Shown: in pieces, positions 1-64,000 of the stretch | Layout: the number at the start of each line of letters is the position of its first letter | Numbering within the stretch: the stretch's first letter is position 1 | Assembly: GCA_035516255.1 (NCBI GenBank) | Contig: DATJAL010000007.1 | Span: forward strand, 1 to 64,000 | DNA from: Chitinivibrionales bacterium | GTDB taxonomy: Bacteria > Fibrobacterota > Chitinivibrionia > Chitinivibrionales > FEN-1185 | Length of the DNA stretch: 64,000 bases | Direction of reading: 5' to 3' | The notes under the pieces: model-generated | What the model saw: the letters and a program-made list of their open reading frames with translations, nothing else | What the model was told of the DNA's origin: nothing | Databases searched by the model: none | Position numbers and translations under genes: made by a program

Positions 1-149
1 AAGTTCCATGGTGTCTCCAAGCAACACTTCCCCCTTTATTTAAAAGAAATGGAATTTAGATATAACAACAGAAAGAATAATCTGTTTCAAATAATCACTC
101 AAAAGCTGAGCTTTTTGGTGCCAAATCGTTTATAATCACCTAGAGAAGA

Positions 150-345
150 TATCTGGTGGGGCAACCACTTCGCGGTTTCCCCTGGCCCCGGCTTTCCCGC
201 GCGACGCGGGACGATCCGGGGGCGCACCCCTTCCAGCAAAGGTGCGCGCGAGTTCGCTCGCATCGCGCTCGCGAGGCGTCGCACCTTCGCAACGCAACCA
301 TTAAGGAGGGCCGCCGCCGTGCTTCGCGGCGGGGCGCCCGGATTT
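150..345. repeat. G+C-rich dispersed intergenic repeat, copy 1
   Basis: This is a G+C-rich block in otherwise A+T-rich DNA. It carries short hairpins, such as GCCGCCGTGCTTCGCGGCGG near 310-330. Read on the minus strand, its left end (CCAGGGGAAACC...CCCCACCAGAT, 155-200) resembles the block at 51495-51525. The family recurs in many intergenic gaps of this window. Positions 1-149 are A+T-rich and I see no gene in them. Confidence 0.5.
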
Positions 346-351
346 TTTATA

Positions 352-380
352 TTGATTTATCTTTTAATTTCCGTTATATT
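352..380 (+). promoter_or_regulatory. sigma70-type promoter of the tetR-exporter operon
   Basis: The -35 element TTGATT (352-357) and the -10 element TATATT (375-380) are separated by 17 bases. They lie immediately upstream of two operator-like repeats and of the tetR start codon at 401. The short distance implies that transcription starts within or next to the operators. Confidence 0.6.
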
Positions 381-382
381 TA

Positions 383-405
383 ACCATACGGTTAAACCAT
401 ATGGT
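383..405. promoter_or_regulatory. tandem TetR-type operator overlapping the tetR start
   Basis: Two 10-bp palindrome-like units, ACCATACGGT (383-392) and ACCATATGGT (396-405, a perfect palindrome), are spaced 13 bp apart. The second contains the ATG of the TetR-family gene. They sit directly after the -10 box, so a bound repressor would block initiation. By inference this is the autoregulatory operator of the downstream TetR protein. Confidence 0.6.
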
Positions 406-1069
406 CAAGCAAAAAATAAAAAAGGCATTACCTCCCCCTGATCTTACCACCGAGCAGAAGATCCTTGCCGCGGCGCGGCAGGAGTTCTGCGAGCGCGGCA
501 TCGACGGCACCCGGATGCAAGCCATTGCGGACAGGGCCGGCGTGAACAAGGCGCTGCTGCATTATTATTTCAGGACAAAGGAAAAACTTTTCCATATCAT
601 TATACGCGACCTAGTCACCACCATCTGGGGCAAGATAAACCGGGAGCTCGACAGCGCAGGCACGCCAGCGGATGCGCGCACCGTGATTTCCACGCTGGTG
701 TCCGCGTACATCAATACGTTCGCGCAAAACCCGGAATATCCCCTGATCTTGATTCATCAGCTCCTGCATCGCGACAAGAACGTGCCTCTCATTCTCAACC
801 AAGTGATCGCATCGCTCGGTGAAGGACCAAAAAGGCTCACCTCGCTTCTGAGCAGCGAAATCCGCGCAGGTAGAATCAGAAAAATCGAACCCATCCATTT
901 TATTCTAAACCTCATCGGCATGATCATGGTGACCTACGTTTCCCGGCCCGCGTCAGAAATGCTCTCGCGGGCTTCGGGACTTACCCTCACCTATGATGAG
1001 GAATTTTACGAAACAAGAATAAAGGCCATCACCGACATGATTTGCGAAGGAATCCTGCTCAAGGAGTAA
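401..1069 (+). CDS. TetR/AcrR-family transcriptional regulator
   Basis: A 222-aa protein with an N-terminal helix-turn-helix of the TetR type (about residues 17-65; the stretch ending in the typical HYYFRTKEKLF motif is clear). A variable helical ligand-binding domain follows. It is the first gene of an operon for a TolC/HlyD/ABC-2 exporter, so it most likely represses that exporter and is relieved by a substrate. The layout resembles E. coli CecR (YbiH) with ybhGFSR. Operator-like palindromes overlap its start codon. Its stop codon lies inside the ribosome-binding region of the next gene. Confidence 0.85.
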   Translation: MVKQKIKKALPPPDLTTEQKILAAARQEFCERGIDGTRMQAIADRAGVNKALLHYYFRTKEKLFHIIIRDLVTTIWGKINRELDSAGTPADARTVISTLVSAYINTFAQNPEYPLILIHQLLHRDKNVPLILNQVIASLGEGPKRLTSLLSSEIRAGRIRKIEPIHFILNLIGMIMVTYVSRPASEMLSRASGLTLTYDEEFYETRIKAITDMICEGILLKE

Positions 1070-1074
1070 TAACA

Positions 1075-2412
1075 ATGAGAAAAAATGGCGAGATTTTTAA
1101 AGTGGTCATTGTCCTTCTCTGCCTTCCGGCCATCATTTTCAGCCTCAGCCTGAGGCAGGCGCAGGAATCCCTTTTGTACAACAATCTCGACATCGTCGCG
1201 GCGTACCAGGACTACTGCAAAAAATCCTTCGAGGAGGCGGAGGCCAAGTCGGGATGGTGGCCGTCGCTCGACGTAGTGGGATCGTATGATTATTTCTCGG
1301 AGCGAAACTCCATAAAGTTCCCGGACAACCTCCCCGTGCCCCCGGCGAGCCCGCTGTCGGCCCTGGCCGGAAAATCGCTCACCATGGGCAACTACTACCG
1401 CGCCGAGGCCGGCCTCGACCTGAGTTACCCGATCACGTCCGCGTTTGTCAACATCTTCAACGTGCGGTACCGGCACCTCGGCCTCCAGATGAAGGACGCG
1501 CAGAACGAAGGGCTTAAGAGCCAGCTTTCCTTTAAACTGGGCGCGCTGTATTTCCTCTGGAGCCTGTCGTACGGCCAGGCCGAGGTGTACCAGACGCTCG
1601 TGACGCAGCTCACCGAGCAGGCCGCTCAGGTGAAGAACCTCAAGACCGGCGGCGTCGCGTCGTCGTCGAACGTGCTCGATGCGCTGGCGCGGCTCGCGAG
1701 CGCAAAGGCCGACCTCGTGACCGCGCAGAACCAGACCGACTCGCTCAGGCTTGAACTCGTGGACTTTACCCAATGTAAAGATTCGGCCCCCGTGCCCGAG
1801 GAGTACTCGTTCGACCTCGATCCGGCCGCGCTCATGGCGCTCGACACCGTGACGCTCAACGACACGCGGCCGGAGCTCGCGGCCATGGACCTCGGCATGA
1901 ACCAATTGCTCGCTCTCCAGGACATCATCCGCGGCCAGAAATATCCCAACCTCATCGCGGTCGCCGGATACCGGTACGGAAACCCCGGGCTCAGAATGGG
2001 CGGCACCGATTTCATGGGCTATGCCGAGGCCGGCCTGACCCTCAAATGGAACCTGTTCGACGGGTTCAAGGTGACCAACCAGAGAAAGCAGACGGCGCAG
2101 CAGGCGGAGATCATCAAATACCAGAAGCAGCAGCAGATTGACGCATTTAACAATGCGATCAAGAACGCGAAGTTGCAGATCACGCGGGCGATTCGCCAGC
2201 AGGACGCGGCGCAGGCCTCGCTTGCCGCCGCAGAAGCGGTGGTCACCGATGCAAAGAACAGCCTCACCGCGGGCATCGTGACCCAGACCGATTACCTGAA
2301 TGCGCTCACCGCACGCGCGCGCGCCGCCCTGGCCGTGAAGCAGGCCGCGTTCATGAGGAACATGGCCGTACTGCAACTGTATTTCGCGTCAGGAAAGGAA
2401 CTTAAGTTTTAA
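1075..2412 (+). CDS. TolC-like outer-membrane efflux protein
   Basis: A 445-aa protein with an N-terminal signal sequence (hydrophobic stretch about residues 8-23). It has two Ala/Gln-rich helical repeats typical of the outer membrane efflux (OEP) family. It would form the outer-membrane channel of the tripartite exporter. I chose ATG 1075 over the upstream TTG at 1042 because AAGGAG (1061-1066) lies just before it and the signal peptide then starts correctly. The Shine-Dalgarno overlaps the stop of tetR, which suggests translational coupling. Confidence 0.85.
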   Translation: MRKNGEIFKVVIVLLCLPAIIFSLSLRQAQESLLYNNLDIVAAYQDYCKKSFEEAEAKSGWWPSLDVVGSYDYFSERNSIKFPDNLPVPPASPLSALAGKSLTMGNYYRAEAGLDLSYPITSAFVNIFNVRYRHLGLQMKDAQNEGLKSQLSFKLGALYFLWSLSYGQAEVYQTLVTQLTEQAAQVKNLKTGGVASSSNVLDALARLASAKADLVTAQNQTDSLRLELVDFTQCKDSAPVPEEYSFDLDPAALMALDTVTLNDTRPELAAMDLGMNQLLALQDIIRGQKYPNLIAVAGYRYGNPGLRMGGTDFMGYAEAGLTLKWNLFDGFKVTNQRKQTAQQAEIIKYQKQQQIDAFNNAIKNAKLQITRAIRQQDAAQASLAAAEAVVTDAKNSLTAGIVTQTDYLNALTARARAALAVKQAAFMRNMAVLQLYFASGKELKF

Positions 2413-2525
2413 AAAAAATCACCGCTGAGACACAGAGGACACAGAGAAAAAAGTGAAGAGTGAAGAGTAAATAAAAGAATGTGTTTTTACTTGCTGCTGA
2501 CCGCTGAAAACTGACTGCTCATCAA
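2413..2525. repeat. Intergenic repeat fragments (CAGAGACACAGAG-type and TGACCGCTGA-type)
   Basis: The gap between the tolC-like and hlyD-like genes contains ACCGCTGAGACACAGAGGAC (about 2422-2441) followed by CTGCTGACCGCTGAAAACTG-like repeats (2495-2521). Related strings occur at about 7.8, 17.3, 18.4, 49.7 and 61.8 kb. No gene is seen here. Confidence 0.5.
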
Positions 2526-2543
2526 TAAATGAAAGAGGTGCAT

Positions 2544-3461
2544 ATGAATACCAGACAACCCGCGAACGTCCTGAAAATCATCCTGCTTATCACGCTTGGA
2601 TTTCTCCTCTCCTGCAGTTCCATGAACAGCAAGAACTTCATCGGCTCGGCCGTGGTCGAGGCGCAGACCTACCAGGTCGCCACCACGGCCCAGGGCACCA
2701 TCGTTGCGCTGTACAAAGAGGAAGGCCAGCAGGTGGCCAAGGGCGAGCTCATCGCCGTCATCGACACGGTGCCCCTGGTGCTCAGGGTCAACGAGGTCAA
2801 CACGTCGCTCGCAGAGCTCCTCGGCAGCATTGCCGCGCAGAAAGACCAGCTCTCGTCGCAGGAATCCGACGTGAAGGGCGTCGAGCGCGAATACAAGCGG
2901 ATCGCGGAGCTCGTTGCCCAGGGGTCGGCGCCCTCGCAGCAGAAGGACAACCTGCAGACCCAGGTAGAATCGTCAAGCCTCAGGGTGCAGGCCAACAAGA
3001 TGTCGCTTACGGCACTCGCGGCAAAAATAAGCACGATCAACGCGCAGAAGGCCGAGCTCATGAACCAGATCGCGCACTGCTACGTGCGGTCGCCGGCGCC
3101 GGGCACGGTCTTGACAAAATATAAAAACCTCGGCGAGGTGGCGCTGCCCGGCAACCCGGTGTTCGAAATCGGCGCTTACGACACCATGCAGGTCGATTTC
3201 TACGTACCGCAGACCATGCTCGCCGGGTTCAGGCTCGGCCAGGCCGTACGGATAAGACTGGATGATCAGGGAAGCGGCAATAAAAAGAAAGAGACGTTTG
3301 TTCCCGCACAGATTACCTGGATTTCAAGCGATGCAGAATTTTCGCCGAAAAATATCCAAACGAGAGAAAGCAGGAATGAATTGGTTTTTAAGATTCGAGC
3401 ATTAGCGGCTAACAAAGACGGGATATTAAAAAGAGGACTTCCGGTTGAGGTATGGAGATAA
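2544..3461 (+). CDS. HlyD/MFP-family periplasmic adaptor, lipoprotein
   Basis: A 305-aa membrane fusion protein linking an inner-membrane ABC transporter to a TolC-type channel. The N-terminus is a lipoprotein signal with a lipobox ending LLSC (Cys24). Two biotinyl-lipoyl half-motifs (about residues 45-75 and 180-215) flank a long alpha-helical hairpin rich in Gln and Ala. A beta-barrel segment follows. I chose ATG 2544 because AGAGGTG (2534-2540) precedes it; an in-frame ATG at 2529 is less well placed. It is most like the YbhG type of adaptor. The next exporter gene lies beyond a 346-bp repeat-filled gap, which is unusual within such an operon. Confidence 0.85.
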   Translation: MNTRQPANVLKIILLITLGFLLSCSSMNSKNFIGSAVVEAQTYQVATTAQGTIVALYKEEGQQVAKGELIAVIDTVPLVLRVNEVNTSLAELLGSIAAQKDQLSSQESDVKGVEREYKRIAELVAQGSAPSQQKDNLQTQVESSSLRVQANKMSLTALAAKISTINAQKAELMNQIAHCYVRSPAPGTVLTKYKNLGEVALPGNPVFEIGAYDTMQVDFYVPQTMLAGFRLGQAVRIRLDDQGSGNKKKETFVPAQITWISSDAEFSPKNIQTRESRNELVFKIRALAANKDGILKRGLPVEVWR

Positions 3462-3520
3462 ATTTAGGTTATCTGGCGATACGATTTTAGCCGCGCGTGA
3501 AACGATGGCAACAAATCATA

Positions 3521-3571
3521 TTTCCCCTCTCCGATTCGGAGAGGGGCGGCCCGCAGGGCCGGGGTGAGGTC
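3521..3571. repeat. CCCCTCTCC/GGAGAGGGG palindromic repeat
   Basis: CCCCTCTCC and GGAGAGGGG form a stem at 3524-3546, followed by CCGGGGTGAGG. Near-identical palindromes occur at 13612-13650 and, inside a coding region, at 4766-4816. Confidence 0.6.
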
Positions 3572-3635
3572 GCCTTTTGTCGATAGATGTTCGATGGGCG
3601 CCACGGCCGAAGTTGACTAATCGGAACTCCGCTGC

Positions 3636-3790
3636 CGCGTTAGGGGCGACTGGAGGCCGCGCCGGAGCGCGGTGCTGCCCGGCCCTCGCCGAAGGCATAT
3701 AGGGGCCGTGGCAGCCCGAGCCGAAGGCGAGACCGGAAGGACGGCCGACCCGAGCCTGAGGTTTGCCGAGGGCGAGGGGAACGCCCAATT
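3636..3790. repeat. G+C-rich two-hairpin dispersed element
   Basis: The element starts GCGTTAGGGGCGACTGGAGG and includes the stem CCGCGC/GCGCGG (about 3658-3672). It ends CGAGGGGAACGCCCA. Copies with changed but still paired stems lie at 11690-11830, 15195-15300, 24040-24200 and 31007-31180. It fills most of the gap between the hlyD-like and first ATPase genes. Confidence 0.6.
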
Positions 3791-3807
3791 GAATTAAAAA
3801 GACTATT

Positions 3808-4836
3808 ATGAATTATTCCATCGAAATAAAAGACCTTTACAAAAACTACTCCGGCGAAAAAGCACTCGACGGCGTGAGCTTCAATGTTCCGCACGGCTGC
3901 CTCTTCGGCCTTATCGGCGCCGACGGCGCGGGCAAGAGCACGCTCATGCGCATCCTGACCACGCTCATCGACGCGGACAAGGGCGAGGCGCGCGTGCTCG
4001 GCATGGACGCGCAGAAGGATTACAAGAAGATCCGCACCATGATCGGCTACATGCCGCAGAAGTTTTCGCTCTACCCCGATTTGTCGGTGGAGGAGAACCT
4101 CACGTTCTTCGCCGACATCTTTGACGTGTCGGCGGCCGAGCGCGATGCGCGAATGCAGCGGCTGCTGTCGTTCGCGCGGCTCGAGCCGTTCCGCGGCAGG
4201 CGTGCGGCAAACCTTTCAGGCGGCATGAAGCAGAAGCTGGCGCTCTGCTGCTGCCTGGTCCATACCCCGCGGGTGCTGTTTCTCGACGAGCCCACCACGG
4301 GCGTTGACCCGGTGTCGCGCAAGGAATTCTGGGAAATTTTGCGCGACTTGCGCAGCCAAGGGATCGCTATCCTGTTTTCAACGCCCTACATGGACGAGGC
4401 CGGAAAATGCGACGACCTGCTGCTGCTCGATCACGGCAGGGTCATTGCCGCCGGCACACCGGCCGCGCTCGTGTCGTCGTTTCCGTACCTTCTTTACAGA
4501 GTGGAAAGTCCGGCCGGATCGCTCGCCTGGCCGCGCGGCAGGGCCCTGCCACAGGGGATTGCGGCGATATACCCGAGTTCCGGCGCACTGCACGCCACCT
4601 GCTCGGACACGTCCATGGACGAAGACCGGCTGTTATCCCTGGTGCATCCGGCAGTTCCGGCCGCTCAAACGGCCGCCCGCATCCGGCCGGGAATCGAGGA
4701 CGCGTTCATTTATCATTTGTCAACTCATCCCGCGGCGCTTTCCGCCCCTCCTGTCGGGCGGGCGCAATCCCCTCTTTCAAGAGAGGGGAAGCCGAGCGAA
4801 GCGGGGAAGGGTGAAGTGGAAGAACTCAACGGATAG
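3808..4836 (+). CDS. ABC-2 exporter ATPase, first of two
   Basis: A 342-aa nucleotide-binding subunit. Walker A is GADGAGKST (about residues 37-45). The signature LSGGMKQKL and Walker B (LFLDEPTTGVDP) are intact, so it should hydrolyse ATP. It corresponds to the first half of YbhF, which is split into two genes here. The last roughly 30 residues, rich in Pro, Gly and charged residues, are encoded by a palindromic repeat (4766-4816) and do not look like part of the family. It probably acts with the second ATPase as a heterodimer driving the two downstream permeases. Confidence 0.85.
   Translation: MNYSIEIKDLYKNYSGEKALDGVSFNVPHGCLFGLIGADGAGKSTLMRILTTLIDADKGEARVLGMDAQKDYKKIRTMIGYMPQKFSLYPDLSVEENLTFFADIFDVSAAERDARMQRLLSFARLEPFRGRRAANLSGGMKQKLALCCCLVHTPRVLFLDEPTTGVDPVSRKEFWEILRDLRSQGIAILFSTPYMDEAGKCDDLLLLDHGRVIAAGTPAALVSSFPYLLYRVESPAGSLAWPRGRALPQGIAAIYPSSGALHATCSDTSMDEDRLLSLVHPAVPAAQTAARIRPGIEDAFIYHLSTHPAALSAPPVGRAQSPLSREGKPSEAGKGEVEELNG
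4766..4816. repeat. Palindromic repeat inside the 3' end of the ATPase gene
   Basis: CCCCTCTTTCAAGAGAGGGG forms a stem, followed by GAAGCGGGGAAGGGTGAA. It belongs to the same family as 3521-3571 and 13612-13650, but here it is translated into the C-terminal tail of the ATPase. The open reading frame has absorbed the insertion. Confidence 0.55.
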
Positions 4837-4849
4837 AATTTTCGGTCCT

Positions 4850-5581
4850 ATGGCTCTCTCAATAGAAACAAAAGACCTCACCAAAAAGTTCGGCGGCTTC
4901 ACCGCGGTCGACCGCATCAGCATCGCTGTTGACAAGGGCGAAATCTTCGGCTTTTTGGGCGCCAACGGCGCGGGCAAGACCACGGCCATCCGCATGCTGT
5001 GCGGCCTGCTCAACCCCACCAGCGGGGAAGGCCATGTGGCAGGGTTCGACATCATGAGGCAGACGGCCAGCATCCGCACGCGCATCGGGTATATGTCGCA
5101 GAAATTTTCGCTGTATTCCGACCTCAAGGTCATGGACAACCTCCGCTTCTACGGGTCGCTCTACGGCCTTTCGGGAAAGGCCCTTGACGAACGCATCAGC
5201 GCCATGGCCGGCTTTCTGGGCCTGCTCGACCTGCTCGGCCGCACCACGTCCGATATTCCCTGGGGATGGCAGCAGCGGCTCTCCCTGGCCTGCGCCAATC
5301 TTCACAAACCGGAAATTCTTTTTCTCGACGAGCCGACGGGCTCGGTGGACCCCGTAAGCCGCCGCAACTTCTGGGACCTGATTCAGGAGCTTTCCGCCGG
5401 CGGCACCACCGTGTTCGTCACCACGCACCATATGGACGAGGCCGAATATTGCAACCGCATCTCCATCATGGTGAGCGGCAGGATAGCGGCCGTGGACTCT
5501 CCCGCCGCGCTCAAGCGGCGCCACGGCGTTGCCACGCTGCACGACGCGTTCCTGGCCATCGTGGAAGGGGGCGCGCAGTGA
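4850..5581 (+). CDS. ABC-2 exporter ATPase, second of two (degenerate signature)
   Basis: A 243-aa ABC ATPase. Walker A is GANGAGKTT and Walker B is LFLDEPTGSVDP. The signature loop reads IPWGWQQRL in place of LSGGQ-type sequence, as is common in the second half of YbhF-like proteins, so one of the two composite ATP sites may be weak. The start at ATG 4850 gives the normal family N-terminus. The open frame continues upstream to 4304, but only as an out-of-frame shadow of the first ATPase. It lies 13 bp after the first ATPase and overlaps the next gene by 4 bp. Confidence 0.85.
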   Translation: MALSIETKDLTKKFGGFTAVDRISIAVDKGEIFGFLGANGAGKTTAIRMLCGLLNPTSGEGHVAGFDIMRQTASIRTRIGYMSQKFSLYSDLKVMDNLRFYGSLYGLSGKALDERISAMAGFLGLLDLLGRTTSDIPWGWQQRLSLACANLHKPEILFLDEPTGSVDPVSRRNFWDLIQELSAGGTTVFVTTHHMDEAEYCNRISIMVSGRIAAVDSPAALKRRHGVATLHDAFLAIVEGGAQ

Positions 5582-6684
5582 ACCGGCGGCTGTTTGCGAT
5601 CCTGCGCAAGGAAACGTGGCACATCCTGCGCGACTGGCAGTCGCTCATCATCATCATCGCCATGCCCACGTTCATGATGTTTCTGTACGGCTACGCGTTC
5701 GACGTGAACATCAACGACGTGCCGGTGCTCATCGTCGACCCGCAGCCCACGCCCGAAACCGCGGCCATCGCAAGGGCCGTGGACCACAGCAGCCTGTTCA
5801 AGGTCTCGGGGACCGTGCGCACGCTGCAGGACCCGCTCGAGGTGTTCAAGACCACGAACATCCGCGCCATTATCCGCTTCATGCCGGGATTCACCGCCGA
5901 CCTGCGCCGCGGCGGCGCGCCCGCAACGGTGCAGGTGCTCATCGACGGGGCGGACCAGAACCTCGGCACCATCCTGCGCAACGCCGCCGAACCGTTTTTA
6001 CAGAAAACGGTGTTCGACCTGCTGCAATTGCGCATGCCCGCGGGCATCACGGTGAAACAGACCATTCTTTACAACCCGCAGCAGAAGGCCGCCCAGTTTT
6101 TCGTGCCCGGTTTGGTCGCGCTGTTCCTCATGATGATCTGCGCGCTGCTCACGTCGCTCACCATCACGCGCGAAAAGGAGCACGGCACCATGGAACAGCT
6201 GCTCATTTCGCCCGTGCGGCCCGTCGAAATTCTTGTTGGTAAAATCGCGCCCTACATCGTGCTTTCCGCGCTCGACGGGTTCATCATCCTCGCGGTCGGG
6301 CGGTTCGTGTTCGGCGTGCACATCATGGGCAGCCTGCTCCTGCTCTCGGCCGCGGCGTTCATCTTCATTTTCGTGGCGCTGAGCGTGGGCCTGCTCGTGA
6401 GCACCGTGGCGAAAAAACAGGAACACGCCATGCTCATGGTCATGCCGCCCACCATCCTGCCCACGGTGATGCTGTCCGGGTTCATTTTTCCGGTGGCGAG
6501 CATGCCGGTATGGCTGCAGGTTCTGTCGGCAATACTTCCCCCGACTTACTTCCTCCAGATCATCCGCGGGGTGATCCTCAAGGGCGTGGGGATGGCGGTG
6601 CTGTGGCCGCCCGTGCTGGTGCTGTCGCTCATGGGACTTTTTCTGCTCGCGCTGTCGGTGCGGGCGTTCAGGGAGAAGGCATGA
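5578..6684 (+). CDS. ABC-2 type permease, first subunit (YbhS-like)
   Basis: A 368-aa membrane protein. It has one N-terminal transmembrane helix (about 20-45), a large extracytoplasmic domain, then five C-terminal helices from about residue 175, the ABC2_membrane_3 layout. The GTG start at 5578 overlaps the ATPase stop (GTGA), indicating translational coupling. The SLTITREKEHGTMEQL coupling-helix region is typical of the family. It would form the channel with the next gene product. Confidence 0.82.
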   Translation: MNRRLFAILRKETWHILRDWQSLIIIIAMPTFMMFLYGYAFDVNINDVPVLIVDPQPTPETAAIARAVDHSSLFKVSGTVRTLQDPLEVFKTTNIRAIIRFMPGFTADLRRGGAPATVQVLIDGADQNLGTILRNAAEPFLQKTVFDLLQLRMPAGITVKQTILYNPQQKAAQFFVPGLVALFLMMICALLTSLTITREKEHGTMEQLLISPVRPVEILVGKIAPYIVLSALDGFIILAVGRFVFGVHIMGSLLLLSAAAFIFIFVALSVGLLVSTVAKKQEHAMLMVMPPTILPTVMLSGFIFPVASMPVWLQVLSAILPPTYFLQIIRGVILKGVGMAVLWPPVLVLSLMGLFLLALSVRAFREKA

Positions 6685-7808
6685 ACTTTCTCAGACTGGT
6701 AATCCAGAAGGAATTCGCCCATATCAGGGCCGACGAGATTACGATACGCCTCATGATCGCGCCCGTGTTCGTGCTCATGTTCATCCTGGGCTACGCCATC
6801 ACCACCGAGGTCAAGAACGTCACCATCGCCGCGGTTGACAGAAGCGACACGCCGGCGAGCCGCGACCTGGTGCAGACCATCCAGCACAACCCGTTCTTCA
6901 TATTCAAGGGATACGCAGGCTCCGAAACGGAAGCCCGGCTCATGCTTGACAGAGGCGACGCGAGGCTCGCCTTGCTGATTCCCGCCGACTTCGGCAAAAA
7001 CCTCGGCAACGGCGCCGCCGACGACGTCGGGCTCCTGGTGGACGGACAGGACGCGAACTCGTCGAACGTCTCGTCGGGCTACATCCAGTCCATCATCCTG
7101 CTGTGGAGCCGCGGCATGCTCAAGCAGCGCCTCGCTGCCGCCGGCGTGAATGTGCGCACCGTGCTGCCCGTCGACGTCCGGCCCGAAATCTTTTTCAACC
7201 CCATGCTCAAGTCGTCCTGGTACATGATACCGGCCCTCGCCGTGGTCCTGGTCACCATGATCACGGCGCTGCTCACGGGATTTTCCATCGTGCGCGAGAA
7301 GATGTCGGGGACGCTCGAGCAGCTCATGGTGACGCCCATCGGCCCGGTGCATGTGGTGATGGGCAAGGTGGTGCCCTACGCGCTCATCGGGCTGGTCGAG
7401 CTGACCGTGGTGCTGGTGCTCGCTACGCTCTGGTTCCGCGTCCCGTTCCACGGCAACTTCGGCGTGCTGCTTTTGTTCGGCGCCGTGTACATGATGTCGT
7501 CGCTGGGCGTGGGTATCCTCGTTTCGACTGTGGCGCGCACCCCGCAGCAGGTATTGTTCATGCTGTGGTTCTTTCTCATTTTCTTTTTGTTCCTCTCAGG
7601 ACTCTTTCTGCCCCTCGAACAAATGCCCGCATGGGTGCAGAAGCTCACCTACATCAACCCGCTGCGCTATTTCATGTTCGTGCTGCGCTCCATGTTTCTC
7701 AAGGGCAGCGGGCTTGCCGAGCTGTGGCCGCAGGCCGCGGCGATGCTCGTGATCGGCACCGTGCTGTTCGGCGCGGCATTGGCGGCGTTTCAGAGAAAAG
7801 TTTCATAA
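6681..7808 (+). CDS. ABC-2 type permease, second subunit (YbhR-like)
   Basis: A 375-aa paralogue of the preceding permease with the same topology: one N-terminal helix, a periplasmic domain, five C-terminal helices, and the conserved REKMSGTLEQLMVTPI segment. Its ATG overlaps the preceding stop (ATGA). It is the last gene of the exporter operon. What it exports cannot be read from sequence; cationic drugs or lipophilic compounds are known for the E. coli relative. Confidence 0.82.
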   Translation: MNFLRLVIQKEFAHIRADEITIRLMIAPVFVLMFILGYAITTEVKNVTIAAVDRSDTPASRDLVQTIQHNPFFIFKGYAGSETEARLMLDRGDARLALLIPADFGKNLGNGAADDVGLLVDGQDANSSNVSSGYIQSIILLWSRGMLKQRLAAAGVNVRTVLPVDVRPEIFFNPMLKSSWYMIPALAVVLVTMITALLTGFSIVREKMSGTLEQLMVTPIGPVHVVMGKVVPYALIGLVELTVVLVLATLWFRVPFHGNFGVLLLFGAVYMMSSLGVGILVSTVARTPQQVLFMLWFFLIFFLFLSGLFLPLEQMPAWVQKLTYINPLRYFMFVLRSMFLKGSGLAELWPQAAAMLVIGTVLFGAALAAFQRKVS

Positions 7809-7828
7809 AGATTTTCCGGGGGAGAGGT

Positions 7829-7862
7829 ATACTGCTGACCGCCGACCGATGACCGCTGTCTC
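7829..7862. repeat. TGACCGCTGA-type short repeat
   Basis: CTGCTGACCGCCGACCGATG and following bases repeat the TGACCGC unit three times. Similar runs occur at 2495-2521, 18377-18402 (reverse) and 34445-34462. Confidence 0.4.
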
Positions 7863-7934
7863 CTTATCACCACACGCGCCGGGATTCAAGTATTTTTTCA
7901 TCAAGCCATTATCTGATTTCGGAGTTAGATAACC

Positions 7935-8456
7935 ATGCCTTTTTACGAATTCTCCTGCCCAAACTGCAACACCATATTCACCTTTTTCTCGCGCACCGTG
8001 AACACCAAGAAGATCCCTGATTGTCCGAAATGCAAAAAGCGAAAACTCGAGCGCCGCATATCCCTGTTCGCCGTGGGCGGCGGGTCGAAAAAGGGAGAAG
8101 ATGACCAAGCCGGAGCTAAGCCGACCGACGACCTGCCCATTGATGAGGGAAAAATGGCAAAGGCCATGGAGACGCTTGCAAGCGAAGCCGGCCGCATGGA
8201 CGAAAACGATCCGCGCCAAGCGGCAAACCTCATGCGAAAGCTTTCGGACATGACAGGGCTTAAATACAACGACAAGATGAACGATGCGCTGGCGAGGCTT
8301 GAGTCCGGCGAAGACCCTGATGCGATCGAGGCGGAAATCGGCGACTCGCTGGAAAACGAGGACCCCTTTATTTTACCCGAAAAGGGCGAGACCGGCAAAC
8401 CGGCCGCTCCTAAAAAGACGAAAATGGAACGGGACGAAAATGTTTACGATTTGTAA
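7935..8456 (+). CDS. FmdB-like zinc-ribbon protein
   Basis: A 173-aa protein with an N-terminal zinc ribbon (Cys8, Cys11, Cys30, Cys33) of the FmdB/CxxC regulatory family. A charged, acidic, low-complexity region follows, ending near residue 173. The family is widespread and its function is poorly known; it is often annotated as a putative regulatory protein. The acidic extension is longer than in typical FmdB proteins of about 70-110 aa. It lies 24 bp upstream of a methyltransferase gene in the same direction. Confidence 0.65.
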   Translation: MPFYEFSCPNCNTIFTFFSRTVNTKKIPDCPKCKKRKLERRISLFAVGGGSKKGEDDQAGAKPTDDLPIDEGKMAKAMETLASEAGRMDENDPRQAANLMRKLSDMTGLKYNDKMNDALARLESGEDPDAIEAEIGDSLENEDPFILPEKGETGKPAAPKKTKMERDENVYDL

Positions 8457-8480
8457 ATATTTCCTCTCTTGAGGTTACAA

Positions 8481-9077
8481 ATGCCAACACAATCGGACCT
8501 CGAAATACGGCGCTTCAACGAATGGGCAAAGACCTACGACCGTTCGTTTCTCCAGCGGCTGTTCTTCGGCCCCATCCATTCGAGGGTGCTTGACATTTGC
8601 AATTCATCCGCGGCGCCGCCCGCGAGCGTGCTCGACGTCGGCTGCGGCACGGGCAGGCTGCTCTATCTGGCGGCGACGCAATGGCCGGGGGCGAAATTTT
8701 CCGGCGCCGATCCCGCCCCCAACATGATCTCGGCGGCCCGGCGCCTCAACCCGAACGCGGAATTCACGGTTGCCAAAGCGGAATCCCTGCCGCTGCCGGA
8801 TCACTCGGCCGACCTCGTGATGAGCAGCATGTCGTTCCATCACTGGGAGGACCAGCGCAAGGCATTGAAGGAAATCGCGCGGGTGCTGCAACCCGGAGGA
8901 AGGTTCTGCCTGGCCGACCACACGGCGGTGCTGGCAAATCTTCACGGGGAACACGCGAAAAGCAAGGGGCAGCTCAGGCTGTTGTTCGAAGAAGCCGGGC
9001 TTGACGTGGTGATACAGAAGAGAATGTGGACGAGATTCGTGCTGATTTCGGTGGGGCAGAAAAAGGCCGATCGCTGA
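8481..9077 (+). CDS. Class I SAM-dependent methyltransferase
   Basis: A 198-aa protein with the SAM-binding motif VLDVGCGTGRLL (about residues 45-56), an acidic motif II (SGADPAPNMI) and a motif-III-like segment ending LQPGGRFCLAD. This is the Methyltransf_11/UbiE-like fold. The substrate is unknown. I chose ATG 8481, with GAGGTT (8471-8476) upstream. It converges on the minus-strand gene at 9091 with only 13 bp between stops. Confidence 0.8.
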   Translation: MPTQSDLEIRRFNEWAKTYDRSFLQRLFFGPIHSRVLDICNSSAAPPASVLDVGCGTGRLLYLAATQWPGAKFSGADPAPNMISAARRLNPNAEFTVAKAESLPLPDHSADLVMSSMSFHHWEDQRKALKEIARVLQPGGRFCLADHTAVLANLHGEHAKSKGQLRLLFEEAGLDVVIQKRMWTRFVLISVGQKKADR

Positions 9078-9090
9078 ATCAGGCGCAGGG

Positions 9091-9828
9091 CTACCATACG
9101 AAAGGTATCAAACGGTATCTTATTTTTTTCATGTACGCATCATATCCCTCCAGCCCTTTGGAAAGCACCGCCTCTTCATTTTTAATCCTGAATGATATTA
9201 GGCACGGAATGATTGCCGCCGGAATCAACGAATAAAGCGAGCCCAGTACAAGCGGCGCAAAACCAAAAATGACCGTGAATGCCAGGTACATCGGATGCCG
9301 GATGACCGCATACATTCCCGTGTCGATGACTTTCTGGCCCCTCTGAACCTCAATCACGCGTGACGCAAAGCTGTTTTGTTTCATGACGGCAAAAAGCATG
9401 ATGAATCCGGCAAACATCATGACCGCAGAAGCAATCACCAGTTGCATCGGCACGCTTGACCAGTGAAACCGATAATCGAGCCCCGAAACCAGCAGCATCA
9501 AAAGAGCGCAGAGAACCAGCAGGGCCATGACGACCTGCTGGGGCCTTTCCTTCTCGTCACCTCTCACCCTTTTCTTAAAATAATCCGGGTTGTCAAAAGC
9601 GAAGTACAGCAAGACGGCGAGAAACGGCAGGATAAATGCGCCGAGAAAGAGCCAGCCGTTCAAGAAACGAAGGCTGCCGGCGCCCAGGAATAAGGGAATG
9701 CCGAACATCAAAAGGCACAACAGACCGTTGACAAATGCTTTTTTGACAAGAGCGAACGGCACGTCTTGTCCTGCCACTGGAAATGAATCTCTTACGCACC
9801 GATTGCCGCGAGGGCTGAGCAATTTCAT
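9091..9828 (-). CDS. Isoprenylcysteine-carboxyl/phospholipid methyltransferase-like membrane protein
   Basis: A 245-aa membrane protein with about six hydrophobic segments. Near the C-terminus is the conserved GMYAVIRHPMYLAF motif of the ICMT/PEMT methyltransferase superfamily, followed by an EE-containing segment and a GY-type tail. It probably transfers a methyl group from SAM to a membrane-associated substrate, which is unknown. Its ATG overlaps the stop of the upstream DUF4153 gene (ATGA), so the two are co-translated. Confidence 0.72.
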   Translation of the reverse strand: MKLLSPRGNRCVRDSFPVAGQDVPFALVKKAFVNGLLCLLMFGIPLFLGAGSLRFLNGWLFLGAFILPFLAVLLYFAFDNPDYFKKRVRGDEKERPQQVVMALLVLCALLMLLVSGLDYRFHWSSVPMQLVIASAVMMFAGFIMLFAVMKQNSFASRVIEVQRGQKVIDTGMYAVIRHPMYLAFTVIFGFAPLVLGSLYSLIPAAIIPCLISFRIKNEEAVLSKGLEGYDAYMKKIRYRLIPFVW

Positions 9829-11606
9829 TGAACAGCCCTCTTCACTTTTTTCACCAGAAAATCAACATTGACCGTTGACAAATCCAACCCGGTTTCTTTT
9901 TTCCTGCCCGACAGGTTTTCGAACATGCACAGGATGCTGAAGTTTCCGTCTTCATGAAGGTACAACCCCACTTTTCCACAGCCCGCCGCGGGTCCCTTTT
10001 CAAATGCGGCAATCACGTCCTTGAGAAGTATTGTCGATGACCCGGCGCCCGGCGAGGAAAAAACAAACCCCTGCAGCATGCCGTCATACGCGACCGTTAA
10101 CCGGCCCTTTTCGATGACGGCGGGTTTCTGCGCATTGCGGGTCGGGACGCTCATTTTGACAAAATAATCAAAATCATTTTTGTCCACCGCGTACGTCGTG
10201 TCGTACAAAGAGTAGCCGAACCATTCCTTTTCATCATAATTCCATTGCCACCGTTCCTTGTATGAGATCCCCAATTGCAATGCGAATGCCTTTGGCGTCA
10301 GCGTGTCCTTGCTGTTGGAGAATCCCGAAAACACGCCGAGCCTGTCGTAATCGTACAAATATTTCGTGATGGAGCAAATGTCTGCTTTCACCTTTTTCGG
10401 CAGTTCATCGCGGGATTTCGCAAGCTTTCCGTTTTCGATCAGGGAGTATTTTCTCAAAATGGCATTAAGCCTTGCCTTTTGGTTCAGGAAAGACACATTG
10501 TCCGCGCTCCATGGCCCGAAACTGGAGCAAAAGGCGAACGCGAAGAGCGAAAGCGGCACCATGATCAGGTTTTTGTTTTTCCGCACCGTCATGAAGACCG
10601 AGATGAACAGGAGCCACACCGCCAGCTCGACCACGTAATATCGCCGGAAGGTGACGCCGTATTCCGATGCCCTTGTGTAAATCGCAACCGCCAGCAGCAC
10701 CAGCAGCGGGAACTGGAGATAGTAAAAGGGCCGGCCGAACCACGCGCTCCATTTTGAATTCTCGTCCTTCTGGAACGGAAAAACGATCATCAACGACGCG
10801 ATGCCGAAAGCGGCAAACGAAAGCACGAGGTACGAAACCATGCCGTCCGGCAGTTTCCACTGTGCAATGATTTTTCCCGTGTACGCGTAGAGAATGCCCA
10901 GGTACACCGTCGTGAGCGGCAGCAGCACGAACAGGGCGATGTTTTTGATCCACCCGGGTTTGTAGGCGGTGATTTCCTCGGTATTTCTCAACTCGGGCAC
11001 GCCGGCCAGAAAGAACAGCGGCGTGAAAATCCACAGTGTCACTATCACTATCCTGATCTCCTGGTGTTCTAGGAGCTTGGTCTTGAACAACGCGTCGATC
11101 GCCGCGAGCGCCGTACTTGTCCCGCCGAGGATGACCACGGTGTAAAGCGCGGTGATGAGGGACCGGGAAAACAGGTTCGCGTGAAGATGCCAGAACAGTG
11201 TGTCGCAACGCAGGCAGCTTTTCACGGAAATAAACGGCAGAAGGCAGGAAATCACGAGATAGAGCCAGAACATCGATTCATGGGAGGTCTTCAATGCCGC
11301 GTTGGGAAGGGAAAAGAAATACAGTGCCGTAAAAGCGACGGAGCACAATTCCAGAATTAGCGCAAGCTTTTTTTGTATCCATTCCGATTCGGCCGCCATC
11401 CGAATTGAATACAGCAAAGGAACCAGAACAAGAATGCTCATGAACAAATTGCGTGAAAAGTAATTCAAGGAATTTAGCTTGAAAATGTCCATGAAGAGAT
11501 GGTTTGCGGCGCCGACGATAAGAAAAAGCGTCAAAAAGGGGAAGCGGCGCACTGTTTCTTGTGTGGCTGATGACAATTCGCGGAGGGAGAGGAGTTTGAA
11601 TTTCAT
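9825..11606 (-). CDS. DUF4153-like integral membrane protein
   Basis: A 593-aa protein. Roughly twelve hydrophobic helices occupy the first 390 residues, followed by a soluble C-terminal domain of about 200 residues. The arrangement and N-terminal RFPFLTLFL-type segment match DUF4153 proteins, whose function is unknown. I prefer the ATG at 11606 (AAAGG upstream) over 11639. It is the first gene of a two-gene unit with the methyltransferase-like protein. Confidence 0.6.
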   Translation of the reverse strand: MKFKLLSLRELSSATQETVRRFPFLTLFLIVGAANHLFMDIFKLNSLNYFSRNLFMSILVLVPLLYSIRMAAESEWIQKKLALILELCSVAFTALYFFSLPNAALKTSHESMFWLYLVISCLLPFISVKSCLRCDTLFWHLHANLFSRSLITALYTVVILGGTSTALAAIDALFKTKLLEHQEIRIVIVTLWIFTPLFFLAGVPELRNTEEITAYKPGWIKNIALFVLLPLTTVYLGILYAYTGKIIAQWKLPDGMVSYLVLSFAAFGIASLMIVFPFQKDENSKWSAWFGRPFYYLQFPLLVLLAVAIYTRASEYGVTFRRYYVVELAVWLLFISVFMTVRKNKNLIMVPLSLFAFAFCSSFGPWSADNVSFLNQKARLNAILRKYSLIENGKLAKSRDELPKKVKADICSITKYLYDYDRLGVFSGFSNSKDTLTPKAFALQLGISYKERWQWNYDEKEWFGYSLYDTTYAVDKNDFDYFVKMSVPTRNAQKPAVIEKGRLTVAYDGMLQGFVFSSPGAGSSTILLKDVIAAFEKGPAAGCGKVGLYLHEDGNFSILCMFENLSGRKKETGLDLSTVNVDFLVKKVKRAVQ

Positions 11607-11689
11607 CGTAATTGTCGCCTTTCTGGAATTTTCATCCAATAAAATTAGGTTACATTATAAATCACTTCCCGCGCTCTCAAAAATCAAGT

Positions 11690-11830
11690 AAAGAATTCAC
11701 CCGCCAAGCAGGTGGCCTTAGTTAAGCCTGTCTGGGCGTTCCGCGGCTTCGCCGCGGCGGCGTCCGGGCAGCACCGCGCTCCAGCGCGGCCCCCAGTCCG
11801 GCCTGACGCTTGGCATAAGTCAACTTCCAT
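11690..11830. repeat. G+C-rich two-hairpin dispersed element
   Basis: Hairpin CCGCGGC-TTC-GCCGCGG (about 11740-11756) follows GGGCGTT. A second stem CCGCGC/GCGCGG lies at about 11772-11787. Both hairpins are shared with other copies, but with different paired bases. The rest of the 11607-12000 gap is unremarkable apart from the terminator below. Confidence 0.6.
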
Positions 11831-11930
11831 TCTTGTTTTTTGTGGCGCATCATTCTTGTTTTTCTTCCCCGCCATTAGCGCCGCCAGGTAAATGGCTGCG
11901 TCATCCGCCCATAGGACTGAATTTGTCTCT

Positions 11931-11969
11931 ATAAAAATAAAAAGGCCCGTGCCATTTGACACGAGCCTT
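11931..11969 (-). terminator. Rho-independent terminator of the ompA-like operon
   Basis: On the minus strand the stem AAGGCTCGTG / CACGGGCCTT (11969-11960 and 11951-11942, one mismatch) is followed by a T-rich run ending near 11931. It lies about 30 bp past the stop of the OmpA-like gene. Confidence 0.75.
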
Positions 11970-12000
11970 AATTACAATCGACAACCAACGAAAAACGAAT

Positions 12001-13002
12001 TTACTTTATGTCAATAACCACCAGATCCACCCGCCTGTTCTTCGCCCTTCCCTCTTTCGTGCTGTTGGTCGCGATGGGCCGCTTGAACCCGTAGCCCACG
12101 TACGAGAGCCTGCTTTCCGGGATGCTCTGCGAAACAAGGTAGTCGCGCACGTTCTTGGCACGGCGCGTGGACAGGTCCTTGTTGTAGGCCTCGGTGCCGA
12201 TGTTGTCGGTATGGCCTTCCACGGCCACGCGGCACTTGGTATACACCATAAGAATGCCCGCGATCTTCGCGAGGCTGGTCTTGAGGTCGGGCGTCAGGTC
12301 GGCCTTGTCAAAGCCGAACAGCAGGTCTGACACGGAGATGATGGTGCCGCGCGCGTCCTTTCTCACCTTGATCAGCTCGCTCTGTAGCGACATGAACTTT
12401 TTCTCGGCATCCTCGCGTAGCTTGCGGTTCTTCTCGTTTTCCGCGTCGAGCTTCGACCTCAGTTCAGACGCCTTGTCCCGCTCGATGCCGGCGATCTTGT
12501 CGCCGATCTGGTTGATCTCGCTGTGGATGGAGTCCCGCTTGGCCGAGATGTTCGCGAGTTCGTTGTCGAGGTCGTTGCGCTGGAACTGGAGCATGGCGGC
12601 CTCTGCCGAAAGCGAGCACGCCTTGAACATTTCGAGCGCGCGCTTCTCCTTGACGCCCGACCCGAGCCAGTTGAGGATGCCTTTCTTCTGCTGGCCGCCG
12701 GGGAAATTCTCGAGCATGTACTGGTAGGTGACCTCGATGCGCGCCAATGCGTATGTGTAAAGATCGATGTCGGTGAGCTTGCCGCTCGCCCGCTGCTGGT
12801 AGGCGTCCTTGAGTTCGTTCTTGAGCTCGAGGACGGCGTTGGTCAGCGCCGCGGGTCCGTGCGTGGGGCTCGAGGTGTCGGGTGCGGCGGCGGGCGCGGC
12901 CGCTGGCGCGGGCGCCGGAGCAGGCTTCGAAGCCGAATCTGCCGCTGCCCACAAGGATATCGCCGCCGTCGCAAGGATGATGGGAAGAAGAATGCGTTTC
13001 AT
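12001..13002 (-). CDS. OmpA-family protein (peptidoglycan-associated C-terminal domain)
   Basis: A 333-aa secreted protein. It has a signal peptide (about residues 1-20), a Pro/Ala-rich linker, a helical coiled-coil region (about 120-215) and a C-terminal OmpA/MotB domain. That domain has VEGHTDNIGTEAYN and the LSTRRAKNVRDYL and GRAKNRRVDLV motifs that bind diaminopimelate in peptidoglycan. There is no beta-barrel domain, so it is probably periplasmic or outer-membrane associated. Its start overlaps the stop of the upstream lipoprotein gene by 1 base (TAATG), and a terminator follows it. Confidence 0.82.
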   Translation of the reverse strand: MKRILLPIILATAAISLWAAADSASKPAPAPAPAAAPAAAPDTSSPTHGPAALTNAVLELKNELKDAYQQRASGKLTDIDLYTYALARIEVTYQYMLENFPGGQQKKGILNWLGSGVKEKRALEMFKACSLSAEAAMLQFQRNDLDNELANISAKRDSIHSEINQIGDKIAGIERDKASELRSKLDAENEKNRKLREDAEKKFMSLQSELIKVRKDARGTIISVSDLLFGFDKADLTPDLKTSLAKIAGILMVYTKCRVAVEGHTDNIGTEAYNKDLSTRRAKNVRDYLVSQSIPESRLSYVGYGFKRPIATNSTKEGRAKNRRVDLVVIDIK

Positions 13003-13397
13003 TACTTGCCTCCCTTCATCTCGTCGAGCACCTTCTTGTAGGTGTTCAACTGCTCATCATCGTCGCTGAGTTTCTGGCGCGCGCTCTCCACGACCTTTTC
13101 GGTTTTGGCCAGCTCGATTTTCGACAGGGCCAGGCGGTAATAAATGATGGCCAGGTCGAACGCGGCAAACGCGTCTTCCTTCTGGCCGGCCTGGTCCCTG
13201 ATATTGGCCTGCGATACCAGCGAGTCGCCGCTGGTGATGTCGGGAGACTTCAGGTTGTTCTGGTCGCAGTAGTTCTTCAGCGTCGTCGCCTCGGTCTGGT
13301 CGGCACGCAAAAGCATGTTGTATCCCGTGTCGTCGCAACCGCCCATGCACAGGACAAACACCGCCGATGCGATGCCGGCAAGCAATTTCCTTATCAT
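13002..13397 (-). CDS. Small lipoprotein, DUF4398-like
   Basis: A 131-aa lipoprotein with a signal peptide and lipobox ending in GGC (about Cys21). A helical repeat region with regularly spaced Ala, Tyr and Leu follows, as in DUF4398 proteins, which are often encoded next to or fused with OmpA-like domains. The pairing with the downstream OmpA-like gene supports a shared role at the outer membrane and peptidoglycan. The domain call is from the repeat pattern only. Confidence 0.6.
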   Translation of the reverse strand: MIRKLLAGIASAVFVLCMGGCDDTGYNMLLRADQTEATTLKNYCDQNNLKSPDITSGDSLVSQANIRDQAGQKEDAFAAFDLAIIYYRLALSKIELAKTEKVVESARQKLSDDDEQLNTYKKVLDEMKGGK

Positions 13398-13436
13398 AAG
13401 AAACCTCGCCTGTTAATGGTGAAGTGCTGTGAAAAA

Positions 13437-13465
13437 AATATAATTGGGTTTTGGGGGTAATGCAA
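13437..13465 (-). promoter_or_regulatory. sigma70-type promoter of the lipoprotein/OmpA-like operon
   Basis: On the minus strand, TTGCAT (13465-13460) and TATATT (13442-13437) are 17 bases apart and lie about 40 bp before the ATG at 13397. Confidence 0.5.
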
Positions 13466-13507
13466 ACCAATATTTGGCCGTTGTGGAGCCAAAATTAAAA
13501 AAATCTG

Positions 13508-13650
13508 GGCGTTACCCTGCTACGCAGGGCCGGTCTCCCTCCGGGCCACCTAACGCGCGGCGATAGGAAATTTGCCGCGTTTTGTATTCTTCCTATCGGT
13601 AAATTACACCGTTTCCCCTCTCCTTGTGGGAGAGGAGTCGGGGTGAGGTC
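13508..13650. repeat. Composite of dispersed repeats
   Basis: GGGCGTTACCCTGCTACGCA and following bases form a hairpin (stem CCCTGC/GCAGGG, about 13516-13530). CGATAGGAA/TTCCTATCG arms lie at 13561-13598. The CCCCTCTCC palindrome follows at 13612-13650. All except the middle pair recur elsewhere in the window. Confidence 0.55.
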
Positions 13651-13665
13651 TGGACAAAAGTAACC

Positions 13666-15165
13666 TTATGCCTCCGCATCGACCGCAACCGCATCGGCTG
13701 TTTTCTTCCGGCTATTCTTATTTGTCATCAACCTGCGCACCGGTTCCAGCCACAACCCAATCCTTCTTTGCACAAGCCATACAAGCCCCAGCCACAGCAC
13801 CCACAAAAAATACAGGTTGTGCACTTTGCAAAACTTCACAGCCTGCCGCAGCCAGTACGACGGCCTGCGGTAAAATTTGAAAAAGCTTTTCCTGCCGAAT
13901 TCCTCGATGAACTTGGTGGGATAGATGCTCGTGCCGCGTTCCTTGCCCGCGGGCGTGTTGAAGTCCTCGTCTGTGACCTTGCCCTGCTCGCGGGCCCTCT
14001 GCCATAGGATGGACCCGTAGGTGTAGTCGAGGATCCAGAAGCTCGTGACGTCGAGCGGCAGCGACGCAGCGAACTCGTAGGTGCGCCTGAAATGCTCCAC
14101 GGTCTCCATGGGCGCGCCGAAAATGAACATTCCCGCGGTGTAAAGCCCCGCCCTGTCCGCGAGCCGCACCGCGTTGCCGATGGTCTCCACCGACGCGCCT
14201 TTGTTGTAAAAGTCAAGCACCTCCTGGTTGCCCGACTCGAGTCCGAAAGTGATGAGCACCACGCCCGCCTTTTTCATGAGGGAAAACAGCTCGGCGTCGG
14301 CCGCGTCGGCCCTTCCCTGCACCGCCATGGTGAGCCTGGCGCCAAGGCCGATGATACCGCTCAGGATCTTCTTGGCGCGCACTTTGTCGGCGGTGAAATT
14401 GTCGTCCACGATGCCGAGGATCCGGTAGCCCTGTTCTGCGATGAGCCGTATCTCCTCCACCACGTTTTCGGCGCTGCGCGACCGGTATTTCTGGTACGCG
14501 AGCGCGGCGTGCGCGCAGAACGTGCATTTTTTGGGGCAGCCCCGCGACGTGATGATCGTGGTGATGTCGCGGCTGCGCTTGCCGAGAATGGAATACCCCT
14601 TGTTGTCGCGCAGCAAATCGCGGCGCGGAAATTTTATCGTGTCAAGGTCGTCCACATAATAGTATGGCTTGCCGGTTTTCACCGCGCCGGAAGCGTCGGT
14701 GAAAATCACGCCGGGCAATTGCTCCGGACTTTTCCCGGCCAGCACCGCCTCCACGATCTCGACGATGACCTTTTCCGCCTCGCACGCCACGGTCAGCACC
14801 GTGCCCGGTATGGGCCGTGGGTGCAGGATGCAGTCGGGACCGCCCACGATCACGGCCAGGCCGGGGCGCATGGCGTTGATCTTCCGGATGATGCCGAACG
14901 CGTTTTTCCTGCTGAAGCTCAAGAGCGAGATGCCCACCAGGTCGGCATCAGCGATGAGCGCGGAAAGATGCTCATCGGTATATTTCTCGGCGTTGTAGTC
15001 GCAACAGTCAACAGCATAGCCCGCGTCAATCAATTCAGCGGCAAGGTAAAGTATGCCCAGCGGCGGGGAAATTGTTTTTTCCTGCTGGGTGAACTCCTCG
15101 TCGTTCCCGCCGAATATTTTCACGTCGCCCGCGGGATAAATAAAGACAATTTTTTTCTGAGGCAT
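13666..15165 (-). CDS. B12-binding-domain radical SAM protein
   Basis: A 499-aa protein with an N-terminal cobalamin-binding-like domain (about residues 1-140; the PPLGILYLAAEL and ADLVGIS segments are typical). A radical SAM core follows, with Cys210, Cys214 and Cys217 (CxxxCxxC) for the 4Fe-4S cluster. The C-terminus contains a hydrophobic stretch (LYFLWVLWLGLVWLV) that may anchor it in the membrane. Such proteins methylate or rearrange unreactive carbon centres, often in lipids or natural products. The substrate is unknown. The gene stands alone, flanked by repeats on both sides. Confidence 0.82.
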   Translation of the reverse strand: MPQKKIVFIYPAGDVKIFGGNDEEFTQQEKTISPPLGILYLAAELIDAGYAVDCCDYNAEKYTDEHLSALIADADLVGISLLSFSRKNAFGIIRKINAMRPGLAVIVGGPDCILHPRPIPGTVLTVACEAEKVIVEIVEAVLAGKSPEQLPGVIFTDASGAVKTGKPYYYVDDLDTIKFPRRDLLRDNKGYSILGKRSRDITTIITSRGCPKKCTFCAHAALAYQKYRSRSAENVVEEIRLIAEQGYRILGIVDDNFTADKVRAKKILSGIIGLGARLTMAVQGRADAADAELFSLMKKAGVVLITFGLESGNQEVLDFYNKGASVETIGNAVRLADRAGLYTAGMFIFGAPMETVEHFRRTYEFAASLPLDVTSFWILDYTYGSILWQRAREQGKVTDEDFNTPAGKERGTSIYPTKFIEEFGRKSFFKFYRRPSYWLRQAVKFCKVHNLYFLWVLWLGLVWLVQRRIGLWLEPVRRLMTNKNSRKKTADAVAVDAEA

Positions 15166-15194
15166 TTAGATTTTTCTCACTTATAAATAAAGAA

Positions 15195-15545
15195 AAATTT
15201 GGGCGCCCCGCCGCTTTGCGGCGATGGCCGGGCAGCATCGCGCTCTAGCGCGACCTCCAATCCTGCCTGGCGCTGGGCATAAGCCAGACGCCCTTCTGTG
15301 TTTTCTTCTTCGCCATCAGCGCCGGCCCCGAGGCAGGAGGAACAGCCGCTTGTGCTGTCCGAGCCTGCTAATCTTGCTTCTTGCCGGCCTGGCGAGTTCA
15401 CAAGTGGCCCGACTGCCGAGGGGGATCCAGGCGGCGCTGCAGGCAAAAGCGTTCTTTGCCCACTTTCTTTCGCTGTAGAAAGTAGGTCGGGATCCAGGGG
15501 CTGAAGGCCCCGGCTCCTTGCCGCGATTCGTCGTGCTTAGGCACA
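15195..15545. repeat. G+C-rich dispersed element cluster
   Basis: Stem CGCCGC-TTT-GCGGCG (about 15213-15228) follows GGGCGCC. A second stem TCGCGCT/GCGCGA lies at about 15238-15252. Further on, AGTAGGTCGGGATCCAGGGG and the hairpin GGGGCTGAAGGCCCC occur (15497-15511). The gap 15166-15605 contains no convincing gene. Confidence 0.55.
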
Positions 15546-15605
15546 ACCCCACTATTTATAATGAAATACCAAATCTTTTTAACAGAAAATATGAATTTCG
15601 ATCAA

Positions 15606-17270
15606 TTATTTCTTTTTCAGCAATTCCTCAGCATGCTTCTTGGATATCTCGCTTTCACTCCCCAGCATGCGCGCAATTTCGGCGACCTTTTCCTTTTCGG
15701 AAAGTTTTTTCACCATGGTGACGGTGCGGCCGGCCTGCGCGTCCTTGTACACGTGGTAATGGTGGTCGGCAAGGCTGGCGATCTGGTGCAAATGCGAAAT
15801 GCAGAGCAGCTGGTGCGTGGCGCTCAGCGCCGCGAGCGCCTTGGCCACCTCTTTCGCGAGCATGCCGCCGATGCCCGAGTCGATTTCGTCGAACACGAGG
15901 ATCGGTATATTGTCGTGCGCGGCGAGCACGGCCTTGATGGCAAGCATGAGACGCGAGATCTCGCCGCCCGAGGCAATCTTTACAAGCGGGAGGACCGGTT
16001 CGCCCGGGTTGGTGCGCACCGCGAATTGCGCGTCCTCGAGGCCGAAGGCCTGCGGCGCCTCGAACCGAACGAACTCGGTGTGCCATTCCCCTCCGGTAAA
16101 GCCGAGCTTCACCATCTGGCCTGTGATGGCCTTGTCGAAAACCGCGGCGTGCTTCCTGCGCGCGGACGAGAGGCCGCGGCCCGTCTTGAGGCATTCGTCA
16201 AGCGCCGCCTTTTCCCTGCCGGCAAGAACGCCGCGGTCCGCATCGGTGTTGACCAGCGCATCGAGGTCGGCCTTGAGCGCCTGCTCCTTTGCCAGCAGGC
16301 CGTCAAAATCGCAGGCATATTTCTTTTTGAGCCGCTGGATCTTGGCGAGCCTCGCGTTTATCGCATCAAGCAGTTCGGGACTCACCGATGCTCCCGATTT
16401 CTCAAGGTACTCGCCGCAAAACGCCTCGAGCGCCGAAAAAACCGCCGAAGGCGCCTGCAAATCGTTGAGCCAGGCTTGCGCCGAAGCGTCGTACCGGCTC
16501 AGGAGCTCCAAGTTTTTCCTGATAATGCCGATCTGCCTGCTTATCGAGGTCTCGTCGCCGCCGAGGATGTCGTTGATTTGCGCCACGCATTCGATGCGCT
16601 GGGCCGACGTTGACGCAAGGGAAAGTTCTTGCTCGAGCTTCGCCTCCTCGCCCACGGCAAGGCCGAGCGTCTTCAACTCGTTGTACTGGAACTCGAGCAC
16701 GTCGCGTTTTGCCGCAAGGTCCGCGCTGCGTTTGTCATGCTCGGCAAGCGCGCCGCGGGCCGCGACGTACGCCGCAAAGCGGACGGCGTATTCGGCGGCC
16801 GGTTTGTCGACCCCCGGCAGGCGATCGATGGTGCGCTGGCCGTTCTGCGGGTCGAGCAGCGACTGGTGCTCGTGCTGTCCATGGAAATCCACCAGGTTGT
16901 CGCCAACGGTTTTGAGCACGGAGAGCGGCACCGGCACCTGGTTGATGTACACGCGGTTCTTTCCGCTCCTTGAAATAACGCGGCGCACGATGCACGCGCC
17001 GCCCTCCACCCCGATGCTGTTTTGAACGAAAATATCGGCCAACGGCTTTCGCATGGCGGAAAGCTCGAACACGCCGCTCACTTCCGCTTCGTCAAAGCCG
17101 CTGCGCACCTGCTCGGCCGACGCGCGCTCGCCCAGCAAAAGGCCGATGGCGCCGACGAGGATCGACTTGCCCGCGCCGGTCTCCCCCGTGAACACCGAGA
17201 AGCCGGCGGAAAATTCCACCTGCACGTCCTCGATGAGGGCCAGGTTTTTTATGTGCAGTTCGCGGATCAT
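15606..17270 (-). CDS. recN: DNA repair protein RecN
   Basis: A 554-aa SMC-like ATPase acting in double-strand-break repair. Walker A GETGAGKS is at residues 29-36. A coiled-coil arm region fills the centre. The ABC signature SGGEISRLMLAI and Walker B ILVFDEIDSGIGG lie near the C-terminus. Length and order match RecN of other bacteria. It is monocistronic here, followed by an inverted repeat block on its upstream side and a G+C-rich element downstream. Confidence 0.93.
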   Translation of the reverse strand: MIRELHIKNLALIEDVQVEFSAGFSVFTGETGAGKSILVGAIGLLLGERASAEQVRSGFDEAEVSGVFELSAMRKPLADIFVQNSIGVEGGACIVRRVISRSGKNRVYINQVPVPLSVLKTVGDNLVDFHGQHEHQSLLDPQNGQRTIDRLPGVDKPAAEYAVRFAAYVAARGALAEHDKRSADLAAKRDVLEFQYNELKTLGLAVGEEAKLEQELSLASTSAQRIECVAQINDILGGDETSISRQIGIIRKNLELLSRYDASAQAWLNDLQAPSAVFSALEAFCGEYLEKSGASVSPELLDAINARLAKIQRLKKKYACDFDGLLAKEQALKADLDALVNTDADRGVLAGREKAALDECLKTGRGLSSARRKHAAVFDKAITGQMVKLGFTGGEWHTEFVRFEAPQAFGLEDAQFAVRTNPGEPVLPLVKIASGGEISRLMLAIKAVLAAHDNIPILVFDEIDSGIGGMLAKEVAKALAALSATHQLLCISHLHQIASLADHHYHVYKDAQAGRTVTMVKKLSEKEKVAEIARMLGSESEISKKHAEELLKKK

Positions 17271-17284
17271 GATTTTTCCAAATG

Positions 17285-17438
17285 CAAAGAAGAATTCGCG
17301 ACAGAGACTCGCAGGACACGGAGATTATAAATAGTTTAAAGTTGAATGCGTCTTCCATTGTCACTTCCAACTTTCAACATTCAACGTTCAACTTCATTTC
17401 ATTTATCTCAATGCTCTCTGTGTCTCCGTGGTGATTTT
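17285..17438. repeat. Inverted-repeat element of the CAGAGACACAGAG type
   Basis: The left arm (about 17290-17320, CAGAGACTCGCAGGACACGG) is complementary to the right arm at 17407-17433 (CTCTGTGTCTCCGTGGTGA). The inner part carries AAGTTGAA and TTCAACTTCA-type inner repeats. Related elements lie at 49685-49845 and 61830-61930. Confidence 0.55.
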
Positions 17439-17439
17439 T

Positions 17440-18342
17440 TTATTCTTCCGGCCTTTCCCCCGCCTTGAGGTCCTTGCCCCAGCCGAGCTTGGTGCGCAGC
17501 AAGTCGAAATGCGAGCGCTCCGAAAGCTGCAGCAAATTGGTCTGGTCGCCGCAGTAGCTCACCACGACCTCGTCGCCCATGGTCAGGCGCATGTTGTCAA
17601 TGCCGTCGGCGCTGATCATCACGCTGGCGTTTCTGCCGCCCGCCACGAGGCGCACCTGCTTGTCGCACGGCAGAATGAGCGGACGCTCGGTGAGCGAGTG
17701 CGGGCATATCGGCGTGAGCAAAAACGCCTTCACCGTTGGGTCGACGATGGGCCCGCCCGCGGAAAGCGAATAGGCAGTGGAGCCTGCCGGCGACGCGATG
17801 ATGAGGCCGTCGGAAACGAACTCGGTGATGAACTCGCCGCCGCACCACGCCTTTATCGACACGAGCTTGGGCTGGTCGAACCGGTTGATGAAAATGTCGT
17901 TGAGCGCGCGCATGGCCTTTACTTCTTTACCTTCGCGCATGATGCGCGCCTCGAGCAGCATGCGCATGGTGGTACGGTAGTCGCCCTTGCTCATTTTGTC
18001 AAGGTCGGCCTCGAGGCTCTCGGGCCCGATGTCGGTGAGGAACCCGATGCCGCCCATATTGACACCGATCACCGCCTTTCCCGAGAAATGCGACAGGTGA
18101 ACCGCGGAAAGGAACGTGCCGTCGCCGCCCACGGATATCAGCGCTTCGCTTTTGGCAAGCAATTCTTCCTCACTCGCGCACACGCCCGCGGGCCGTGAAA
18201 CGTGCGACGTGAGCGCCGGGTGGAAAAATACCGGAACCTTGGAGGCGTTTGACCATTTGACAATCCGGTCAAGGACCGAAAGGATTTTCTGATTTTTTTT
18301 GAAGGCAATAATGCCGTACGAGGTAATTGGCTTCATGTTCAT
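17440..18342 (-). CDS. nadK: NAD kinase
   Basis: A 300-aa ATP-NAD kinase making NADP. It has the GGDGTFL motif (about residue 85) and NMGGIGFLTD, and the conserved DG-L-ASPAGSTAYSLSAGGP region. It is the likely only source of NADP. The start ATG 18342 has AGGG about 10 nt upstream; an earlier ATG at 18372 lacks this. It is unlinked to nadD, which lies about 4 kb away on the same strand. Confidence 0.9.
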   Translation of the reverse strand: MNMKPITSYGIIAFKKNQKILSVLDRIVKWSNASKVPVFFHPALTSHVSRPAGVCASEEELLAKSEALISVGGDGTFLSAVHLSHFSGKAVIGVNMGGIGFLTDIGPESLEADLDKMSKGDYRTTMRMLLEARIMREGKEVKAMRALNDIFINRFDQPKLVSIKAWCGGEFITEFVSDGLIIASPAGSTAYSLSAGGPIVDPTVKAFLLTPICPHSLTERPLILPCDKQVRLVAGGRNASVMISADGIDNMRLTMGDEVVVSYCGDQTNLLQLSERSHFDLLRTKLGWGKDLKAGERPEE

Positions 18343-18374
18343 AATAATAATCCCTGATTTATAAGGAAGCAACC

Positions 18375-18481
18375 AGATTTCAGCGGTCAGCAGTCAGAAA
18401 TCATCTTTTTTCTTATCACTCTTCAATATTTATTCTCTGAGGTCTCTGCGGTGAATTTTTCTTTGCGTTCTTTGCAAGAAA
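18375..18481. repeat. Short dispersed repeats (TCAGCGGTCAGCAGTCAG and TTTGCGTTCTTTGC types)
   Basis: TCAGCGGTCAGCAGTCAG (about 18378-18395) is the reverse of the TGACCGCTGA-type repeats. CTCTGCGGTGAATTTTTCTT and TTTGCGTTCTTTGC follow (18445-18477). They occupy the gap between the AroA-like and NAD kinase genes. Confidence 0.45.
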
Positions 18482-19849
18482 TCATTCTCTAAATTCACAG
18501 ACTGATTTAAGAATTTCCTCAAACCTGGGCCACCGTCTTAAAATCGCCCCGTCATTCACCGTCGTCTTGCCCATGCAACGCAAACCCGCCACGGCAAACG
18601 CCGCGGCCACGGGCGCCGGCATCTCCCCTGAAATATCGAAACCGTCGAACTGGCGGTCGCCGTCGATCACGAGGCCGTCGGGCATTTCGCCCACGCGGGC
18701 GCCGAGCTGATTGACGCATGAGACAAGCTGCGCGATGGCGTCGGGCTCGTCGTTGCGCAAATCGGCAAGGCCGCGGAACACCGACTGGCCCTCGGCGAAC
18801 GCGGCGAGCACCACCATGGCGGGCAGCTGCGCCGCATACTGGAACAGCGGCGCGCACTCCACCTTCCTGCCGCTGTGGCCGAACTTCTCGAGGGCCACGG
18901 TCCCGCACGAGCCGAACGACGTTTCGCCGGTCTCCTGCGTGGCCACGATGCCTCCCATTTTCTTGAACAGCGCGAGGGTCGCCGTTTCCCACGACTCCAG
19001 CCCCGCGTTTTCGATGATGAGGCTTCCCTTGGGCACAATGCATTTCGCCACGGCGAAAATCGCGGCGAGCACGTCGTCGCCCGGCACGCGCACCTCGACC
19101 TGTTTCTCCTCGCGTTTCGAAAAATCGGCCGCGACCGTGAACATGACCGGGCCCTCGGACTTTTTCCCCAGCTGCATGAAGCGCATGCGCCGCACGAGCG
19201 GGTCTTCGGCGTTATCGCGCAGGCTGCTCGTGACGCTCAGCGTGTAGCCGAACGCCGGAAGAATGTGGCGCAGCGGGCTCGCCAGCACCGTGTCGGTGAC
19301 CAGCGATACCTGCTTTTTTAGTCCCAGCGCAAGTCCCAGGATCGGGTGCACCTCGTCGGTCCGCTTGACCGTGTCGCGCACCCTGAAATTGTCTCCTCCG
19401 TCAAGCGACAGCGCGGTTTTGCCGTTGACGCCGCTTGCCTGCAGCCCGCACCCCATTTCTGCGGCAAGCTTTGTCCATTCGTCAAGCCTGGCCTTCGGCA
19501 GCGGGTCGATCACGAGCGTTTTCTTTAGTCCCAAAAGCAGAAAAACGGTAAAATCGCGGTAAGGGATTTCGTCGTACGACAGCGTGATCGGCGGCGGAGC
19601 ATCCCCGTTCACCGGCTGCACCGTGCAGCTATCGCCGTCGCAGGTAAACGCGGCATGGCCCGCGAGCATCTTTTCCCACCACGGCACGAGCGGGATGTCG
19701 CGCAGAGGCGATATCCGTGCCGGGGCGCCGGCGGCGAGCCCCATGATAACGGCCGTGAAAAAACAGTCGCTTGACGGCGGCAGCACCACCGTCCCCTTCA
19801 TTTCCCGTGCAGCACGAACCTCAAGCACGCCGTTCACTCCCTTTCCCAT
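18482..19849 (-). CDS. Divergent EPSP synthase (AroA) homologue lacking catalytic residues
   Basis: A 455-aa protein whose overall pattern fits EPSP synthase. It has an N-terminal KGTVVLPP segment and repeated beta-alpha units. Late segments LADLRNDEPD and GAILRRWPRFEEIL correspond to LR-KESDR and SYPxF of AroA. By unaided alignment, the substrate and catalytic Lys-Ser of the DKS motif, the Arg of the ESDR motif and the DHR motif are all missing. It may therefore not perform the EPSP reaction. It overlaps the end of tyrA by 16 bp and forms an operon with it and a chorismate mutase, so an accessory or altered role in aromatic biosynthesis is plausible. Confidence 0.7.
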   Translation of the reverse strand: MGKGVNGVLEVRAAREMKGTVVLPPSSDCFFTAVIMGLAAGAPARISPLRDIPLVPWWEKMLAGHAAFTCDGDSCTVQPVNGDAPPPITLSYDEIPYRDFTVFLLLGLKKTLVIDPLPKARLDEWTKLAAEMGCGLQASGVNGKTALSLDGGDNFRVRDTVKRTDEVHPILGLALGLKKQVSLVTDTVLASPLRHILPAFGYTLSVTSSLRDNAEDPLVRRMRFMQLGKKSEGPVMFTVAADFSKREEKQVEVRVPGDDVLAAIFAVAKCIVPKGSLIIENAGLESWETATLALFKKMGGIVATQETGETSFGSCGTVALEKFGHSGRKVECAPLFQYAAQLPAMVVLAAFAEGQSVFRGLADLRNDEPDAIAQLVSCVNQLGARVGEMPDGLVIDGDRQFDGFDISGEMPAPVAAAFAVAGLRCMGKTTVNDGAILRRWPRFEEILKSVCEFRE

Positions 19850-20955
19850 GCTGTCAAACCGAGCCCGTGAAAGAGACCGACGGCGGCAGCCGCAATATCC
19901 TTGGTTTCAAACGCGAGCCGTATGGTGCCGGCATCGTTTTCGCGCACCTTGATCACCTCGATGTCCTTGATGTTGATGTTCTCCTTTGCGCACGCGTTGG
20001 CCATCAGCGCGATCATGCCGGGCTGGTCCTTGACCACGACGTACACGTCGCACGGCGCCTGGATGAACCCCTTGCTCGACCCCGGAATTTTTGCCCGGGT
20101 GGCCGCGGCCGAATCGAACGATTCCTTGAGCGCATCGGCCAGCAACCCCTGTTTCATGCCGGACAGCACGGCGATCACCTCGTCGATGACCGGCGCGATG
20201 CGCGATTTGTTGGTCAAAAGGATATCGTGCCACAGGGCGTAGGGCGACGACGCGATGCGCGTCATGTCGCGGAACCCGCCCGCGGCGAGCGACAGCGTGC
20301 CAGGGACCCGCCTGTCCATGGCGGCGGCCACGTTGACAAGCGCAACGGCCAGCAAGTGCGGTGTGTGGCTCACGGCGGCGGCGATCGTGTCGTGCGTTCC
20401 CGGGTCGAGCACCGCGTGCCGGCAGCCGAGTTTCGCCTCGAGAAAGGCGGCGAAACCCTTGACCACCTCTCCGGGCGTGTTTTCCCGCGGCGTCAAGACA
20501 TAGAGGGCGTTTTGGAACAGGTACGGGTCGGCCAACGACGGACCGCGCTTTTCCGATCCGGCCATGGGATGCCCGCCGATGAAATACGCATGTCTTGGCA
20601 GGCAACGCTGCGCCGCGGCGACGATTTCGCTCTTGGTGCTGCCCACGTCGGTGATGACGCACCCTGCGGGAAGGTCGAGCGCGCCGAGACGCTCGATCGC
20701 CGAAATGATCGCGTGGATGGGAGAGCATAAAAACAGGCAACCGGTGTTTTTTATCACGGTGTCGAGCGCGGCATAGGGATGGCCCTCGTCGATGCAGCCC
20801 AGCGACAACGCGGCAGTGATGCTCTCCTGCGACGACATGCCGATGATGCGGCCCGTGTAGCCCGACGCCTTGAGCGCAAGCCCGATGGAGCCGCCGAGCA
20901 GCCCCACGCTGTAGATGGCCACATTTTTTGGAGCAAATGCAGGGAGAGGGCTCAT
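19834..20955 (-). CDS. tyrA: Prephenate dehydrogenase with C-terminal ACT domain
   Basis: A 373-aa protein converting prephenate to 4-hydroxyphenylpyruvate in tyrosine synthesis. The N-terminal Rossmann segment has VGLLGGSIG, where the first Gly of the usual GxGxxG is Ser. The GGHPMAGSE and SHTPHLLAVAL motifs are typical of TyrA. The C-terminal part (about residues 295-370, with KDQPGMIALMANACAKENIN) is an ACT domain, probably for tyrosine feedback. The neighbouring gene supplies prephenate, and the two overlap by 4 bp. Confidence 0.88.
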   Translation of the reverse strand: MSPLPAFAPKNVAIYSVGLLGGSIGLALKASGYTGRIIGMSSQESITAALSLGCIDEGHPYAALDTVIKNTGCLFLCSPIHAIISAIERLGALDLPAGCVITDVGSTKSEIVAAAQRCLPRHAYFIGGHPMAGSEKRGPSLADPYLFQNALYVLTPRENTPGEVVKGFAAFLEAKLGCRHAVLDPGTHDTIAAAVSHTPHLLAVALVNVAAAMDRRVPGTLSLAAGGFRDMTRIASSPYALWHDILLTNKSRIAPVIDEVIAVLSGMKQGLLADALKESFDSAAATRAKIPGSSKGFIQAPCDVYVVVKDQPGMIALMANACAKENINIKDIEVIKVRENDAGTIRLAFETKDIAAAAVGLFHGLGLTAWERE

Positions 20956-21704
20956 TCCGGCTTGTCCAGTGTGCGGTTGAAAAGGTACAGCATCTCGCCT
21001 TCTTTGGTGAGCGGTATGATGCAGTCGCGGTAAAACCCGAGCATTTCCCTTACGTCAATAACATGCCTGACGCCCCGGTCGGCCTTTGCCTGGGCCGCGG
21101 CCACTTTCACGCGTATCCGTCCTATGATCTTATCCTCAACCTCTTTTCTGGTAAGCAGCGCGAGCATGCCGCGGCGGTCCTTGGAACGTATCAACGCGGT
21201 ATACCGCGCAGGGTCGCGGCGGAATTTGCACTCTCCCACATAAAGTGCGCCGTAATGGATGCGCCGGGCAATGGCCTGCAGCGCATAGACGTCGTGCTCG
21301 ACGCTCGAGCCGAAATGCCCGTCTTTTCCCGGCCGGCAGATGCGCGGCACCAGCTTGAGATATGCCGCCATGATTTTAACGGTCAGGTTGATCGCGTCCA
21401 TGTTTTTGATGTGCAGTCCCGTGGGAGGCAGCGACACCGTGCGCCGTGTTTTTGGCAGCCCCTTGCAGAACGGTCGCTCCTCGGGAACGCAGAACCTTCC
21501 GAACAGTGCGTCCATTTTCTCCTGGTGCCAAAGCCGAAGCGAAAAAAGGCTCTGCCGCGCTGCACCCGCAAACCTGCTCTTTCCGGGCTTATACACCGAC
21601 GGATTGAACCTGAATTGCGCACGGTCGATGAGCTTGAAGATGATTGTCTCCTCAAGCCCCTCGAGCAGCGCGGAGATGTTTGCAAGGTTGAAAGTGTCCG
21701 GCAT
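20952..21704 (-). CDS. Chorismate mutase, eukaryotic (yeast/plant) type
   Basis: A 250-aa monofunctional chorismate mutase making prephenate. It resembles yeast Aro7 along its length. The N-terminal LEETIIFKLIDRAQF segment, the ARRIHYG...ECKF segment (matching yeast Arg157 and Lys168) and the C-terminal IPLTKEGEMLYL (matching Thr242 and Glu246) are clear. The position equal to yeast Arg16 appears to be Ser. Bacterial AroQ enzymes are usually about 90 aa, so the long form is unusual. It heads a tightly overlapping tyrA/AroA-like operon. Confidence 0.85.
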   Translation of the reverse strand: MPDTFNLANISALLEGLEETIIFKLIDRAQFRFNPSVYKPGKSRFAGAARQSLFSLRLWHQEKMDALFGRFCVPEERPFCKGLPKTRRTVSLPPTGLHIKNMDAINLTVKIMAAYLKLVPRICRPGKDGHFGSSVEHDVYALQAIARRIHYGALYVGECKFRRDPARYTALIRSKDRRGMLALLTRKEVEDKIIGRIRVKVAAAQAKADRGVRHVIDVREMLGFYRDCIIPLTKEGEMLYLFNRTLDKPE

Positions 21705-21825
21705 CCTCGGTCCGAATTTTGATTTATGATTAAGGACAGGCCTTAAATATAAATAATGATAGGTTTTTGAGGGGAGGAAGACTGGAGGGAAGGGGTATCA
21801 ATTTATTATTGCTGATTTAGATAAT

Positions 21826-22025
21826 AAGCATGGCGCCCCGCCGAATACGGCGGCGACCGTCCTTCCGGTCTCGCCTTCGGCTCGGGCTGCCCGGCGCTAA
21901 GCCGCTTCGCGGGCGTCAGGGCAGCACCCGCTCCGGCGACGGCCTCCGGTCGCCCCCGGCGCGGAACATCATCCTCTCCTTTGCGAACTCATCAAGCGAC
22001 CTTCGGTACAGGTCCCGCCTACCCT
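21826..22025. repeat. G+C-rich dispersed element
   Basis: The block begins GGCGCCCCGCCGAATACGGC (about 21834) with a CGCCG/CGGCG stem. GTCTCGCCTTCGGCTCGGGC and GGGCAGCACCCGCTCCGGCG follow. These strings occur reversed in the copies at 3636 and 24040. The gap 21705-22244 contains no convincing gene. Confidence 0.55.
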
Positions 22026-22092
22026 AGCGTTGAATAATTTTTGACAAAGGATAATCCCCTTTGGATTTATTTTTCAATCTTATTGATTGAAT

Positions 22093-22190
22093 GTGTCATT
22101 GCGATGAGCTGTTTGCGACGAAGCAATCTCCCATTAAAAAAATAAAACAATATTCACCACCCCCTGGTCGGGTTCGGGGCTGAAAGCCCC
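22093..22190. repeat. TGTCATTGCGA...GACGAAGCAATCTC repeat and GGGGCT hairpin
   Basis: TGTCATTGCGATGAGC and CGACGAAGCAATCTC (22093-22131) form the short element seen in many unrelated bacterial genomes. GGGGCTGAAAGCCCC (22176-22190) is a hairpin that also occurs, with one change, at 15497-15511. Confidence 0.5.
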
Positions 22191-22244
22191 AAGAATCACA
22201 AACCAAATGGCAATGGTTGATTTCCGATCGAGCCTGGGAAGATT

Positions 22245-22868
22245 TTACCTTTTGTAAAGCCCGTGCTTTTTAATATACCGCTCCACTCCCACGGGTAGCA
22301 GATGCTCGCACGAATATCCTTTTAACAGATATTCGCGTATCATGGTGGAGCTTATCGCCCATTCGGGCGAGGGGAACTCGCGGATGTCTGCGCCGGCAAG
22401 TTCAGGCGGCGCGGCGAGCGTGTGGCCGGGACGGTGCGCGACGCACAGGGTCACGGACGCGAGGATGTCCTTGTAACAGTGCCAGGTGGAGATTTCCGGC
22501 AGGTTATCAGACCCTATGATAAAAAACAGCCGCCACGACTGGTGCCGCGCCGAAATGGCTCTAATGGTGTCGATGGAATACGACACGCCGCCGCGCCTGA
22601 TCTCTCCGTCCCATACCGACAGGCCGGCCGACATTTTAACGGCAAGCTCGGTCATGGCGAGCCGGTCATCAGCGCTTGCTATGCCTTCGTTGTATTTGTG
22701 CGGAGGAATGCCCGACGGAACAAGATACACCTTTCGCAAACCGAAAAAATCGCGCGCAAGACACGCAGTGGCGCAATGGCCGTTGTGGATGGGATTGAAA
22801 ATGCCGCCCAGGATCCCGACGGCAGGTTTCTTTTTTTGTAAAGTCTTTTTGCGGCTCGATGGTTTCAT
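22245..22868 (-). CDS. nadD: Nicotinate-nucleotide adenylyltransferase
   Basis: A 207-aa nucleotidyltransferase that adenylylates nicotinate mononucleotide in NAD synthesis. The N-terminal GGIFNPIHNGH motif and the C-terminal ISSTMIRE motif are the two nucleotide-binding signatures of NadD. A Lys/Arg-rich tail of about 15 residues precedes the first strand. It follows bamD by 44 bp and is probably co-transcribed with it. Confidence 0.9.
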   Translation of the reverse strand: MKPSSRKKTLQKKKPAVGILGGIFNPIHNGHCATACLARDFFGLRKVYLVPSGIPPHKYNEGIASADDRLAMTELAVKMSAGLSVWDGEIRRGGVSYSIDTIRAISARHQSWRLFFIIGSDNLPEISTWHCYKDILASVTLCVAHRPGHTLAAPPELAGADIREFPSPEWAISSTMIREYLLKGYSCEHLLPVGVERYIKKHGLYKR

Positions 22869-22912
22869 GAAGCCAGCGCCCTTGCCTGCAAACAGCGCAT
22901 AACGACGCGCCG

Positions 22913-23680
22913 TTACCTGGGCAGTTTGGATTTGAGGGTCTGGGCCTTTTTGATGATCGCCTCGTCGCTGGTCTGGTGCAAAAGCCCTTCGATCACCGTC
23001 GAAGCCTCACCGGTCCTGTTGGTTTTGATGAGGTCTTCGGCGGTGCCGAGCAGTGCCAGCGGCACCAGCTTGCTCTGCGGGTATTCATCCTCCACCAGCC
23101 GGTAATACACGATGGCGGATTCAAACTCATCGATTTTTTCGTAAAACCGCGCGGTCTGGTATGCCTTTTCCGCGAATTTGTCATCAGCCTTGGCAACGTA
23201 GAATCGCGCGCTGTCGGCGAGCGGGCTTTTCGGGAACAGGTCAATGAAGTCCCGGAGGCGCGTCTGCGCCTCACGTGTGGTGGTCTGGTCAAGTTCGGGT
23301 GCGGCCGACAGCATGAACATGGTATAGCCGAGAAGAAAATACGATTCCTCGTAGAACGCGGAGCTGGGATAAGTCTGGACGATGCGGTCGAACCCGGACT
23401 TTGCCTCTTCGTATTTCTTGAGCGCAAGCTGTGACTTTGCCTGGTAATACAGCATCGAATCGTAGGCGTTGTGGCCCGGGCACTGGGCAAGCACGTCGGT
23501 AAGAATGTTTTCAACGTCCCAATATTTTTTTTTGTTGAACTTCTCGACGGCCTTTTTGAATTTGCCGTCGCAGTCGTAGAGATGTTTGGCCCTCGGCAGT
23601 TTAACGGTATCAGCCGCCAGCGCAAAAAAGGCAAAAACAAGCAGCAACGTGATGACGGAGGAGAGTGATTTTTCTTTCAT
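22913..23680 (-). CDS. BamD/YfiO-like outer-membrane assembly protein
   Basis: A 255-aa secreted TPR-rich protein. The signal peptide ends near residue 22 (FFALAA). There is no obvious lipobox Cys right after it, unlike classical BamD, so it may be periplasmic rather than a lipoprotein. About five TPR-like helix pairs follow (for example YEEAKSGFDRIVQTYPSSAF). The likely role is in outer-membrane beta-barrel assembly. AGGAA lies 5 nt before the ATG. Confidence 0.72.
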   Translation of the reverse strand: MKEKSLSSVITLLLVFAFFALAADTVKLPRAKHLYDCDGKFKKAVEKFNKKKYWDVENILTDVLAQCPGHNAYDSMLYYQAKSQLALKKYEEAKSGFDRIVQTYPSSAFYEESYFLLGYTMFMLSAAPELDQTTTREAQTRLRDFIDLFPKSPLADSARFYVAKADDKFAEKAYQTARFYEKIDEFESAIVYYRLVEDEYPQSKLVPLALLGTAEDLIKTNRTGEASTVIEGLLHQTSDEAIIKKAQTLKSKLPR

Positions 23681-23811
23681 TTCATTTCCTGTTTTTGCCG
23701 AGCCTCATGCCCGGCAATGCACCTCAAAATACTTTTTATTACGTGCAAGTGGTATAAAGTGATGGATGAGTTCGCGAACTTTTATTAAAAGAAAATTAGG
23801 CTGGGCGTTCC

Positions 23812-23950
23812 CCTCCCCTCACACAGTTCGGGTCGGGTCGGTCTCCCTACAGGCTCGGCTACTCGCCTCGTTGCCGGACCGCCCGCGTCTTGATATACCA
23901 CTTCAACTAAAGAGTGGCTACTCGACGACCGGGCCGTGTTAAAAGCCGGC
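23812..23950. repeat. G+C-rich dispersed element
   Basis: The element has GGGCGTTCCCCTCCCC (23814-23829), then GGTCTCCCTACAGGCTCGGC and GGCTACTCGACGACCG (23906-23930). The last string and GCTCGGCT-TCGCCTCGTTG also occur at 51237-51320. Together with 24040-24200 it fills most of the 23681-24210 gap. Confidence 0.55.
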
Positions 23951-24039
23951 ATGAGGCAAACGACATAGTAAAATGCGCGAAGCGCAACTACCTTACATCA
24001 GGGAACAAAGTGACAATTCGCATTTGCTCAATTGATTTT

Positions 24040-24200
24040 GCTGCGCGTTAGGCCGGAACGGAGGTCGCTCTGGAGAGCGATGCTGCCCGGACGCCCCGCA
24101 AAGCGGCCTCGCGCCGGGCAGCCCGAGGCGTAGCCGAGACCGGAGCGAGGGCCGACCCGAGCCTAAGTCTTGACGAAGGCGAGGGGAACGCCCAGATCTT
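24040..24200. repeat. G+C-rich two-hairpin dispersed element
   Basis: It starts GCGTTAGGCCGGAACGGAGG and contains the stem TCGCTC/GAGCGA (about 24068-24083). It ends GCGAGGGGAACGCCCAGA. It is collinear with the copy at 3636-3790, but the hairpin stem has paired substitutions. Confidence 0.6.
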
Positions 24201-24210
24201 TTTTTATTAG

Positions 24211-25005
24211 CTACTTCATATCGCTTAAATACTTCTGCGCCCGGGGCACATACTCGCTTCCCGGATATTGCTCGATCAGCTTTTTCAATTCCGTCTTTGC
24301 AAGTTCGTTTTGTCCCATTTTCATATAGCACATGCCGAGCTTGAGCTGCGCGGCGTCGGCCTTGGCGCTGTTGGCGAAGGTGAGTACTTTCTGGAACTGT
24401 AAAACCGCCTTTGTCCAGTCGAGCAATGCGTAGCTGCATTCGCCGCTCCAGTACCAGCAGTTGGCGGTAAAGGCGCCGGCGGGATACTGCCTGATGATAT
24501 CGGAAAACATTTTCTGCGCCTGCTCGTAATTTCGGCTGTTGAAGGCGCGCAGCGCGGCCTGGTAGGCATCGTTCTCGGATCCGGCCGCCGGAACGGCCGG
24601 CGCGGGCGACGGCACCGGGGCGACCGTCGCTGTTTTAGCGGGCAGCCTCGACGCGGATGCGTCCTGCAGCGCCGCAACTTTTGCCTGCAGGTCCTTCACG
24701 GCCTCTGCGAGAAACGCAAGCCTGGTTTCCAGCTCCTCGATTTTCGCAGAGGAATTGTTTGCCCCGTCCGCCGAAACAACGGCCGGTCTCTTGTCAATCT
24801 CGGCGAGCCTGGCGTCGACGGCGTCAATTGCGGCCCGGGCCTCGCGCGCGGCCTTGAGCGCCTCCTCGGAATTTTCCTTCACTTGCACAATGTCAATCTC
24901 CGGAAGCACTGAACCGTCCTGCGTTCCGGGCGCCGTGCCGGCGCAGCCGGAGAACAGCGCAAAGGCCGCGCCGTAGGCAATCAAAGCACCTGATGAATGT
25001 TTCAT
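24211..25005 (-). CDS. CpoB/YbgF-like periplasmic coordinator
   Basis: A 264-aa lipoprotein-like protein. Its signal sequence ends FSGCAG, so Cys21 is a likely lipidation site. A coiled coil follows (about residues 40-120), then a Pro/Ala linker and three C-terminal TPR repeats starting at YQAALRAFNSRNYEQAQKMF. This is the YbgF/CpoB arrangement (coiled coil plus TPRs) that links the Tol-Pal system to cell-wall synthesis. No tol genes are nearby. A good Shine-Dalgarno (AAAAGGAACC) precedes the ATG. Confidence 0.78.
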   Translation of the reverse strand: MKHSSGALIAYGAAFALFSGCAGTAPGTQDGSVLPEIDIVQVKENSEEALKAAREARAAIDAVDARLAEIDKRPAVVSADGANNSSAKIEELETRLAFLAEAVKDLQAKVAALQDASASRLPAKTATVAPVPSPAPAVPAAGSENDAYQAALRAFNSRNYEQAQKMFSDIIRQYPAGAFTANCWYWSGECSYALLDWTKAVLQFQKVLTFANSAKADAAQLKLGMCYMKMGQNELAKTELKKLIEQYPGSEYVPRAQKYLSDMK

Positions 25006-25039
25006 GGTTCCTTTTCCCCAATAAAAAGTAGCCTATTAA

Positions 25040-25067
25040 AGTATATATTCATCCGGAGGCCGGTCAA
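25040..25067 (-). promoter_or_regulatory. sigma70-type promoter of the cpoB-like gene
   Basis: On the minus strand TTGACC (25067-25062) and TATACT (25045-25040) are 16 bases apart. The -10 box lies about 35 bp from the ATG at 25005. Confidence 0.6.
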
Positions 25068-25115
25068 ATCAATGTTTCCTTGAAGGCCGCTCAACAACGA
25101 GGTATTTTAAAAAAA

Positions 25116-27731
25116 ATGATTCTCTACCGTTACATCATCCGGGAGCACATTCTTCCGTTTTTGTATTCCCTCGGGATCATCATTTTCATATTGTCCATGC
25201 AGTTCCTGGTGCAACTGCTGCCGAACATCATCGCAAAGGGGCTGAGCCCCGGTGTCGTGCTAGAACTCTATCTTATCAACATCGCGTGGGTGATGGCGCT
25301 CGCCATACCCATGGCGATCCTCGTCTCGACGCTCATGGCGTTCGGCCAGATGTCGGGCAACAACGAGATCATGGCGATCAAGGCGTCGGGCCACAACGTC
25401 ACCTTCCTCCTGGCGCCGGTGTTCGCCGCGGCCTGCGTGCTCACGGTGCTCACCAATTACTTTAGCAACGACATCCTGCCCGACGCCAACCACCATGCCA
25501 CGAACCTGCTCACCGACATCTCGCGCAAGAAGCCGGCCGCGCTCCTGGAGCCGGGCGTGCTCATCACCTCGTTCGAGAATTACGCCCTCTACGCGAAAAA
25601 GGTGAACGCGAACACCGGCGCGCTCAGGGACGTCAAGATCTTCTCCCAGGTGCCGGGCGAGGACCCGTCCACCACCGTGGCGGACCACGGCGAGGTCACC
25701 TTGACAAAGGATGAAAAGCTCCTCAGGCTCACGCTGTACAACGGCGAAACCCACCGGCAGAGCGTCAAAAACAAGAATGAATATTTCGTGGGCCGCTTCA
25801 AGCGGCAGGTCATTTTCATCAAAAACGTCGACACCGAGCTCAAGCGCACCAACTCGAGCAACCGGAGCGACCGCGAGATGAGCTCGGAAATGATGCTCGA
25901 CGAGATCGCGCAGTACAAAAGAACGAGGGCGTCGTATTTCAAAAGTTTTGCGGGCGTCATCGACTCGTCGCTGTCGCGGATCGACGCGCTTGAGCGTATG
26001 GCCCGGGACACCGGCGCCGCGGCACCGCGCGATTCGGCCGCCGATTCGGCGAAAACGTTCGCCGCGTGGCTCTCGATGTTCAACACGCCGGCGGCGAAAG
26101 AAATAGGCGCCACCGACGCCCGGAGCGCGCAGAGCCTCTCGGGCCGCCTCGCATCCCAGGCGCGATACGAAACCCAAAAGATTGCCCAACTCATGGTGGA
26201 GGTGCATAAAAAATTTTCCATCCCGGTTGCGTGCATCGTTTTCGTGCTCATCGGCGCGCCGCTGGGGATCATGGCAAGGCGCGGCGGCATCGCGGTGGGC
26301 GCCGCCTACAGCCTGTTCTTCTTCATTGTCTACTGGGCGTTTCTCATCGCCGGCGAAAGCATGGCCGATAACTTGGTCATATCGCCGTTTGCGGCGATGT
26401 GGACCGCCAACATCGTGATCGGCGCCTGCGGCATCTTCCTGCTCCTGCTCATGATAAAAGAGACGAAATTCATCTCCTTCGGGTTTTTCTGGAAGCTGTA
26501 CCACGCCGTGTTCGGAAAGCCCGCTGAGGGAGCGGGGGCCGGGCGCGGCATCGGAAGCACCCTGCGCCTTTACTGGAAGGAATCCGTGGAGGTCCCTTAC
26601 CGGCTGCTTTCGCGAGTCATCGGCATACTGCCCGCCTATCTCATCAGGAAATTCTTGGGATACCTGGGCGGGCTGTTCATCGTCATCGTCATAACGGTGA
26701 TCGTGGTCGACTACGTCTCGAACCTCAGGCGTTTCGAGGATGCGTCGTTTTTCACGGTCGCGCTGTACTACTGGTACTACCTTCCCTGGCTCTTCGGGTT
26801 CGTGTTCCCCATCGTGATTCTTCTTTCGTCAATGGCCTCCATCGGCTCCATGGCGCGCCAGAACGAGCTCACCGCCATCAAGGCCGCGGGCGTCAACATC
26901 CGCCAGCTCACCCTTGCGCTGCTCGTGCTCGGCATGCTGTGCGCCGGATTCGGGTTCTACATCAGCGAAGGCGTTCTGCCGCAGGCCAACACGGCGCGGC
27001 GGCAACTCGACGACCAGATGCAGGAGCACCGGTCGGTGGCGCGCGGGGCTCCGGCGCCGCCGCGCGGCAAGCCGCCGGCCACGCATCAGGAATACCGCCG
27101 CAATTTCTATTATTTCGGCGACAGCCGGAACATCTATTTCTTCAGCGACTTCCGCACCGAACCCCTGTACGCGCGCTGCGTGCGGCGCGAAACGTTCGAC
27201 GGCCACGTCATCAGCAGAAGGATAGCCGCCGACGCCGCCGATTACAAAAACGGCAAGTGGAAATTCGTCAAGGGCACCGTGACCACTTTTGTCAGGGACT
27301 CGGCGTCGGTGCGGCCCTTCGACACGCTCGCCGACACCATTTTGTCGGTGAAGCCGGAGGACATGGTGGCGCAGATCAGAAGTCCCGAGGAAATGGGCTA
27401 CTGGGAGCTGGCAAGTTACATCAATAAATCGCGGCGCCGGGGCGAGGACGTGTCGAAATGGCGCGCGCAGCTCGATTTCAAGATCGCGCTGCCTTTCATG
27501 AATTTCATCGTGATCCTACTCGGCCTTTCCATTTCGGCGCGCGCGGGCAGGAAAGGCGGCGCCGTGCTGTTCGGGATCGGGCTCATGCTCTGTTTTTCGT
27601 TCTGGATCATATCACAGTTCGCCATTTCGTTCGCGCAGAACGGCCAAATCCCCGCGCTCGTGGGCGCGTGGTTCGGCAACATCCTGTTCCTGGCGGTCGC
27701 GTTGCCGCTGTACCAGAGGGCGTCCCGATGA
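25116..27731 (+). CDS. Fused LptF-LptG lipopolysaccharide export permease
   Basis: An 871-aa membrane protein made of two YjgP/YjgQ permease halves in one chain. Half 1 starts at MILYRYIIREH with its periplasmic domain at about residues 115-350. Half 2 starts near residue 520 (YLIRKFLGYLGG), with its own periplasmic domain. Each half keeps the conserved MA-GQMSGNNE/MARQNELTAIKA motif. LptF and LptG normally are separate proteins that, with LptB, extract lipopolysaccharide from the inner membrane. The ATG at 25116 has GAGG upstream; an in-frame TTG exists at 25080. The stop overlaps the next gene (ATGA). Confidence 0.85.
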   Translation: MILYRYIIREHILPFLYSLGIIIFILSMQFLVQLLPNIIAKGLSPGVVLELYLINIAWVMALAIPMAILVSTLMAFGQMSGNNEIMAIKASGHNVTFLLAPVFAAACVLTVLTNYFSNDILPDANHHATNLLTDISRKKPAALLEPGVLITSFENYALYAKKVNANTGALRDVKIFSQVPGEDPSTTVADHGEVTLTKDEKLLRLTLYNGETHRQSVKNKNEYFVGRFKRQVIFIKNVDTELKRTNSSNRSDREMSSEMMLDEIAQYKRTRASYFKSFAGVIDSSLSRIDALERMARDTGAAAPRDSAADSAKTFAAWLSMFNTPAAKEIGATDARSAQSLSGRLASQARYETQKIAQLMVEVHKKFSIPVACIVFVLIGAPLGIMARRGGIAVGAAYSLFFFIVYWAFLIAGESMADNLVISPFAAMWTANIVIGACGIFLLLLMIKETKFISFGFFWKLYHAVFGKPAEGAGAGRGIGSTLRLYWKESVEVPYRLLSRVIGILPAYLIRKFLGYLGGLFIVIVITVIVVDYVSNLRRFEDASFFTVALYYWYYLPWLFGFVFPIVILLSSMASIGSMARQNELTAIKAAGVNIRQLTLALLVLGMLCAGFGFYISEGVLPQANTARRQLDDQMQEHRSVARGAPAPPRGKPPATHQEYRRNFYYFGDSRNIYFFSDFRTEPLYARCVRRETFDGHVISRRIAADAADYKNGKWKFVKGTVTTFVRDSASVRPFDTLADTILSVKPEDMVAQIRSPEEMGYWELASYINKSRRRGEDVSKWRAQLDFKIALPFMNFIVILLGLSISARAGRKGGAVLFGIGLMLCFSFWIISQFAISFAQNGQIPALVGAWFGNILFLAVALPLYQRASR

Positions 27732-28108
27732 CCGTGCCGGCGAAGCCCAAGGTGCTCCTCGTGGACGACAGCCACGACATCCTCGACCTTCTCGAGGTGT
27801 TCCTGTTTGGAAAGTATGACTGCGTTACGGCCCTCAACGGTTTTGAGGGGCTCAAGACCGCGCGTGAGCTTTCGCCCGATCTGATCATCACCGACATCAT
27901 GATGCCGGTGATGGACGGCATCAAGTTTTTCAACAGCCTGCGGCAGGACCCGAAAATGGCCGCCATTCCCGTCATCGCGATTACCTCGTTTGTAAAGAAA
28001 ACAAACGTCAAAAGTCTTGTGTCCATGGGGTTCAGCGCGGTGCTGACGAAGCCCTTCAAAAGGGACGTCATCATCGGCGCCGTGGAAAAGACGCTTAAAA
28101 GACAATGA
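27728..28108 (+). CDS. CheY-like response regulator, single receiver domain
   Basis: A 126-aa receiver domain. Acidic residues DD follow VLLV near residues 13-14. The phospho-acceptor Asp is in the ITDIMMPVMDG segment (about Asp57), and the KPF Lys lies near residue 107. It has no output domain, so it acts through a partner. Its ATG overlaps the lptFG stop by 4 bp and a GGDEF gene begins 10 bp after it, which suggests a phospho-signal feeding c-di-GMP synthesis. No histidine kinase is nearby. Confidence 0.85.
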   Translation: MTVPAKPKVLLVDDSHDILDLLEVFLFGKYDCVTALNGFEGLKTARELSPDLIITDIMMPVMDGIKFFNSLRQDPKMAAIPVIAITSFVKKTNVKSLVSMGFSAVLTKPFKRDVIIGAVEKTLKRQ

Positions 28109-28118
28109 CTGGGTTCAG

Positions 28119-29876
28119 ATGAAACACGGCAAACGGAACATAGCACTGGCGATCGGCCTGCTCGCCGCAGGAACGGTGCTCCATTTTATCGGAGGCGCCG
28201 CCGCGCGGTTCGGCGAACCGGTGGCGCTGGCGGCGGCGCTGGCGGCGCTCTTGTTCCCGGGACCGCGCCGGCGCCCCAGGCCGTCGGCCATTGACATAGA
28301 GGAATCAGGCGGGTCTGCGATGGCCCGCGAGATCGAGCACGAAGTGACGAGGGAGACCACCCGCGTCAACGTGCGCGTTCTCGGCGCGCAATACCGCAAG
28401 GAGCAATGGGCCGCCATCGAAAAGGTGGTCGACTCCATGCTCGACACCTTTCTTCATCTCATGCGCCGCAGGCTCGACGCCCATACCATCGCGGTATTAT
28501 TCCCTACCAACGACGGGGGATACAAGATCCGCAAATACGATTCACAAAGCGACTGCATCAACGCGGAAGCCGTGATCTATCCCGGCAAGGGCGTACTGGG
28601 CAGTTTTCTCAAGGACGGCCTCAAACAGCTCAACCTGCACGACATCGTGAGCGACAGCGTGACGCTCCACTATTATACCCGCGACGCTGGGATCCGCTCG
28701 CTCATGGCGAGCCCCATCGCGGCCGACGACGGCGTGGAGCGCGGCACCGTGATCGTCGACAGCACCAAGCAGAAACACTTCTCCGATGAAGACCATGCCT
28801 ACCTGAGCACCGTGGCGCGCCTCATCGGCATGGCGGTGTATTACGCGTACGTCTTCACCGACCACAGACTCGAGCATCAGCGAATCGCCGCGATGAGCAC
28901 CATCGAAAACGACTTTTTCCAGTACAAAAGCATCGACGCCATCCTCGACAAAATCATCGAGATCATTCCGTTCGCCATCACCTGCGACCGCATCACCCTG
29001 AGCCTGCTCAACCACGACAGGGAGACGGCCACGGTGTACCGTGCCTGGGGCGCGGGAGCAGAGGAGTTCAAGGGAATCACGTTTTCGCTGTCGGATAAAT
29101 CGCTGGCCGGCCTCCAGTATGCCAAGAACATGGCCTTTGCGCGCAATTTCGCAGATGACCGCGTGGAAATCCGATACGCCGAGGGCGAGCCACAGTCCGG
29201 CGATTTGCAGTCGTTCCTGGCGTACCCCATCGGGGTGGGCGAATGTATGGGCGGCGTTTTGCTCGAGTCGGCGAAAAAAGACGCCTTCACCGAGGCCAAC
29301 CGCGACCTGCTCGGCCGCATCGCAACATCGGCGGGGCTCGCCATTGTCAAGCTGCGGCTGTACGAGCAGGCGCAGAACCTCGCCACGCACGACGGACTCA
29401 CCGGGCTCATCAACCATCGCGAGTTCCAGTCGGCGCTCAAGGCCGAGATCACGCGCGCCATTAGGTATAACGATCCGCTGTCGCTTGTTTTATGCGACAT
29501 AGACTTTTTCAAGAAGATCAACGACACGCACGGCCACCCCTTCGGCGACCTCGTTCTCAAGGAGATCGCCAGCAAGCTGCAGTCGAACATCCGGGACGGC
29601 GTCGACGTCGCTGCGCGGTACGGGGGCGAAGAATTCGCGCTGGTGCTGGTGAAGACCGACGGCAAGGCCGCCAAGGAGACCGCCGAGCGCATCCGCCAGA
29701 ACATCGCCGACGCGCCGTTCAAGGGCACGCATGGCGAAAAACTGCGGGTTACCATGAGCTTCGGCATCGCGGAGTACCGCGAGCACGCCAAGCAGCTCGA
29801 CCAGCTCATTACAAAGGCGGACAAGGCGCTGTACCGTGCCAAGGAAAACGGCAGAAACCGGGTGGAGATATTTTAA
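28119..29876 (+). CDS. Membrane-anchored GAF-GAF-GGDEF diguanylate cyclase
   Basis: A 585-aa protein. One or two N-terminal hydrophobic segments (about residues 7-50) are followed by two GAF-like sensor domains (about 90-240 and 265-410) and a C-terminal GGDEF domain (about 420-585). The active-site motif is GGEEF, so it should make cyclic di-GMP. The usual RxxD inhibitory site does not seem to be in its normal position. It is probably controlled by the preceding receiver protein or by ligands of the GAF domains. Confidence 0.82.
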   Translation: MKHGKRNIALAIGLLAAGTVLHFIGGAAARFGEPVALAAALAALLFPGPRRRPRPSAIDIEESGGSAMAREIEHEVTRETTRVNVRVLGAQYRKEQWAAIEKVVDSMLDTFLHLMRRRLDAHTIAVLFPTNDGGYKIRKYDSQSDCINAEAVIYPGKGVLGSFLKDGLKQLNLHDIVSDSVTLHYYTRDAGIRSLMASPIAADDGVERGTVIVDSTKQKHFSDEDHAYLSTVARLIGMAVYYAYVFTDHRLEHQRIAAMSTIENDFFQYKSIDAILDKIIEIIPFAITCDRITLSLLNHDRETATVYRAWGAGAEEFKGITFSLSDKSLAGLQYAKNMAFARNFADDRVEIRYAEGEPQSGDLQSFLAYPIGVGECMGGVLLESAKKDAFTEANRDLLGRIATSAGLAIVKLRLYEQAQNLATHDGLTGLINHREFQSALKAEITRAIRYNDPLSLVLCDIDFFKKINDTHGHPFGDLVLKEIASKLQSNIRDGVDVAARYGGEEFALVLVKTDGKAAKETAERIRQNIADAPFKGTHGEKLRVTMSFGIAEYREHAKQLDQLITKADKALYRAKENGRNRVEIF

Positions 29877-29883
29877 TTTTTCC

Positions 29884-29912
29884 TTGAAAAATCTTCTCCG
29901 ATACGCTAAAAT
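29884..29912 (+). promoter_or_regulatory. sigma70-type promoter upstream of rpoD
   Basis: TTGAAA (29884-29889) and TAAAAT (29907-29912) are 17 bases apart. The start of the sigma-factor gene is about 165 bp further on, so a long leader would result. Confidence 0.5.
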
Positions 29913-30085
29913 ATCCTGGGTCATATTTTTACACACCCCGGCACAAAAATGTTGTATTTTGGAGTGCACCCAATTTATTTACATTGGTTTTTCGCTGCGC
30001 CCGTAACCGTACCATGCAAGGCCGTAACCGGTAGGAGCCTTCGTTTTTTTTCCAAAAGCATCCTGTGAAGGCATAGTCTGTCCCT

Positions 30086-30934
30086 ATGGAAAAAAACCAA
30101 TTTCTCACTGAAGAAAACTCGCTGGCCCTTTACCTCAAAGAAATCGGCAAAAACAAGACCCTTCCGGTTGAAGAAGAGGCGCAGACCGCGGTACGCATCC
30201 GCAAGGGCGACCGCAAGGCGCTCGAAAAGCTCGTGAAGGCCAACCTCCGCTTCGTAGTGTCGGTCGCGCGCAACTACCAGAACCAGGGGCTCCCCCTTTC
30301 CGACCTCATCAACGAGGGCAACCTGGGCCTCATCCGCGCCGCCAAACGCTTCGACGAAAAAAAGAATTTCAAATTCATCTCCTACGCCGTATGGTGGATA
30401 CGCCAGGCCATTTTGCAGGCGCTCGCAGAACAGTCACGCATCATCAAGCTGCCGCTCAACCGCGTGGGCACCATCCATAAGATCGGCAAGGCGCAGAGCA
30501 GGCTCGAGCAGAAATACCGGCGCATCCCCAACGTGGAGGAGATCGCCCGCGAGCTCAAGCTTGACGAAGAAGAAGTTCAGGAGACCATCAAGATCGGCAA
30601 CTCGCACATGTCGCTCGACGCGCCGCTCCAGCAAGGCGAAGACAGCAAGCTTTTGGACCTTCTCCAGGACGAAGACCAGGAGCTGCCCGACGACGGCGTC
30701 ATGGAAATATCGCTCCAGGAGGAGATCAACCAGACCCTCGACACCCTCACCTGCCGTGAAAAAGAGGTGATCAAACTCTACTTCGGCATCGGCGAGGAGA
30801 CCGCCCACACGCTCGAGGAGATCGGCCAGCGCTTCAACCTCACCCGCGAGCGCGCCCGGCAGATCAAGGAAAAGGCGCTGCGCAGGCTCAAGCATTCGTC
30901 AAGGAGCCAGCGGCTGAAGGTGTACCGAGCTTAA
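30086..30934 (+). CDS. rpoD: Primary-type RNA polymerase sigma factor (short RpoD/SigA form)
   Basis: A 282-aa sigma70 protein with regions 1.2 to 4.2. Region 2 includes [21 protein letters not shown]-like and WWIRQAI segments. Region 4.2 has the [19 protein letters not shown] helix-turn-helix and the LRRLKH tail. It lacks region 1.1 and the large non-conserved insert, as do the primary sigma factors of Bacteroidota, Chlorobiota and Fibrobacterota. It is probably the housekeeping sigma factor, although an alternative group 2 sigma factor cannot be excluded. A perfect 20-bp hairpin lies just after its stop codon. Confidence 0.8.
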
Positions 30935-30960
30935 CAATTTCCTTTTAGAAATCTGGCGTT

Positions 30961-31006
30961 ACCCCGTTTGCAGGGGCGAATAATATTTCGCCCCTGCAAA
31001 CGGGGT
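30961..31006. repeat. Perfect 20-bp inverted repeat after rpoD
   Basis: ACCCCGTTTGCAGGGGCGAA (30961-30980) is exactly complementary to 30987-31006, leaving a 6-base loop. It begins 27 bp after the sigma-factor stop. No T-run follows it, so it may act as a transcript-end stabiliser rather than a classical terminator. It occupies the position of the variable hairpin in the G+C-rich element. Confidence 0.7.
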
Positions 31007-31180
31007 CTGTTCTCCTTCCGGTCACCCCTTCGGGTGCTTCTCCCTCGTCAGGGATTTCCAAGGGTCACAAGGGTCGTCGGGCTTCGCCTCGGGCTGCCAC
31101 GGCCCCTATATGCCTTCGGCGAGGGCCGGGCAACACCACCGCGCTCCAGCGCGGCCTCCAGTCGCCCCTAACGCTCGATT
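31007..31180. repeat. G+C-rich two-hairpin dispersed element
   Basis: It is the reverse of the 3636-3790 copy. It has CGGGCTTCGCCTCGGGCTGC and the stem CCGCGC-TCCA-GCGCGG (about 31140-31156), and ends CGCCCCTAACGC. The rest of the gap up to 31416 is A+T-richer DNA probably containing the parA promoter. Confidence 0.6.
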
Positions 31181-31416
31181 ATCGGTATATATCCGTATTT
31201 GTCAATGTCGTTTTCGGATTTCATCGCAGTCCTTTTTCTGTTGCAATCAGCATGTATTGATTTTTTGGTTGAAAAATTTTGGCATTATCGTCACGATGTT
31301 TATATATTACAATTATCTTACCTTTAACGTTACAGGAACGGGCATGAACCGCCGTCGTTCCTTGCCAGCCTGTCATAAAAAAAAATCAGATTGGATAAGG
31401 CTTTTCTGACAGTGCC

Positions 31417-32337
31417 ATGAAAACCATTTCGGTTTTGAATTACAAGGGCGGCGTGGGCAAGACCACCCTTACCGCATGCGCCGGACAGGCCCTCGCGCTT
31501 ACGGGCTTCCGCGTCCTTGTTATCGACAATGACCCGCAGCACAACCTGTCGTTTCTGCTGGGTGCGGACGGAAAGCGGCCCACCATCCGGGACGTTTACC
31601 ATGGTTCGATAGGAATCGCCGCGCAGCAACTCCTGAAATCAATTATAAAAACCTCTCTTACAAATCTCAGCGTCGTGCCGTCGTGCAGCGAATTGTGCGC
31701 CAGTGATATCAAGGATCCTTTCCTGCTTAAGAAATGTTTTGTCTATTCCGCCCTCGATCATTTGTTCGACTTTATCCTGATTGACAATAGTCCCGGCATG
31801 GACCTGCTTCAGGAATCGTCGATTCATGCATCCAACGAAATATTCGTGCCCACCGAACTTTCACCGTTCGCGATCAACGGGATTTGCGAAATGAGAGACA
31901 TGCTGACCCGAAGGTTCCCGGACGGGTGCTCGATTTCAAAGATCATACCGAATTTTTACCGGAACACCAAGTCGCATGATGCGGCTATTTTTGATCTTGA
32001 GGAATATTTCCCGGGAAAAATAACCCAAACCGCCATTCCCTTCGACAGCGTGTTCGACGCTCTTGTAAAGGAGCGGAAAATCCTTTATCTGCACCGCCTC
32101 AGCTCAAAGGCGGCCGCCTATTGCATAAAGCTCATTCACGAACTTTTTAATCTCGAAGAGGAAGCAACCTGGCAGATGGTCATGGAAAAAAGAAAAGAGA
32201 ACATAAGCGCGGAAGCACGAACCCGTTTTCTTGCGCATCCGTTAACCAAAAAAAAGTCATCGCCGCAAATTGCACCGAAAGAACCTGCAGCTCCCCCGCC
32301 GTTACTTTCCGGCCCAATCGATGGTCAGCCCCTTTGA
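31417..32337 (+). CDS. ParA-family ATPase, orphan
   Basis: A 306-aa ATPase of the ParA/MinD/Soj group. The deviant Walker A KGGVGKTT is at about residues 10-17, and the Walker B-like FILIDNSPGMD at about 117-127 uses Asn where many family members have Pro or another residue. The last roughly 50 residues are a charged, Pro-rich tail. No parB or plasmid genes are near, so it may position a protein or structure other than a chromosome. Its 3' end overlaps by 36 bp with the stop region of the opposite-strand gene. Confidence 0.78.
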   Translation: MKTISVLNYKGGVGKTTLTACAGQALALTGFRVLVIDNDPQHNLSFLLGADGKRPTIRDVYHGSIGIAAQQLLKSIIKTSLTNLSVVPSCSELCASDIKDPFLLKKCFVYSALDHLFDFILIDNSPGMDLLQESSIHASNEIFVPTELSPFAINGICEMRDMLTRRFPDGCSISKIIPNFYRNTKSHDAAIFDLEEYFPGKITQTAIPFDSVFDALVKERKILYLHRLSSKAAAYCIKLIHELFNLEEEATWQMVMEKRKENISAEARTRFLAHPLTKKKSSPQIAPKEPAAPPPLLSGPIDGQPL

Positions 32338-33156
32338 CCATCCCAGCACCGGGTGATCGGCGAACGCGGCGTTCACCGCCGTGCCGCGCCAAGCAACCGT
32401 GACCCCGAAGCTGATCATCACCGGATTCGTGGTAAACGCCGCGGCGAGCGCCGCCCTGTTGAACACCCAGTACTCTTCGGCCAGCGACAGACGGAACCGC
32501 CACTGGCCGTCGTCCTCCGCCTCGCAGAGAATACCCTGGCTGCCCAACGCGTTGGCCGTCGTGTGCACGCCTGCGCGGACGGTAAAAGGCGCGGTGTATC
32601 CTTCAGTGGCCGCGTTTTTTAGGGGAATGTGGAGACACGACAGGGAGATCGCGGCGATCCTGAACGGAATTAATGCCGAGGCTCCCGCGTCGAGGCGCGT
32701 CTGGGCAGGTTCATCGCCGGTGTAGAGGCCGGCCCGGTATCCCGAAATCTCTACTGAAGGATTGACAAAAGGTATTTTGGTTGTTCCAAGCGACAGCGTG
32801 CCCTGCTGTTCAAAATAGATGCGCAGCGCATCGAAATGGGCGAACGAAAGTTTGGCGGTAAATCCCTTTACCGAGCAGAACCCGCCCAGCCCCACCTGGA
32901 CCATGTGGGACGACTCCAGGTTGTCCATTGGGTCAAAGTAATCAATGCCGGCGACCGTGACGCCGTAACGAAAGGTGTCCGCGTAAAAACATGCGGGAGT
33001 AAACGGCTCGCGGCCCGAAATCCCCTTTTGTTGGATAATGGCGCCGAAGGTGGCCATGGAATACCCGAGGGGGACTGGCTCCCTGCTGGCAGGAAAAACA
33101 AACCCGGCAATCAAGAGAATTAAAATGGCGATGCCTTGTGGCCGGCGCGGGGTCAT
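32302..33156 (-). CDS. Putative secreted outer-membrane beta-barrel protein
   Basis: A 284-aa protein with a signal peptide (about residues 1-23). The rest is a series of short amphipathic strands with alternating hydrophobic residues, aromatic ends and a final WAGK. This resembles an outer-membrane barrel, but I recognise no named family. It overlaps the ParA gene tail to tail and its start overlaps the lamin-tail gene's stop by 4 bp, so the two minus-strand genes are probably co-expressed. Confidence 0.5.
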   Translation of the reverse strand: MTPRRPQGIAILILLIAGFVFPASREPVPLGYSMATFGAIIQQKGISGREPFTPACFYADTFRYGVTVAGIDYFDPMDNLESSHMVQVGLGGFCSVKGFTAKLSFAHFDALRIYFEQQGTLSLGTTKIPFVNPSVEISGYRAGLYTGDEPAQTRLDAGASALIPFRIAAISLSCLHIPLKNAATEGYTAPFTVRAGVHTTANALGSQGILCEAEDDGQWRFRLSLAEEYWVFNRAALAAAFTTNPVMISFGVTVAWRGTAVNAAFADHPVLGWSKGLTIDWAGK

Positions 33157-34013
33157 CTCCAGAGGATTCCCTTCTTCCGAATCATGTGTTTGTTCCCATT
33201 TTCGGATATTTCCGCCACCACGAAAAACGGGCCTGCAGGAGCGGGCCTGCCGCCGGCCGCAATGCCGTTCCAGAGAAACTGCCGCGAAGGAGGCGTGGGC
33301 AGATCCAGATATTTTCTTCCGTCAAATCCGTAAATTGAAACAACGGCCGTTGCCGCGGCCGGCAGGCTGAGCTGAATTGACAGAAAATCATCTTTGCCGT
33401 CGTTGTTGGGGGTGAACGGAATGGGCCCGATATCGAGCTGGGCTCCGCTTGCACGCCACATTGCGTCACTGTTCGGCTGGCCCGGTGATGCCTTTGACGC
33501 AACGACCCATGCCTCAGGCAGCAGCCCGCTCACGGTGAGCGACACGCGCGCCAGCGACTGGTCGGTCCATGAATCAAACCAGTGCGAGTCCCACCCCGCG
33601 CTTTCGCAAAGCACGCCTGAACTGTCCCATACATACAGCGTATCATGATAATTGTCAAGCGCGCGCCACCGAACCGGCTGGATGACAGAAACGGTCGCCG
33701 GATATTTTGCCGAAAACAGCGTCATGTCCTTGGTAAGTACCACAAACCCGTTGGCGGGCACGAAAAAATCCGTTGCCGTGATGAGGCAGGAGTCATCCAA
33801 ATGACCGTATTTCCAGTTTTTAATGTTGATTGACACACCGGAAGTGTTGGCAAGCTCAAGCCATTCGGGGCAATCCGTCTGCGCCCTGGGGAATATTTCA
33901 TTTATTTTGATTGCCGTCCCGGGTGATTGCGGCCACGCCGCACAAATATACCACCACGCCACTGCGGCAACAGCAAACGCCAATTTTTGTTTCGGAACCC
34001 GTGCGCGATACAT
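33153..34013 (-). CDS. Secreted lamin-tail-domain protein with FlgD/CTD-like C-terminus
   Basis: A 286-aa protein with a signal peptide (cleavage near residue 28). A lamin-tail (LTD) domain is present (about 35-140; INEIFPRAQ...EWLELANTSG is the classical opening). The C-terminal domain begins with PFTPNNDGKDDF, as in FlgD-like or gliding-motility C-terminal Ig domains, and has a late strand-rich region. Such proteins are surface-exposed in FCB-group bacteria, sometimes delivered by type IX secretion. It is divergent from the GerW-like gene at 34053. Confidence 0.72.
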   Translation of the reverse strand: MYRARVPKQKLAFAVAAVAWWYICAAWPQSPGTAIKINEIFPRAQTDCPEWLELANTSGVSINIKNWKYGHLDDSCLITATDFFVPANGFVVLTKDMTLFSAKYPATVSVIQPVRWRALDNYHDTLYVWDSSGVLCESAGWDSHWFDSWTDQSLARVSLTVSGLLPEAWVVASKASPGQPNSDAMWRASGAQLDIGPIPFTPNNDGKDDFLSIQLSLPAAATAVVSIYGFDGRKYLDLPTPPSRQFLWNGIAAGGRPAPAGPFFVVAEISENGNKHMIRKKGILWR

Positions 34014-34052
34014 AATTTATGAAAATAGATAATAGAACAAAGGAGAACTAAA

Positions 34053-34436
34053 ATGAATCTCACCGACGTCATCAAGACCGCGATGGACCAGATTCAGTAT
34101 ATTGCCAAAACGGAAACCGTGATCGGCGAGCCGATTCAATCGGGGAACGTCACCCTGATACCGGTGTCAAAAATTTCAGTGGGATTCGCCGCGGGCGGCG
34201 CGGGAAATGAGAGCAAGGCCGGCTCAGGCGCAGGCACCGGCGGCGGCATCAACATCACGCCGGTCGCGTTCATCACCATTGTGGATGACAAGGTGCAGGT
34301 ACACCCGGTTTCAAAATCCGACCCGGGATTGGGGAAAATTCTCGCTTTAGCGCCCGACCTCATTAAAAAAGTGGCTGCGTTCATGAACATGAATAAGAAT
34401 GAGGCAAAGGATAAGAAAGAGGATAAAAAGCATTAA
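34053..34436 (+). CDS. GerW/YtfJ-family protein
   Basis: A 127-aa protein of the GerW (YtfJ) family. It has the glycine-rich GAGNESKAGSGAGTGGGINI core (about residues 50-69) and the VAFITI...V strands. YtfJ is a spore germination protein in Bacillus, but the family is widespread in non-sporulating bacteria, where its role is unknown. The Shine-Dalgarno AAAGGAG is ideal. The C-terminal tail is Lys- and Glu-rich. No spore genes are nearby. Confidence 0.75.
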   Translation: MNLTDVIKTAMDQIQYIAKTETVIGEPIQSGNVTLIPVSKISVGFAAGGAGNESKAGSGAGTGGGINITPVAFITIVDDKVQVHPVSKSDPGLGKILALAPDLIKKVAAFMNMNKNEAKDKKEDKKH

Positions 34437-34492
34437 AAATCATTTTGACTGCTGATTGTAGCTTTTCATTTTCCCAATTCTTTCCATATCCT

Positions 34493-34522
34493 TTGTATCC
34501 ATCCCGCGCCTCCCTTTATACT
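34493..34522 (+). promoter_or_regulatory. Possible sigma70-type promoter of the beta-helix gene
   Basis: TTGTAT (34493-34498) and TATACT (34517-34522) are 18 bases apart. The -10 box is about 24 bp before the ATG at 34546, so the leader would be short. Confidence 0.4.
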
Positions 34523-34545
34523 GTTTTCATGTATTTTTCATCCCT

Positions 34546-35991
34546 ATGAATACAGGTACATATCCAAAAGACGACCCAAAATACCTCTGGGTCATTCCTT
34601 CGGACGAAAACGACGGCCAAGGAACCTTTGACCGGCCTTTCGGCAGGATCGCGGCAGCGTTAGCCAAGGTAAAGCCGGGCCAAGTGATCGTGCTCAAGGC
34701 CGGAACCTACCCCGGCGATGTGACGGTTGAAAGGTCCGGGATTTTCGACAAACCCATTTACCTTGTTGCAGACAAAAGCGCAGCGGTCGTTGTTGCGGCG
34801 GCATGCTGGTATTTCTACGACGCTTGCGATTTCATCGTGTCCGGCATCACCTTTAAAGATTCTCCCCTGGGAAGTTTAGCGCTTACCGGAGCCTGCGAGC
34901 GCAACCGGTTTGAACACTTGTCGTTCATCGATTGCGGCAGCCGGCAAAAAGCGTCATGCACCATGTTCTTCGGCGGAGCAGGCGCTTCATGCAACATGGT
35001 TGAATTCTGTAATTTCGAAAGGTCTTTGCAGCTATCCGGCAATGCGGGAAAGAAACCTGATGACATTGTCGTCGGCCTCATGATTTCGGAAGGAGACAGC
35101 CGCGAGGGTCAGCCGATCACCAATCATGTCGTCCGCAGGAATAGATTCACCAACTATGATTACGGCGTCCTCATCGGCGCGGAAGACGCCACTGCTCGGC
35201 AGTATGGGCATATTATTTCGTTCAACACGATCGAGAACTGCGGCCGCGAGGGTATTATGGTTAAATGCGGTGACACCCAGGTGAAAGGCAATGTGCTAAC
35301 GCGCTGCCTGTGTCACTCGATTTCCGTGGTCACGGGCGAAGGCAGCGTGGTCGAGGACAACCGGATTGTCGACTGCGGCATTGGTATCCGCGTTGCCGGG
35401 AAAGGTCATACCGTTGTGAACAACTGCATCGTGCGAAGCAGCAACGAGGCCATCTGCGTCATGGAGAAAAACGGAGCGGACGGCGTCGCGTCCCAAAACA
35501 TTTTCATCGAACAGAACACCTGCGCTCTTTGGTCGCAAAAAGCGCAACCGTCGCTGCCGGCCATAAGCATAGCCTCCGGATCAAGCGCCATCATTAAAAA
35601 GAACTTGTTCTGGGGTGCGGGTGACCCGTACCGTTTTACAGGCGCAGGTAACAATAAGGAAAAGCATCTTATTTTCGACAATATTTCAACCTACGGCAGC
35701 ACCGCGCCTGACGGCGTGACAGCCGGCCGATTTAAATTGGGTTCACAAGAGCAGGATAATTTTGACAATGATTCCGGTTACGGAGCAAGCGGCTGGATGT
35801 GCAGGCCCGAGCCATATGATCCAGACAAGGAAATTCTTAATGAGTCTTTGTGCGGACAATCAAACACACCTAATGAAATGGAATATCTTGAAAAAGATGA
35901 TGAGCGCGGAAATGAAACAGGGATCAGCGGAGCTCTCCTGAAGTCCATGTTTTTCAGCGAAGACGAATCCAGGAGGAATTCATCTCTATAA
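34546..35991 (+). CDS. Parallel beta-helix protein (pectate-lyase-like fold)
   Basis: A 481-aa protein with a long run of parallel beta-helix turns (N/G-rich units such as NVVRRNRFTNYDYGVLI) and a DUF1565-like opening: a cost-free GTFDRPFGRIAAALAKVKPG, then LKAGTYPGD. This is the right-handed beta-helix fold of polysaccharide lyases and related binding proteins. I see no signal peptide, so it may be cytoplasmic or exported by an unusual route. The C-terminal roughly 70 residues are acidic and low in helix turns. The substrate is unknown. Confidence 0.65.
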   Translation: MNTGTYPKDDPKYLWVIPSDENDGQGTFDRPFGRIAAALAKVKPGQVIVLKAGTYPGDVTVERSGIFDKPIYLVADKSAAVVVAAACWYFYDACDFIVSGITFKDSPLGSLALTGACERNRFEHLSFIDCGSRQKASCTMFFGGAGASCNMVEFCNFERSLQLSGNAGKKPDDIVVGLMISEGDSREGQPITNHVVRRNRFTNYDYGVLIGAEDATARQYGHIISFNTIENCGREGIMVKCGDTQVKGNVLTRCLCHSISVVTGEGSVVEDNRIVDCGIGIRVAGKGHTVVNNCIVRSSNEAICVMEKNGADGVASQNIFIEQNTCALWSQKAQPSLPAISIASGSSAIIKKNLFWGAGDPYRFTGAGNNKEKHLIFDNISTYGSTAPDGVTAGRFKLGSQEQDNFDNDSGYGASGWMCRPEPYDPDKEILNESLCGQSNTPNEMEYLEKDDERGNETGISGALLKSMFFSEDESRRNSSL

Positions 35992-36382
35992 TTTCTTTTT
36001 ACATCTTCTCATATTTTCTCTGATTTTTTCGTCAACGCGTCTCATTTTGAAACCATACTGCCTTTTTTCCTTCATTATTTATCCAATAATCTACAAATTA
36101 ATTATTTTTTAGCAATTTCATTTGCTATTATATATATATTCAACGAACGTGCCGGATTTCTTACTCAATCACCGGATTATTGGATATAACCAATTTTATT
36201 TATATCCTTCCAATTTCAATAATAAATTTCAAATTTATTTTAAATTCATATCTTATTGTAATTCAATATGTTACAGTTACAAAGTTACCACGTTATTATC
36301 ACTATTTGCTTGACGGATGAAATGTATCTATTTATTTTGAAAAGTCTATTATAATTATTGAAATCCACCTCGGCCAGGAGCG
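35992..36382. other. Strikingly A+T-rich intergenic region
   Basis: About 390 bp between the beta-helix and GH106-like genes is far more A+T-rich than its surroundings. It has runs such as TTATATATATATT (about 36127-36139) and a small ATTGG-ATATAA-CCAAT inverted repeat (36179-36194). No ORF here looks real. It may be a promoter region or horizontally acquired DNA. Confidence 0.5.
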
Positions 36383-39300
36383 ATGATTTTGAAAAAGTCA
36401 GCAAAACACAAGGCATCAAACCCAAAGTCTGCAAAACACCACTCTGTAAAACAAAAAAAAATAACTGGAAAATCAGAGTCTCAAAAAGCCGTCCGTCAAA
36501 AACCGGCTTTTATTGTGCCCGAGATAAAGCCTGCAAACCTGCCCCGGGAAATGAGGCCGTGGGCGATCTGGATCTGGAATTTCAACATCACTAGGGAAGA
36601 AATTGCCAGCCAAATAGCCTTCTTTATTGAAAAAGGTTTCGGCGGCGTGGCGATAAAAGCAAGCAGAGACATGACGCCTTCATTTCTTTCTGAAGAATTT
36701 TTCAGTTTATTTCTTTTTGCGTTGCAAACCGCTCAGAGGGCGAAAATCGGAATACGGCTTGCCGAGGACTTTTCTTTGCCTTGGAACGGCGCGTTCGACA
36801 ACATCGCAGGAAAAAACCGGCACCTCAGGGCGCAATGCCTGGTGCTTGAGCATTCCGAGGTTATTCATAGTAAAACCGTTTTTGAGAGGATCATCGCCGA
36901 CCCTCAAAACGCCATTGTCCAAATAGGGAAAATCGAAAACGACAGGGTCATCGTTTCCAAAACAAAAACAATTCCCGTGACCCAGGACAAAAACACGGTG
37001 TCTTGGAAGGCGCCCGCAGGGTCGTGGCAGGTGATGATATTCAGGAAAAAATATGTAGCAGACCCTGTCTGCGCCTATATACCCAATGCCTTCAGGGAGC
37101 AGACCGCACGATCCTACATCGAAACGGTATGGGAGTCCTTTAAAAAAAGGTTTTCAAAATTCATGCCTCTCACCTTCGAGGGCTTCATCACAGAGGTTCC
37201 CGCCTACCTTCCTGCTGACAATTCCATTCCCTGGGATGACGATCTGGTGGTGAAATACCGCTCAAAGTACAAAAAAAACCTTGTTCCGCTCCTTCCCAGC
37301 CTGTTTTTCAATTCTGAAGCTGCGCATATTAAAAACAGGCCGCACGTATACTCGTTTCTGGCCCAATCCCTGCATGAACGGTTTACGCTTATTCTTGACA
37401 AATGGTGCAAGAAATACAGGCTTTCTCACTGGGTGCTCTGCGCAGAGCGGCCGGTGCAGAAGGCAGCGAACATGCTGCGCGACTGCACCGCGATTCCCGT
37501 TCAAGGCTTCGCCTCCGTGGGGATACAGAACCAAGAGGGCTGCGAGGAAAACGCCGGCATCGTGCGGGCCATGGCGGACGCCAACGCCAAGGAATTCAGA
37601 CGCGAGACCATAACCGTGATCGGCAGGAACCGTCAGGGTAACGCCGCCACGCTGCAGAGTCTCAAAAGCGAAATTGACCAGAATGTCCTGTCGGGCCCGT
37701 CGCGCATCGTTTTAGACGGATGCTTTTTCTCGGTCGACCACCGGAGTTACGTTAAAACGCCGTACAACCCGTCATGGTATTCGCCCGGCGCCGACAACAT
37801 GCTCCTGCTGTGCGACTACGCGGCGCGCGTGAAAAAGCTTATCGGCCCGCTCCAGCTTTCGCGCCAAGCGGCCATCCTCATGCCATCGAACTCCATCCTG
37901 GCCGACTACCTGCCGGGCAACGACGAGGCGGTGCGCAAAGGTATGCTTTCGCTCCATAAAACCATGGACGAGCTGTCCCACCTCACCCTGGACTTCGACA
38001 TCATCAGCGAGGAGCAGCTGTTGTCGTGCTCGCTCTTTTCGAACGGTGAATTCAACACGCCCAGCAAAGCGAGAAAAGGGAACTACCAGGCCCTCCTCAT
38101 CCCGTATGCTCGCCTTGTCTCAAAAAACCTCTTCGTTTTTCTCGAACGAATGGCGAGCAAGAAATCGACGATCGTCTTCATCGACGAGGCGCCGCAGGGT
38201 ACCATCGACGAGGGCGTCACGCCGCCGTTCACGTCGCGTGTGAACAAGATCGTGCACTCGAAATCGGGCCGGGTGTATGTGTCGCCGGCCGCCAACCTCG
38301 AAAGCATACTCGCGCATGTCAAGTCGATGGTGGCGGTCACGGTGCAGGGGAAGAAATGCCCCGACATCGTTGCCTCCTCGGGAAGCGCGGGGAGCCAGAC
38401 CGTGTACTGCCTGCAGAATAGGTCGGACTCACTCGATTACTTCGCCGCGGTGGAGGTGCCCGAAGAGAAGTATTTCTACTTCTCCGACTGCGCCTCGGGG
38501 GAAACCCACGAGATCATCGATGTCCAGCGGAAGGACGATACCTGCAGGATCAACCTCAATTTCTCACCGCGGCAGACCTATTTCATCATCGCGACGTCCC
38601 AGAAACAGGCCGTGACGTCGATGCCCAAGGGTCGAAAGCCCCCTATCAACGTCATCGGCACCGTGCAGCGCAACTACCGCATCGTGCTCAAGGACCAGTG
38701 GCAATTCTCGCCGTGCTCCCTCAACGTGCTGCCGCTGGCTGCATGGAACACCCGCATCGGCCTGTCACGCGAGTTCGGCGGGTATTCCCATTTCTACGAG
38801 ACCTATTTCGAGGTGAAGGAACTGCCCTCCATGGCCGTGTTCTCTTTGTGCGGCGTGGGCGGAGCGTGCGCGGTGCTTGCAAAAGGGGAAAAGTCTGTTG
38901 AGGTGAACATCAACGGCACGCGCATCACCGAGACCGGCTCGCTGGCTCCTGCCGCGCTCCTTGCACTGTTCCCGCCGCCGGCGCCGGCGCAGTCGCTGAC
39001 GGGCGTAATCCAGGAGCCGCTCCCCGCGGAACACGGACACAAGCCCTGCCTCGACCTCTACTGCAAAAACGTGCTCTGCTTCAACATCAAGGACTCGCTG
39101 CGGAAAGGGCTCAACAGGATTTCCGTTAGGACGCTCGGCCTCGTGTTCGATCCCATGACCATCACCTATCCGCCGCTCATCGCCGGCACCTTCAACATAC
39201 TCAAGGGCAGCAACGGCTGGGTGATCGATACAACCGAGCCGATGGTGGGACATGATTCATGGACAAAATACGGCTACCCGTACATGAGCGGGTGCGGCAC

Positions 39301-39565
39301 CTACAAGCAGGTCTTTGAGATTCCGAGCGACTACAACCGGCTCGTGCTCAAGTTCTCGCAGGTGTCGGGCCCTGTTTCGGTGGGGCTCAACACCACCAAG
39401 CTCGGCACCTACACCTGGCATCCGATAGAAATGGACATCACCGACGTGTGCGAGTCGAAGCGAAACGAGCTGTCGGTGAGCGTGATGAACACGATCGACA
39501 ACGTCATCAGAATGAACGGAAGGCCGTCCGGGCTCATCGGCGAGGCGTACCTGGACGTGTATTGA
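36383..39565 (+). CDS. GH106-like glycoside hydrolase
   Basis: A 1060-aa protein. After a Lys-rich N-terminal tail (about residues 1-45), the segment PWAIWIWNFNITREEI and GFGGVAIK matches the opening of GH106 (alpha-L-rhamnosidase) family catalytic domains. Later segments around residue 275 (FEGF...PWDDDLVVKYRSKYKKNLVPLLP spacing) and 330-345 also fit the family. The C-terminal part resembles a galactose-binding-like domain of GH2 type. I see no signal peptide. An AGGAG lies only 2 nt before the ATG, so the start is uncertain. Activity is inferred, and the catalytic Glu residues were not located. Confidence 0.6.
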   Translation: MILKKSAKHKASNPKSAKHHSVKQKKITGKSESQKAVRQKPAFIVPEIKPANLPREMRPWAIWIWNFNITREEIASQIAFFIEKGFGGVAIKASRDMTPSFLSEEFFSLFLFALQTAQRAKIGIRLAEDFSLPWNGAFDNIAGKNRHLRAQCLVLEHSEVIHSKTVFERIIADPQNAIVQIGKIENDRVIVSKTKTIPVTQDKNTVSWKAPAGSWQVMIFRKKYVADPVCAYIPNAFREQTARSYIETVWESFKKRFSKFMPLTFEGFITEVPAYLPADNSIPWDDDLVVKYRSKYKKNLVPLLPSLFFNSEAAHIKNRPHVYSFLAQSLHERFTLILDKWCKKYRLSHWVLCAERPVQKAANMLRDCTAIPVQGFASVGIQNQEGCEENAGIVRAMADANAKEFRRETITVIGRNRQGNAATLQSLKSEIDQNVLSGPSRIVLDGCFFSVDHRSYVKTPYNPSWYSPGADNMLLLCDYAARVKKLIGPLQLSRQAAILMPSNSILADYLPGNDEAVRKGMLSLHKTMDELSHLTLDFDIISEEQLLSCSLFSNGEFNTPSKARKGNYQALLIPYARLVSKNLFVFLERMASKKSTIVFIDEAPQGTIDEGVTPPFTSRVNKIVHSKSGRVYVSPAANLESILAHVKSMVAVTVQGKKCPDIVASSGSAGSQTVYCLQNRSDSLDYFAAVEVPEEKYFYFSDCASGETHEIIDVQRKDDTCRINLNFSPRQTYFIIATSQKQAVTSMPKGRKPPINVIGTVQRNYRIVLKDQWQFSPCSLNVLPLAAWNTRIGLSREFGGYSHFYETYFEVKELPSMAVFSLCGVGGACAVLAKGEKSVEVNINGTRITETGSLAPAALLALFPPPAPAQSLTGVIQEPLPAEHGHKPCLDLYCKNVLCFNIKDSLRKGLNRISVRTLGLVFDPMTITYPPLIAGTFNILKGSNGWVIDTTEPMVGHDSWTKYGYPYMSGCGTYKQVFEIPSDYNRLVLKFSQVSGPVSVGLNTTKLGTYTWHPIEMDITDVCESKRNELSVSVMNTIDNVIRMNGRPSGLIGEAYLDVY

Positions 39566-39567
39566 CC

Positions 39568-39873
39568 ATGGCGACCCTTACCTATAAATTCGGTGAAAAA
39601 CTGTTCCTCGGCAACGCCGACGCCCTGAGCGTGATCGTCGACAAGATGTTCGAAAACAGGGACGCGGCGACCATCGTGTTCGACATGGAAAATGTCAAGC
39701 TGTGCGACTCCTACGGCCTCAAGTTCCTCATCAATTACCAGCGCAGGGCGAACAGCACGGGCAAGAAGCTCGTGCTGTACCGGCCCGACCAGTTCCTCCG
39801 GGAGATGTTCGCGAGCACCAAGCTGTCGCATTTCTTTTTCATCGCCGATGCTCTTGACGATATGGGAAAATAA
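39568..39873 (+). CDS. STAS-domain protein, anti-sigma-antagonist-like
   Basis: A 101-aa STAS domain that begins 2 bp after the GH106-like stop. The key loop reads CDSYGL where SpoIIAA-type antagonists have DSSGL, so the normally phosphorylated second Ser is Tyr. It may bind a partner without the usual phospho-switch. I chose ATG 39568; an upstream in-frame extension to 39448 is a shadow. No anti-sigma kinase or phosphatase lies nearby. Confidence 0.72.
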   Translation: MATLTYKFGEKLFLGNADALSVIVDKMFENRDAATIVFDMENVKLCDSYGLKFLINYQRRANSTGKKLVLYRPDQFLREMFASTKLSHFFFIADALDDMGK

Positions 39874-40092
39874 AAGATCGCTCTTCAGTCCTTCCCCGTG
39901 GCCACAGGCCCTCCGGCAGAAACGCCCGCCGGCATACGGCATGCCTGTTAGATCATTGAGAAGCCATTCTCTATGCCGCAAAAGAGATAGCCGCAGTAAA
40001 AGAAACTAAAACCGCCAATCAAACGCCGCAAAGAAAACGGGCACATCCGTCGCGAAATGACGATTTGTTCCGGCAGGAATGCGCGAATGAAA

Positions 40093-40123
40093 AACGGGCG
40101 GGGGCTTTTCAGCCCCGCCCGTT
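40093..40123 (-). terminator. Rho-independent terminator of the cadherin-repeat gene
   Basis: AACGGGCGGGGGCT (40093-40106) pairs with AGCCCCGCCCGTT (40111-40123) with one bulged base. On the minus strand it is followed by TTTTCATT. It lies 32 bp downstream of the stop of the cadherin-repeat lipoprotein gene. Confidence 0.75.
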
Positions 40124-40154
40124 CGATACAGTGCCACCTTGAAAAATAGCCGGA

Positions 40155-41939
40155 TTAGTTTTTGGTAATGTAGATATCGTCAACCGTGTACGTGGACCCG
40201 ACCACGTACGCCCCTCCGGGCACGGCCGGGCATTTGAAACCGACAAGCATGGTCACCGCGGTAAAATCCACCTTTGACGCCCATGTCGAAAGAGGGATCC
40301 AGACCTCATGCCACTTGCCGTCCGCAACATACCCGTAATCGGTCGCCTTTACAAACAGCGTGTCGGCGCTGTCGCCCGAGGCCATTCCGATCCCGATTTC
40401 AGGCGTATTTCCCATCAGCGCCACGTGCAATTTTCCCGCCGCGTAAACCGTGAGCGACTCCGGGGTATACGACTCAAATCCCCATTCCGAATAATGCGCT
40501 CCGTTGGTGGTCAGCTCATACGCCTTGGTCCCTTCGAAATGGTCGTACGGCGTCCAGTTGAAGTAGGTCTTGTTGCCGAGGGAATCCGGCAGGTCCCAGA
40601 CGGAATAACTGCTGCTCAGGACGCCTCCGGTCGAGGGACGTTCGGAAAATATGACAACGCCGTCGATGACGATGATTTTTTTTATGCTGATGGTAAAGGT
40701 CTTCTGGAAAAAACCCCCATAACTGTCGGTGACTTTGACTACCACCGAAAACGTGTTTTTCAACGAATCGTACGCTATGGGACTTTTGGTATTGAGCGCG
40801 CCCCATGCTATTGCGAACAGCGCGGTGTCACCGCCCACCAGGGTAAACTGGTAGGTCTCGGAAGCCGAATCCCTGTCGACCGCGTGCAGGATTCCCACCG
40901 TGGTGCCGGCCGCCGAGTTTTCAAGGACCGACGTATCGCTGATCAGGATGTCGGTGGGCCGGTGGACGATGGTGACGGTGAGCGCCGAATCCACGGTGGC
41001 GCCGGAATCGTCCCGCGCGCGCACGCGGATGGCGTAAGCGGCCTTGACCTTTGCGTCAAGCGGGGCGTTTACCAGAAGCGAATCTTTCCTGATGATAAAG
41101 CTCGCGTTGTCGCCCGCGCCGGCGCCGGCCGCCAGCGAATAGGTGAATTGGTCGCCGACGTCCGCGTCGGTCGCGGAAAGTTTCCCCACGAACGCCCCCG
41201 CCGCGGCCGTGTCGAGCACCGAGGCATTGCTCAGCAGGACCGCGCTCGGGGCATGGTTGACATGTGCGACTGTTATGGTGAACGCCTGCTCGACGGCCGC
41301 GCCGGAATCGTCCAGGGCCTTTATCCTCACCGTGTAGGACGCCTTTACCGTCGCGTTGAACGCGACCGCGGTAAGCAGCGAGTCCCCGCTCACCGTGAAA
41401 CTGGCATTGTCGTCCGAACCAGTCCCCATCGCGAGCATGAAGGTGTGATGGTCGGCCGCATCGCTGTCCGTGACGGAAAACGTGCCCGTGAGCGAGCCGA
41501 CCGCGGCGTTGTCCCTGATGCCGGCGCTTACGAACGCGAGCGCCGTTGGAGCATGATTGATATGGAGGATGGCGATGATGAAGGTCGTATCGAATGATGC
41601 CTGGTTCTGGTCTTTGGTCCGTACGCGGATCGAGCAGGTCTTTGTAACGTTATAGTCAAACGACACCGCGGCAAGAAGGGAGTCGTTGCGGATGATGAAA
41701 CTGGCGTTGTCGGCGGCGCCAACCCCCGAGACAAGCGAATAGGTGAACACATTGCCCGCATCCGGGTCCTGCGTTGAAAAAATCCCGACCGCCGTGTTGG
41801 ATGCCGCGCCTTCAACCAGCGTCGTGTTCGAAAGTGAAATGCCGGTTGGCGGGTGGTTCGATTTCGTGGGCGAGCACCCGGAAAACATGAGCGCCGCAAC
41901 GGCCAGAGCGGAACAGAGCAGAAATACTTTTTTAATCAT
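40155..41939 (-). CDS. Cadherin-repeat surface lipoprotein
   Basis: A 594-aa lipoprotein with lipobox ending FSGC (about Cys22). Three or four cadherin-like repeats of about 95 residues follow (each has the DNASFxI...DSLL and DSGA or similar signature). A C-terminal domain of about 180 residues shows a lectin- or carbohydrate-binding-like strand pattern and ends DDIYITKN. It is likely displayed on the outer membrane for adhesion or polysaccharide binding. A strong terminator follows. Confidence 0.75.
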   Translation of the reverse strand: MIKKVFLLCSALAVAALMFSGCSPTKSNHPPTGISLSNTTLVEGAASNTAVGIFSTQDPDAGNVFTYSLVSGVGAADNASFIIRNDSLLAAVSFDYNVTKTCSIRVRTKDQNQASFDTTFIIAILHINHAPTALAFVSAGIRDNAAVGSLTGTFSVTDSDAADHHTFMLAMGTGSDDNASFTVSGDSLLTAVAFNATVKASYTVRIKALDDSGAAVEQAFTITVAHVNHAPSAVLLSNASVLDTAAAGAFVGKLSATDADVGDQFTYSLAAGAGAGDNASFIIRKDSLLVNAPLDAKVKAAYAIRVRARDDSGATVDSALTVTIVHRPTDILISDTSVLENSAAGTTVGILHAVDRDSASETYQFTLVGGDTALFAIAWGALNTKSPIAYDSLKNTFSVVVKVTDSYGGFFQKTFTISIKKIIVIDGVVIFSERPSTGGVLSSSYSVWDLPDSLGNKTYFNWTPYDHFEGTKAYELTTNGAHYSEWGFESYTPESLTVYAAGKLHVALMGNTPEIGIGMASGDSADTLFVKATDYGYVADGKWHEVWIPLSTWASKVDFTAVTMLVGFKCPAVPGGAYVVGSTYTVDDIYITKN

Positions 41940-42210
41940 GCAACCTCCCTTTTATAATTCCATGTTGAAAATCCGGTTATTGAACTGCAGGTGACTGTTG
42001 TGAAAATCAAACCAAAATAGGTGGGCGGAAGTTGCAGTGTCAAGCCGCAAAATCTTTCCCCATGGAAAAAATCCGTTGTTTACCGGTTGCAACGTTCCGA
42101 GGCCGCGAATCTCGTTTGTCTCAGCCGTTGGCCCATGATATTTTTTTACCTTGTCAAATCGAATTGCCTTTTTCAATTGCCATAATCACAAACACGACCT
42201 GCAAAACTCA

Positions 42211-42693
42211 ATGATTTCTCATGTCATCAACACGATCTCTCGCCTCTCTTCTCTTTCTTCCGCCATCATCGACACCTCATCACTTATTTACCTTTCGAAA
42301 ATCAATTGCCTCTCGCTGCTCGCCGGATCATGCAGATTGTATTCCATACGGGAAGTGGCTGACGAATTCAATGAAGGAATCGCGGGCATTGAAATCATCG
42401 CTGCTCCAACGAAAGATTTATCCACGGATCAGAAATTGATTCAAGTCTGCGTCATCAACAAATTTCCCCTTATCTCGGAGGATAAAAAGCTGCTGGTGGA
42501 AGCCCAGCGATGCAATATCATTTATTTCAACTCGCTGATAATGCTCAATTTTCTGCTTCTCAAGAAACAAATCACCGGCGAAAAATATTCATCCCTTGTT
42601 CAAACTTTAAGGTCTGTTGCGAGATACGGAGAAAACGTATGGCGTTTTGGAGAGCTGGTGAACAAACTTGTCAAAGCAGAATCAAATACCTAA
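42211..42693 (+). CDS. Orphan PIN-like domain protein
   Basis: A 160-aa protein with a PIN-like fold. The N-terminal AIIDTSSLIYLSK has the first acidic residue, and the LISEDKKLLVEA segment (about 90-101) supplies the later acidic pair. PIN proteins are metal-dependent ribonucleases, often VapC toxins. No antitoxin gene is next to it, so it may be a solitary nuclease. I prefer ATG 42211 over the upstream TTG 42151. The Shine-Dalgarno is weak. Confidence 0.55.
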   Translation: MISHVINTISRLSSLSSAIIDTSSLIYLSKINCLSLLAGSCRLYSIREVADEFNEGIAGIEIIAAPTKDLSTDQKLIQVCVINKFPLISEDKKLLVEAQRCNIIYFNSLIMLNFLLLKKQITGEKYSSLVQTLRSVARYGENVWRFGELVNKLVKAESNT

Positions 42694-42714
42694 CCGGCCC
42701 GGGCCAGACCCGTC

Positions 42715-43569
42715 TCACCAGGACAGCAGCCTCTTGACAAGCCGCGGCACCGAGCCCACCCATCCCTGCGGGCCCACGATCTTCATCACCTGCTGGTGGT
42801 TGTGCATGTAGTCGCGGAACCATTTCATGCGCTGGTACACTCGGCTGCCGCCCGTGGCCGCCTCATGGTGGATGACGATGGCGTCGCCGACATACCGTCC
42901 GAACTTTTTCTGGCGCGCCAGCCGCAGGCCGAATTCCACCTCGAACAGGTATCCGTTGCCGATGATGTCGGGGCTGAACCCGCCCGCGGCGAGGAAGGCT
43001 TCGCGCCGCACCGCCATGTTGCAGCCGCGCGGATTGTTCACCACGCAGGCGCCGGGCATGTCGAAGTTGCCGAAGAAGAGGCCGATCCAGTTGAACCAGC
43101 CCACGATCCTGCCGCTGGTCTTGCGGTCTTTCGGAAGAAAGAGCCCGAAAATCCACTCGTTGACGATGCAGATGATCTCTTCGAGCGGCGGCCGCTTCCT
43201 TGACAGGCGCACTTCCCTGCCGCCGGTGTAAGGAAGGTCAGGGTATTGTTCGAACGCGACACGGTGCGCCTCCATCCACCCGTGCACCGGCACTGCGTCG
43301 TCGTCGAGGATGAGGATGATGTCGGCAGACGAGTTTTTGATGCACGTGTTCATAGTGATGGTTGTGCTCGGCGACGGAAGTTTCTCAATGCGGAGGTTCG
43401 GATCGGCCGCAAGCGACTGCTCCAATTCCGGTCCCGGCATGTCGCCCTGAAGGCCAAGGCAGATCCTGAGCGTAGGGTACAAAACCCGTATGCCGGCCAC
43501 CGTCGTTTTGAGGTTTTCAAACCTTTTATAGCTGGGGATAACCACTTCGCATGTTAACGGAGACGCCAT
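42715..43569 (-). CDS. Family 2 glycosyltransferase
   Basis: A 284-aa GT-A fold glycosyltransferase. It opens EVVIPSYKR, carries a DDD motif (ILILDDDAVP, about 85-94) for the nucleotide sugar and metal, and has the later NMAVRREAFLAAGGF acceptor-side motif. It likely adds sugars to an envelope polysaccharide or glycolipid. I prefer ATG 43569, because the upstream frame to 43605 begins with TTG. Confidence 0.82.
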   Translation of the reverse strand: MASPLTCEVVIPSYKRFENLKTTVAGIRVLYPTLRICLGLQGDMPGPELEQSLAADPNLRIEKLPSPSTTITMNTCIKNSSADIILILDDDAVPVHGWMEAHRVAFEQYPDLPYTGGREVRLSRKRPPLEEIICIVNEWIFGLFLPKDRKTSGRIVGWFNWIGLFFGNFDMPGACVVNNPRGCNMAVRREAFLAAGGFSPDIIGNGYLFEVEFGLRLARQKKFGRYVGDAIVIHHEAATGGSRVYQRMKWFRDYMHNHQQVMKIVGPQGWVGSVPRLVKRLLSW

Positions 43570-43670
43570 CTGATTCCCGGAAGATGTGATTTGGTATGCT
43601 ATCAAATATATTTTGTGTAGCGGATGACGAAAAGCCGAATGCTGTTTTTATTGTACGGAGGACTGGTGGA

Positions 43671-44267
43671 ATGCGATACTTTTTTCTTATCATGTGCATT
43701 TTTTTTGTCCAGTCAGCGCCAGCGTATCATGCGCTGAGCGCGGACACCCTTTCCGCGTGGATAACGGGCGGACCGCCATTCAGTTTCATCCTTATTGACG
43801 TGCGCGACACCAGCGAGGTCGACACGGTGATGGGAAACGCCGCATGCCGGCCCTATCATATGTCGCTCAACCAGGGCGTGTTCGCCGCCAATTATTCGCT
43901 GATCCCGAAAACAAGCAACGTGATCCTCTACTGCAGATCGGGCGGCCGCAGCGCCCAAGCCGCGACCATGCTTGACGGCGCGGGCTTTGCCAGTGTTTAC
44001 AGCATGTCCGGCGGATTCAGCTTATGGACAGGACCCAAACAGCCCCGCGCCAACCTTCTGCCGATTTCGGATCTGCCGGAAAATTCCATGACGGCGAACA
44101 CTTCTGTGGCGTTTTCAAGAACTGCCGGGCATCTAAAAACAGAAACAAGTACCGGTATGACATGTCATTTTACCGGGCATCGCAGCATTATAAGACTCGT
44201 TGATCTTAAAAACGGTTCAACCCAGATTTTCGACACCAAAGGGAAAATTTTAAAATTTTGCTGGTAA
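43671..44267 (+). CDS. Secreted rhodanese-like protein
   Basis: A 198-aa protein with a signal sequence (hydrophobic FFLIMCIFFVQS, about residues 4-16) and a rhodanese domain with active-site loop CRSGGRS (Cys about 87). A roughly 70-residue C-terminal extension of unknown type follows. It could carry sulfane sulfur or handle cyanide or thiosulfate in the periplasm. GGAGG (43657-43661) precedes the ATG. The next gene begins 10 bp later. Confidence 0.75.
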   Translation: MRYFFLIMCIFFVQSAPAYHALSADTLSAWITGGPPFSFILIDVRDTSEVDTVMGNAACRPYHMSLNQGVFAANYSLIPKTSNVILYCRSGGRSAQAATMLDGAGFASVYSMSGGFSLWTGPKQPRANLLPISDLPENSMTANTSVAFSRTAGHLKTETSTGMTCHFTGHRSIIRLVDLKNGSTQIFDTKGKILKFCW

Positions 44268-44277
44268 TAAGGCTGCC

Positions 44278-44799
44278 GTGATCCAACACACGCATTTTAA
44301 ATTCTGCCCCAAATGCGGCAGGCGCGGCATTAGCGCGGCCGATGCAAAAAGCATGCATTGCAAGTCATGCGGATACGTGTATTTCCACAACTGTACGGCG
44401 GCCGTGGCGGGGATTGTGGAGACCTCGAAGGGCATCATCCTCACCGTCAGGAACGCTAACCCCAAAAAGGGAAAGACGGACCTCCCGGGCGGTTTTACCG
44501 AATATAACGAATCAATGGAAGAGGCGCTGGGCCGGGAAATAAAGGAAGAATTGAATATCGGGATTTCCCGCATGAAATATTTCGGGTCGTTTCCCAATGT
44601 ATACCGCTATGAGAATGTAACGTATTTCACCATTGACACTGTTTTTATTTGCAAACCGGAATCTCTTTCAACTCTGCGTATGAATGGCGAGATTGCCGCC
44701 GTGATGTATGCGAAGCCGGAGGCCATCGACTTCTCACGGATCGGTTTTCCCTCCACCAAACGCGCTTTGCGGAAATACCGGGCGCTGAAAATCCGTTAG
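44278..44799 (+). CDS. Zinc-ribbon Nudix hydrolase
   Basis: A 173-aa protein. An N-terminal zinc ribbon (CPKCG at about 10-14 and CKSCG at about 28-32) is followed by a Nudix domain. The Nudix box GGFTEYNESMEEALGREIKE and EEL fits the consensus, with Asn replacing the usual final Gly. This is an NUDT/NudC-like layout, so it may hydrolyse NADH, NDP-sugars or similar nucleotides. The start is GTG 44278. It probably shares a transcript with the rhodanese gene. Confidence 0.82.
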   Translation: MIQHTHFKFCPKCGRRGISAADAKSMHCKSCGYVYFHNCTAAVAGIVETSKGIILTVRNANPKKGKTDLPGGFTEYNESMEEALGREIKEELNIGISRMKYFGSFPNVYRYENVTYFTIDTVFICKPESLSTLRMNGEIAAVMYAKPEAIDFSRIGFPSTKRALRKYRALKIR

Positions 44800-44809
44800 A
44801 GGCGGATTA

Positions 44810-45685
44810 TTATTTGTAAAACCTGCCCGCCCACAGCCTGCCGCTTTTGTCAATAAGCAGCGATTTGACGCATTGACCCGCGAACCCGACGAGTTCGGCG
44901 CGGCCGCTTCCCGGCGCAACGCGGAAAAGCCCTTTCTGCGTGCCCAGAAAAAGCGTGTCGTGTGAATCTTTTTCAATGGACCAGACCAGATTGTCTTTCG
45001 GTTCAAGCAGTATGGTCCTGCACCGGTCCCTGGCGATGATTGCGCAAAGGCCGAGCCCGCCGGCGATAAAAAGCGAGTCGTAGGCGTTCACCACCCAGCA
45101 CACGACCCCCTTGCAGTACTCACGCGTGCCGGTGCCGCTTTCCCTGTCAAACACCGATATGCCGCGCATATGCGCCACGGCGATTTCTTTTCCGAGAAAG
45201 GCGATGTCATGCGCATCGTACAAGGGCTTGAACATGATCATGCTGTCGTTGCGCTCGAAACGTATGCCCATTATTCCCGCGATCCAAAGTCTTCCCCGCT
45301 CGTCCTGCTTCATGGACCATGCCGCATATTGCGCCCATGACACCGGAAGCAGCGTGTCTTTTTCCGCTCGGTAAACGCCGGAATAATACGACGACGCGAA
45401 CAATGCCCCGTTTTCCCTGAACACCATGGAACGGAGCGGCAGCCTCCCCACGCGCCCGATGCGGCGAAACGCCTCGGGATGGTCGGGGTGAAACTGGAAA
45501 ATGCCGTCCTCGGAGGTGGAGAAGTAGATCGAGTCGTTGTGCTGCTTGATGGAATAGACCCAGGTGCGCGGGATGGGATGAAAGGGACAGGTGTTTTGTT
45601 TTTTTTCGCAGGAGACAAGAAAAAATATCAGGACAGTGCCAAGGATGATTTTTATCCTGATGATTGTGACGCGGCGGATGTGCAT
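44810..45685 (-). CDS. Beta-propeller lipoprotein
   Basis: A 291-aa lipoprotein with lipobox ending FFLVSC (about Cys26). Repeated units with the pattern DSIYFSTSEDGIF, GRLWIAGIMGI and DTLFLGTQKGLF follow, as in two-component-regulator propeller repeats. It has about five to six blades and no kinase or regulator domain, so it is a free propeller, possibly a sensor or binding module on the outer membrane. Confidence 0.68.
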   Translation of the reverse strand: MHIRRVTIIRIKIILGTVLIFFLVSCEKKQNTCPFHPIPRTWVYSIKQHNDSIYFSTSEDGIFQFHPDHPEAFRRIGRVGRLPLRSMVFRENGALFASSYYSGVYRAEKDTLLPVSWAQYAAWSMKQDERGRLWIAGIMGIRFERNDSMIMFKPLYDAHDIAFLGKEIAVAHMRGISVFDRESGTGTREYCKGVVCWVVNAYDSLFIAGGLGLCAIIARDRCRTILLEPKDNLVWSIEKDSHDTLFLGTQKGLFRVAPGSGRAELVGFAGQCVKSLLIDKSGRLWAGRFYK

Positions 45686-45727
45686 GGAATAAAAATAAAC
45701 GATAGGGAGTTAGGTCGATGAAGAAAA

Positions 45728-45753
45728 AAGCCCCTGAGGTTTTTCAGGGGCTT
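45728..45753 (-). terminator. Rho-independent terminator
   Basis: AAGCCCCTGA (45728-45737) pairs with TCAGGGGCTT (45744-45753). On the minus strand the stem is followed by CTTTTTTCTT. It would end transcription of the minus-strand gene at 45876-46319 after it has read through the repeat at 45781-45853. Confidence 0.7.
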
Positions 45754-45780
45754 ATCACCTTAGGCGACTGAGGTTTGTGA

Positions 45781-45853
45781 TGCGTCATTCCAGCGAAAGC
45801 GGGAATCCATGTCTCACCTGGTGACTGGACTCCCGCGTGCGCGGGAGTGACGT
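45781..45853. repeat. REP-like GTCATTCC...GGGAATCC inverted repeat
   Basis: GCGTCATTCCAGCGAAAGCG (about 45782-45801) and GACTCCCGCGTGCGCGGGAG with TGACGTC (45827-45853) form a long palindromic structure. It closely resembles the GTCATTCCCGCGAAAGCGGG family seen in many bacterial genomes. It lies between a terminator and the 3' end of a minus-strand gene. Confidence 0.65.
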
Positions 45854-45875
45854 CGGCAGTCAGTATCCAATTACA

Positions 45876-46319
45876 TTAATTCACCTGACGGTTGATTGTT
45901 TCCTGGTCGACGTTCTCCCGAAGAGCATCGGCAAAGGAACGTTCTAGGACAATTGGTTTAGCACTCGGATCGTTACCGTCAATGATAACAACAAGCTGGG
46001 GATTATCAATCCAGGGCTGAACTTGCACGGCATCAAACGAGAATTCCTTATTTTCCAAAACTGTTTTTACTTTACCTTTCTCAACCCATCCTGCTTTTCT
46101 GTCCCCGTCTTGGACTTTCAACGCATCCTTTGCTTTTTCCACAACAACATACCGGCCTTGTTCCTCCATGACAAACAACGGCTTTTCATACACTTTTCTG
46201 ATCCGGTTCTGATACACCGGCACATCCTTCTGCACCGGAATCGCATACATCTGCTTTTGCGCCCACGCTGCGCACGGCAGCAGCATGCCCACGGCAATCA
46301 ATACTCTTAGATATCTCAT
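45876..46319 (-). CDS. Small secreted SH3-like protein
   Basis: A 147-aa secreted protein (signal peptide to AWAQ, about residue 21) with strand-rich segments, such as KDVPVYQNRIRKV and GRYVVVEKAKD, suggesting a bacterial SH3-like fold. I choose ATG 46319 because AAAGGAGG sits 7 nt upstream; the ORF extends further to 46406. It lies just after the FecR-like anti-sigma gene, so it may be part of that regulon. The role is unknown. Confidence 0.6.
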   Translation of the reverse strand: MRYLRVLIAVGMLLPCAAWAQKQMYAIPVQKDVPVYQNRIRKVYEKPLFVMEEQGRYVVVEKAKDALKVQDGDRKAGWVEKGKVKTVLENKEFSFDAVQVQPWIDNPQLVVIIDGNDPSAKPIVLERSFADALRENVDQETINRQVN

Positions 46320-46411
46320 AATATCCTCCTTTGTCAAGTCTCGTTTTCCTTTTCTCCGACGAGCGCATGGTTTCCCGGGATTCTCCCCGCGCCCAAAATT
46401 ATGCAAAACAT

Positions 46412-47437
46412 TTATTCTGTTTTATTCGCTCCTTTTACGTCTTCAGGCATCATATGGCTTTCTCCAGAACTGCCGGGCAGCGTGCCTGATCCCGGCCTGG
46501 AAAGAGCGCCCTCAATATAGTCCCGCAGGAATTTCTCACGCACCCTGAGCATCTGGCTGTTCTGGATCATCACATTGATGATGGAGTCCCGGTTCGCGAA
46601 CGCGCCGTCGCCCTGTTTGAGCATGGCCGTGATCGAGGGCCTTCTCTCATGCTCGAGTTTCACCGCGCCCTCCACGACATTCACCATGGCATAGACGCTG
46701 TCGGCAATGACGCTGAACACCGTGCCCACGGCAACGATCCGCACCGTGGGTGTCTGCACCACAAACTGCCTGAACTTGTTTTTCTCGACGGTAAAAAGCG
46801 CCGTTCCCTTGGTGAGTTCGACCAAAACCGTTGTATCGGTCCTTGATTTCACGTTGATCACGGCCGCCGGCCCCGCCTCGATGCCGGTCTTGCCGCCCAG
46901 CCGTATGAGCGCCTCCCGGTCCTTTTTCACCGGTACTTTTCCGACGCGAATGTTGACGGAGTCAAACACCAGCACCATGTTTTTCTTCTGATCCGATCCG
47001 TTCCGCACCACAACGGTTTCAGGCAATGCCGTATTGTTCTCCGGGCCGTATTTCCCGCTCTTCACCGAGGGGCTCACGTGTCTGAAGTTTATGGACGCGT
47101 AGTCGTTGAAGGGGCCTTTTACGAGAAAATATCCGCAGACCAGCGCCGCGATGATCCCCGCAGCAATCGCGAATTTATAAATAGAAGATGCCGGAAAAGA
47201 ATATTCATGACTCTTAAAAGCGGCTTCTTTTCTATGCAGTGTCTGAGCTTTTAAAATAATGGCATCGACGGTTTTGTCAACCAGCTCCTGCGGCACTTTG
47301 TTTTCCGGATTTTCCCCGGCTATCACCGCCAGCAATTTCTCCCTGCACGCAGCACAATCGGCAAGATGCTCCTCAAACGGCGCCGATTTGTTTCCGCGGC
47401 AGTATTCCAATATCTGGCTTTGCTTGAGACAGTCCAT
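46412..47437 (-). CDS. FecR-like anti-sigma factor with N-terminal zinc finger
   Basis: A 341-aa membrane protein. A zinc-binding anti-sigma domain (His24, Cys28, Cys31) is followed by one transmembrane helix (about 87-110) and a periplasmic FecR domain (LTKGTALFTVEKNK...VVQTPTVRIVAVGTVFSV, about residues 205-250). A charged tail of about 100 residues ends it. It should hold the upstream ECF sigma factor until an envelope signal arrives. It lies 10 bp after the sigma gene. Confidence 0.78.
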   Translation of the reverse strand: MDCLKQSQILEYCRGNKSAPFEEHLADCAACREKLLAVIAGENPENKVPQELVDKTVDAIILKAQTLHRKEAAFKSHEYSFPASSIYKFAIAAGIIAALVCGYFLVKGPFNDYASINFRHVSPSVKSGKYGPENNTALPETVVVRNGSDQKKNMVLVFDSVNIRVGKVPVKKDREALIRLGGKTGIEAGPAAVINVKSRTDTTVLVELTKGTALFTVEKNKFRQFVVQTPTVRIVAVGTVFSVIADSVYAMVNVVEGAVKLEHERRPSITAMLKQGDGAFANRDSIINVMIQNSQMLRVREKFLRDYIEGALSRPGSGTLPGSSGESHMMPEDVKGANKTE

Positions 47438-47447
47438 ATAGGCCTCA

Positions 47448-48029
47448 TTACTTCGCGACGACGCGACGCATACCCTTTTTTATTTTTTGAACAATCTTCG
47501 CCTTCTTCGAATAAATGGTATCAACCGCCACGCCCATCACCGTTGCAATGGTCTCCGGCGGCATGCATTCTTCAAAGTAAAGATGGTAAAAAAGCCGTTC
47601 CTGCGGCGAGAAATCGACAAGCAAGCCCTTTATTTTTTCCATTATCTCGCCATTTTCAAGGGGAAGGAACCCTTCCTCTTCGTCAATGACATTCTCGGGC
47701 GGCTCGACCGGTCCTTTTCTCCTACGGTTGAGCGCATTTATCGCCGTTGTGCGGGCAATGGTCATCAGGTAAGTGCCCAACCCCGCCTTTTCAGGGACAT
47801 ACGCCTTGAGCTTCCTGCAATCACCATCGAAAAGAGAGACAAACACCTCCTGAAATACATCCTTTATTTCATCCTGGTCCTTCGCCGAATATCTACGAAA
47901 AACCCACGTTATTGTCTGCATCACCAGCCTCCCGTACCGGCTGATCAGTTCGTTGAGCGCGCCCTTGTCGGGCGGCTGTGCAACACACCGCGCTACCAGG
48001 GATGCGTCATCGGTGAGGTGTATTTGCAT
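47448..48029 (-). CDS. ECF-family RNA polymerase sigma factor (first)
   Basis: A 193-aa sigma factor of the ECF group with region 2 (DEIKDVFQEVFVSLF, about 52-66; LGTYLMTIARTTAINALNRR) and region 4 (PPETIATVMGVAVDTIYSKK). Region 1.1, 1.2 and 3 are absent. The cognate anti-sigma gene is immediately downstream, as is usual. The protein probably directs transcription of the local operon. It is divergent from the kinase gene at 48241. Confidence 0.88.
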   Translation of the reverse strand: MQIHLTDDASLVARCVAQPPDKGALNELISRYGRLVMQTITWVFRRYSAKDQDEIKDVFQEVFVSLFDGDCRKLKAYVPEKAGLGTYLMTIARTTAINALNRRRKGPVEPPENVIDEEEGFLPLENGEIMEKIKGLLVDFSPQERLFYHLYFEECMPPETIATVMGVAVDTIYSKKAKIVQKIKKGMRRVVAK

Positions 48030-48240
48030 AAGGGTCGCCCCGGAATCACTATTCGCTGGTACCTGACTACATATACAATTATTTTAAAAAAACCTACCCG
48101 ACTATTTAACTTTGATTTTGCCGATTTAAACGATGACGCTGATTTTAAACATTGAAGAAGAGCTTGCTTACATTATAGCTCATCCTATTTACTTGTGCAA
48201 TAAGCGTATGCAATTCGATTGAAAAAGATGGACCCGCTTC

Positions 48241-49683
48241 ATGGCTGTATCCTACGGCGTTCCGGCTGAATTCATCAACGCCCTCTATAAAAAAGACGGC
48301 GTCATAGCGCTCGGCTTTGAGCAGTATCTGTGCGAATCGCTGATCGGATCGGGCGGGCTTGGCGTGGTGATCAAGGCGAAGAAATCCGCGGGGCTCACGG
48401 TCGCACTCAAGTTCCTCCACACCCAGGCGCAGGGTGACGCGGGCGACATTCTTGAGCGGTTCAAGCGCGAGATCCGCGCCACCAAGATCGTGGGCGACAT
48501 CTCGGACTCCTGCGTGCGCGTGTATGAGTGCGGCGAATACGCCCTGCAGAACTTCGGCTCCATCCCGTTTTTCAGCATGGAATACGTTCCCGGCCTGAGC
48601 CTCGAGGACTTCATTCTGCTGCGGGAGACGCCGTTCACCCCGCTCGAGATATGGGTGCTGGCGCGCCAGATCGCCATGGCGCTCGACGACATCCACGCCA
48701 AGGGCATCGTGCACCGCGACATTAAACCCAGCAACATCCTCGTGCACGAAACGAGGCGCATCGTGAAGGTGACGGATTTCGGCATATCGCGCGACGTGTC
48801 GTCCGACACGGGCGTCACCATGGCCATGGACGACGGCATTCCGGTGATCCTCGGCACCCCCAACTACCTTTCGCGCTACTACTTCGACACGGTGCCTGTT
48901 GACAAAAGCGACGTTTTCGAGAAGAGCCCGGGCCGGTTCACGCGCAGGTCGACGGGCGAGCATGTCACCGCCGACTCCGCCGGCCGATATGTGTGCGCCT
49001 ACAAGGGTGAAAAGCTCGACATCAGCGTGCTGGCGTCCACCATCCTTTTCGAGCTCGCCACGCGGGTCAATCCCTTTGCCGGCTCGCCGCTGCCCTCCAT
49101 CCTCACCGACATCATGCGCGGCATGCGCCTCGACCTCAAGACGTTTTTCCGCGACCATCCCGATTTCTTCCACGACCAGGCGCGGAAAAAACCCGCCTTC
49201 ATCGAGCGCCTCGCCCGGATTATACGGAAGGGATACAACGCGCCGCGCAGCAGGACCTACGCAAGCGCCGGCGAACTGATCCGCGACCTTGACGGCGCGA
49301 TCAAGTCGTTCTGCGGACGCGTGCCCGGCGCGGCCGAAAAGGACGACATCATGGCCACCATCCTGGGCAAGACGCTTGTTGACGAATACGAACACGTGCT
49401 GCGGCGGTGCGAACGCGCCGTGCGGGACAACGCCGAGGCCGACGACAAGACGAATATCAACCGGATCATGCTCTTGTACAAGCTCAAGAAAACAGAGCGC
49501 CTCATGGCGTGCCTCGACCTTCTGCATGCGAAAACCGCCGAACTTGCCAGGAAAAAGGAGCCGGAGCGGACCAGCTGCGCGTTTCTGCTGGAATTGTGGG
49601 AGAAGCTCGAGCGCTTCGGTATCGAGGATCGGTATCGGGAAAACAGCGCGCTGCTTAAAACCGCGCTGCAGAACGCGCCATGA
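48241..49683 (+). CDS. Hanks-type Ser/Thr protein kinase
   Basis: A 480-aa cytoplasmic kinase. The Gly-rich loop is GSGGLG (36-41), the ATP-binding Lys is Lys57 in VALK, the catalytic loop is HRDIKPSN (158-165), and DFG is at 179-181. All catalytic residues are present. A long insert in the activation loop region (about 200-245) and a roughly 130-residue C-terminal helical tail follow. There is no transmembrane helix or PASTA repeat. The downstream gene encodes a kinase-like protein without these residues, and the pair probably works together. Confidence 0.85.
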   Translation: MAVSYGVPAEFINALYKKDGVIALGFEQYLCESLIGSGGLGVVIKAKKSAGLTVALKFLHTQAQGDAGDILERFKREIRATKIVGDISDSCVRVYECGEYALQNFGSIPFFSMEYVPGLSLEDFILLRETPFTPLEIWVLARQIAMALDDIHAKGIVHRDIKPSNILVHETRRIVKVTDFGISRDVSSDTGVTMAMDDGIPVILGTPNYLSRYYFDTVPVDKSDVFEKSPGRFTRRSTGEHVTADSAGRYVCAYKGEKLDISVLASTILFELATRVNPFAGSPLPSILTDIMRGMRLDLKTFFRDHPDFFHDQARKKPAFIERLARIIRKGYNAPRSRTYASAGELIRDLDGAIKSFCGRVPGAAEKDDIMATILGKTLVDEYEHVLRRCERAVRDNAEADDKTNINRIMLLYKLKKTERLMACLDLLHAKTAELARKKEPERTSCAFLLELWEKLERFGIEDRYRENSALLKTALQNAP

Positions 49684-49684
49684 T

Positions 49685-49845
49685 AAAAAATTCACCATGG
49701 AGGCAGGAGAGCACGGAGAAAAGAATGGAGTTGGAGGTTGAAGGTTGAAAGCAGCAGCAAGAACAAAGCACATTTAACTTTCAACTTCCAACTGTAAACT
49801 GTTGGTTCCCTCTGTGTCCTCTGTGTCTCTGTGGCAAATCTTATA
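49685..49845. repeat. Nested inverted-repeat element between kinase and pseudokinase
   Basis: The outer left arm (AATTCACCATGGAGGCAGGA, about 49688) and the right arm (TCTGTGTCTCTGTGGCAAAT, 49821-49840) are partly complementary. Inside are a second pair, GTTGGAGGTTGAAGGTTGAA (49731-49750) and CTTTCAACTTCCAAC (49779-49793). Similar elements lie at 17285-17438 and 61830-61930. Confidence 0.55.
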
Positions 49846-49874
49846 ACAGGTGTAGAACACTCACAGGATCTCCC

Positions 49875-51170
49875 ATGCCCGATGACACCGTCATGCAAGT
49901 GACCAAGCGGTTCACGGAACCGCTTTCACTCGAGAACATCTCGGGCGTATGCCCGGGCTTTGTGCGCGCAAAACAGATGCTTAAAATCGGCAGAGACGTC
50001 ATTGCATCGGACGAAATCCTGGTGGAGGAGGTCGCATATCCTTCGCTGGAAAAAATGACCGCCGAGCTCAAGAGCCTCGGGCTCAAGGCCGGGCTGGCAT
50101 CGTCATTCGAGCACATGTCGGCGCCGCCGCCAAAATATGCCTACACCGACAACAAGGAGCTGTTGACGTGGTACATCACGCCGGTGCCGCCGGTCACGCT
50201 CGCCATGCTCCTCGCGCAAATCAAGGACCGATTCCCTCCCCATTACACCTGGAACAGAATGGCGTTTGTCCGCGATGCGCTGACTGCGGTGCGCGAAAGC
50301 TTCAGGCTGTCGTTCAAGGTGCGCAGAAATCCCCTGGCCGCCGTGAGAGACGCCTTCGATACCACGCGACGCGCATGGCCGCAGCGGCTCCCGTCGCGCG
50401 AGCGTCTCGCCCTTGCCGCCCTGCTTGCCGACATCATGCGGAAAAAACACAACGCAGGCATTTTTCACAACAACATCTTCCCGCACACCGTCTTTTTCTC
50501 CCAGGCCGTCACGCCGAGGTTCCTCAACAATTATTCGGGTGTCGAGCCAACCGTGATGGCCCAGTATATCCCGCCGGCCATCCGGCACCGCGACGCGGCG
50601 CTGTCTCTCGGTGCACAATCGCAAGACACCTACAGCGTCGCGCTCGCTGCCTATGAGCTTGTCACCGGCGAGCCGCTCAACGGGCCCGCGTTCGATCTCG
50701 ACCCTCCGGTGGCTTTCAACCACCCCGTTCCCGACTTTCTCACGAAACGTTTTTCAGGCGTTTTATCGTTTATCAATCCCTGCCTCGGCTTCGCCCGCGC
50801 ACTGTGGGACGCGGTGTTCAGGCACTACGACGAGTTCCTCGCGACGTTTAACGAGTCGAACTGGCCGCGCTTTCGCAGGCTCAACGAGGCGACCGGCTCG
50901 TTTGCGCGCTCGATTCCCTTTGTCCGGAAATTCCTGAACATCTGGTTCCCGACGCGGACCGCATGGGCGCTGCGCATCGTCCTCGATTACCGCGCCAACG
51001 AAAGCATCTTCGGCGCGACGGGCAGATTGTTCAAATCCTCCCATGTCAAAAAAAACGCGGATTGCGCGTTTCTGTCCCGCGCTTTTCCCAAAAGGCCGTT
51101 TTCGCAAAAGTCAAGGTTGGCAAGGCTGATACAGGAAATCATTGATGAGAATACAGTGAGAGAGCCGTAA
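49875..51170 (+). CDS. Predicted pseudokinase
   Basis: A 431-aa protein with kinase-fold cues but without key residues. The segment HNAGIFHNNIFPHTV (192-206) matches the catalytic loop GIVHRDIKPSN, but Arg-Asp is Asn-Asn and Lys is Phe. The SQDTYSVALAAYELVTGEPL segment matches the DxYSLGxxxYEMLTG helix F region. A DFG motif is not apparent. It probably cannot phosphorylate and may regulate or scaffold the upstream active kinase. AGGA precedes the ATG. It also has a long N-terminal region unlike a kinase N-lobe. Confidence 0.65.
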   Translation: MPDDTVMQVTKRFTEPLSLENISGVCPGFVRAKQMLKIGRDVIASDEILVEEVAYPSLEKMTAELKSLGLKAGLASSFEHMSAPPPKYAYTDNKELLTWYITPVPPVTLAMLLAQIKDRFPPHYTWNRMAFVRDALTAVRESFRLSFKVRRNPLAAVRDAFDTTRRAWPQRLPSRERLALAALLADIMRKKHNAGIFHNNIFPHTVFFSQAVTPRFLNNYSGVEPTVMAQYIPPAIRHRDAALSLGAQSQDTYSVALAAYELVTGEPLNGPAFDLDPPVAFNHPVPDFLTKRFSGVLSFINPCLGFARALWDAVFRHYDEFLATFNESNWPRFRRLNEATGSFARSIPFVRKFLNIWFPTRTAWALRIVLDYRANESIFGATGRLFKSSHVKKNADCAFLSRAFPKRPFSQKSRLARLIQEIIDENTVREP

Positions 51171-51189
51171 TCGGTTTTTTATTGATAAG

Positions 51190-51535
51190 ATTAAAATGAG
51201 CGTTCCCCCGCTTCGCGGGGCCGGCCTTCTTCCGGGCTCGGCTGTTCGCCTCGTTGCTGGACCGCCGAGTCGCCTTCGTCTCGATACGCCGCTTAAAAGC
51301 GGCTACTCGACGACCGCGGCGAAGTTCTGCTTCGTCAACAAACCATTTTGGCGCCGATCGGACAATTTCTCCGCATCACAATTTAATAGGTATGATGTAT
51401 GGCAGGCCGGAAATATCGCGAAAATGCAATATTTGGACCGGCCGTGCAAGTTTTCGGATGCGAAATAATAAAAACAATTTGGGGCGCGGCCGGGCCGCGG
51501 CCAGGGGGATGCTTCCCCCACCAGATTATTTTTAT
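51190..51535. repeat. G+C-rich dispersed elements
   Basis: GCGTTCCCCCGCTTCGCGGG (51201-51220) contains the hairpin CCCCGC-TTC-GCGGGG. GGCTACTCGACGACCG (51301-51316) matches 23914-23929. A second block at 51481-51525 (GCGCGGCCGGGCCGCGGCCA, then GGGGGATGCTTCCCCCACCA) resembles the element at 155-200. The gap 51171-51668 otherwise holds only the promoter below. Confidence 0.55.
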
Positions 51536-51579
51536 CTTTTCATATCAACCGCACTACCATGAGATAACCCTGTATTCCC

Positions 51580-51607
51580 TTGACACTGCCTCCCCAATCG
51601 TTTTAAT
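51580..51607 (+). promoter_or_regulatory. sigma70-type promoter of the lipoprotein/ECF operon
   Basis: TTGACA (51580-51585) and TTTAAT (51602-51607) are 16 bases apart. They lie about 60 bp before the lipoprotein start, which has GGAGG at 51657-51661. Confidence 0.55.
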
Positions 51608-51668
51608 TTACTGATAGCGAGAACTCATCCCCCCATCGGAAACAAACCCTTATACTGGAGGAAACGGT

Positions 51669-52541
51669 ATGAAAGTCCTGGCAAGGATCCTTTCTGTTCT
51701 GGCGGTTTCCTGTCTGTTGTTCGTCATGCTCGCCGGCTGCGGCGTGAGCGAGAAGAAACTCAGCGACGCGGAGCAGCGCATGCAGACGCTGCAGGCCAAC
51801 GGCGTTCCCGACTCGATGCTCACCGAGGCGAGGGTAATGATCGCGCAGGCGCGGACGGCGAAAAAGCTCGGCAACGGCATCGGCGCCAAGGCCGATTACG
51901 ATTCCGCAATGTCAATCCTTACGAAGGCCGAGGGCAGTTACGGCGCCACCACGGCAGAGGTCCAGCCGCAGGTCGAGGCGGCGCGCAAAGCGCTCGGCGA
52001 GAAAAAACTCAACCTGTCCGGCGCCAACCTGAAGGAGGCGGACAGCCTTCTTGGGGTCATCGACGCGCTGGTAAACGCTAAAAACTGGCCCGATGCAAAG
52101 GCCAAATGCCAGGAAATAACCGCCATTTTCGCCGGCCTTGAAAAAGACGAGCAGCTTGCAAAAGAGGTGAAGCCGAAAATCATCGGCACCTGGATCGGCA
52201 TATTTAACGACAAGGAAAACGGCGCCAAGGCGGTGGAGAAAAAACAGTACACCTTCGCCGCCGACGGCAAAGTTGACATTACAGAAGAGCGGTCGGGGCT
52301 GACGAGTCCTGATCTCAAGGAGGATTGGAAGTTCCAGTCGGCCGGCAGGTACGAGTTGAAGGGGGACACCATTCTCATCTCGGTCACCCATGAAAAACGC
52401 CTCAAAATGGTCTACCAGCATCTCAAGCAGAAAAAATGGGTAAAGGACGAAAAACCGCTGTATGACTCGGTGATCACCAGCGGCAAAAAGGACCGGTACG
52501 TGGCGTTCGGGGACCTCAAGGATAATTTCAAGAAAAAGTAA
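51669..52541 (+). CDS. Lipoprotein with helical repeats and lipocalin-like C-terminus
   Basis: A 290-aa lipoprotein with lipobox ending LAGC (about Cys24). A helical region (about 30-165) has regularly spaced Ala and Leu, as in DUF4398-like proteins. A C-terminal strand-rich domain (IIGTWIGIFNDKENGAK, about residue 175 onward) suggests a small barrel. Function is unknown. It is the first gene of the second ECF cluster, although a rho-independent terminator separates it from the sigma gene. Confidence 0.62.
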   Translation: MKVLARILSVLAVSCLLFVMLAGCGVSEKKLSDAEQRMQTLQANGVPDSMLTEARVMIAQARTAKKLGNGIGAKADYDSAMSILTKAEGSYGATTAEVQPQVEAARKALGEKKLNLSGANLKEADSLLGVIDALVNAKNWPDAKAKCQEITAIFAGLEKDEQLAKEVKPKIIGTWIGIFNDKENGAKAVEKKQYTFAADGKVDITEERSGLTSPDLKEDWKFQSAGRYELKGDTILISVTHEKRLKMVYQHLKQKKWVKDEKPLYDSVITSGKKDRYVAFGDLKDNFKKK

Positions 52542-52572
52542 TGCCGCCGGTTTTTCGCATGGAGGAAATGAA

Positions 52573-52602
52573 GGCGGGCTGCGATGCCCGCCTCTTTTTT
52601 TA
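52573..52602 (+). terminator. Rho-independent terminator
   Basis: GGCGGGC (52573-52579) pairs with GCCCGCC (52586-52592), followed by TCTTTTTTTT. It ends the lipoprotein transcript before the ECF sigma gene at 52668. Confidence 0.8.
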
Positions 52603-52667
52603 ATCGGAAAAATATTTTTGAGCGGAATGCCTTTTCATCCGTGTCTATCATAGAGAACCGGCACTGT

Positions 52668-53165
52668 ATGAATCAAGATCCCGGGACAGTTCCTGCGCAG
52701 GAGCTGTACGAAAAATACGGTTTTCTGATCCACCGCATCTGCCTCCGCATCCTCGGCTCGGAAGACGACGCCAAGGACGCGCTGCAGGCGGTGTTTCTAA
52801 AGCTGCTGCAGCAGTACGCCGGAATCCGGGATAAGGAAAGGACCGTTCCCTGGATTTTCAACACGGCCAAGCACCACTGCTTCAACATGCTCAGGGCGAA
52901 TAAAAAATTCGTTGACGGCATCGAGCCGGACGATATCGCGGAAGTGAAGGATGAGGGAGATTGTTTTGAAAAGAGAAACCTGATAAAAATGATCTTCATG
53001 AACCAGAGCAGGAAAGTTCGGGACGCGGTGTATTACACCTATGTGGAAGAGTTTGACCAGCGGGAGATACAAAAGATTACCGGCCAGTCTCCCGCCACCA
53101 TACGGAGAAATCTCATTAAATTCAAGAATAGCCTTCCCGGAATCAGGAAAAGGCTCGGGATATGA
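52668..53165 (+). CDS. ECF-family RNA polymerase sigma factor (second)
   Basis: A 165-aa sigma factor of the ECF group. Region 2 has EDDAKDALQAVFLKLLQQ and WIFNTAKHHCFNMLR. Region 4 has QREIQKITGQSPATIRRNL. I chose ATG 52668 because it gives the family-typical N-terminus; the open frame to 52584 crosses the terminator. It overlaps the following lipoprotein gene by 4 bp, and a zinc-finger anti-sigma gene follows at 53652. Confidence 0.85.
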   Translation: MNQDPGTVPAQELYEKYGFLIHRICLRILGSEDDAKDALQAVFLKLLQQYAGIRDKERTVPWIFNTAKHHCFNMLRANKKFVDGIEPDDIAEVKDEGDCFEKRNLIKMIFMNQSRKVRDAVYYTYVEEFDQREIQKITGQSPATIRRNLIKFKNSLPGIRKRLGI

Positions 53166-53629
53166 ATAAAAAAGCTGTTGCGATCTTGATTTTTTTTATA
53201 TTTACGGGGTGTAATACCTCCTCGCACTATGAAGCCTGCCCGGGGTGCATCAGCCCGTCGGTAGTCCTATCCTTCTATAACGCCTCGACAAATCAGAAAA
53301 TAATCCTTTCGGGATTGACTGCGATCTATTCCAACACCGACACCATTTCGGTTTCTTCAAATTCAAGGACCGATTCCGATTGGTGCTTTTTCAGCCCTGC
53401 CGATTCGGCTTACTCGGTTTTCCACGGACCCGGCAGTTATAAAATCATAATGAATGATCCGTTATACGCACAAGATTCCCTCGATACGATAAGGGTCGTC
53501 GACGACGGCACCGTTTGCAAAAGAATTTACACAAGGTACTTTGACGTCGGGCTGGTTCCGAAGTCTTTGGCGAAAACAGGCAGAAAACAAGCTCTCATCA
53601 TCCGCCAGTCAACAAAACTCGGATGCTGA
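53162..53629 (+). CDS. Small lipoprotein of unknown family
   Basis: A 155-aa lipoprotein with lipobox ending FTGC (about Cys17). Several Cys, Ser and Thr residues occur near the N-terminus, followed by a strand-rich region (IIMNDPLYAQDSLDTIRVV). I recognise no family. It overlaps the sigma gene by 4 bp and lies between sigma and anti-sigma, so it may be a signal-sensing or target component of the same circuit. Confidence 0.6.
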   Translation: MNKKAVAILIFFIFTGCNTSSHYEACPGCISPSVVLSFYNASTNQKIILSGLTAIYSNTDTISVSSNSRTDSDWCFFSPADSAYSVFHGPGSYKIIMNDPLYAQDSLDTIRVVDDGTVCKRIYTRYFDVGLVPKSLAKTGRKQALIIRQSTKLGC

Positions 53630-53651
53630 TTCGGGATTAACCGGAAATTTT

Positions 53652-54404
53652 ATGGAACATGAATTTGACAAGATAGAACTGCTCTCCTACTTTGCGGGAG
53701 ACCTCCCAGCCGCAAAACGGGACGCAATCAAACGGCATGTTGCATCGTGCGAACAATGTGCCGGGTATCTTGCATCGCAGGAATCCGAAAAGGCTGCCTT
53801 TCTACGGGAGCAGCCGTTCGAGACGACCGCAGCCCGGTCAAGCGTTCGACACACAGGGAAGCTGCTGCTCTACACCCGCAGACAGGCATATGCGCTTGCC
53901 GCCTCGCTCATACTGTTGGTAGGCGCGAGTTACCTGTTCCTGTCGAGCAGGCCCGAGCCCGGCTACCGGATCAAGGGCGAAACGGCACTCAAACTGTTTG
54001 TGAAGAACCGCGAGGGCGGCGTTGAAAAACGCGCAGGCCGGGAATATTTCACCGGCGAGAAGATACAGTTCTTGTATTCCTGCGGCGCGAAAAACAATTT
54101 CGCGCTCGTCAGCATGGACACCGCGGGCGCAGTCACGGTGTATTACCCGCAGTCGCGCGACAGCTCGCTTTCGCTCGAGCGCGGCCAGGACCTGCCGCTC
54201 CCCAACAGCATCGCGCTCGACGAATACACCGGCCGCGAGCTGTTCATAGGTATCTTCTCGGAAAGGCCCTTTTTCGTGCCGCGCCTTGTTGAAAAGCTTA
54301 AAATTTCATTTGACAGACGCCACTCCATCGATTCAACCGCAATTGACGATAAGGAATTTACGGCCGTGCCGTACCTGCTTTCCATTCAACGGGAGAAGCG
54401 CTGA
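53652..54404 (+). CDS. Zinc-finger anti-sigma factor with DUF4384-like domain
   Basis: A 250-aa protein. An N-terminal zf-HC2 anti-sigma domain (His29, Cys33, Cys36) precedes a transmembrane helix (about 80-98). A periplasmic domain (about 110-240) follows, with GEKIQFLYSCGAKNNFALVS and VTVYYPQ, the pattern of DUF4384. This domain is known to occur with caspase-like proteins and kinases. It should bind the sigma factor at 52668. Its stop overlaps the caspase start by 1 base (TGATG). Confidence 0.75.
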   Translation: MEHEFDKIELLSYFAGDLPAAKRDAIKRHVASCEQCAGYLASQESEKAAFLREQPFETTAARSSVRHTGKLLLYTRRQAYALAASLILLVGASYLFLSSRPEPGYRIKGETALKLFVKNREGGVEKRAGREYFTGEKIQFLYSCGAKNNFALVSMDTAGAVTVYYPQSRDSSLSLERGQDLPLPNSIALDEYTGRELFIGIFSERPFFVPRLVEKLKISFDRRHSIDSTAIDDKEFTAVPYLLSIQREKR

Positions 54405-56155
54405 TGCCGAAGCATTCACTGCTCCTCATCATCCTCCTTGCCTCGTCATTTCTTGCTTTTGGCGAACGTTACGCGCTGCTGGTGGGCAACAGCACGGCGT
54501 CCGGCAATTATGCCGAACTCAAGTATGTCCAAAATGATCTTGCCGCTCTTTCGGACATCCTCATCGATTTTTGCGGGTTTGCAAAAGAGCATCTGGTGAT
54601 TCTTTACAACCAGACGCCGCAGGATTTCGAGCGCGCGCTCGGCGATTTTTCCGAACGGATGAGCGGCTCAAAAGGCAACATGTTCCTTCTTTATTATTCT
54701 GGTCACGCCGACGTTGCCAACCTCAAAATGGGAAGCGGCGATTACCCGCTCAGGACGCTGAAGGACAAGCTCACTGCCTTCCCCGCCGACATCCGCATCG
54801 GCATCTTTGACGCGTGCCAGAGCGGCAGCTTCACGCGCATCAAGGGCGGCAGGCTCGACGAGCCGTTTCTGTTCAGGGACGACGCCAAGACCAAGGGCCA
54901 GGTGATCCTCTGCTCGAGCTCGATAGACGAAAACGCGCAGGAGTCCGACCGGTACGGGAACTCCGTTTTCACGTTCCACTTTGTCAATGCGCTCCGCGGC
55001 AGCGGCGACATGGCCGGCGACGGCCGCGTAACGCTGGGCGAGGCGTACCAGTACGCCTACAACCACACCATCTCGAGCACGGCAGGCACCTCGGGCGGCG
55101 TGCAACACCCCTCCTATCAGTTCCGCATCCAGGGCGAGGGCGACATCGTGCTCGCCGACCTCAACATCCGCACGCGCGGCATCCTGCTTTCGGGCGACGT
55201 GGCCGGCGACATCACCATCCTCAGCGACAAGGGGATCGTGGTGGCAGACCTTGCGAAAAAGGCGAATACCGGCGTCATGATCGCGCTTAAGCAGGGCGCC
55301 TACCAGGTGATCAACGGCAGGGGCGAGCAGCGCTTCATCGCACGTGTCAAGGTTGACGAAAAGTCCGTGGTCGCGGTGAAAAACGCCGACTTTTCACCCG
55401 ACGAACAGGCCGCGGCCAATAAAAAGGGCGAAGAGACCCGGCGCGGGGCGCAGATCGGCATTACCCTGTCCGGCGAGTACGGCATGTACAACTTCACCGG
55501 TCTTTCTTCCGCCCTCGCGCAGCGTTTCGCGGGTTTCAACGCGTTCTCCATGAGCCCGGGGTTCGCCTTTCCGAAATACCTCATGGTGCCGGCGATAACC
55601 GGTGAGGTCATTGTCAGGAAACAATACGAGGCGCACCTGGGGTTTGGAAATTACTACACCGCCTCGTCTTCACATTACAACGGGGCTGAAATGAACCTGA
55701 CCGATAATTCGTCCTACGCCTGCCGGCTGCAGGTGGCGCAGGCGCTGAACGTCACGGCGATCGACATCGGCGGCGGCTACCGTTTCCAACTACCCTATGT
55801 AAAAAATTTCTCCCTGCACGTGGGGCTCATGGTTTACGAACCGGAGTTGAAAGTTCAGTCCACGTTCTATGATTCTCTGTACGACAGGGAAGTCTCCGGT
55901 TCGGCCACCTACCGGGGAACCGCCGCGGCGCCGTACCTTGCCGTCGGCTACACCTGGCCCGCGCTCAAATGGCTGGACATCGGCGCGAAAATCCGCTACC
56001 GGTACCAGTACGGCACATGCGGGCTCGGCATCGATTCGCCCGTCCCGGAGCAAAATCCCGCCGGAGCCGCGCTGACGCCGCTTTCCTGCAACTTTGGCGG
56101 GCTGGACGGCAGCGTGTTTATCAACGTGCATCTTTCATTTACAAGATCGGAATGA
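54404..56155 (+). CDS. Caspase-like protease fused to a C-terminal beta-barrel
   Basis: A 583-aa secreted protein. The signal peptide (about 1-18) is followed by a caspase-fold (C14) domain. His101 in LYYSGHAD and Cys138 in FDACQSGSF form the dyad. The last roughly 235 residues (from about 347) consist of alternating-hydrophobic strands ending in an aromatic, barrel-like sequence. Caspase-like proteins in bacteria are known in stress and programmed-death pathways. I infer an outer-membrane anchor with the protease in the periplasm, or surface-exposed. It is co-expressed with the sigma/anti-sigma pair. Confidence 0.75.
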   Translation: MPKHSLLLIILLASSFLAFGERYALLVGNSTASGNYAELKYVQNDLAALSDILIDFCGFAKEHLVILYNQTPQDFERALGDFSERMSGSKGNMFLLYYSGHADVANLKMGSGDYPLRTLKDKLTAFPADIRIGIFDACQSGSFTRIKGGRLDEPFLFRDDAKTKGQVILCSSSIDENAQESDRYGNSVFTFHFVNALRGSGDMAGDGRVTLGEAYQYAYNHTISSTAGTSGGVQHPSYQFRIQGEGDIVLADLNIRTRGILLSGDVAGDITILSDKGIVVADLAKKANTGVMIALKQGAYQVINGRGEQRFIARVKVDEKSVVAVKNADFSPDEQAAANKKGEETRRGAQIGITLSGEYGMYNFTGLSSALAQRFAGFNAFSMSPGFAFPKYLMVPAITGEVIVRKQYEAHLGFGNYYTASSSHYNGAEMNLTDNSSYACRLQVAQALNVTAIDIGGGYRFQLPYVKNFSLHVGLMVYEPELKVQSTFYDSLYDREVSGSATYRGTAAAPYLAVGYTWPALKWLDIGAKIRYRYQYGTCGLGIDSPVPEQNPAGAALTPLSCNFGGLDGSVFINVHLSFTRSE

Positions 56156-56159
56156 TTTT

Positions 56160-56903
56160 ATGAATACCGTTTTTCGAAGCATCCTTGTCACCGCCGTGGC
56201 CCTCCTTGCGGGATGCGCCTCGAACATGGCGCCGAATAGCATCGGCACGCCCCAGAACCCGCCGTTCCCTACTACGCAAAGCATCCTGCCGCTGGCCGCG
56301 GGGAACCAATGGGATTATTCCTACACCGCCTACGACCCGCTCGGGAACAAGATCAGCCCGAGCAGGGTCAACCTCGTGCTCACACTTCCCGCTGTTTACG
56401 GTCTTGTCAATGACACCCAGCTCGTGGCCATCACCCGGCAGAATTACCAGCAGGACTTTCCGGCATACGTTTATAAATACGAATGGGACAACCGCGACAG
56501 CGGCGCGCTCGTGGTGCACCGGGGAGCCTATGCGCTTGACAAGCGCGGGTTATACGTCATCGGATGGTACCGCGATAGCGTAACGCACCTATTCCCGGCC
56601 GAAAAGCTGTGGCTCGCCTACCCCGCCGATAGCGGCAAGACATGGACCTACAATCCCGATTCCGCAAACGATTCCGCCTTTGCCGTCACCATGGAAATCC
56701 TGTCAACGCGAGCGCAGTTTTTTGTGCCCAACTCAAGCATGGTGACGGGCGGCGCGTTTTACAAATGCTACCTCTACAAAGAGACAGGCATCGGATATGT
56801 GAGCTATTATTACTACAACCCGGACATCGGCTGCGTGGGGTATCTCAATTACAGCAGCGGGAAACTGACGGCAAGCTATTACTTGAAAAACTTCAATGGA
56901 TAA
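56160..56903 (+). CDS. Lipoprotein of unknown function
   Basis: A 247-aa lipoprotein with lipobox ending LAGC (about Cys18). It is rich in strands and Tyr (SYYYYNP-type), suggesting an extracellular or periplasmic domain of unknown type. It starts 4 bp after the caspase-barrel gene and is the last gene of the operon. I recognise no family. Confidence 0.6.
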   Translation: MNTVFRSILVTAVALLAGCASNMAPNSIGTPQNPPFPTTQSILPLAAGNQWDYSYTAYDPLGNKISPSRVNLVLTLPAVYGLVNDTQLVAITRQNYQQDFPAYVYKYEWDNRDSGALVVHRGAYALDKRGLYVIGWYRDSVTHLFPAEKLWLAYPADSGKTWTYNPDSANDSAFAVTMEILSTRAQFFVPNSSMVTGGAFYKCYLYKETGIGYVSYYYYNPDIGCVGYLNYSSGKLTASYYLKNFNG

Positions 56904-57021
56904 TTATTGCACCTCGGCGGTCCGAGAACCTGTCTTGCCTTGCTCATTCATATATGACGGCAAACAATCATCTGTGGTTGGAGAAAAAGGGCGGCGGAAG
57001 CGAAGTTTGCGGAACGAACAC

Positions 57022-57780
57022 TCACACCAGCGTCGGCACATCCAGAAACGCCGTCTTAACCTCAAATTCCTTTTCCAGTTTTTTCCCGACCGCCTTGACA
57101 CCGGGTTTTTCCGAATGATAATGCCCCAGGTATAGCACGTTGAGATGTCCTTCGAGCGCTGCGTGATGGTTCCAATGTGAAGCCTCTCCGGTGATAAAGC
57201 AGTCAATCCCCTTTTCAATCGCCTCCGGAATGGCGTCTGAACCGCCGCCGGAAACGATGGCGACGCGCCTGCATTCCTTTTTTCCGAATGGAAGATTGAA
57301 AAACTCGCCGCCGATGATTTTCCCGCACGACCTTCCTATTGCGTCAACCGTCATTTCTTCCGGCAAAACGCCTTCACAGCCGATGTAATTGCCCTTGTAT
57401 TTTCCAAATGGCTTTACCGATAAGAGTCCAAGCGCCTTCGCGAGCACGGCATTGTTGCCGACCTCGGGATGCAGGTCGAGCGGCAGGTGCGCGGCGTACA
57501 GGCTGATGCCGTGATCGAGCAGGAACCGCACCTGCTCGCGCCCGGCTCCGCGAATGCTTTTGAGGCCGTCCCAGATCAGGCCGTGGTGCACCACGAGCAT
57601 CTGGCACCTTTTCGCGGCGGCCTTTTTATACGCCACCATGCACGCATCAACCGCCAGGCCGATTTTTTTTACCTGCTTAACGCCTTGCACTTGAAGGCCA
57701 TTGCAGGACGAGTCTTTGATTTTTTCGATTTCAAGAAATGAGTTTAGATAGTTGACGATATTATCTCGGCTGGTTGTCAT
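57022..57780 (-). CDS. Nif3-family dinuclear metal protein
   Basis: A 252-aa protein of the Nif3/YqfO (DUF34) family. Metal-ligand motifs VVHHGLIWDG (about residues 64-73) and LGHYHSE (about 222-228) are present. The family is often annotated as GTP cyclohydrolase I type 2 homologue, but activity is not established. It stands alone, with dispersed-repeat DNA before its start. Confidence 0.85.
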   Translation of the reverse strand: MTTSRDNIVNYLNSFLEIEKIKDSSCNGLQVQGVKQVKKIGLAVDACMVAYKKAAAKRCQMLVVHHGLIWDGLKSIRGAGREQVRFLLDHGISLYAAHLPLDLHPEVGNNAVLAKALGLLSVKPFGKYKGNYIGCEGVLPEEMTVDAIGRSCGKIIGGEFFNLPFGKKECRRVAIVSGGGSDAIPEAIEKGIDCFITGEASHWNHHAALEGHLNVLYLGHYHSEKPGVKAVGKKLEKEFEVKTAFLDVPTLV

Positions 57781-57844
57781 AATATTTTCCTGTTCTTATT
57801 TTTTTTCAAATGAACAGCTATATTATTTCAACTGATTATTTTTC

Positions 57845-58020
57845 CACAACGACCGCGGCTACAAGGGTGCGCCCAGTGAGAGGTTCGGGCTTGCAACTGC
57901 CGGCACCTGGCTGCACCCAGGAGGGGGTAGCGGAGTACCGGCGCGCAAATACTTTGTCGAAAACGAGAATATTGAAAAAAGCGCGCCGGGACGCAGCGAG
58001 GGGGAAACCTCTCCCACTAG
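57845..58020. repeat. Structured dispersed element between Nif3 and prfB genes
   Basis: It has CCTGGCTGCACCCAGG (about 57908-57922) as a hairpin, and GGTAGCGGAGTACC (57925-57938). The stretch GCGCGCCGGGACGC, then GAGGGGGAAACCTC (57982-58009) resembles blocks at 155-200 and 51481-51525. No gene is seen in 57781-58036. Confidence 0.45.
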
Positions 58021-58036
58021 TAAATTGATAAATTTT

Positions 58037-59135
58037 CTATTGGAAATTCAGCAAATAAGCCTCAATGAACATATCCAGGTCCCCGTCCAATACTCCCTGC
58101 GCGTTCGACGTCTCCACCTCGGTACGGTGGTCCTTCACCAGGTTGTACGGATGGAGCACGTAGGAGCGGATCTGGCTTCCCCATTCGATCTTCTTCTTCA
58201 CCGCAAGCTTGTCCTGGCGCTTCTTGTCCTCCTGCTCCTTGTAAAACTGCTTGACGCGGCTCTTGAGAATCTTCATCGCCACATCCCGGTTCTTGATCTG
58301 CGAGCGCTCGTTCTGGCATGCCACGACGATGTTGGTGGGGATATGCGTCATGCGCACTGCGGAGTCGGTCTTGTTCACGTGCTGGCCGCCGGCGCCGCTG
58401 GAGCGGTAGGTGTCCACACGGATGTCTTTTTCGTCAAGCTCGAAATCGTCGGCGTCCTCGATCATGGGATAGGCATACACCGACGCGAACGAGGTATGGC
58501 GCCGTGCATTGGCGTCGAACGGCGAGATGCGCACGAGCCGGTGCACGCCGCATTCCGCCTTGAGATGACCGTACACGTAATCGCCCTGCACTTGGGCAGT
58601 GACGCTCTTGAGACCCGCGCCCTCGCCGGGCTGGCTCTCGAGCACGGTGTAGGAGAAGCCCTTGTTCTCCATCCACCGGCAATACATGCGGAACAGCATC
58701 TCGCACCAGTCGCAGCTCTCGGTGCCGCCGGCGCCGCTGTGGACGGTGAGGATCGCGGGCCGGTCGTCGTCCTCGCCCGAAAGCTTGCGCACGAACTCGA
58801 GATGCGCTATTTCCGATTCAAGCTGCGACGCGTGCTCGGTGAGCTCAGCCGTAATACCCGCGTCAGGATCATGCAGTGATAGGTTAAACAATTCAAGAAT
58901 GTCGTCGGAGTCTTTTTTCGTCTTGTCCCATTGGGTGATGACGTCCCTGAGGCTTTTTATTTTCTTGAGGGTCGCCTGCGCTTTTTCGTTGTCGTTCCAG
59001 AACCCTTGTTGTGTCGTTTCCTGTTCGCTTTCTAAAAGGGTTTTTCTCTTTTCATCAACGTCAAAGATACCTCCGCAGGTTTTCGACACGGCCCGCTAGG
59101 TCCAACAGATGATTTTTTTCAAGTTTTTCAGCCAT
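58037..59135 (-). CDS. prfB: Peptide chain release factor 2 with programmed frameshift
   Basis: RF2, which terminates at UAA and UGA. The full protein has about 365 residues and is read through a +1 frameshift. The first 24 codons run from ATG 59135 (AAGGAG upstream) to an in-frame TGA (59063-59061). The rest is read in the +1 frame from GAC. The GGQ motif (SSGAGGQHVNK) for peptide release is present, and the decoding SPF motif lies near ISPFDANARRHTSFASV. Without the shift the remaining ORF is 58037-59089. It is separated from nrdJ by a divergent A+T-rich region. Confidence 0.93.
59060..59075 (-). promoter_or_regulatory. prfB programmed +1 frameshift site
   Basis: On the minus strand CGGAGGTATCTTTGAC (59075-59060) contains the internal Shine-Dalgarno GGAGG, the slippery CTT and the stop TGA followed by C. 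This is the classical RF2 autoregulatory site: low RF2 lets the ribosome shift past TGA. Confidence 0.9.
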
Positions 59136-59243
59136 TGCAACTCCTTTTTTATTTCATGGATGCTTTAAAATACAATAATAATTTCAACTCTCATAAATTT
59201 CTTGCCAATACGTATTAAATACGATAATATTAAAATTGTTGGA

Positions 59244-59290
59244 ACACAATATGTTTGAAGTTTTAGCAAACAACATACCATATATTGTAT
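59244..59290. promoter_or_regulatory. Tandem NrdR boxes upstream of nrdJ
   Basis: Against the published consensus ACACWATATATWGTGT, box 1 at 59244-59259 matches 11 of 16 positions and box 2 at 59275-59290 matches 13 of 16. The centres are 31 bp apart, the standard NrdR spacing of about three helical turns. Both lie in the A+T-rich nrdJ upstream region. The rest of 59136-59425 is A+T-rich without a convincing gene. Confidence 0.6.
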
Positions 59291-59425
59291 ATTTTTTACT
59301 TTTTAATCTTGATTTAAAACCGTTCCATTCATATTTTAAAAACACGCCCTTTTTTAAATCGTAGTATAATGAAGATAAAATGAAGCGTAAATATTCAAGC
59401 CTTGTCAATTAAGGAGTAATGTCGC

Positions 59426-61816
59426 ATGTCATTAGAAACTTCGTCGCTGGGCGGCGCTGCAAACAAAACCGTGAAGTCGGCGGTGGTGAGGACCGCTCCA
59501 CAGGTCGAGGCGGAAATCAAGGGTGAAACAATTCATGACCGCCTCCTCAAAAAAAAGGTGAAGCTCTCCGACAACGCGCGCATCGTGCTCGAAAAGCGCT
59601 ACCTTAAAAAGGACGATAACGGCGCCGTGCTCGAGGGACCCGAGGAAATGTTCTTCCGCATCGCCGAAAACATCGCGGGCGCCGAGAAGAAGTTTTCCGC
59701 CGACGCGAACGCCGACGTGTGGACCGAAAAATTCTACAACGTCATGACCGACCTGGACTTTCTTCCCAACTCCCCGACGCTCATGAATGCGGGCCGCGAG
59801 CTGCAGCAGCTCTCAGCGTGTTTTGTGCTGCCGGTGGGCGACTCCATGGAGGAGATATTCGAATCAGTCAAGAACACCGCCCTCATCCATAAGAGCGGCG
59901 GCGGCACGGGATTTTCCTTCTCGCACATCAGACCCAAGAACGACACCGTAAAATCCACCAAGGGCGTTTCGAGCGGGCCGCTGTCGTTCATGCGGGTGTT
60001 CGACGTGGCCACCGAAACCGTGAAGCAGGGCGGCACGCGCCGCGGCGCCAACATGGGGATCCTCAACTGCACGCACCCCGAGATAATGGACTTCATCGAG
60101 ATCAAGGAAAAGGACGGCGTTTTAGCCAACTTCAATATCTCGGTCGGCATCACCAAGGAATTCATGGAAGCGCTCAAGCGCGACGGTGAGTACGACCTCA
60201 AGAACCCGCGCTCGGGAGAGGCCGTGGGCAAGCTCAAGGCGTCGCAGGTGTTCAAGCGCATCGTGGAGCTTTCGTGGAAAAACGGCGAGCCGGGCATCGT
60301 GTTCCTCGACAAGATCAACGCCGACAACCCTACGCCGCAGCTCGGCGAGATCGAAAGCACCAATCCCTGCGGCGAGCAGCCCCTGCTTCCTTACGAGTCG
60401 TGCAACCTCGGCTCCATCAACCTCGCGCACATGATCACCGAAACCAACGGAAAAAAAGAGATCAATTACCTCAAGCTCGGTAACACGATCCGCACCGCGG
60501 TCCGTTTCCTCGACAACGTGATCGAGGTGAACTCCTATCCCCTCCCGCAGATCGAGAAGATGACAAAGGGGAACCGCAAGATCGGCCTCGGCGTAATGGG
60601 TTTTGCCGACCTGCTCATCGAGCTCGGCGTGCCCTACAATTCTCCGGCGGCGGCCAATGTGGCCGAAGAGGTCATGAAGTTCATCCACGAAGAGGCGCGC
60701 CGTGTGAGCGCGTTCCTCGCGCAGGAGCGCGGGGTGTTCCCCAACTTCAAGGGATCGGTGTACGACCGCGAGGGCGGGCTCAAGGTGCGCAACGCCACCG
60801 TGACCACCATCGCGCCCACGGGCACCATCAGCATGATCGCCGGCGCCTCAAGCGGCATCGAGCCGCTGTTCGCCATTGTCTATGAAAAAAACGTGCTCGA
60901 CGGCCAGCACCTGCTCGAAGTGCACCCGGAATTCAAGCGTGTGGCGCAGGACGAGGGGTTCTATTCAGACGAGCTCATGAAAATGGTCGCATTCTCGGGC
61001 AGCCTCAGCAAGATCTACGGCATTCCACGCCGCATCCGCGACATCTTCGTCACCGCGCACGACATCGAGCCGCGGTGGCACATCAGCATCCAGGCCGCGT
61101 TCCAGAAATACACCGACAACGCCGTTTCGAAGACCGTCAACTTCAAGAATGAAGCGACCGCAAAAGACGTCGAGGAGGTCTTTCTTTACGCATACGAGCT
61201 CGGGTGCAAGGGCGTCACGGTGTACCGCGACGGCACCAGGAAAAACCAGGTGATCACCTCTGGCACGTCGGCAAAAAAGGGCGCGACCCAGACGGGCGGC
61301 GACATCGCCATACCCGGCACCATCCATCCGCGGCCGCGGCCGGCCGTCACACACGGCCGCACCTATAAAACGAAAACCGGGTGCGGCAACCTGTACGTAA
61401 ACGTCAACGCCGACAACATCGGGCTGTGCGAAATTTTCACCCAGATGGGAAAATCAGGCGGCTGCCCCGCATCAAACTCCGAGGCGGTTTCACGGCTCAT
61501 TTCCCTGGCATTGCGGGCCGGGGTCGATCCCAAGTCCATCGCGGAGCAGCTGCGCGGCATCAGGTGCCCGATCCCCACGTGGATGGAAGGCGAGATGATC
61601 CTTTCATGCGCCGACGCAATCGGTCATGTGCTCGAACAGGGCATCGCGGACTTTGAAGGCAAGACTGAAGGCGTGACCAGCGGGACCGTGGCGAAAATAA
61701 AATACACCGGGCTCGACCTTGGCTTCTGCCCGCAATGCCCGCAATGCGGCACCATGCTGGTGCATGAGGAAGGCTGCGCAACGTGCAAGACGTGCGGGTA
61801 TTCAAAGTGCGGATGA
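59426..61816 (+). CDS. nrdJ: B12-dependent ribonucleoside-diphosphate reductase (class II)
   Basis: A 796-aa class II ribonucleotide reductase that makes deoxyribonucleotides with adenosylcobalamin. Motifs include SGGGTGFSFSHIRP, NPCGEQPLLPYESCNLGSIN (active-site region) and ATVTTIAPTGTISMIAGASS. A TSCPD-type domain (about 650-750) and a C-terminal zinc-ribbon-like tail (Cys pairs near 775-795) follow. The class II enzyme works with or without oxygen. It stands alone after a long A+T-rich region with a tandem NrdR-box pair, so control by NrdR is likely. Confidence 0.92.
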   Translation: MSLETSSLGGAANKTVKSAVVRTAPQVEAEIKGETIHDRLLKKKVKLSDNARIVLEKRYLKKDDNGAVLEGPEEMFFRIAENIAGAEKKFSADANADVWTEKFYNVMTDLDFLPNSPTLMNAGRELQQLSACFVLPVGDSMEEIFESVKNTALIHKSGGGTGFSFSHIRPKNDTVKSTKGVSSGPLSFMRVFDVATETVKQGGTRRGANMGILNCTHPEIMDFIEIKEKDGVLANFNISVGITKEFMEALKRDGEYDLKNPRSGEAVGKLKASQVFKRIVELSWKNGEPGIVFLDKINADNPTPQLGEIESTNPCGEQPLLPYESCNLGSINLAHMITETNGKKEINYLKLGNTIRTAVRFLDNVIEVNSYPLPQIEKMTKGNRKIGLGVMGFADLLIELGVPYNSPAAANVAEEVMKFIHEEARRVSAFLAQERGVFPNFKGSVYDREGGLKVRNATVTTIAPTGTISMIAGASSGIEPLFAIVYEKNVLDGQHLLEVHPEFKRVAQDEGFYSDELMKMVAFSGSLSKIYGIPRRIRDIFVTAHDIEPRWHISIQAAFQKYTDNAVSKTVNFKNEATAKDVEEVFLYAYELGCKGVTVYRDGTRKNQVITSGTSAKKGATQTGGDIAIPGTIHPRPRPAVTHGRTYKTKTGCGNLYVNVNADNIGLCEIFTQMGKSGGCPASNSEAVSRLISLALRAGVDPKSIAEQLRGIRCPIPTWMEGEMILSCADAIGHVLEQGIADFEGKTEGVTSGTVAKIKYTGLDLGFCPQCPQCGTMLVHEEGCATCKTCGYSKCG

Positions 61817-61829
61817 TCGCCACTTGTAA

Positions 61830-61930
61830 ACCTCACTGCAAAGGCGCAAAAGTCGCAAAGAGAAATTTACTCCAGAAGATATTCTTATCCAACCCACCTT
61901 TGCGTTCTTTGCGTCTTTGCGGTGATTTGA
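61830..61930. repeat. Inverted-repeat element of the CGCAAAGACGC type
   Basis: Left arm 61834-61861 (TCACTGCAAAGGCGCAAAAG, then TCGCAAAG) and right arm 61900-61927 (CTTTGCGTTCTTTGCGTCTT, then TGCGGTGA) are complementary at most of 28 positions. About 40 bp of unrelated DNA separates them. Related elements lie at 17285 and 49685. Confidence 0.6.
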
Positions 61931-61936
61931 TATGAA

Positions 61937-62446
61937 CTAGTGTAGCGTCTTAATCTCTTTCACCTCGGCAATTTTCCATTTGCCCTCAATCTTTTTCCAG
62001 GTCATTTCAATTTCGCGCGCATCATACTGTTTTGGGCCGCCCTGAAGATCGGTGCCGATTCCCTCCGCAGTCATTGTCGCGGTGGCGCTTGCGCGTCCCG
62101 GCGCCATGGTCAACGTCACGTCCTTAAACACCACCTTAAGCTCCGCCACCATGTTGATGCCCTGGGCAAATAACCCGCACACTTCATCGAGCCCGGTGAT
62201 CTGGGGAACCGGCTCGCCCGGCGCTATGATACAGTCCGCTGCAATCACCTTCCTGAGTATGGCGACCCGCTTGAAAAGGTCGACGCCTTGTATCGTAATG
62301 CCCCTCGGCTTGTACACGGCCGCCGCCAAAAGGTCGAGGTTCTTGCGGATGCGGCGCTGGTCCCAGTCCTGCGTCATGAGCCAGATGATCATGCCGGCAA
62401 CAAGGACAAGGACAATGATGAGCACATTTCTCTTGGTGTTCTTCAA
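61937..62446 (-). CDS. Membrane-anchored NTF2/SnoaL-like protein
   Basis: A 169-aa protein with an N-terminal transmembrane anchor (about residues 7-24) and a domain ending in the WKKIEGKWKIAEVKE pattern typical of SnoaL/NTF2-like folds. Function is unknown. It overlaps the signal-peptidase gene by 4 bp and is probably co-expressed with it. Confidence 0.6.
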   Translation of the reverse strand: MKNTKRNVLIIVLVLVAGMIIWLMTQDWDQRRIRKNLDLLAAAVYKPRGITIQGVDLFKRVAILRKVIAADCIIAPGEPVPQITGLDEVCGLFAQGINMVAELKVVFKDVTLTMAPGRASATATMTAEGIGTDLQGGPKQYDAREIEMTWKKIEGKWKIAEVKEIKTLH

Positions 62447-62934
62447 AATAACGGTCCTCCCACGATTCTGCGTTTGTCAACGCGGCCCAGCGCATGTTCC
62501 TCGATCGCGGTGCCGCGATTATCACCCACGACAAAATATTCGTTTTCTCCCGTCACGACCTCGGGCATGTTCCATTGTTCGCGATGCACGACATAGGGCT
62601 CCTGAAATTCTTTACCATTGACCAATAGGATTCCGTTTCTGAAACCGATTCGTTCATTCGGCAGGCCGACGATGCGCTTGAAAAGCATAACGCGCGTCCC
62701 GGCCATTTTGATCGCCACCACATCCCCGCGCCGCGGCGGCCCGAACCGGAAGCGGAGCGTGTTGACAAAATTCACCGACCCGTTGGCATACGAAGGTTCC
62801 ATGCTCGCGCCCCTGAGATGGACGGGAATAAACAGGTATCTGAATGCGATAAAAGCGATGGCAGCGATAATGATCGCCCGGACAAGCGTCCGCCGTGGAG
62901 ATTTGCCGACGAGAAGACGGAGATACCAGGGCAT
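62443..62934 (-). CDS. lepB: Signal peptidase I
   Basis: A 163-aa membrane peptidase removing signal peptides from exported proteins. An N-terminal transmembrane helix (about 16-35) is followed by the GASMEPS motif with catalytic Ser (about 42) and the MLFKRIVGLP segment with the general-base Lys. GDNRGTAIEEHALGRV is the late conserved motif. I chose ATG 62934; an in-frame GTG at 62994 would overlap vapC. It follows vapC by 7 bp, so it may be co-transcribed with the toxin-antitoxin pair. Confidence 0.85.
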   Translation of the reverse strand: MPWYLRLLVGKSPRRTLVRAIIIAAIAFIAFRYLFIPVHLRGASMEPSYANGSVNFVNTLRFRFGPPRRGDVVAIKMAGTRVMLFKRIVGLPNERIGFRNGILLVNGKEFQEPYVVHREQWNMPEVVTGENEYFVVGDNRGTAIEEHALGRVDKRRIVGGPLF

Positions 62935-62941
62935 GGAAGGT

Positions 62942-63301
62942 TCAGGTATATTCGATTTCAAAAGATGTTGCCGCTGCGAGAAGACTTTTGTCACGCGTAT
63001 AAAAAGAGCACCGGGCCATCAGGGCCGCCGCAAGTAAATGAATGTCGACGAATCCCAAACCGATGCCATAGAGTCTATGACGATCGACAAATAAAAAATA
63101 CTCATCATCTGATATTTTCTTAATAACGGGCAGATCATTCAATAAGGCTAATATGCTTTTTCTATTTTTAAAATTTCCGCACGCCAATTCACTTAGGATG
63201 AACGGATGGATTACAACTTCGCCGTCATCAAGCAAACGAATTAAAACTTCATCTGATTGCACGAAATGGTCAACCCAAACCGACGTGTCGGCCAGAATCA
63301 C
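62942..63301 (-). CDS. vapC: VapC-family PIN toxin
   Basis: A 119-aa PIN-domain ribonuclease. Conserved acidic residues are Asp5 (ILADTSVW), Glu39 (in LSELACGN) and the Asp in GFVDIHLLAAAL, plus Asp in TRDKSLL. The start ATG overlaps the antitoxin stop (ATGA). This is the usual VapBC layout: the toxin cleaves RNA when free, and the antitoxin neutralises it. Confidence 0.85.
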   Translation of the reverse strand: MILADTSVWVDHFVQSDEVLIRLLDDGEVVIHPFILSELACGNFKNRKSILALLNDLPVIKKISDDEYFLFVDRHRLYGIGLGFVDIHLLAAALMARCSFYTRDKSLLAAATSFEIEYT

Positions 63302-63495
63302 CTTCCACCAGCCCTTCTTCTCCTGATATATTTGAGATGCCTTTCCGAGCCTCCAAGCCTTGCCAATCTCTTGCTGCTTTCTCTTGAGATGAGGGACTCC
63401 AACCCCATTCTCACGAGAGATGTCTTTTCTTTAACCCCTGTTAATTCGGAAGCTTTTTTAAGGGTCTCCTCATCAATGATAAGCGTCGTTCTCAT
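63298..63495 (-). CDS. vapB: VapB-family antitoxin
   Basis: A 65-aa antitoxin with an N-terminal ribbon-helix-helix DNA-binding motif (TTLIIDEETLKKASEL) typical of one VapB class and a basic C-terminal tail that would bind VapC. ATG 63495 has AAGGGGG upstream; an in-frame ATG at 63525 adds 10 residues without a ribosome-binding site. The operator-like inverted repeat at 63509-63524 lies just upstream. Confidence 0.8.
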   Translation of the reverse strand: MRTTLIIDEETLKKASELTGVKEKTSLVRMGLESLISRESSKRLARLGGSERHLKYIRRRRAGGR

Positions 63496-63508
63496 GCATA
63501 CCCCCTTA

Positions 63509-63524
63509 TGCATATAAATATGCA
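63509..63524. promoter_or_regulatory. VapBC operator-like inverted repeat
   Basis: TGCATATAAATATGCA is an inverted repeat of TGCATA and TATGCA with a 4-base centre. It lies about 14 bp upstream of the vapB start, where the ribbon-helix-helix antitoxin could bind and shut off the promoter. Confidence 0.6.
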
Positions 63525-63635
63525 TTATTCGAGCATATTATTCAAGACATTTTAGTGACGGCATCGTGGAGCATTTTTCAGCGCCTTGATCCGTTTAAGT
63601 TTTGAATTATTTTTTAAACAATCGGAAAATATGCC

Positions 63636-64000
63636 ATGGCCAACCCCTCGCTCTCCCTTTATGTCCATGTTCCTTTCTGCGTTAAAAAATGCCTATACTG
63701 CGATTTTTATTCCGTCCCCTATGAAAAATTCCTCGCGGATGATTTTATTCAAACGGTGGTAAAAGAATGGGCTCTTGTCAAAAAAGAGAAGAATCTTGAA
63801 GATCCAACACTACAAACGCTTTTTATCGGCGGCGGGACGCCCTCTGTACTTTCCGTCGAACAATGGAAATCAATGCATCGGGCATTGACAAGTCAGTTCA
63901 ATCTGGCTCAAGGTATTGAATGGACAATCGAGTGCAATCCGGATTCATTCACTCAGGAAAAAGCACAACTTTGGCATTCGATGGGCGTAACAAGGTTGGC
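63636..64000 (+). CDS. hemW: HemW-like radical SAM protein (5' part)
   Basis: The first 121 codons of a radical SAM protein cut off by the window end. The 4Fe-4S motif is CVKKCLYCDF near residue 16 (CxxxCxxC). IGGGTPSVL, about residue 65, is the family glycine-rich motif. It resembles HemW, a heme chaperone formerly called coproporphyrinogen III oxidase-like. An in-frame ATG at 63636 is used; the overlapping ATG at 63631 is in another frame. Confidence 0.82.
   Translation, partial: MANPSLSLYVHVPFCVKKCLYCDFYSVPYEKFLADDFIQTVVKEWALVKKEKNLEDPTLQTLFIGGGTPSVLSVEQWKSMHRALTSQFNLAQGIEWTIECNPDSFTQEKAQLWHSMGVTRL

Follow-up and report, generated by a model that had tools for sequence, protein, structure and literature searches.

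What does a bacterial caspase act on when its gene lies beside genes for sigma factors, anti-sigma factors and protein kinases, and which of these neighbours belong with it? Bacterial caspases are mostly treated in cell-death terms and, to our knowledge, few natural substrates have been established for caspase homologues of prokaryotes. The window analysed here is a stretch of 64,000 nucleotides of a Chitinivibrionales bacterium (GCA_035516255.1, contig DATJAL010000007.1), and the genes in question occupy positions 45876-56903. A first-pass annotation had described these 11 kb as a single island, in which two ECF sigma systems, a kinase/pseudokinase pair and a caspase with a barrel would form one stress or death-type circuit controlled from the envelope.

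Separation of the caspase operon from the upstream genes

The minus strand encodes the annotated ECF sigma factor (Sig1, 47448-48029) and FecR-type anti-sigma factor (46412-47437), together with a small exported protein (45876-46319) whose SH3-like designation was not borne out, Pfam giving no match. On the plus strand are an active-type Ser/Thr kinase with Lys, HRD and DFG all in place, as first described (48241-49683), and a pseudokinase-like protein (49875-51170; no Pfam match), in which the reported loss of catalytic residues was confirmed in an HRD-like segment. Its ancestry as a kinase is weakly supported by this segment, by a match to the MAD6 kinase model (E 6e-4) and by a Foldseek search of its low-confidence model, which returned protein kinases only. 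Relatives of the pseudokinase carry an additional TM segment and C-terminal domain, and the protein is about 300 residues shorter here; a remnant of the lost part was sought 3' of 51170 with no convincing match. The intervals 51185-51324 and 51435-51541 are repeats dispersed through the genome.

Of 61 genomes, five had the kinase pair, with both genes present in every case, and outside this genome it was never near sigma or caspase genes. The closest homologues of the kinase (43-45% identity) came only from the four other genomes carrying the pseudokinase, at unrelated loci. A genome of the same genus encodes SH3-FecR-Sig1 and Lipo52-Sig2-Anti2-Casp-Lip56 without the kinases, and there the Sig1 and Lipo52 genes, between which the pair is located in our window, are direct neighbours. 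The kinase pair is a rare separate module outside the caspase operon, and the Sig1-FecR-SH3 set, local to the genus, is a neighbour of the caspase switch and not part of it.

The caspase genes are bounded by an intrinsic terminator (AGGCGGGCTGCGATGCCCGCCT plus T-tract, 52572-52593, plus strand), which ends the Lipo52 gene and sets the Sig2 operon apart, followed by a predicted operon promoter (TGAGCGG-N15-GTGTC, 52619-52645, plus strand). A similar GC-rich stem with a T-tract is also found 5' of Sig2 in the same-genus genome, and at 9 of 10 loci the Sig2 gene is preceded by a conserved element, TGAGCGA-N15-[GT]TGT[CT]. Because of the terminator and the conserved promoter, the caspase cluster is taken as a transcription unit of its own. 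A joint circuit of both sigma systems, the kinases and the caspase is suggested by the adjacency of the genes here, and by that of Sig1-FecR and the caspase operon in the same genus too; against it stand the operon's own promoter and upstream terminator, the absence of the kinase pair from the same-genus locus and its lack of linkage elsewhere, and the restriction of Sig1/FecR homologues, among the loci examined, to the same-genus locus. By the condition that the first-pass annotation itself had set, a gene neighbourhood kept in relatives, such a circuit is largely refuted, and we regard it as very improbable. An anti-phage role was also considered and rejected: in PADLOC the kinase hits were of the generic kinase type, the sigma factor gave a single weak hit, and the caspase and the anti-sigma factor gave none.

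A conserved sigma, anti-sigma and caspase core

All the genes first listed for the second cluster were found, on the plus strand: an ECF sigma factor (Sig2, 52668-53165; Sigma70_r2 9e-11 and TIGR02937 above cut-off, Pfam region 4 below cut-off), a small lipoprotein (53162-53629; no Pfam match), a membrane anti-sigma factor (53652-54404), an exported C14 caspase (54404-56155) and a second lipoprotein (56160-56903; no Pfam match). The packing is tight from 52668 onward, with overlaps at 53162 (ATGA) and 54404 (TGATG); the third overlap claimed, at 56160, is a 4-base gap. The small lipoprotein was seen in this genome alone; neither the same-genus locus nor any other locus examined has it. The lipoprotein at 56160-56903 is a partner of barrel-type caspases, with homologues immediately 3' of the caspase gene at the same-genus locus and at nine further loci.

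The anti-sigma gene is directly upstream of 57 of the 62 caspase genes detected in 61 Fibrobacterota genomes, and most of the exceptions are at contig ends, broken, or partnered below the search threshold. Both genes were present in 43 of these genomes, neither in 14, and one only in 4. A Sig2 homologue accompanies nearly all the caspase loci examined, and the order ECF sigma, anti-sigma, caspase recurs in Myxococcota. For the collection scan the caspase profile was built from a closer subset, all 17 caspases together being too diverse. The conserved core is an ECF sigma factor, a membrane anti-sigma factor and an exported caspase with an Ig-like domain and a barrel. Control of the caspase from the envelope through a sigma/anti-sigma pair, a further element of the original description, is supported and conserved far more widely than one genome shows.

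Architecture of the caspase and the anti-sigma factor

The caspase scores above cut-off for PF00656 (7e-14) and has a p20 domain with a His-Cys dyad, His101 and Cys138, both invariant across the family alignment. The structural model of the caspase by itself (pLDDT 76) matched the MALT1 caspase-Ig, metacaspases and OmpA/Ail barrels; the strands of the C-terminal outer-membrane beta-barrel (residues 349-578, 55448-56137) reach a pLDDT of about 88-95, and the loop at residues 140-177 falls below 50. In the scheme proposed below, the barrel holds the exported caspase at the outer membrane, which would put its protease domain in the periplasm, on the same side as the outer part of the anti-sigma factor.

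The anti-sigma factor combines a cytoplasmic zinc finger, one TM helix and a periplasmic DUF4384-like domain. Its Pfam scores (zf-HC2 2.5e-4, DUF4384 1.8e-4) are both just under cut-off, and an HxxxCxxC motif with one TM helix is present in most family members (A2/A5). Of three myxobacterial-type anti-sigma factors tested, two lacked any Pfam match and none reached DUF4384. The sigma factor and this adjoining zinc-binding membrane protein match an ECF sigma/anti-sigma pair, from which binding and inhibition are predicted.

A Lys-Gly pair common to both proteins

In the anti-sigma alignment (A5, 18-25% identity) the only invariant columns besides Met1 are a Lys and a Gly, corresponding here to K108-G109 in the predicted cleavage site I-K↓G (53970-53978). 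Among 71 non-redundant, diverse anti-sigma factors these were the two most conserved columns (66/71 each, 93%), compared with about 75% for the zinc ligands in the same set; the A5 profile used for finding the proteins was built from K-G sequences, which introduces a mild bias. The pair sits immediately beyond the inner membrane, with 6-36 residues separating it from the TM helix. As a point against the cleavage reading, a few K-G anti-sigma factors (L189, L217) lack an adjoining caspase gene, although relatives of L217 carry other caspases in their genomes.

The same pair occurs in the caspases, at Cys+9/+10, in the predicted self-cleavage loop R-I-K↓G-G behind Cys138 (K147, 54836-54850), being invariant in alignment A1 and retained among the linked caspases (K 61/65, G 61/65); K-G is absent from this loop in C14 proteins of the unlinked, Bacteroidetes type. 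In caspases the cleavage loop is the linker behind the Cys strand (PMC4357240). C14 enzymes other than true caspases require Arg or Lys at P1; self-processing is obligatory in the orthocaspase MaOC1 and, as a point against the cleavage reading, type I metacaspases show no cut between p20 and p10 (PMC5756287). By analogy with the family (PMC5756287), cleavage after Lys or Arg is expected for the caspase described here.

The flanking residues match as well: P3 and P2 agree between the anti-sigma factor and the caspase loop in each phylum (permutation p 2e-4, n = 24, and 4e-4, n = 34), and this match ranks 6th of 47,291 adjacent-column pairs against a null with the same phylogeny. Such matching flanks indicate common recognition, not cleavage as such, and would also fit a docking or pseudosubstrate site, with the anti-sigma factor filling the caspase active site, keeping the caspase or itself inactive and signalling without a cut. 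We consider this quite unlikely, as a basic residue before a small one has the look of a good substrate, and several exceptions to K-G retain that pattern (K-S, K-A, R-G).

Alternatively, the pair could be a structural turn opening the DUF4384-like domain, which would count against cleavage; the anti-sigma factor would sense the envelope directly, and the caspase would merely be a target of the sigma factor (an effector, perhaps a stress protease). The position of K-G just before the DUF4384-matched region and the location of the caspase gene within the sigma operon favour this explanation, which nevertheless appears unlikely given that DUF4384 proteins unlinked to caspases (L128, L134, L135) lack K-G, that the spacing to the membrane varies, and that the anti-sigma flanks track those of the caspase loop.

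A proposed caspase-driven sigma switch

Cleavage is the reading we prefer, with a probability of roughly 0.6: the caspase would process itself, cut the anti-sigma factor after Lys108 and free a sigma factor that transcribes the same operon, the cleavages and their order being inferred. At rest, the inner-membrane anti-sigma factor would hold the ECF sigma factor through its cytoplasmic zinc-finger domain. A putative envelope signal, possibly received through the partner lipoprotein or through the caspase's own barrel or Ig-like domain, would activate the caspase, which would self-process after Lys147 and then cut the anti-sigma factor, removing the DUF4384-like domain. The stub would be degraded, probably by an ordinary site-2 protease; genes of that family (M50) are present in this genome, and likewise in all 14 control genomes. 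The freed sigma factor would transcribe its own operon, making the switch self-amplifying.

The promoter at 52619-52645 is predicted to be read by the operon's own sigma factor. The strict motif occurs seven times in 41 genomes, 6/7 of them upstream of the caspase operon, and there are four loose matches in this genome. A regulon search with this motif gave the operon itself and a few loose matches, with no readable death or stress regulon; the death-type circuit first suggested finds no support in a strict promoter essentially confined to the operon's own upstream region.

More broadly, we lean towards the view that a large family of exported caspases in Fibrobacterota and Myxococcota has one dedicated next-door natural substrate, the membrane anti-sigma factor, cut after a near-invariant Lys that matches the self-cleavage site of the caspase; activation of the protease would in this way be turned into a self-amplifying change of transcription spanning the envelope. 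Genome sequences suggest here what the caspase cuts, where it cuts and which gene is the output, and the lineages concerned include cultured bacteria (Fibrobacter, Myxococcus).

Comparison with known systems

The proposed switch resembles the DegS-RseP-RseA-sigmaE pathway in that the first cut of a membrane anti-sigma factor would take place in the periplasm; the initial protease of that pathway, DegS, has a different fold and is of the serine type, whereas the switch would use a caspase borne on an outer-membrane barrel. In E. coli, further processing after this first cut releases the sigma factor (PMC10028731). ECF54 sigma factors (reviewed in PMC8999054) are similar in having genes for caspase-like (CHAT) or subtilase proteases beside the ECF sigma gene, with proteolytic control proposed.

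Operons of sigma-70 and metacaspase genes, sharing one transcription unit as here, were noted in 2012 in Myxococcus, Anaeromyxobacter, Haliangium, Sorangium, Ralstonia and Fibrobacter (Asplund-Samuelsson et al. 2012, PMC3501461); unlike the present analysis, the passages on these operons name no anti-sigma factor, barrel, common Lys-Gly site, promoter or mechanism. The substrate signature was not found reported, and a literature search, with most subscription papers and all preprints outside its scope, returned nothing that ties metacaspases, or genes for DUF4384 proteins and caspases, to the cleavage of an anti-sigma factor.

A parallel in logic is type III-E CRISPR, in which the caspase-fold Csx29 cuts Csx30, an inhibitor of the ECF-like CASP-sigma, with positive autoregulation proposed (PMC10028731). 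Both systems would have a caspase-fold protease cutting a sigma inhibitor, a cut we infer here; Csx29 is RNA-activated with Cas7-11, whereas here an exported protease would act on a zinc-finger anti-sigma factor in the membrane. Our protease combines a C14 domain and a barrel, Cas7-11 and the TPR-CHAT protease are missing from the locus, and no CRISPR genes were seen around the caspase, its neighbours being NIF3, RF2, Nudix, rhodanese and glycosyltransferase genes. If true, the switch would give ordinary bacterial caspases a signalling role and provide an envelope counterpart of the CRISPR-linked Csx29/Csx30 pathway.

Organization of the region

The genes named in the first-pass annotation were all found near their proposed positions. 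The minus strand encodes a small exported protein (45876-46319; no Pfam match, so that its label "SH3-like" is unproven), a FecR-type anti-sigma (46412-47437) and the ECF sigma Sig1 (47448-48029). A lipoprotein with two-component-regulator propeller repeats (44810-45685; PF07494) adjoins these genes, and its surroundings are preserved in a same-genus genome. The plus strand encodes a Ser/Thr kinase (48241-49683), a kinase-like protein (pseudokinase, 49875-51170), the lipoprotein Lipo52 (51669-52541), the ECF sigma Sig2 (52668-53165), a small lipoprotein (53162-53629), the anti-sigma Anti2 (53652-54404), a caspase-barrel protein (54404-56155) and the lipoprotein Lip56 (56160-56903). The stop/start overlaps described at 53162 and 54404 are genuine, but at 56160 there is a 4-base gap.

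The same-genus genome carries SH3-FecR-Sig1 and Lipo52-Sig2-Anti2-Casp-Lip56 in identical order, with the kinase absent and Sig1 just ~280 bases away from Lipo52; among the loci examined, this was the only one with homologues of Sig1, FecR and SH3. A terminator (52572-52593) lies ahead of Sig2, followed by a conserved promoter element (52619-52645), and together they set the caspase cluster apart as a separate transcription unit.

The kinase pair

The kinase is of the active type, as first proposed, with the Lys, HRD and DFG motifs retained. The description of its neighbour as kinase-like without catalytic residues is partly borne out: Pfam is blank, and kinase ancestry is weakly supported by an HRD-like segment with lost residues, a weak match to the MAD6 kinase model, and a low-confidence structure model whose best PDB matches are protein kinases throughout. 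The pseudokinase occurs in 5 of 61 genomes, in each case immediately behind the closest kinase homologue; its loci in the other four genomes contain no sigma or caspase genes. These relatives (L027 7144-9363, L028 3284-5305, L029 2212-4428 and L030 9666-11801; about 670-740 residues), all with the specific kinase directly upstream, extend further, with a TM segment and then a conserved C-terminal domain that no Pfam family matches; the window protein is ~300 residues shorter. Immediately behind it lie two intergenic repeat units (51185-51324 and 51435-51541), with ~40 partial copies dispersed over the genome. Short conserved stretches flank the pair, matching those beside Sig1 and Lipo52 in the same-genus genome. 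With the unlinked loci elsewhere, the kinase-free same-genus locus, these stretches and the repeats mark the pair as a separate module, either inserted in this genome or lost from the same-genus genome. The window's genome (4.3 Mb) has 21 Ser/Thr kinase-like matches.

The proposal of one joint circuit thus merged unrelated modules, since the kinases stand elsewhere without sigma or caspase neighbours and the caspase cluster has its own terminator and promoter; an island including the kinases is not conserved in relatives. The neighbourhood is real and interesting, and its valuable part is the caspase operon.

Conservation of the caspase operon

In 61 Fibrobacterota genomes there were 62 caspase matches, 57 of them immediately preceded by a co-oriented Anti2 homologue. 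Both genes were present in 43 genomes, neither in 14, only the caspase in 2 and only the anti-sigma in 2. The exceptions were mostly contig ends, one broken gene or pairs under the search threshold; another, L260, is a caspase of different type (C14 domain C-terminal, without Lys-Gly loop). A sigma gene lies upstream of the anti-sigma at nearly all loci, and the identical gene order was found in Myxococcota and in other records labelled Deltaproteobacteria. Sigma-70/metacaspase operons were noted in 2012 in Myxococcus and relatives, Ralstonia and Fibrobacter (Asplund-Samuelsson et al., PMC3501461), so that the gene association as such was already known.

Anti2 is built from a zinc finger, a single TM helix and an outer domain resembling DUF4384. 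The N-terminus of the caspase is hydrophobic and resembles a signal peptide; a caspase domain (His101 and Cys138 invariant), an Ig-like domain and a barrel follow. The best structural matches of the caspase model are MALT1 caspase-Ig and OmpA/Ail barrels. From the signal peptide and the topology, the active parts of both proteins are predicted to be periplasmic.

A Lys-Gly site shared by both partners

Across 12 anti-sigmas drawn from the two phyla, which share 18-25% identity with the first of them, Lys-Gly and Met1 were the only invariant columns; in 71 non-redundant anti-sigmas, Lys and Gly were the two most conserved (66/71 each; zinc ligands about 75%), located 6-36 residues behind the TM helix. 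Several exceptions retain a basic residue followed by a small one (K-S, K-A, R-G). An orphan anti-sigma relative (L253 3978-4655, G041), with no sigma, zinc finger or caspase nearby, has R-G where the others have K-G. In the caspase, Lys-Gly lies 9-10 residues past the catalytic Cys (61/65), in a loop disordered in the structure model and positioned where caspases are cut (PMC4357240). It is absent from the corresponding loop of unlinked Bacteroidetes-type C14 proteins, and from the region ahead of the domain in DUF4384 proteins that have no caspase link. Outside the true caspases, C14 enzymes require P1 Lys/Arg, and self-processing is essential for the sole characterised orthocaspase (PMC5756287); self-cleavage is put forward conditionally here, because type I metacaspases have no cut between p20 and p10 (PMC5756287).

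The P3 and P2 residues of 58 anti-sigma/caspase pairs agreed between partners above the level of shuffled pairs, which ignore kinship, in Fibrobacterota (n=24, p=2e-4) and in Myxococcota-type genomes (n=34, p=4e-4). In a control sharing the same kinship, scoring every adjacent-column pair between the anti-sigma and the caspase domain, the motif pair ranked 6 of 47,291, the strongest sign that one enzyme may recognise both sites. One subgroup (loci L223, G066, and L227, G064) shows a striking match: the loop of the caspase and the site in the anti-sigma each read Pro-Lys-Gly.

Promoter and proposed switch

At 9 of 10 loci, the motif TGAGCGA-N15-[GT]TGT[CT] precedes the Sig2 gene. Its strict form occurred 7 times in 41 genomes, 6 of them upstream of the caspase operon (reversed control pattern: one occurrence), and Sig2 most likely reads its own operon. 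The loose form occurs at four places in the window's genome, one of them at the operon; further Sig2 targets with looser sites are possible.

Beyond what is observed (the arrangement of the genes, the conservation, the matching sites and the promoter), we infer a signal, a cleavage and an output: the signal would lead to activation and self-processing of the caspase; the caspase would cut the anti-sigma after Lys108, the conserved Lys of its Lys-Gly; the anti-sigma stub would be removed; and the released sigma would increase operon expression. The site-2 protease family is present in this genome, but equally in all control genomes. If Sig2 transcribes its own operon, the switch would be self-amplifying. 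The nearest tested precedent is Csx29/Csx30/CASP-sigma, in which Csx29 cuts Csx30, relieving the inhibition of CASP-sigma (PMC10028731); the caspase operon would act alike, yet it is not a member of that system.

Follow-up and report, generated by a model that had tools for sequence, protein, structure and literature searches.

A caspase joined to a predicted outer-membrane barrel is encoded third in a conserved ECF sigma/anti-sigma operon and may cleave its anti-sigma factor

In the 64,000-nucleotide stretch of DNA analysed here (the window), a caspase fused to an apparent outer-membrane-type barrel is encoded by the third gene of a conserved operon that also encodes an ECF sigma factor and an anti-sigma factor, a context that the first-pass annotation of this DNA had overlooked. 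Closely similar basic-Gly motifs stand in a loop of the caspase (site A), in the linker before its barrel (site B) and in the anti-sigma factor (site C). We propose, with a rough probability of 0.62, that the caspase cuts itself at sites A and B and then cuts the anti-sigma factor at site C, releasing the sigma factor; these cleavage events are inferred. For the broader claim, that a widespread and undescribed pathway exists in which a caspase freed from its barrel activates an ECF sigma factor by cutting the anti-sigma factor between Lys and Gly of a shared [T]R-x-K-G motif, we put the odds only slightly above even. The operon and the shared motifs are more informative about function than the barrel.

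Results

A sigma/anti-sigma pair upstream of the caspase gene

The operon and its left border comprise the following features.

52572..52601, + strand: terminator-like stem-loop and T-run at the end of the preceding gene, left border of the operon (consensus scan)
52668..53165, + strand: ECF-type sigma factor of 165 aa, counted from the ATG at 52668 (Pfam, NCBIfam)
53162..53629, + strand: small ORF of 155 aa with a lipoprotein-like N-terminus, FIFTGC (translation)
53652..54404, + strand: anti-sigma factor, 250 aa (sub-threshold Pfam matches; AlphaFold model, pLDDT 89.9)
53865..53942, + strand: membrane helix formed by anti-sigma residues 72-97 (AlphaFold model)
54404..56155, + strand: gene of the caspase-barrel protein (uninterrupted ORF, 583 aa)

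The sigma gene matches Pfam Sigma70_r2 with an E value of 1e-10 and NCBIfam TIGR02937 above its cut-off, and its relatives, mostly 157-218 aa long, occupy the equivalent position in other loci. Its start in the ORF list (52584) falls within the terminator, and 52668 is the likely start. The stem-loop itself consists of 8 pairs, 7 of them GC, followed by the T-run, and alone is no evidence of function. The anti-sigma factor is laid out as cytoplasmic zf-HC2-like helices, one membrane helix and a periplasmic DUF4384-like beta domain; its Pfam matches to zf-HC2 (E 2.5e-4) and DUF4384 (E 1.8e-4) are both slightly below the cut-offs, and a Foldseek search with its model returned weak Ig-like matches only (best E 2e-3). 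An ECF sigma factor with regions 2 and 4 only thus stands beside a one-helix anti-sigma factor with a zinc-finger-like domain. Sigma region 4 and zf-HC2 are below the Pfam cut-offs in the window, and the gene pair recurs in most relatives. These data indicate that a sigma/anti-sigma pair is present in the window, whose binding and inhibition are inferred. The caspase gene directly follows, its start overlapping the end of the anti-sigma gene at 54404. For the small ORF between sigma and anti-sigma genes, no Pfam match was obtained, and none of the 80 related loci has a homologue. Elsewhere the sigma and anti-sigma genes are contiguous, and the intervening ORF was seen in the window only.

Lipoprotein-like genes with no Pfam family above the cut-off lie on either side of the operon, at 51669-52541 and 56142-56903. 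Elsewhere in the window, prfB (release factor 2; 59055-59136, - strand) carries its classic programmed frameshift signal, CGGAGGTATCTTTGAC, and is ordinary.

The operon recurs across phyla

Local HMM searches and a genome scan placed a sigma/anti-sigma pair directly upstream of the caspase gene in nearly all of 80 loci, which came from Fibrobacterota, Spirochaetota, Myxococcota, Bdellovibrionota, Acidobacteria, Aminicenantes, Gammaproteobacteria and others. The exceptions were contig ends and two loci, L097 and L103; at L097 the caspase gene and the sigma/anti-sigma pair lie on separate contigs of one genome. Across 60 Fibrobacterota genomes, an anti-sigma gene was immediately upstream of 56 of the 60 caspase matches, and a caspase gene was directly downstream of 56 of the 61 anti-sigma genes, three of the five unpaired ones being at contig ends. 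In 21 genomes, mostly non-Fibrobacterota and picked for carrying one of the caspase loci, 57/73 caspases and 57/63 anti-sigma factors were paired. At least three of the unpaired caspases (L200, L201 and L204) have weaker sigma and anti-sigma matches upstream.

Two further observations concern gene arrangement and number. The caspase of L103/L209 has no sigma/anti-sigma pair upstream but is followed, at a distance of about 650 bases, by a sigma gene. The Myxococcaceae genomes G065, G066, G073 and G076 (loci L063, L064, L086 and L107) show a marked expansion, with about 11-22 caspase-family matches and 20-28 matches to the anti-sigma model per genome.

An exported caspase with an orthocaspase/metacaspase-type active site

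The caspase-barrel protein was divided as follows.

54404..54463, + strand: signal peptide, residues 1-20 (hydrophobic, signal-like N-terminus in 74/77 complete relatives; type assigned by inspection)
54464..55168, + strand: caspase (C14) domain, residues 21-255 (Pfam and VIA-align)
54536..54538, + strand: Asp45, predicted S1-pocket acid, equivalent to TbMCA2 Asp95 (81/81 aligned relatives; register from the metacaspase-1 LRGCIND alignment)
54704..54706, + strand: catalytic His101 in YYSGHA (81/81)
54809..54817, + strand: Asp136-Ala-Cys138, S1 acid and catalytic Cys, in DACQSG (81/81)
55178..55378, + strand: beta-sandwich, residues 259-325, set between caspase and barrel (modelled secondary structure)
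55451..56134, + strand: predicted 8-stranded outer-membrane-type beta-barrel, residues 350-577 (AlphaFold, Foldseek, hydrophobicity alternation)

Pfam Peptidase_C14 matches residues 22-202 (E 7e-14, above the gathering cut-off) and has this gene as its single match in the entire 4.3-Mb genome. In the AlphaFold model (mean pLDDT 78.7, from a 12-sequence alignment), the signal peptide is followed by a caspase fold (21-255), a beta-sandwich (about 259-325), a disordered linker (335-347) and long strands (350-577). VIA-align superposed the caspase part on Arabidopsis metacaspase-4 with a Z of 20.3 over 207 residues, and Foldseek matched the first part of the model to caspases and to MALT1, the latter being the top match. 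These results bear out the first-pass annotation of a caspase-like protease at 54404-56155 with His101 and Cys138 in place, both residues being invariant. By domain and by fold, the protein is a member of the C14 family of orthocaspase/metacaspase type, although its protease activity is inferred. The genome falls within Fibrobacterota, and its closest named relative, 'Fibrobacteres bacterium isolate fen_1185', has a caspase protein that is 64-65% identical.

In TbMCA2, Asp95 and Asp211 are the metacaspase S1 acids that confer basic P1 specificity (PMC4357240, PMC6426788). Alignment identifies D45 and D136 as their counterparts, and both aspartates are kept in 81/81 aligned relatives, as expected of an enzyme with basic P1. 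From these residues the caspase is predicted to cleave after Lys or Arg, the activity itself being inferred.

A predicted outer-membrane-type barrel in an exchangeable C-terminal part

Residues 350-577 form eight or nine long amphipathic strands with pLDDT mostly 85-94 in the AlphaFold model, and Foldseek matched this part to Ail, the OmpA transmembrane domain and a Legionella porin with E values of about 1e-6. The hydrophobicity alternation of the strands exceeded that of all 2000 shuffles. A C-terminal Phe, Trp or Tyr, typical of outer-membrane proteins, was found in 29/77 complete relatives against a background of 9%. An Omp85/BamA-type assembly factor is likewise encoded in the genome, which means that the bacterium has an outer membrane. 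Together with the signal peptides, these data support well the modelled joining of a caspase to an outer-membrane-type barrel, as the first-pass annotation had suggested for the roughly 235 residues after the caspase, with strand closure not measured from coordinates and the outer-membrane location inferred. No family was named for the barrel region by Pfam or NCBIfam, and VIA-align of the whole model returned caspase rows only, which has no bearing on the barrel. A soluble beta-rich domain could be envisaged instead, given that the model rests on only 12 sequences and that closure is unmeasured, but we regard this as highly improbable in view of the amphipathic strands, the OmpA, Ail and porin matches, the signal peptides and the C-terminal aromatic residues.

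Distant relatives align over residues 1-345 only, and the C-terminus beyond differs by lineage, being about 235 aa as in the window, about 165 aa, or, in a Fibrobacter-like genus, made of LA_2272/VC2662-type surface repeats with a further C-terminal stretch behind them. The caspase and the sandwich therefore appear to be the constant part of the family and the membrane part exchangeable. In one Myxococcaceae genome (L198, 2108-4000), the caspase and the KG linker are kept and a TPR-like C-terminus replaces the barrel. In two Myxococcaceae genomes (L205, 3467-4075; L206, 2092-2715), an anti-sigma gene is followed by a gene for a protein of about 205 aa resembling only the barrel end, and the caspase is encoded elsewhere.

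Three matching basic-Gly motifs

The three motifs are located as follows.

53967..53978, + strand: site C, R-I-K-G, residues 106-109 of the anti-sigma factor, predicted cut after Lys108 (anti-sigma conservation)
54833..54850, + strand: site A, T-R-I-K-G-G, residues 144-149 of the caspase, predicted autoprocessing loop (9 residues past the catalytic Cys)
55424..55429, + strand: site B, Lys341-Gly342 in the pre-barrel linker, predicted release site (conservation)

Sites A, B and C have a common [T]-R-x-[KR]-G signature, and in the window RIKG itself is found at site A of the caspase as well as at site C of the anti-sigma factor. At site A (K147-G148), [KR]G is present in 162/162 sequences, with Arg at P3 in 126/161; at site B, [KR]G is present in 155/157 distinct relatives. 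Apart from these two sites, no column of the caspase alignment is 95% basic or more. Site C has [KR]G in 122/125 distinct anti-sigma factors from all fetched loci, usually as R-x-K-G. In an alignment of 54 anti-sigma sequences with a mean column identity of 24%, invariance is limited to the start Met, K108, G109 and D156. Two columns of the anti-sigma alignment are at least 95% basic, site C and one near the C-terminus. The motif counts include related sequences and paralogues and are therefore not counts of independent events.

Site A lies inside loop 140-158 and site B inside linker 335-347, both with pLDDT below 50, and site C stands in coil 98-111 (pLDDT about 66), 11 residues outside the membrane helix, ahead of the folded beta domain and upstream of the DUF4384 match. 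Judging by the models, the three sites are probably in flexible segments.

The exact site B is absent from two caspases, that of L064, in which the motif is displaced by the alignment, and that of L103/L209, which also has no adjacent sigma/anti-sigma pair. Three anti-sigma factors have no [KR]G at site C. One of them (L147) also has no neighbouring caspase, which fits the cleavage idea, whereas the other two, L179 (KS) and L152 (KAG), do have caspases, adjacent in the case of L179, which counts against it.

Discussion

The conserved operon, the invariant catalytic and S1 residues and the three matching motifs suggest a route from outer membrane to promoter. In the proposed mechanism, an exported Lys/Arg-specific caspase would be anchored in the outer membrane via its barrel, with the protease on the periplasmic side, and an inner-membrane anti-sigma factor would keep the ECF sigma factor at the membrane. 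A signal, probably envelope- or barrel-related, would arrive at the barrel or the caspase, which would then cut itself at site A, in the loop behind the catalytic Cys, and at site B, in the linker, becoming active and free in the periplasm. The freed caspase would act as site-1 protease, cutting the R-x-K-G of the anti-sigma factor at site C and removing its periplasmic domain, and a site-2 protease (RseP-type M50) would complete the cleavage to release the sigma factor. The signal, the cleavage events and their order, the role of release and the site-2 step are all inferred.

In animal caspases, cleavage of the linker that follows the catalytic Cys brings about activation, and site A has this position. 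Release at site B would bring site C, beside the inner membrane, within range of the protease, which could hardly get there while held at the outer membrane by a short linker, and the distance of site C from the helix is what is expected for a site-1 cut. The Lys/Arg specificity predicted from D45 and D136 agrees with all three sites. An RseP-type M50 protease is encoded in the genome, but M50 proteases are near-universal and its presence is merely permissive.

Some observations weigh against the mechanism. The invariance of site A could be structural, with two glycines near the active site. The replacement of the barrel in some relatives, as by the TPR-like C-terminus of L198, is another such point. 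[KR]G is also kept in orphan anti-sigma factors and caspases that are not adjacent to each other (L193, L194, L202, L203 and L205-L207); most genomes bearing such orphans carry several of these systems, so this retention does not settle the matter. TRG is likewise present in L143, an orphan DUF4384 membrane protein that has no cytoplasmic domain.

The caspase might alternatively be the output of the sigma factor, such that an envelope-sensing pair would drive an outer-membrane protease acting on surface and periplasmic proteins, to mature or degrade them. ECF operons frequently include their own targets, and the caspase gene does share the operon. For autoprocessing, sites A and B would be enough, and the anti-sigma site would be cut by another protease. 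We nevertheless consider this unlikely, for it leaves unexplained both the match of the anti-sigma R-x-K-G to the caspase loop and the pairing of caspase and anti-sigma factor in most of the sampled genomes. More doubtful still is a function in cell death or defence placed under sigma control. Some bacterial caspases do act in defence or programmed death, but this one is exported with an outer-membrane anchor and is present as one copy in the genome, in a regulatory operon. PADLOC had no model match for the caspase or the anti-sigma factor and one weak match for the sigma factor (E 0.005), and no relative was found in the phage collection searched, so neither a defence role nor a phage origin receives support, and we give this explanation very little credence.

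Another possibility is suggested by TonB-dependent signalling (FecA-FecR-FecI, FoxA-FoxR-FoxI), which like the present module combines an outer-membrane barrel, a one-helix anti-sigma factor and an ECF sigma factor. The outer-membrane protein might simply bind the periplasmic domain of the anti-sigma factor, with the protease severing only its own signalling part and the anti-sigma motif serving in binding or folding. FoxA does lose its signalling domain by cleavage from the barrel, and this domain then protects the anti-sigma factor (PMC11637429). Site C, however, belongs to a coil modelled with low confidence, outside the folded domain, and resembles site A, not a folding element, and we find this explanation improbable. 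The module also differs from TonB-dependent systems in that its predicted barrel is small (8 strands, OmpA/Ail-like) and a protease takes the place of the TonB plug and signalling domain. A TonB-dependent receptor as such, with 22 strands, a plug and an N-terminal signalling domain, was ruled out by the 8-stranded barrel and by the lack of such domains in Pfam and in the model.

The predicted cleavage of the anti-sigma factor by the caspase resembles the Sigma-E system (DegS, RseP, RseA), in which likewise a near-membrane site-1 cut of the periplasmic anti-sigma domain precedes site-2 cleavage. Here, the site-1 protease would be a caspase (clan CD cysteine protease) derived from the outer membrane and not an inner-membrane PDZ serine protease like DegS. 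A DegS-type protease, with trypsin-like serine and PDZ domains, was also considered for the caspase-barrel protein itself and rejected, Peptidase_C14 being its sole Pfam match. With orthocaspases and metacaspases (C14B) the protein has in common the fold, the dyad, the S1 acids and the predicted Lys/Arg specificity, whereas its export, its fusion to a beta-sandwich and a barrel and its sigma/anti-sigma operon set it apart. The paracaspase MALT1 (caspase-Ig3) similarly has a caspase followed by a beta-sandwich, but it has neither signal peptide nor barrel, and whole-model TM-scores are low. For ECF54 sigma factors, whose context includes CHAT (caspase-like) and subtilase domains, a connection with a caspase-like protease has been proposed (PMC8999054). 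There the suggested target of the protease is the sigma factor itself, and ECF54 has no anti-sigma factor, in contrast to the present module, in which the anti-sigma factor carries the putative site. No description of a caspase/ECF/anti-sigma module or of a caspase-barrel protein was found in the literature searched; a listing in the main ECF classification (NAR 2021) is not excluded, and novelty is therefore claimed with reserve.

For most bacterial caspases the physiological substrates are unknown, and these proteases are often discussed as death factors. With the module described here, one class of bacterial caspases gains a likely substrate that is encoded next door and has a predicted cut site. 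If the proposed mechanism is true, it would constitute a signalling route from outer membrane to promoter without TonB, across many phyla and in many copies in myxobacteria, and the caspase would be a transmembrane signal carrier, not an executioner.
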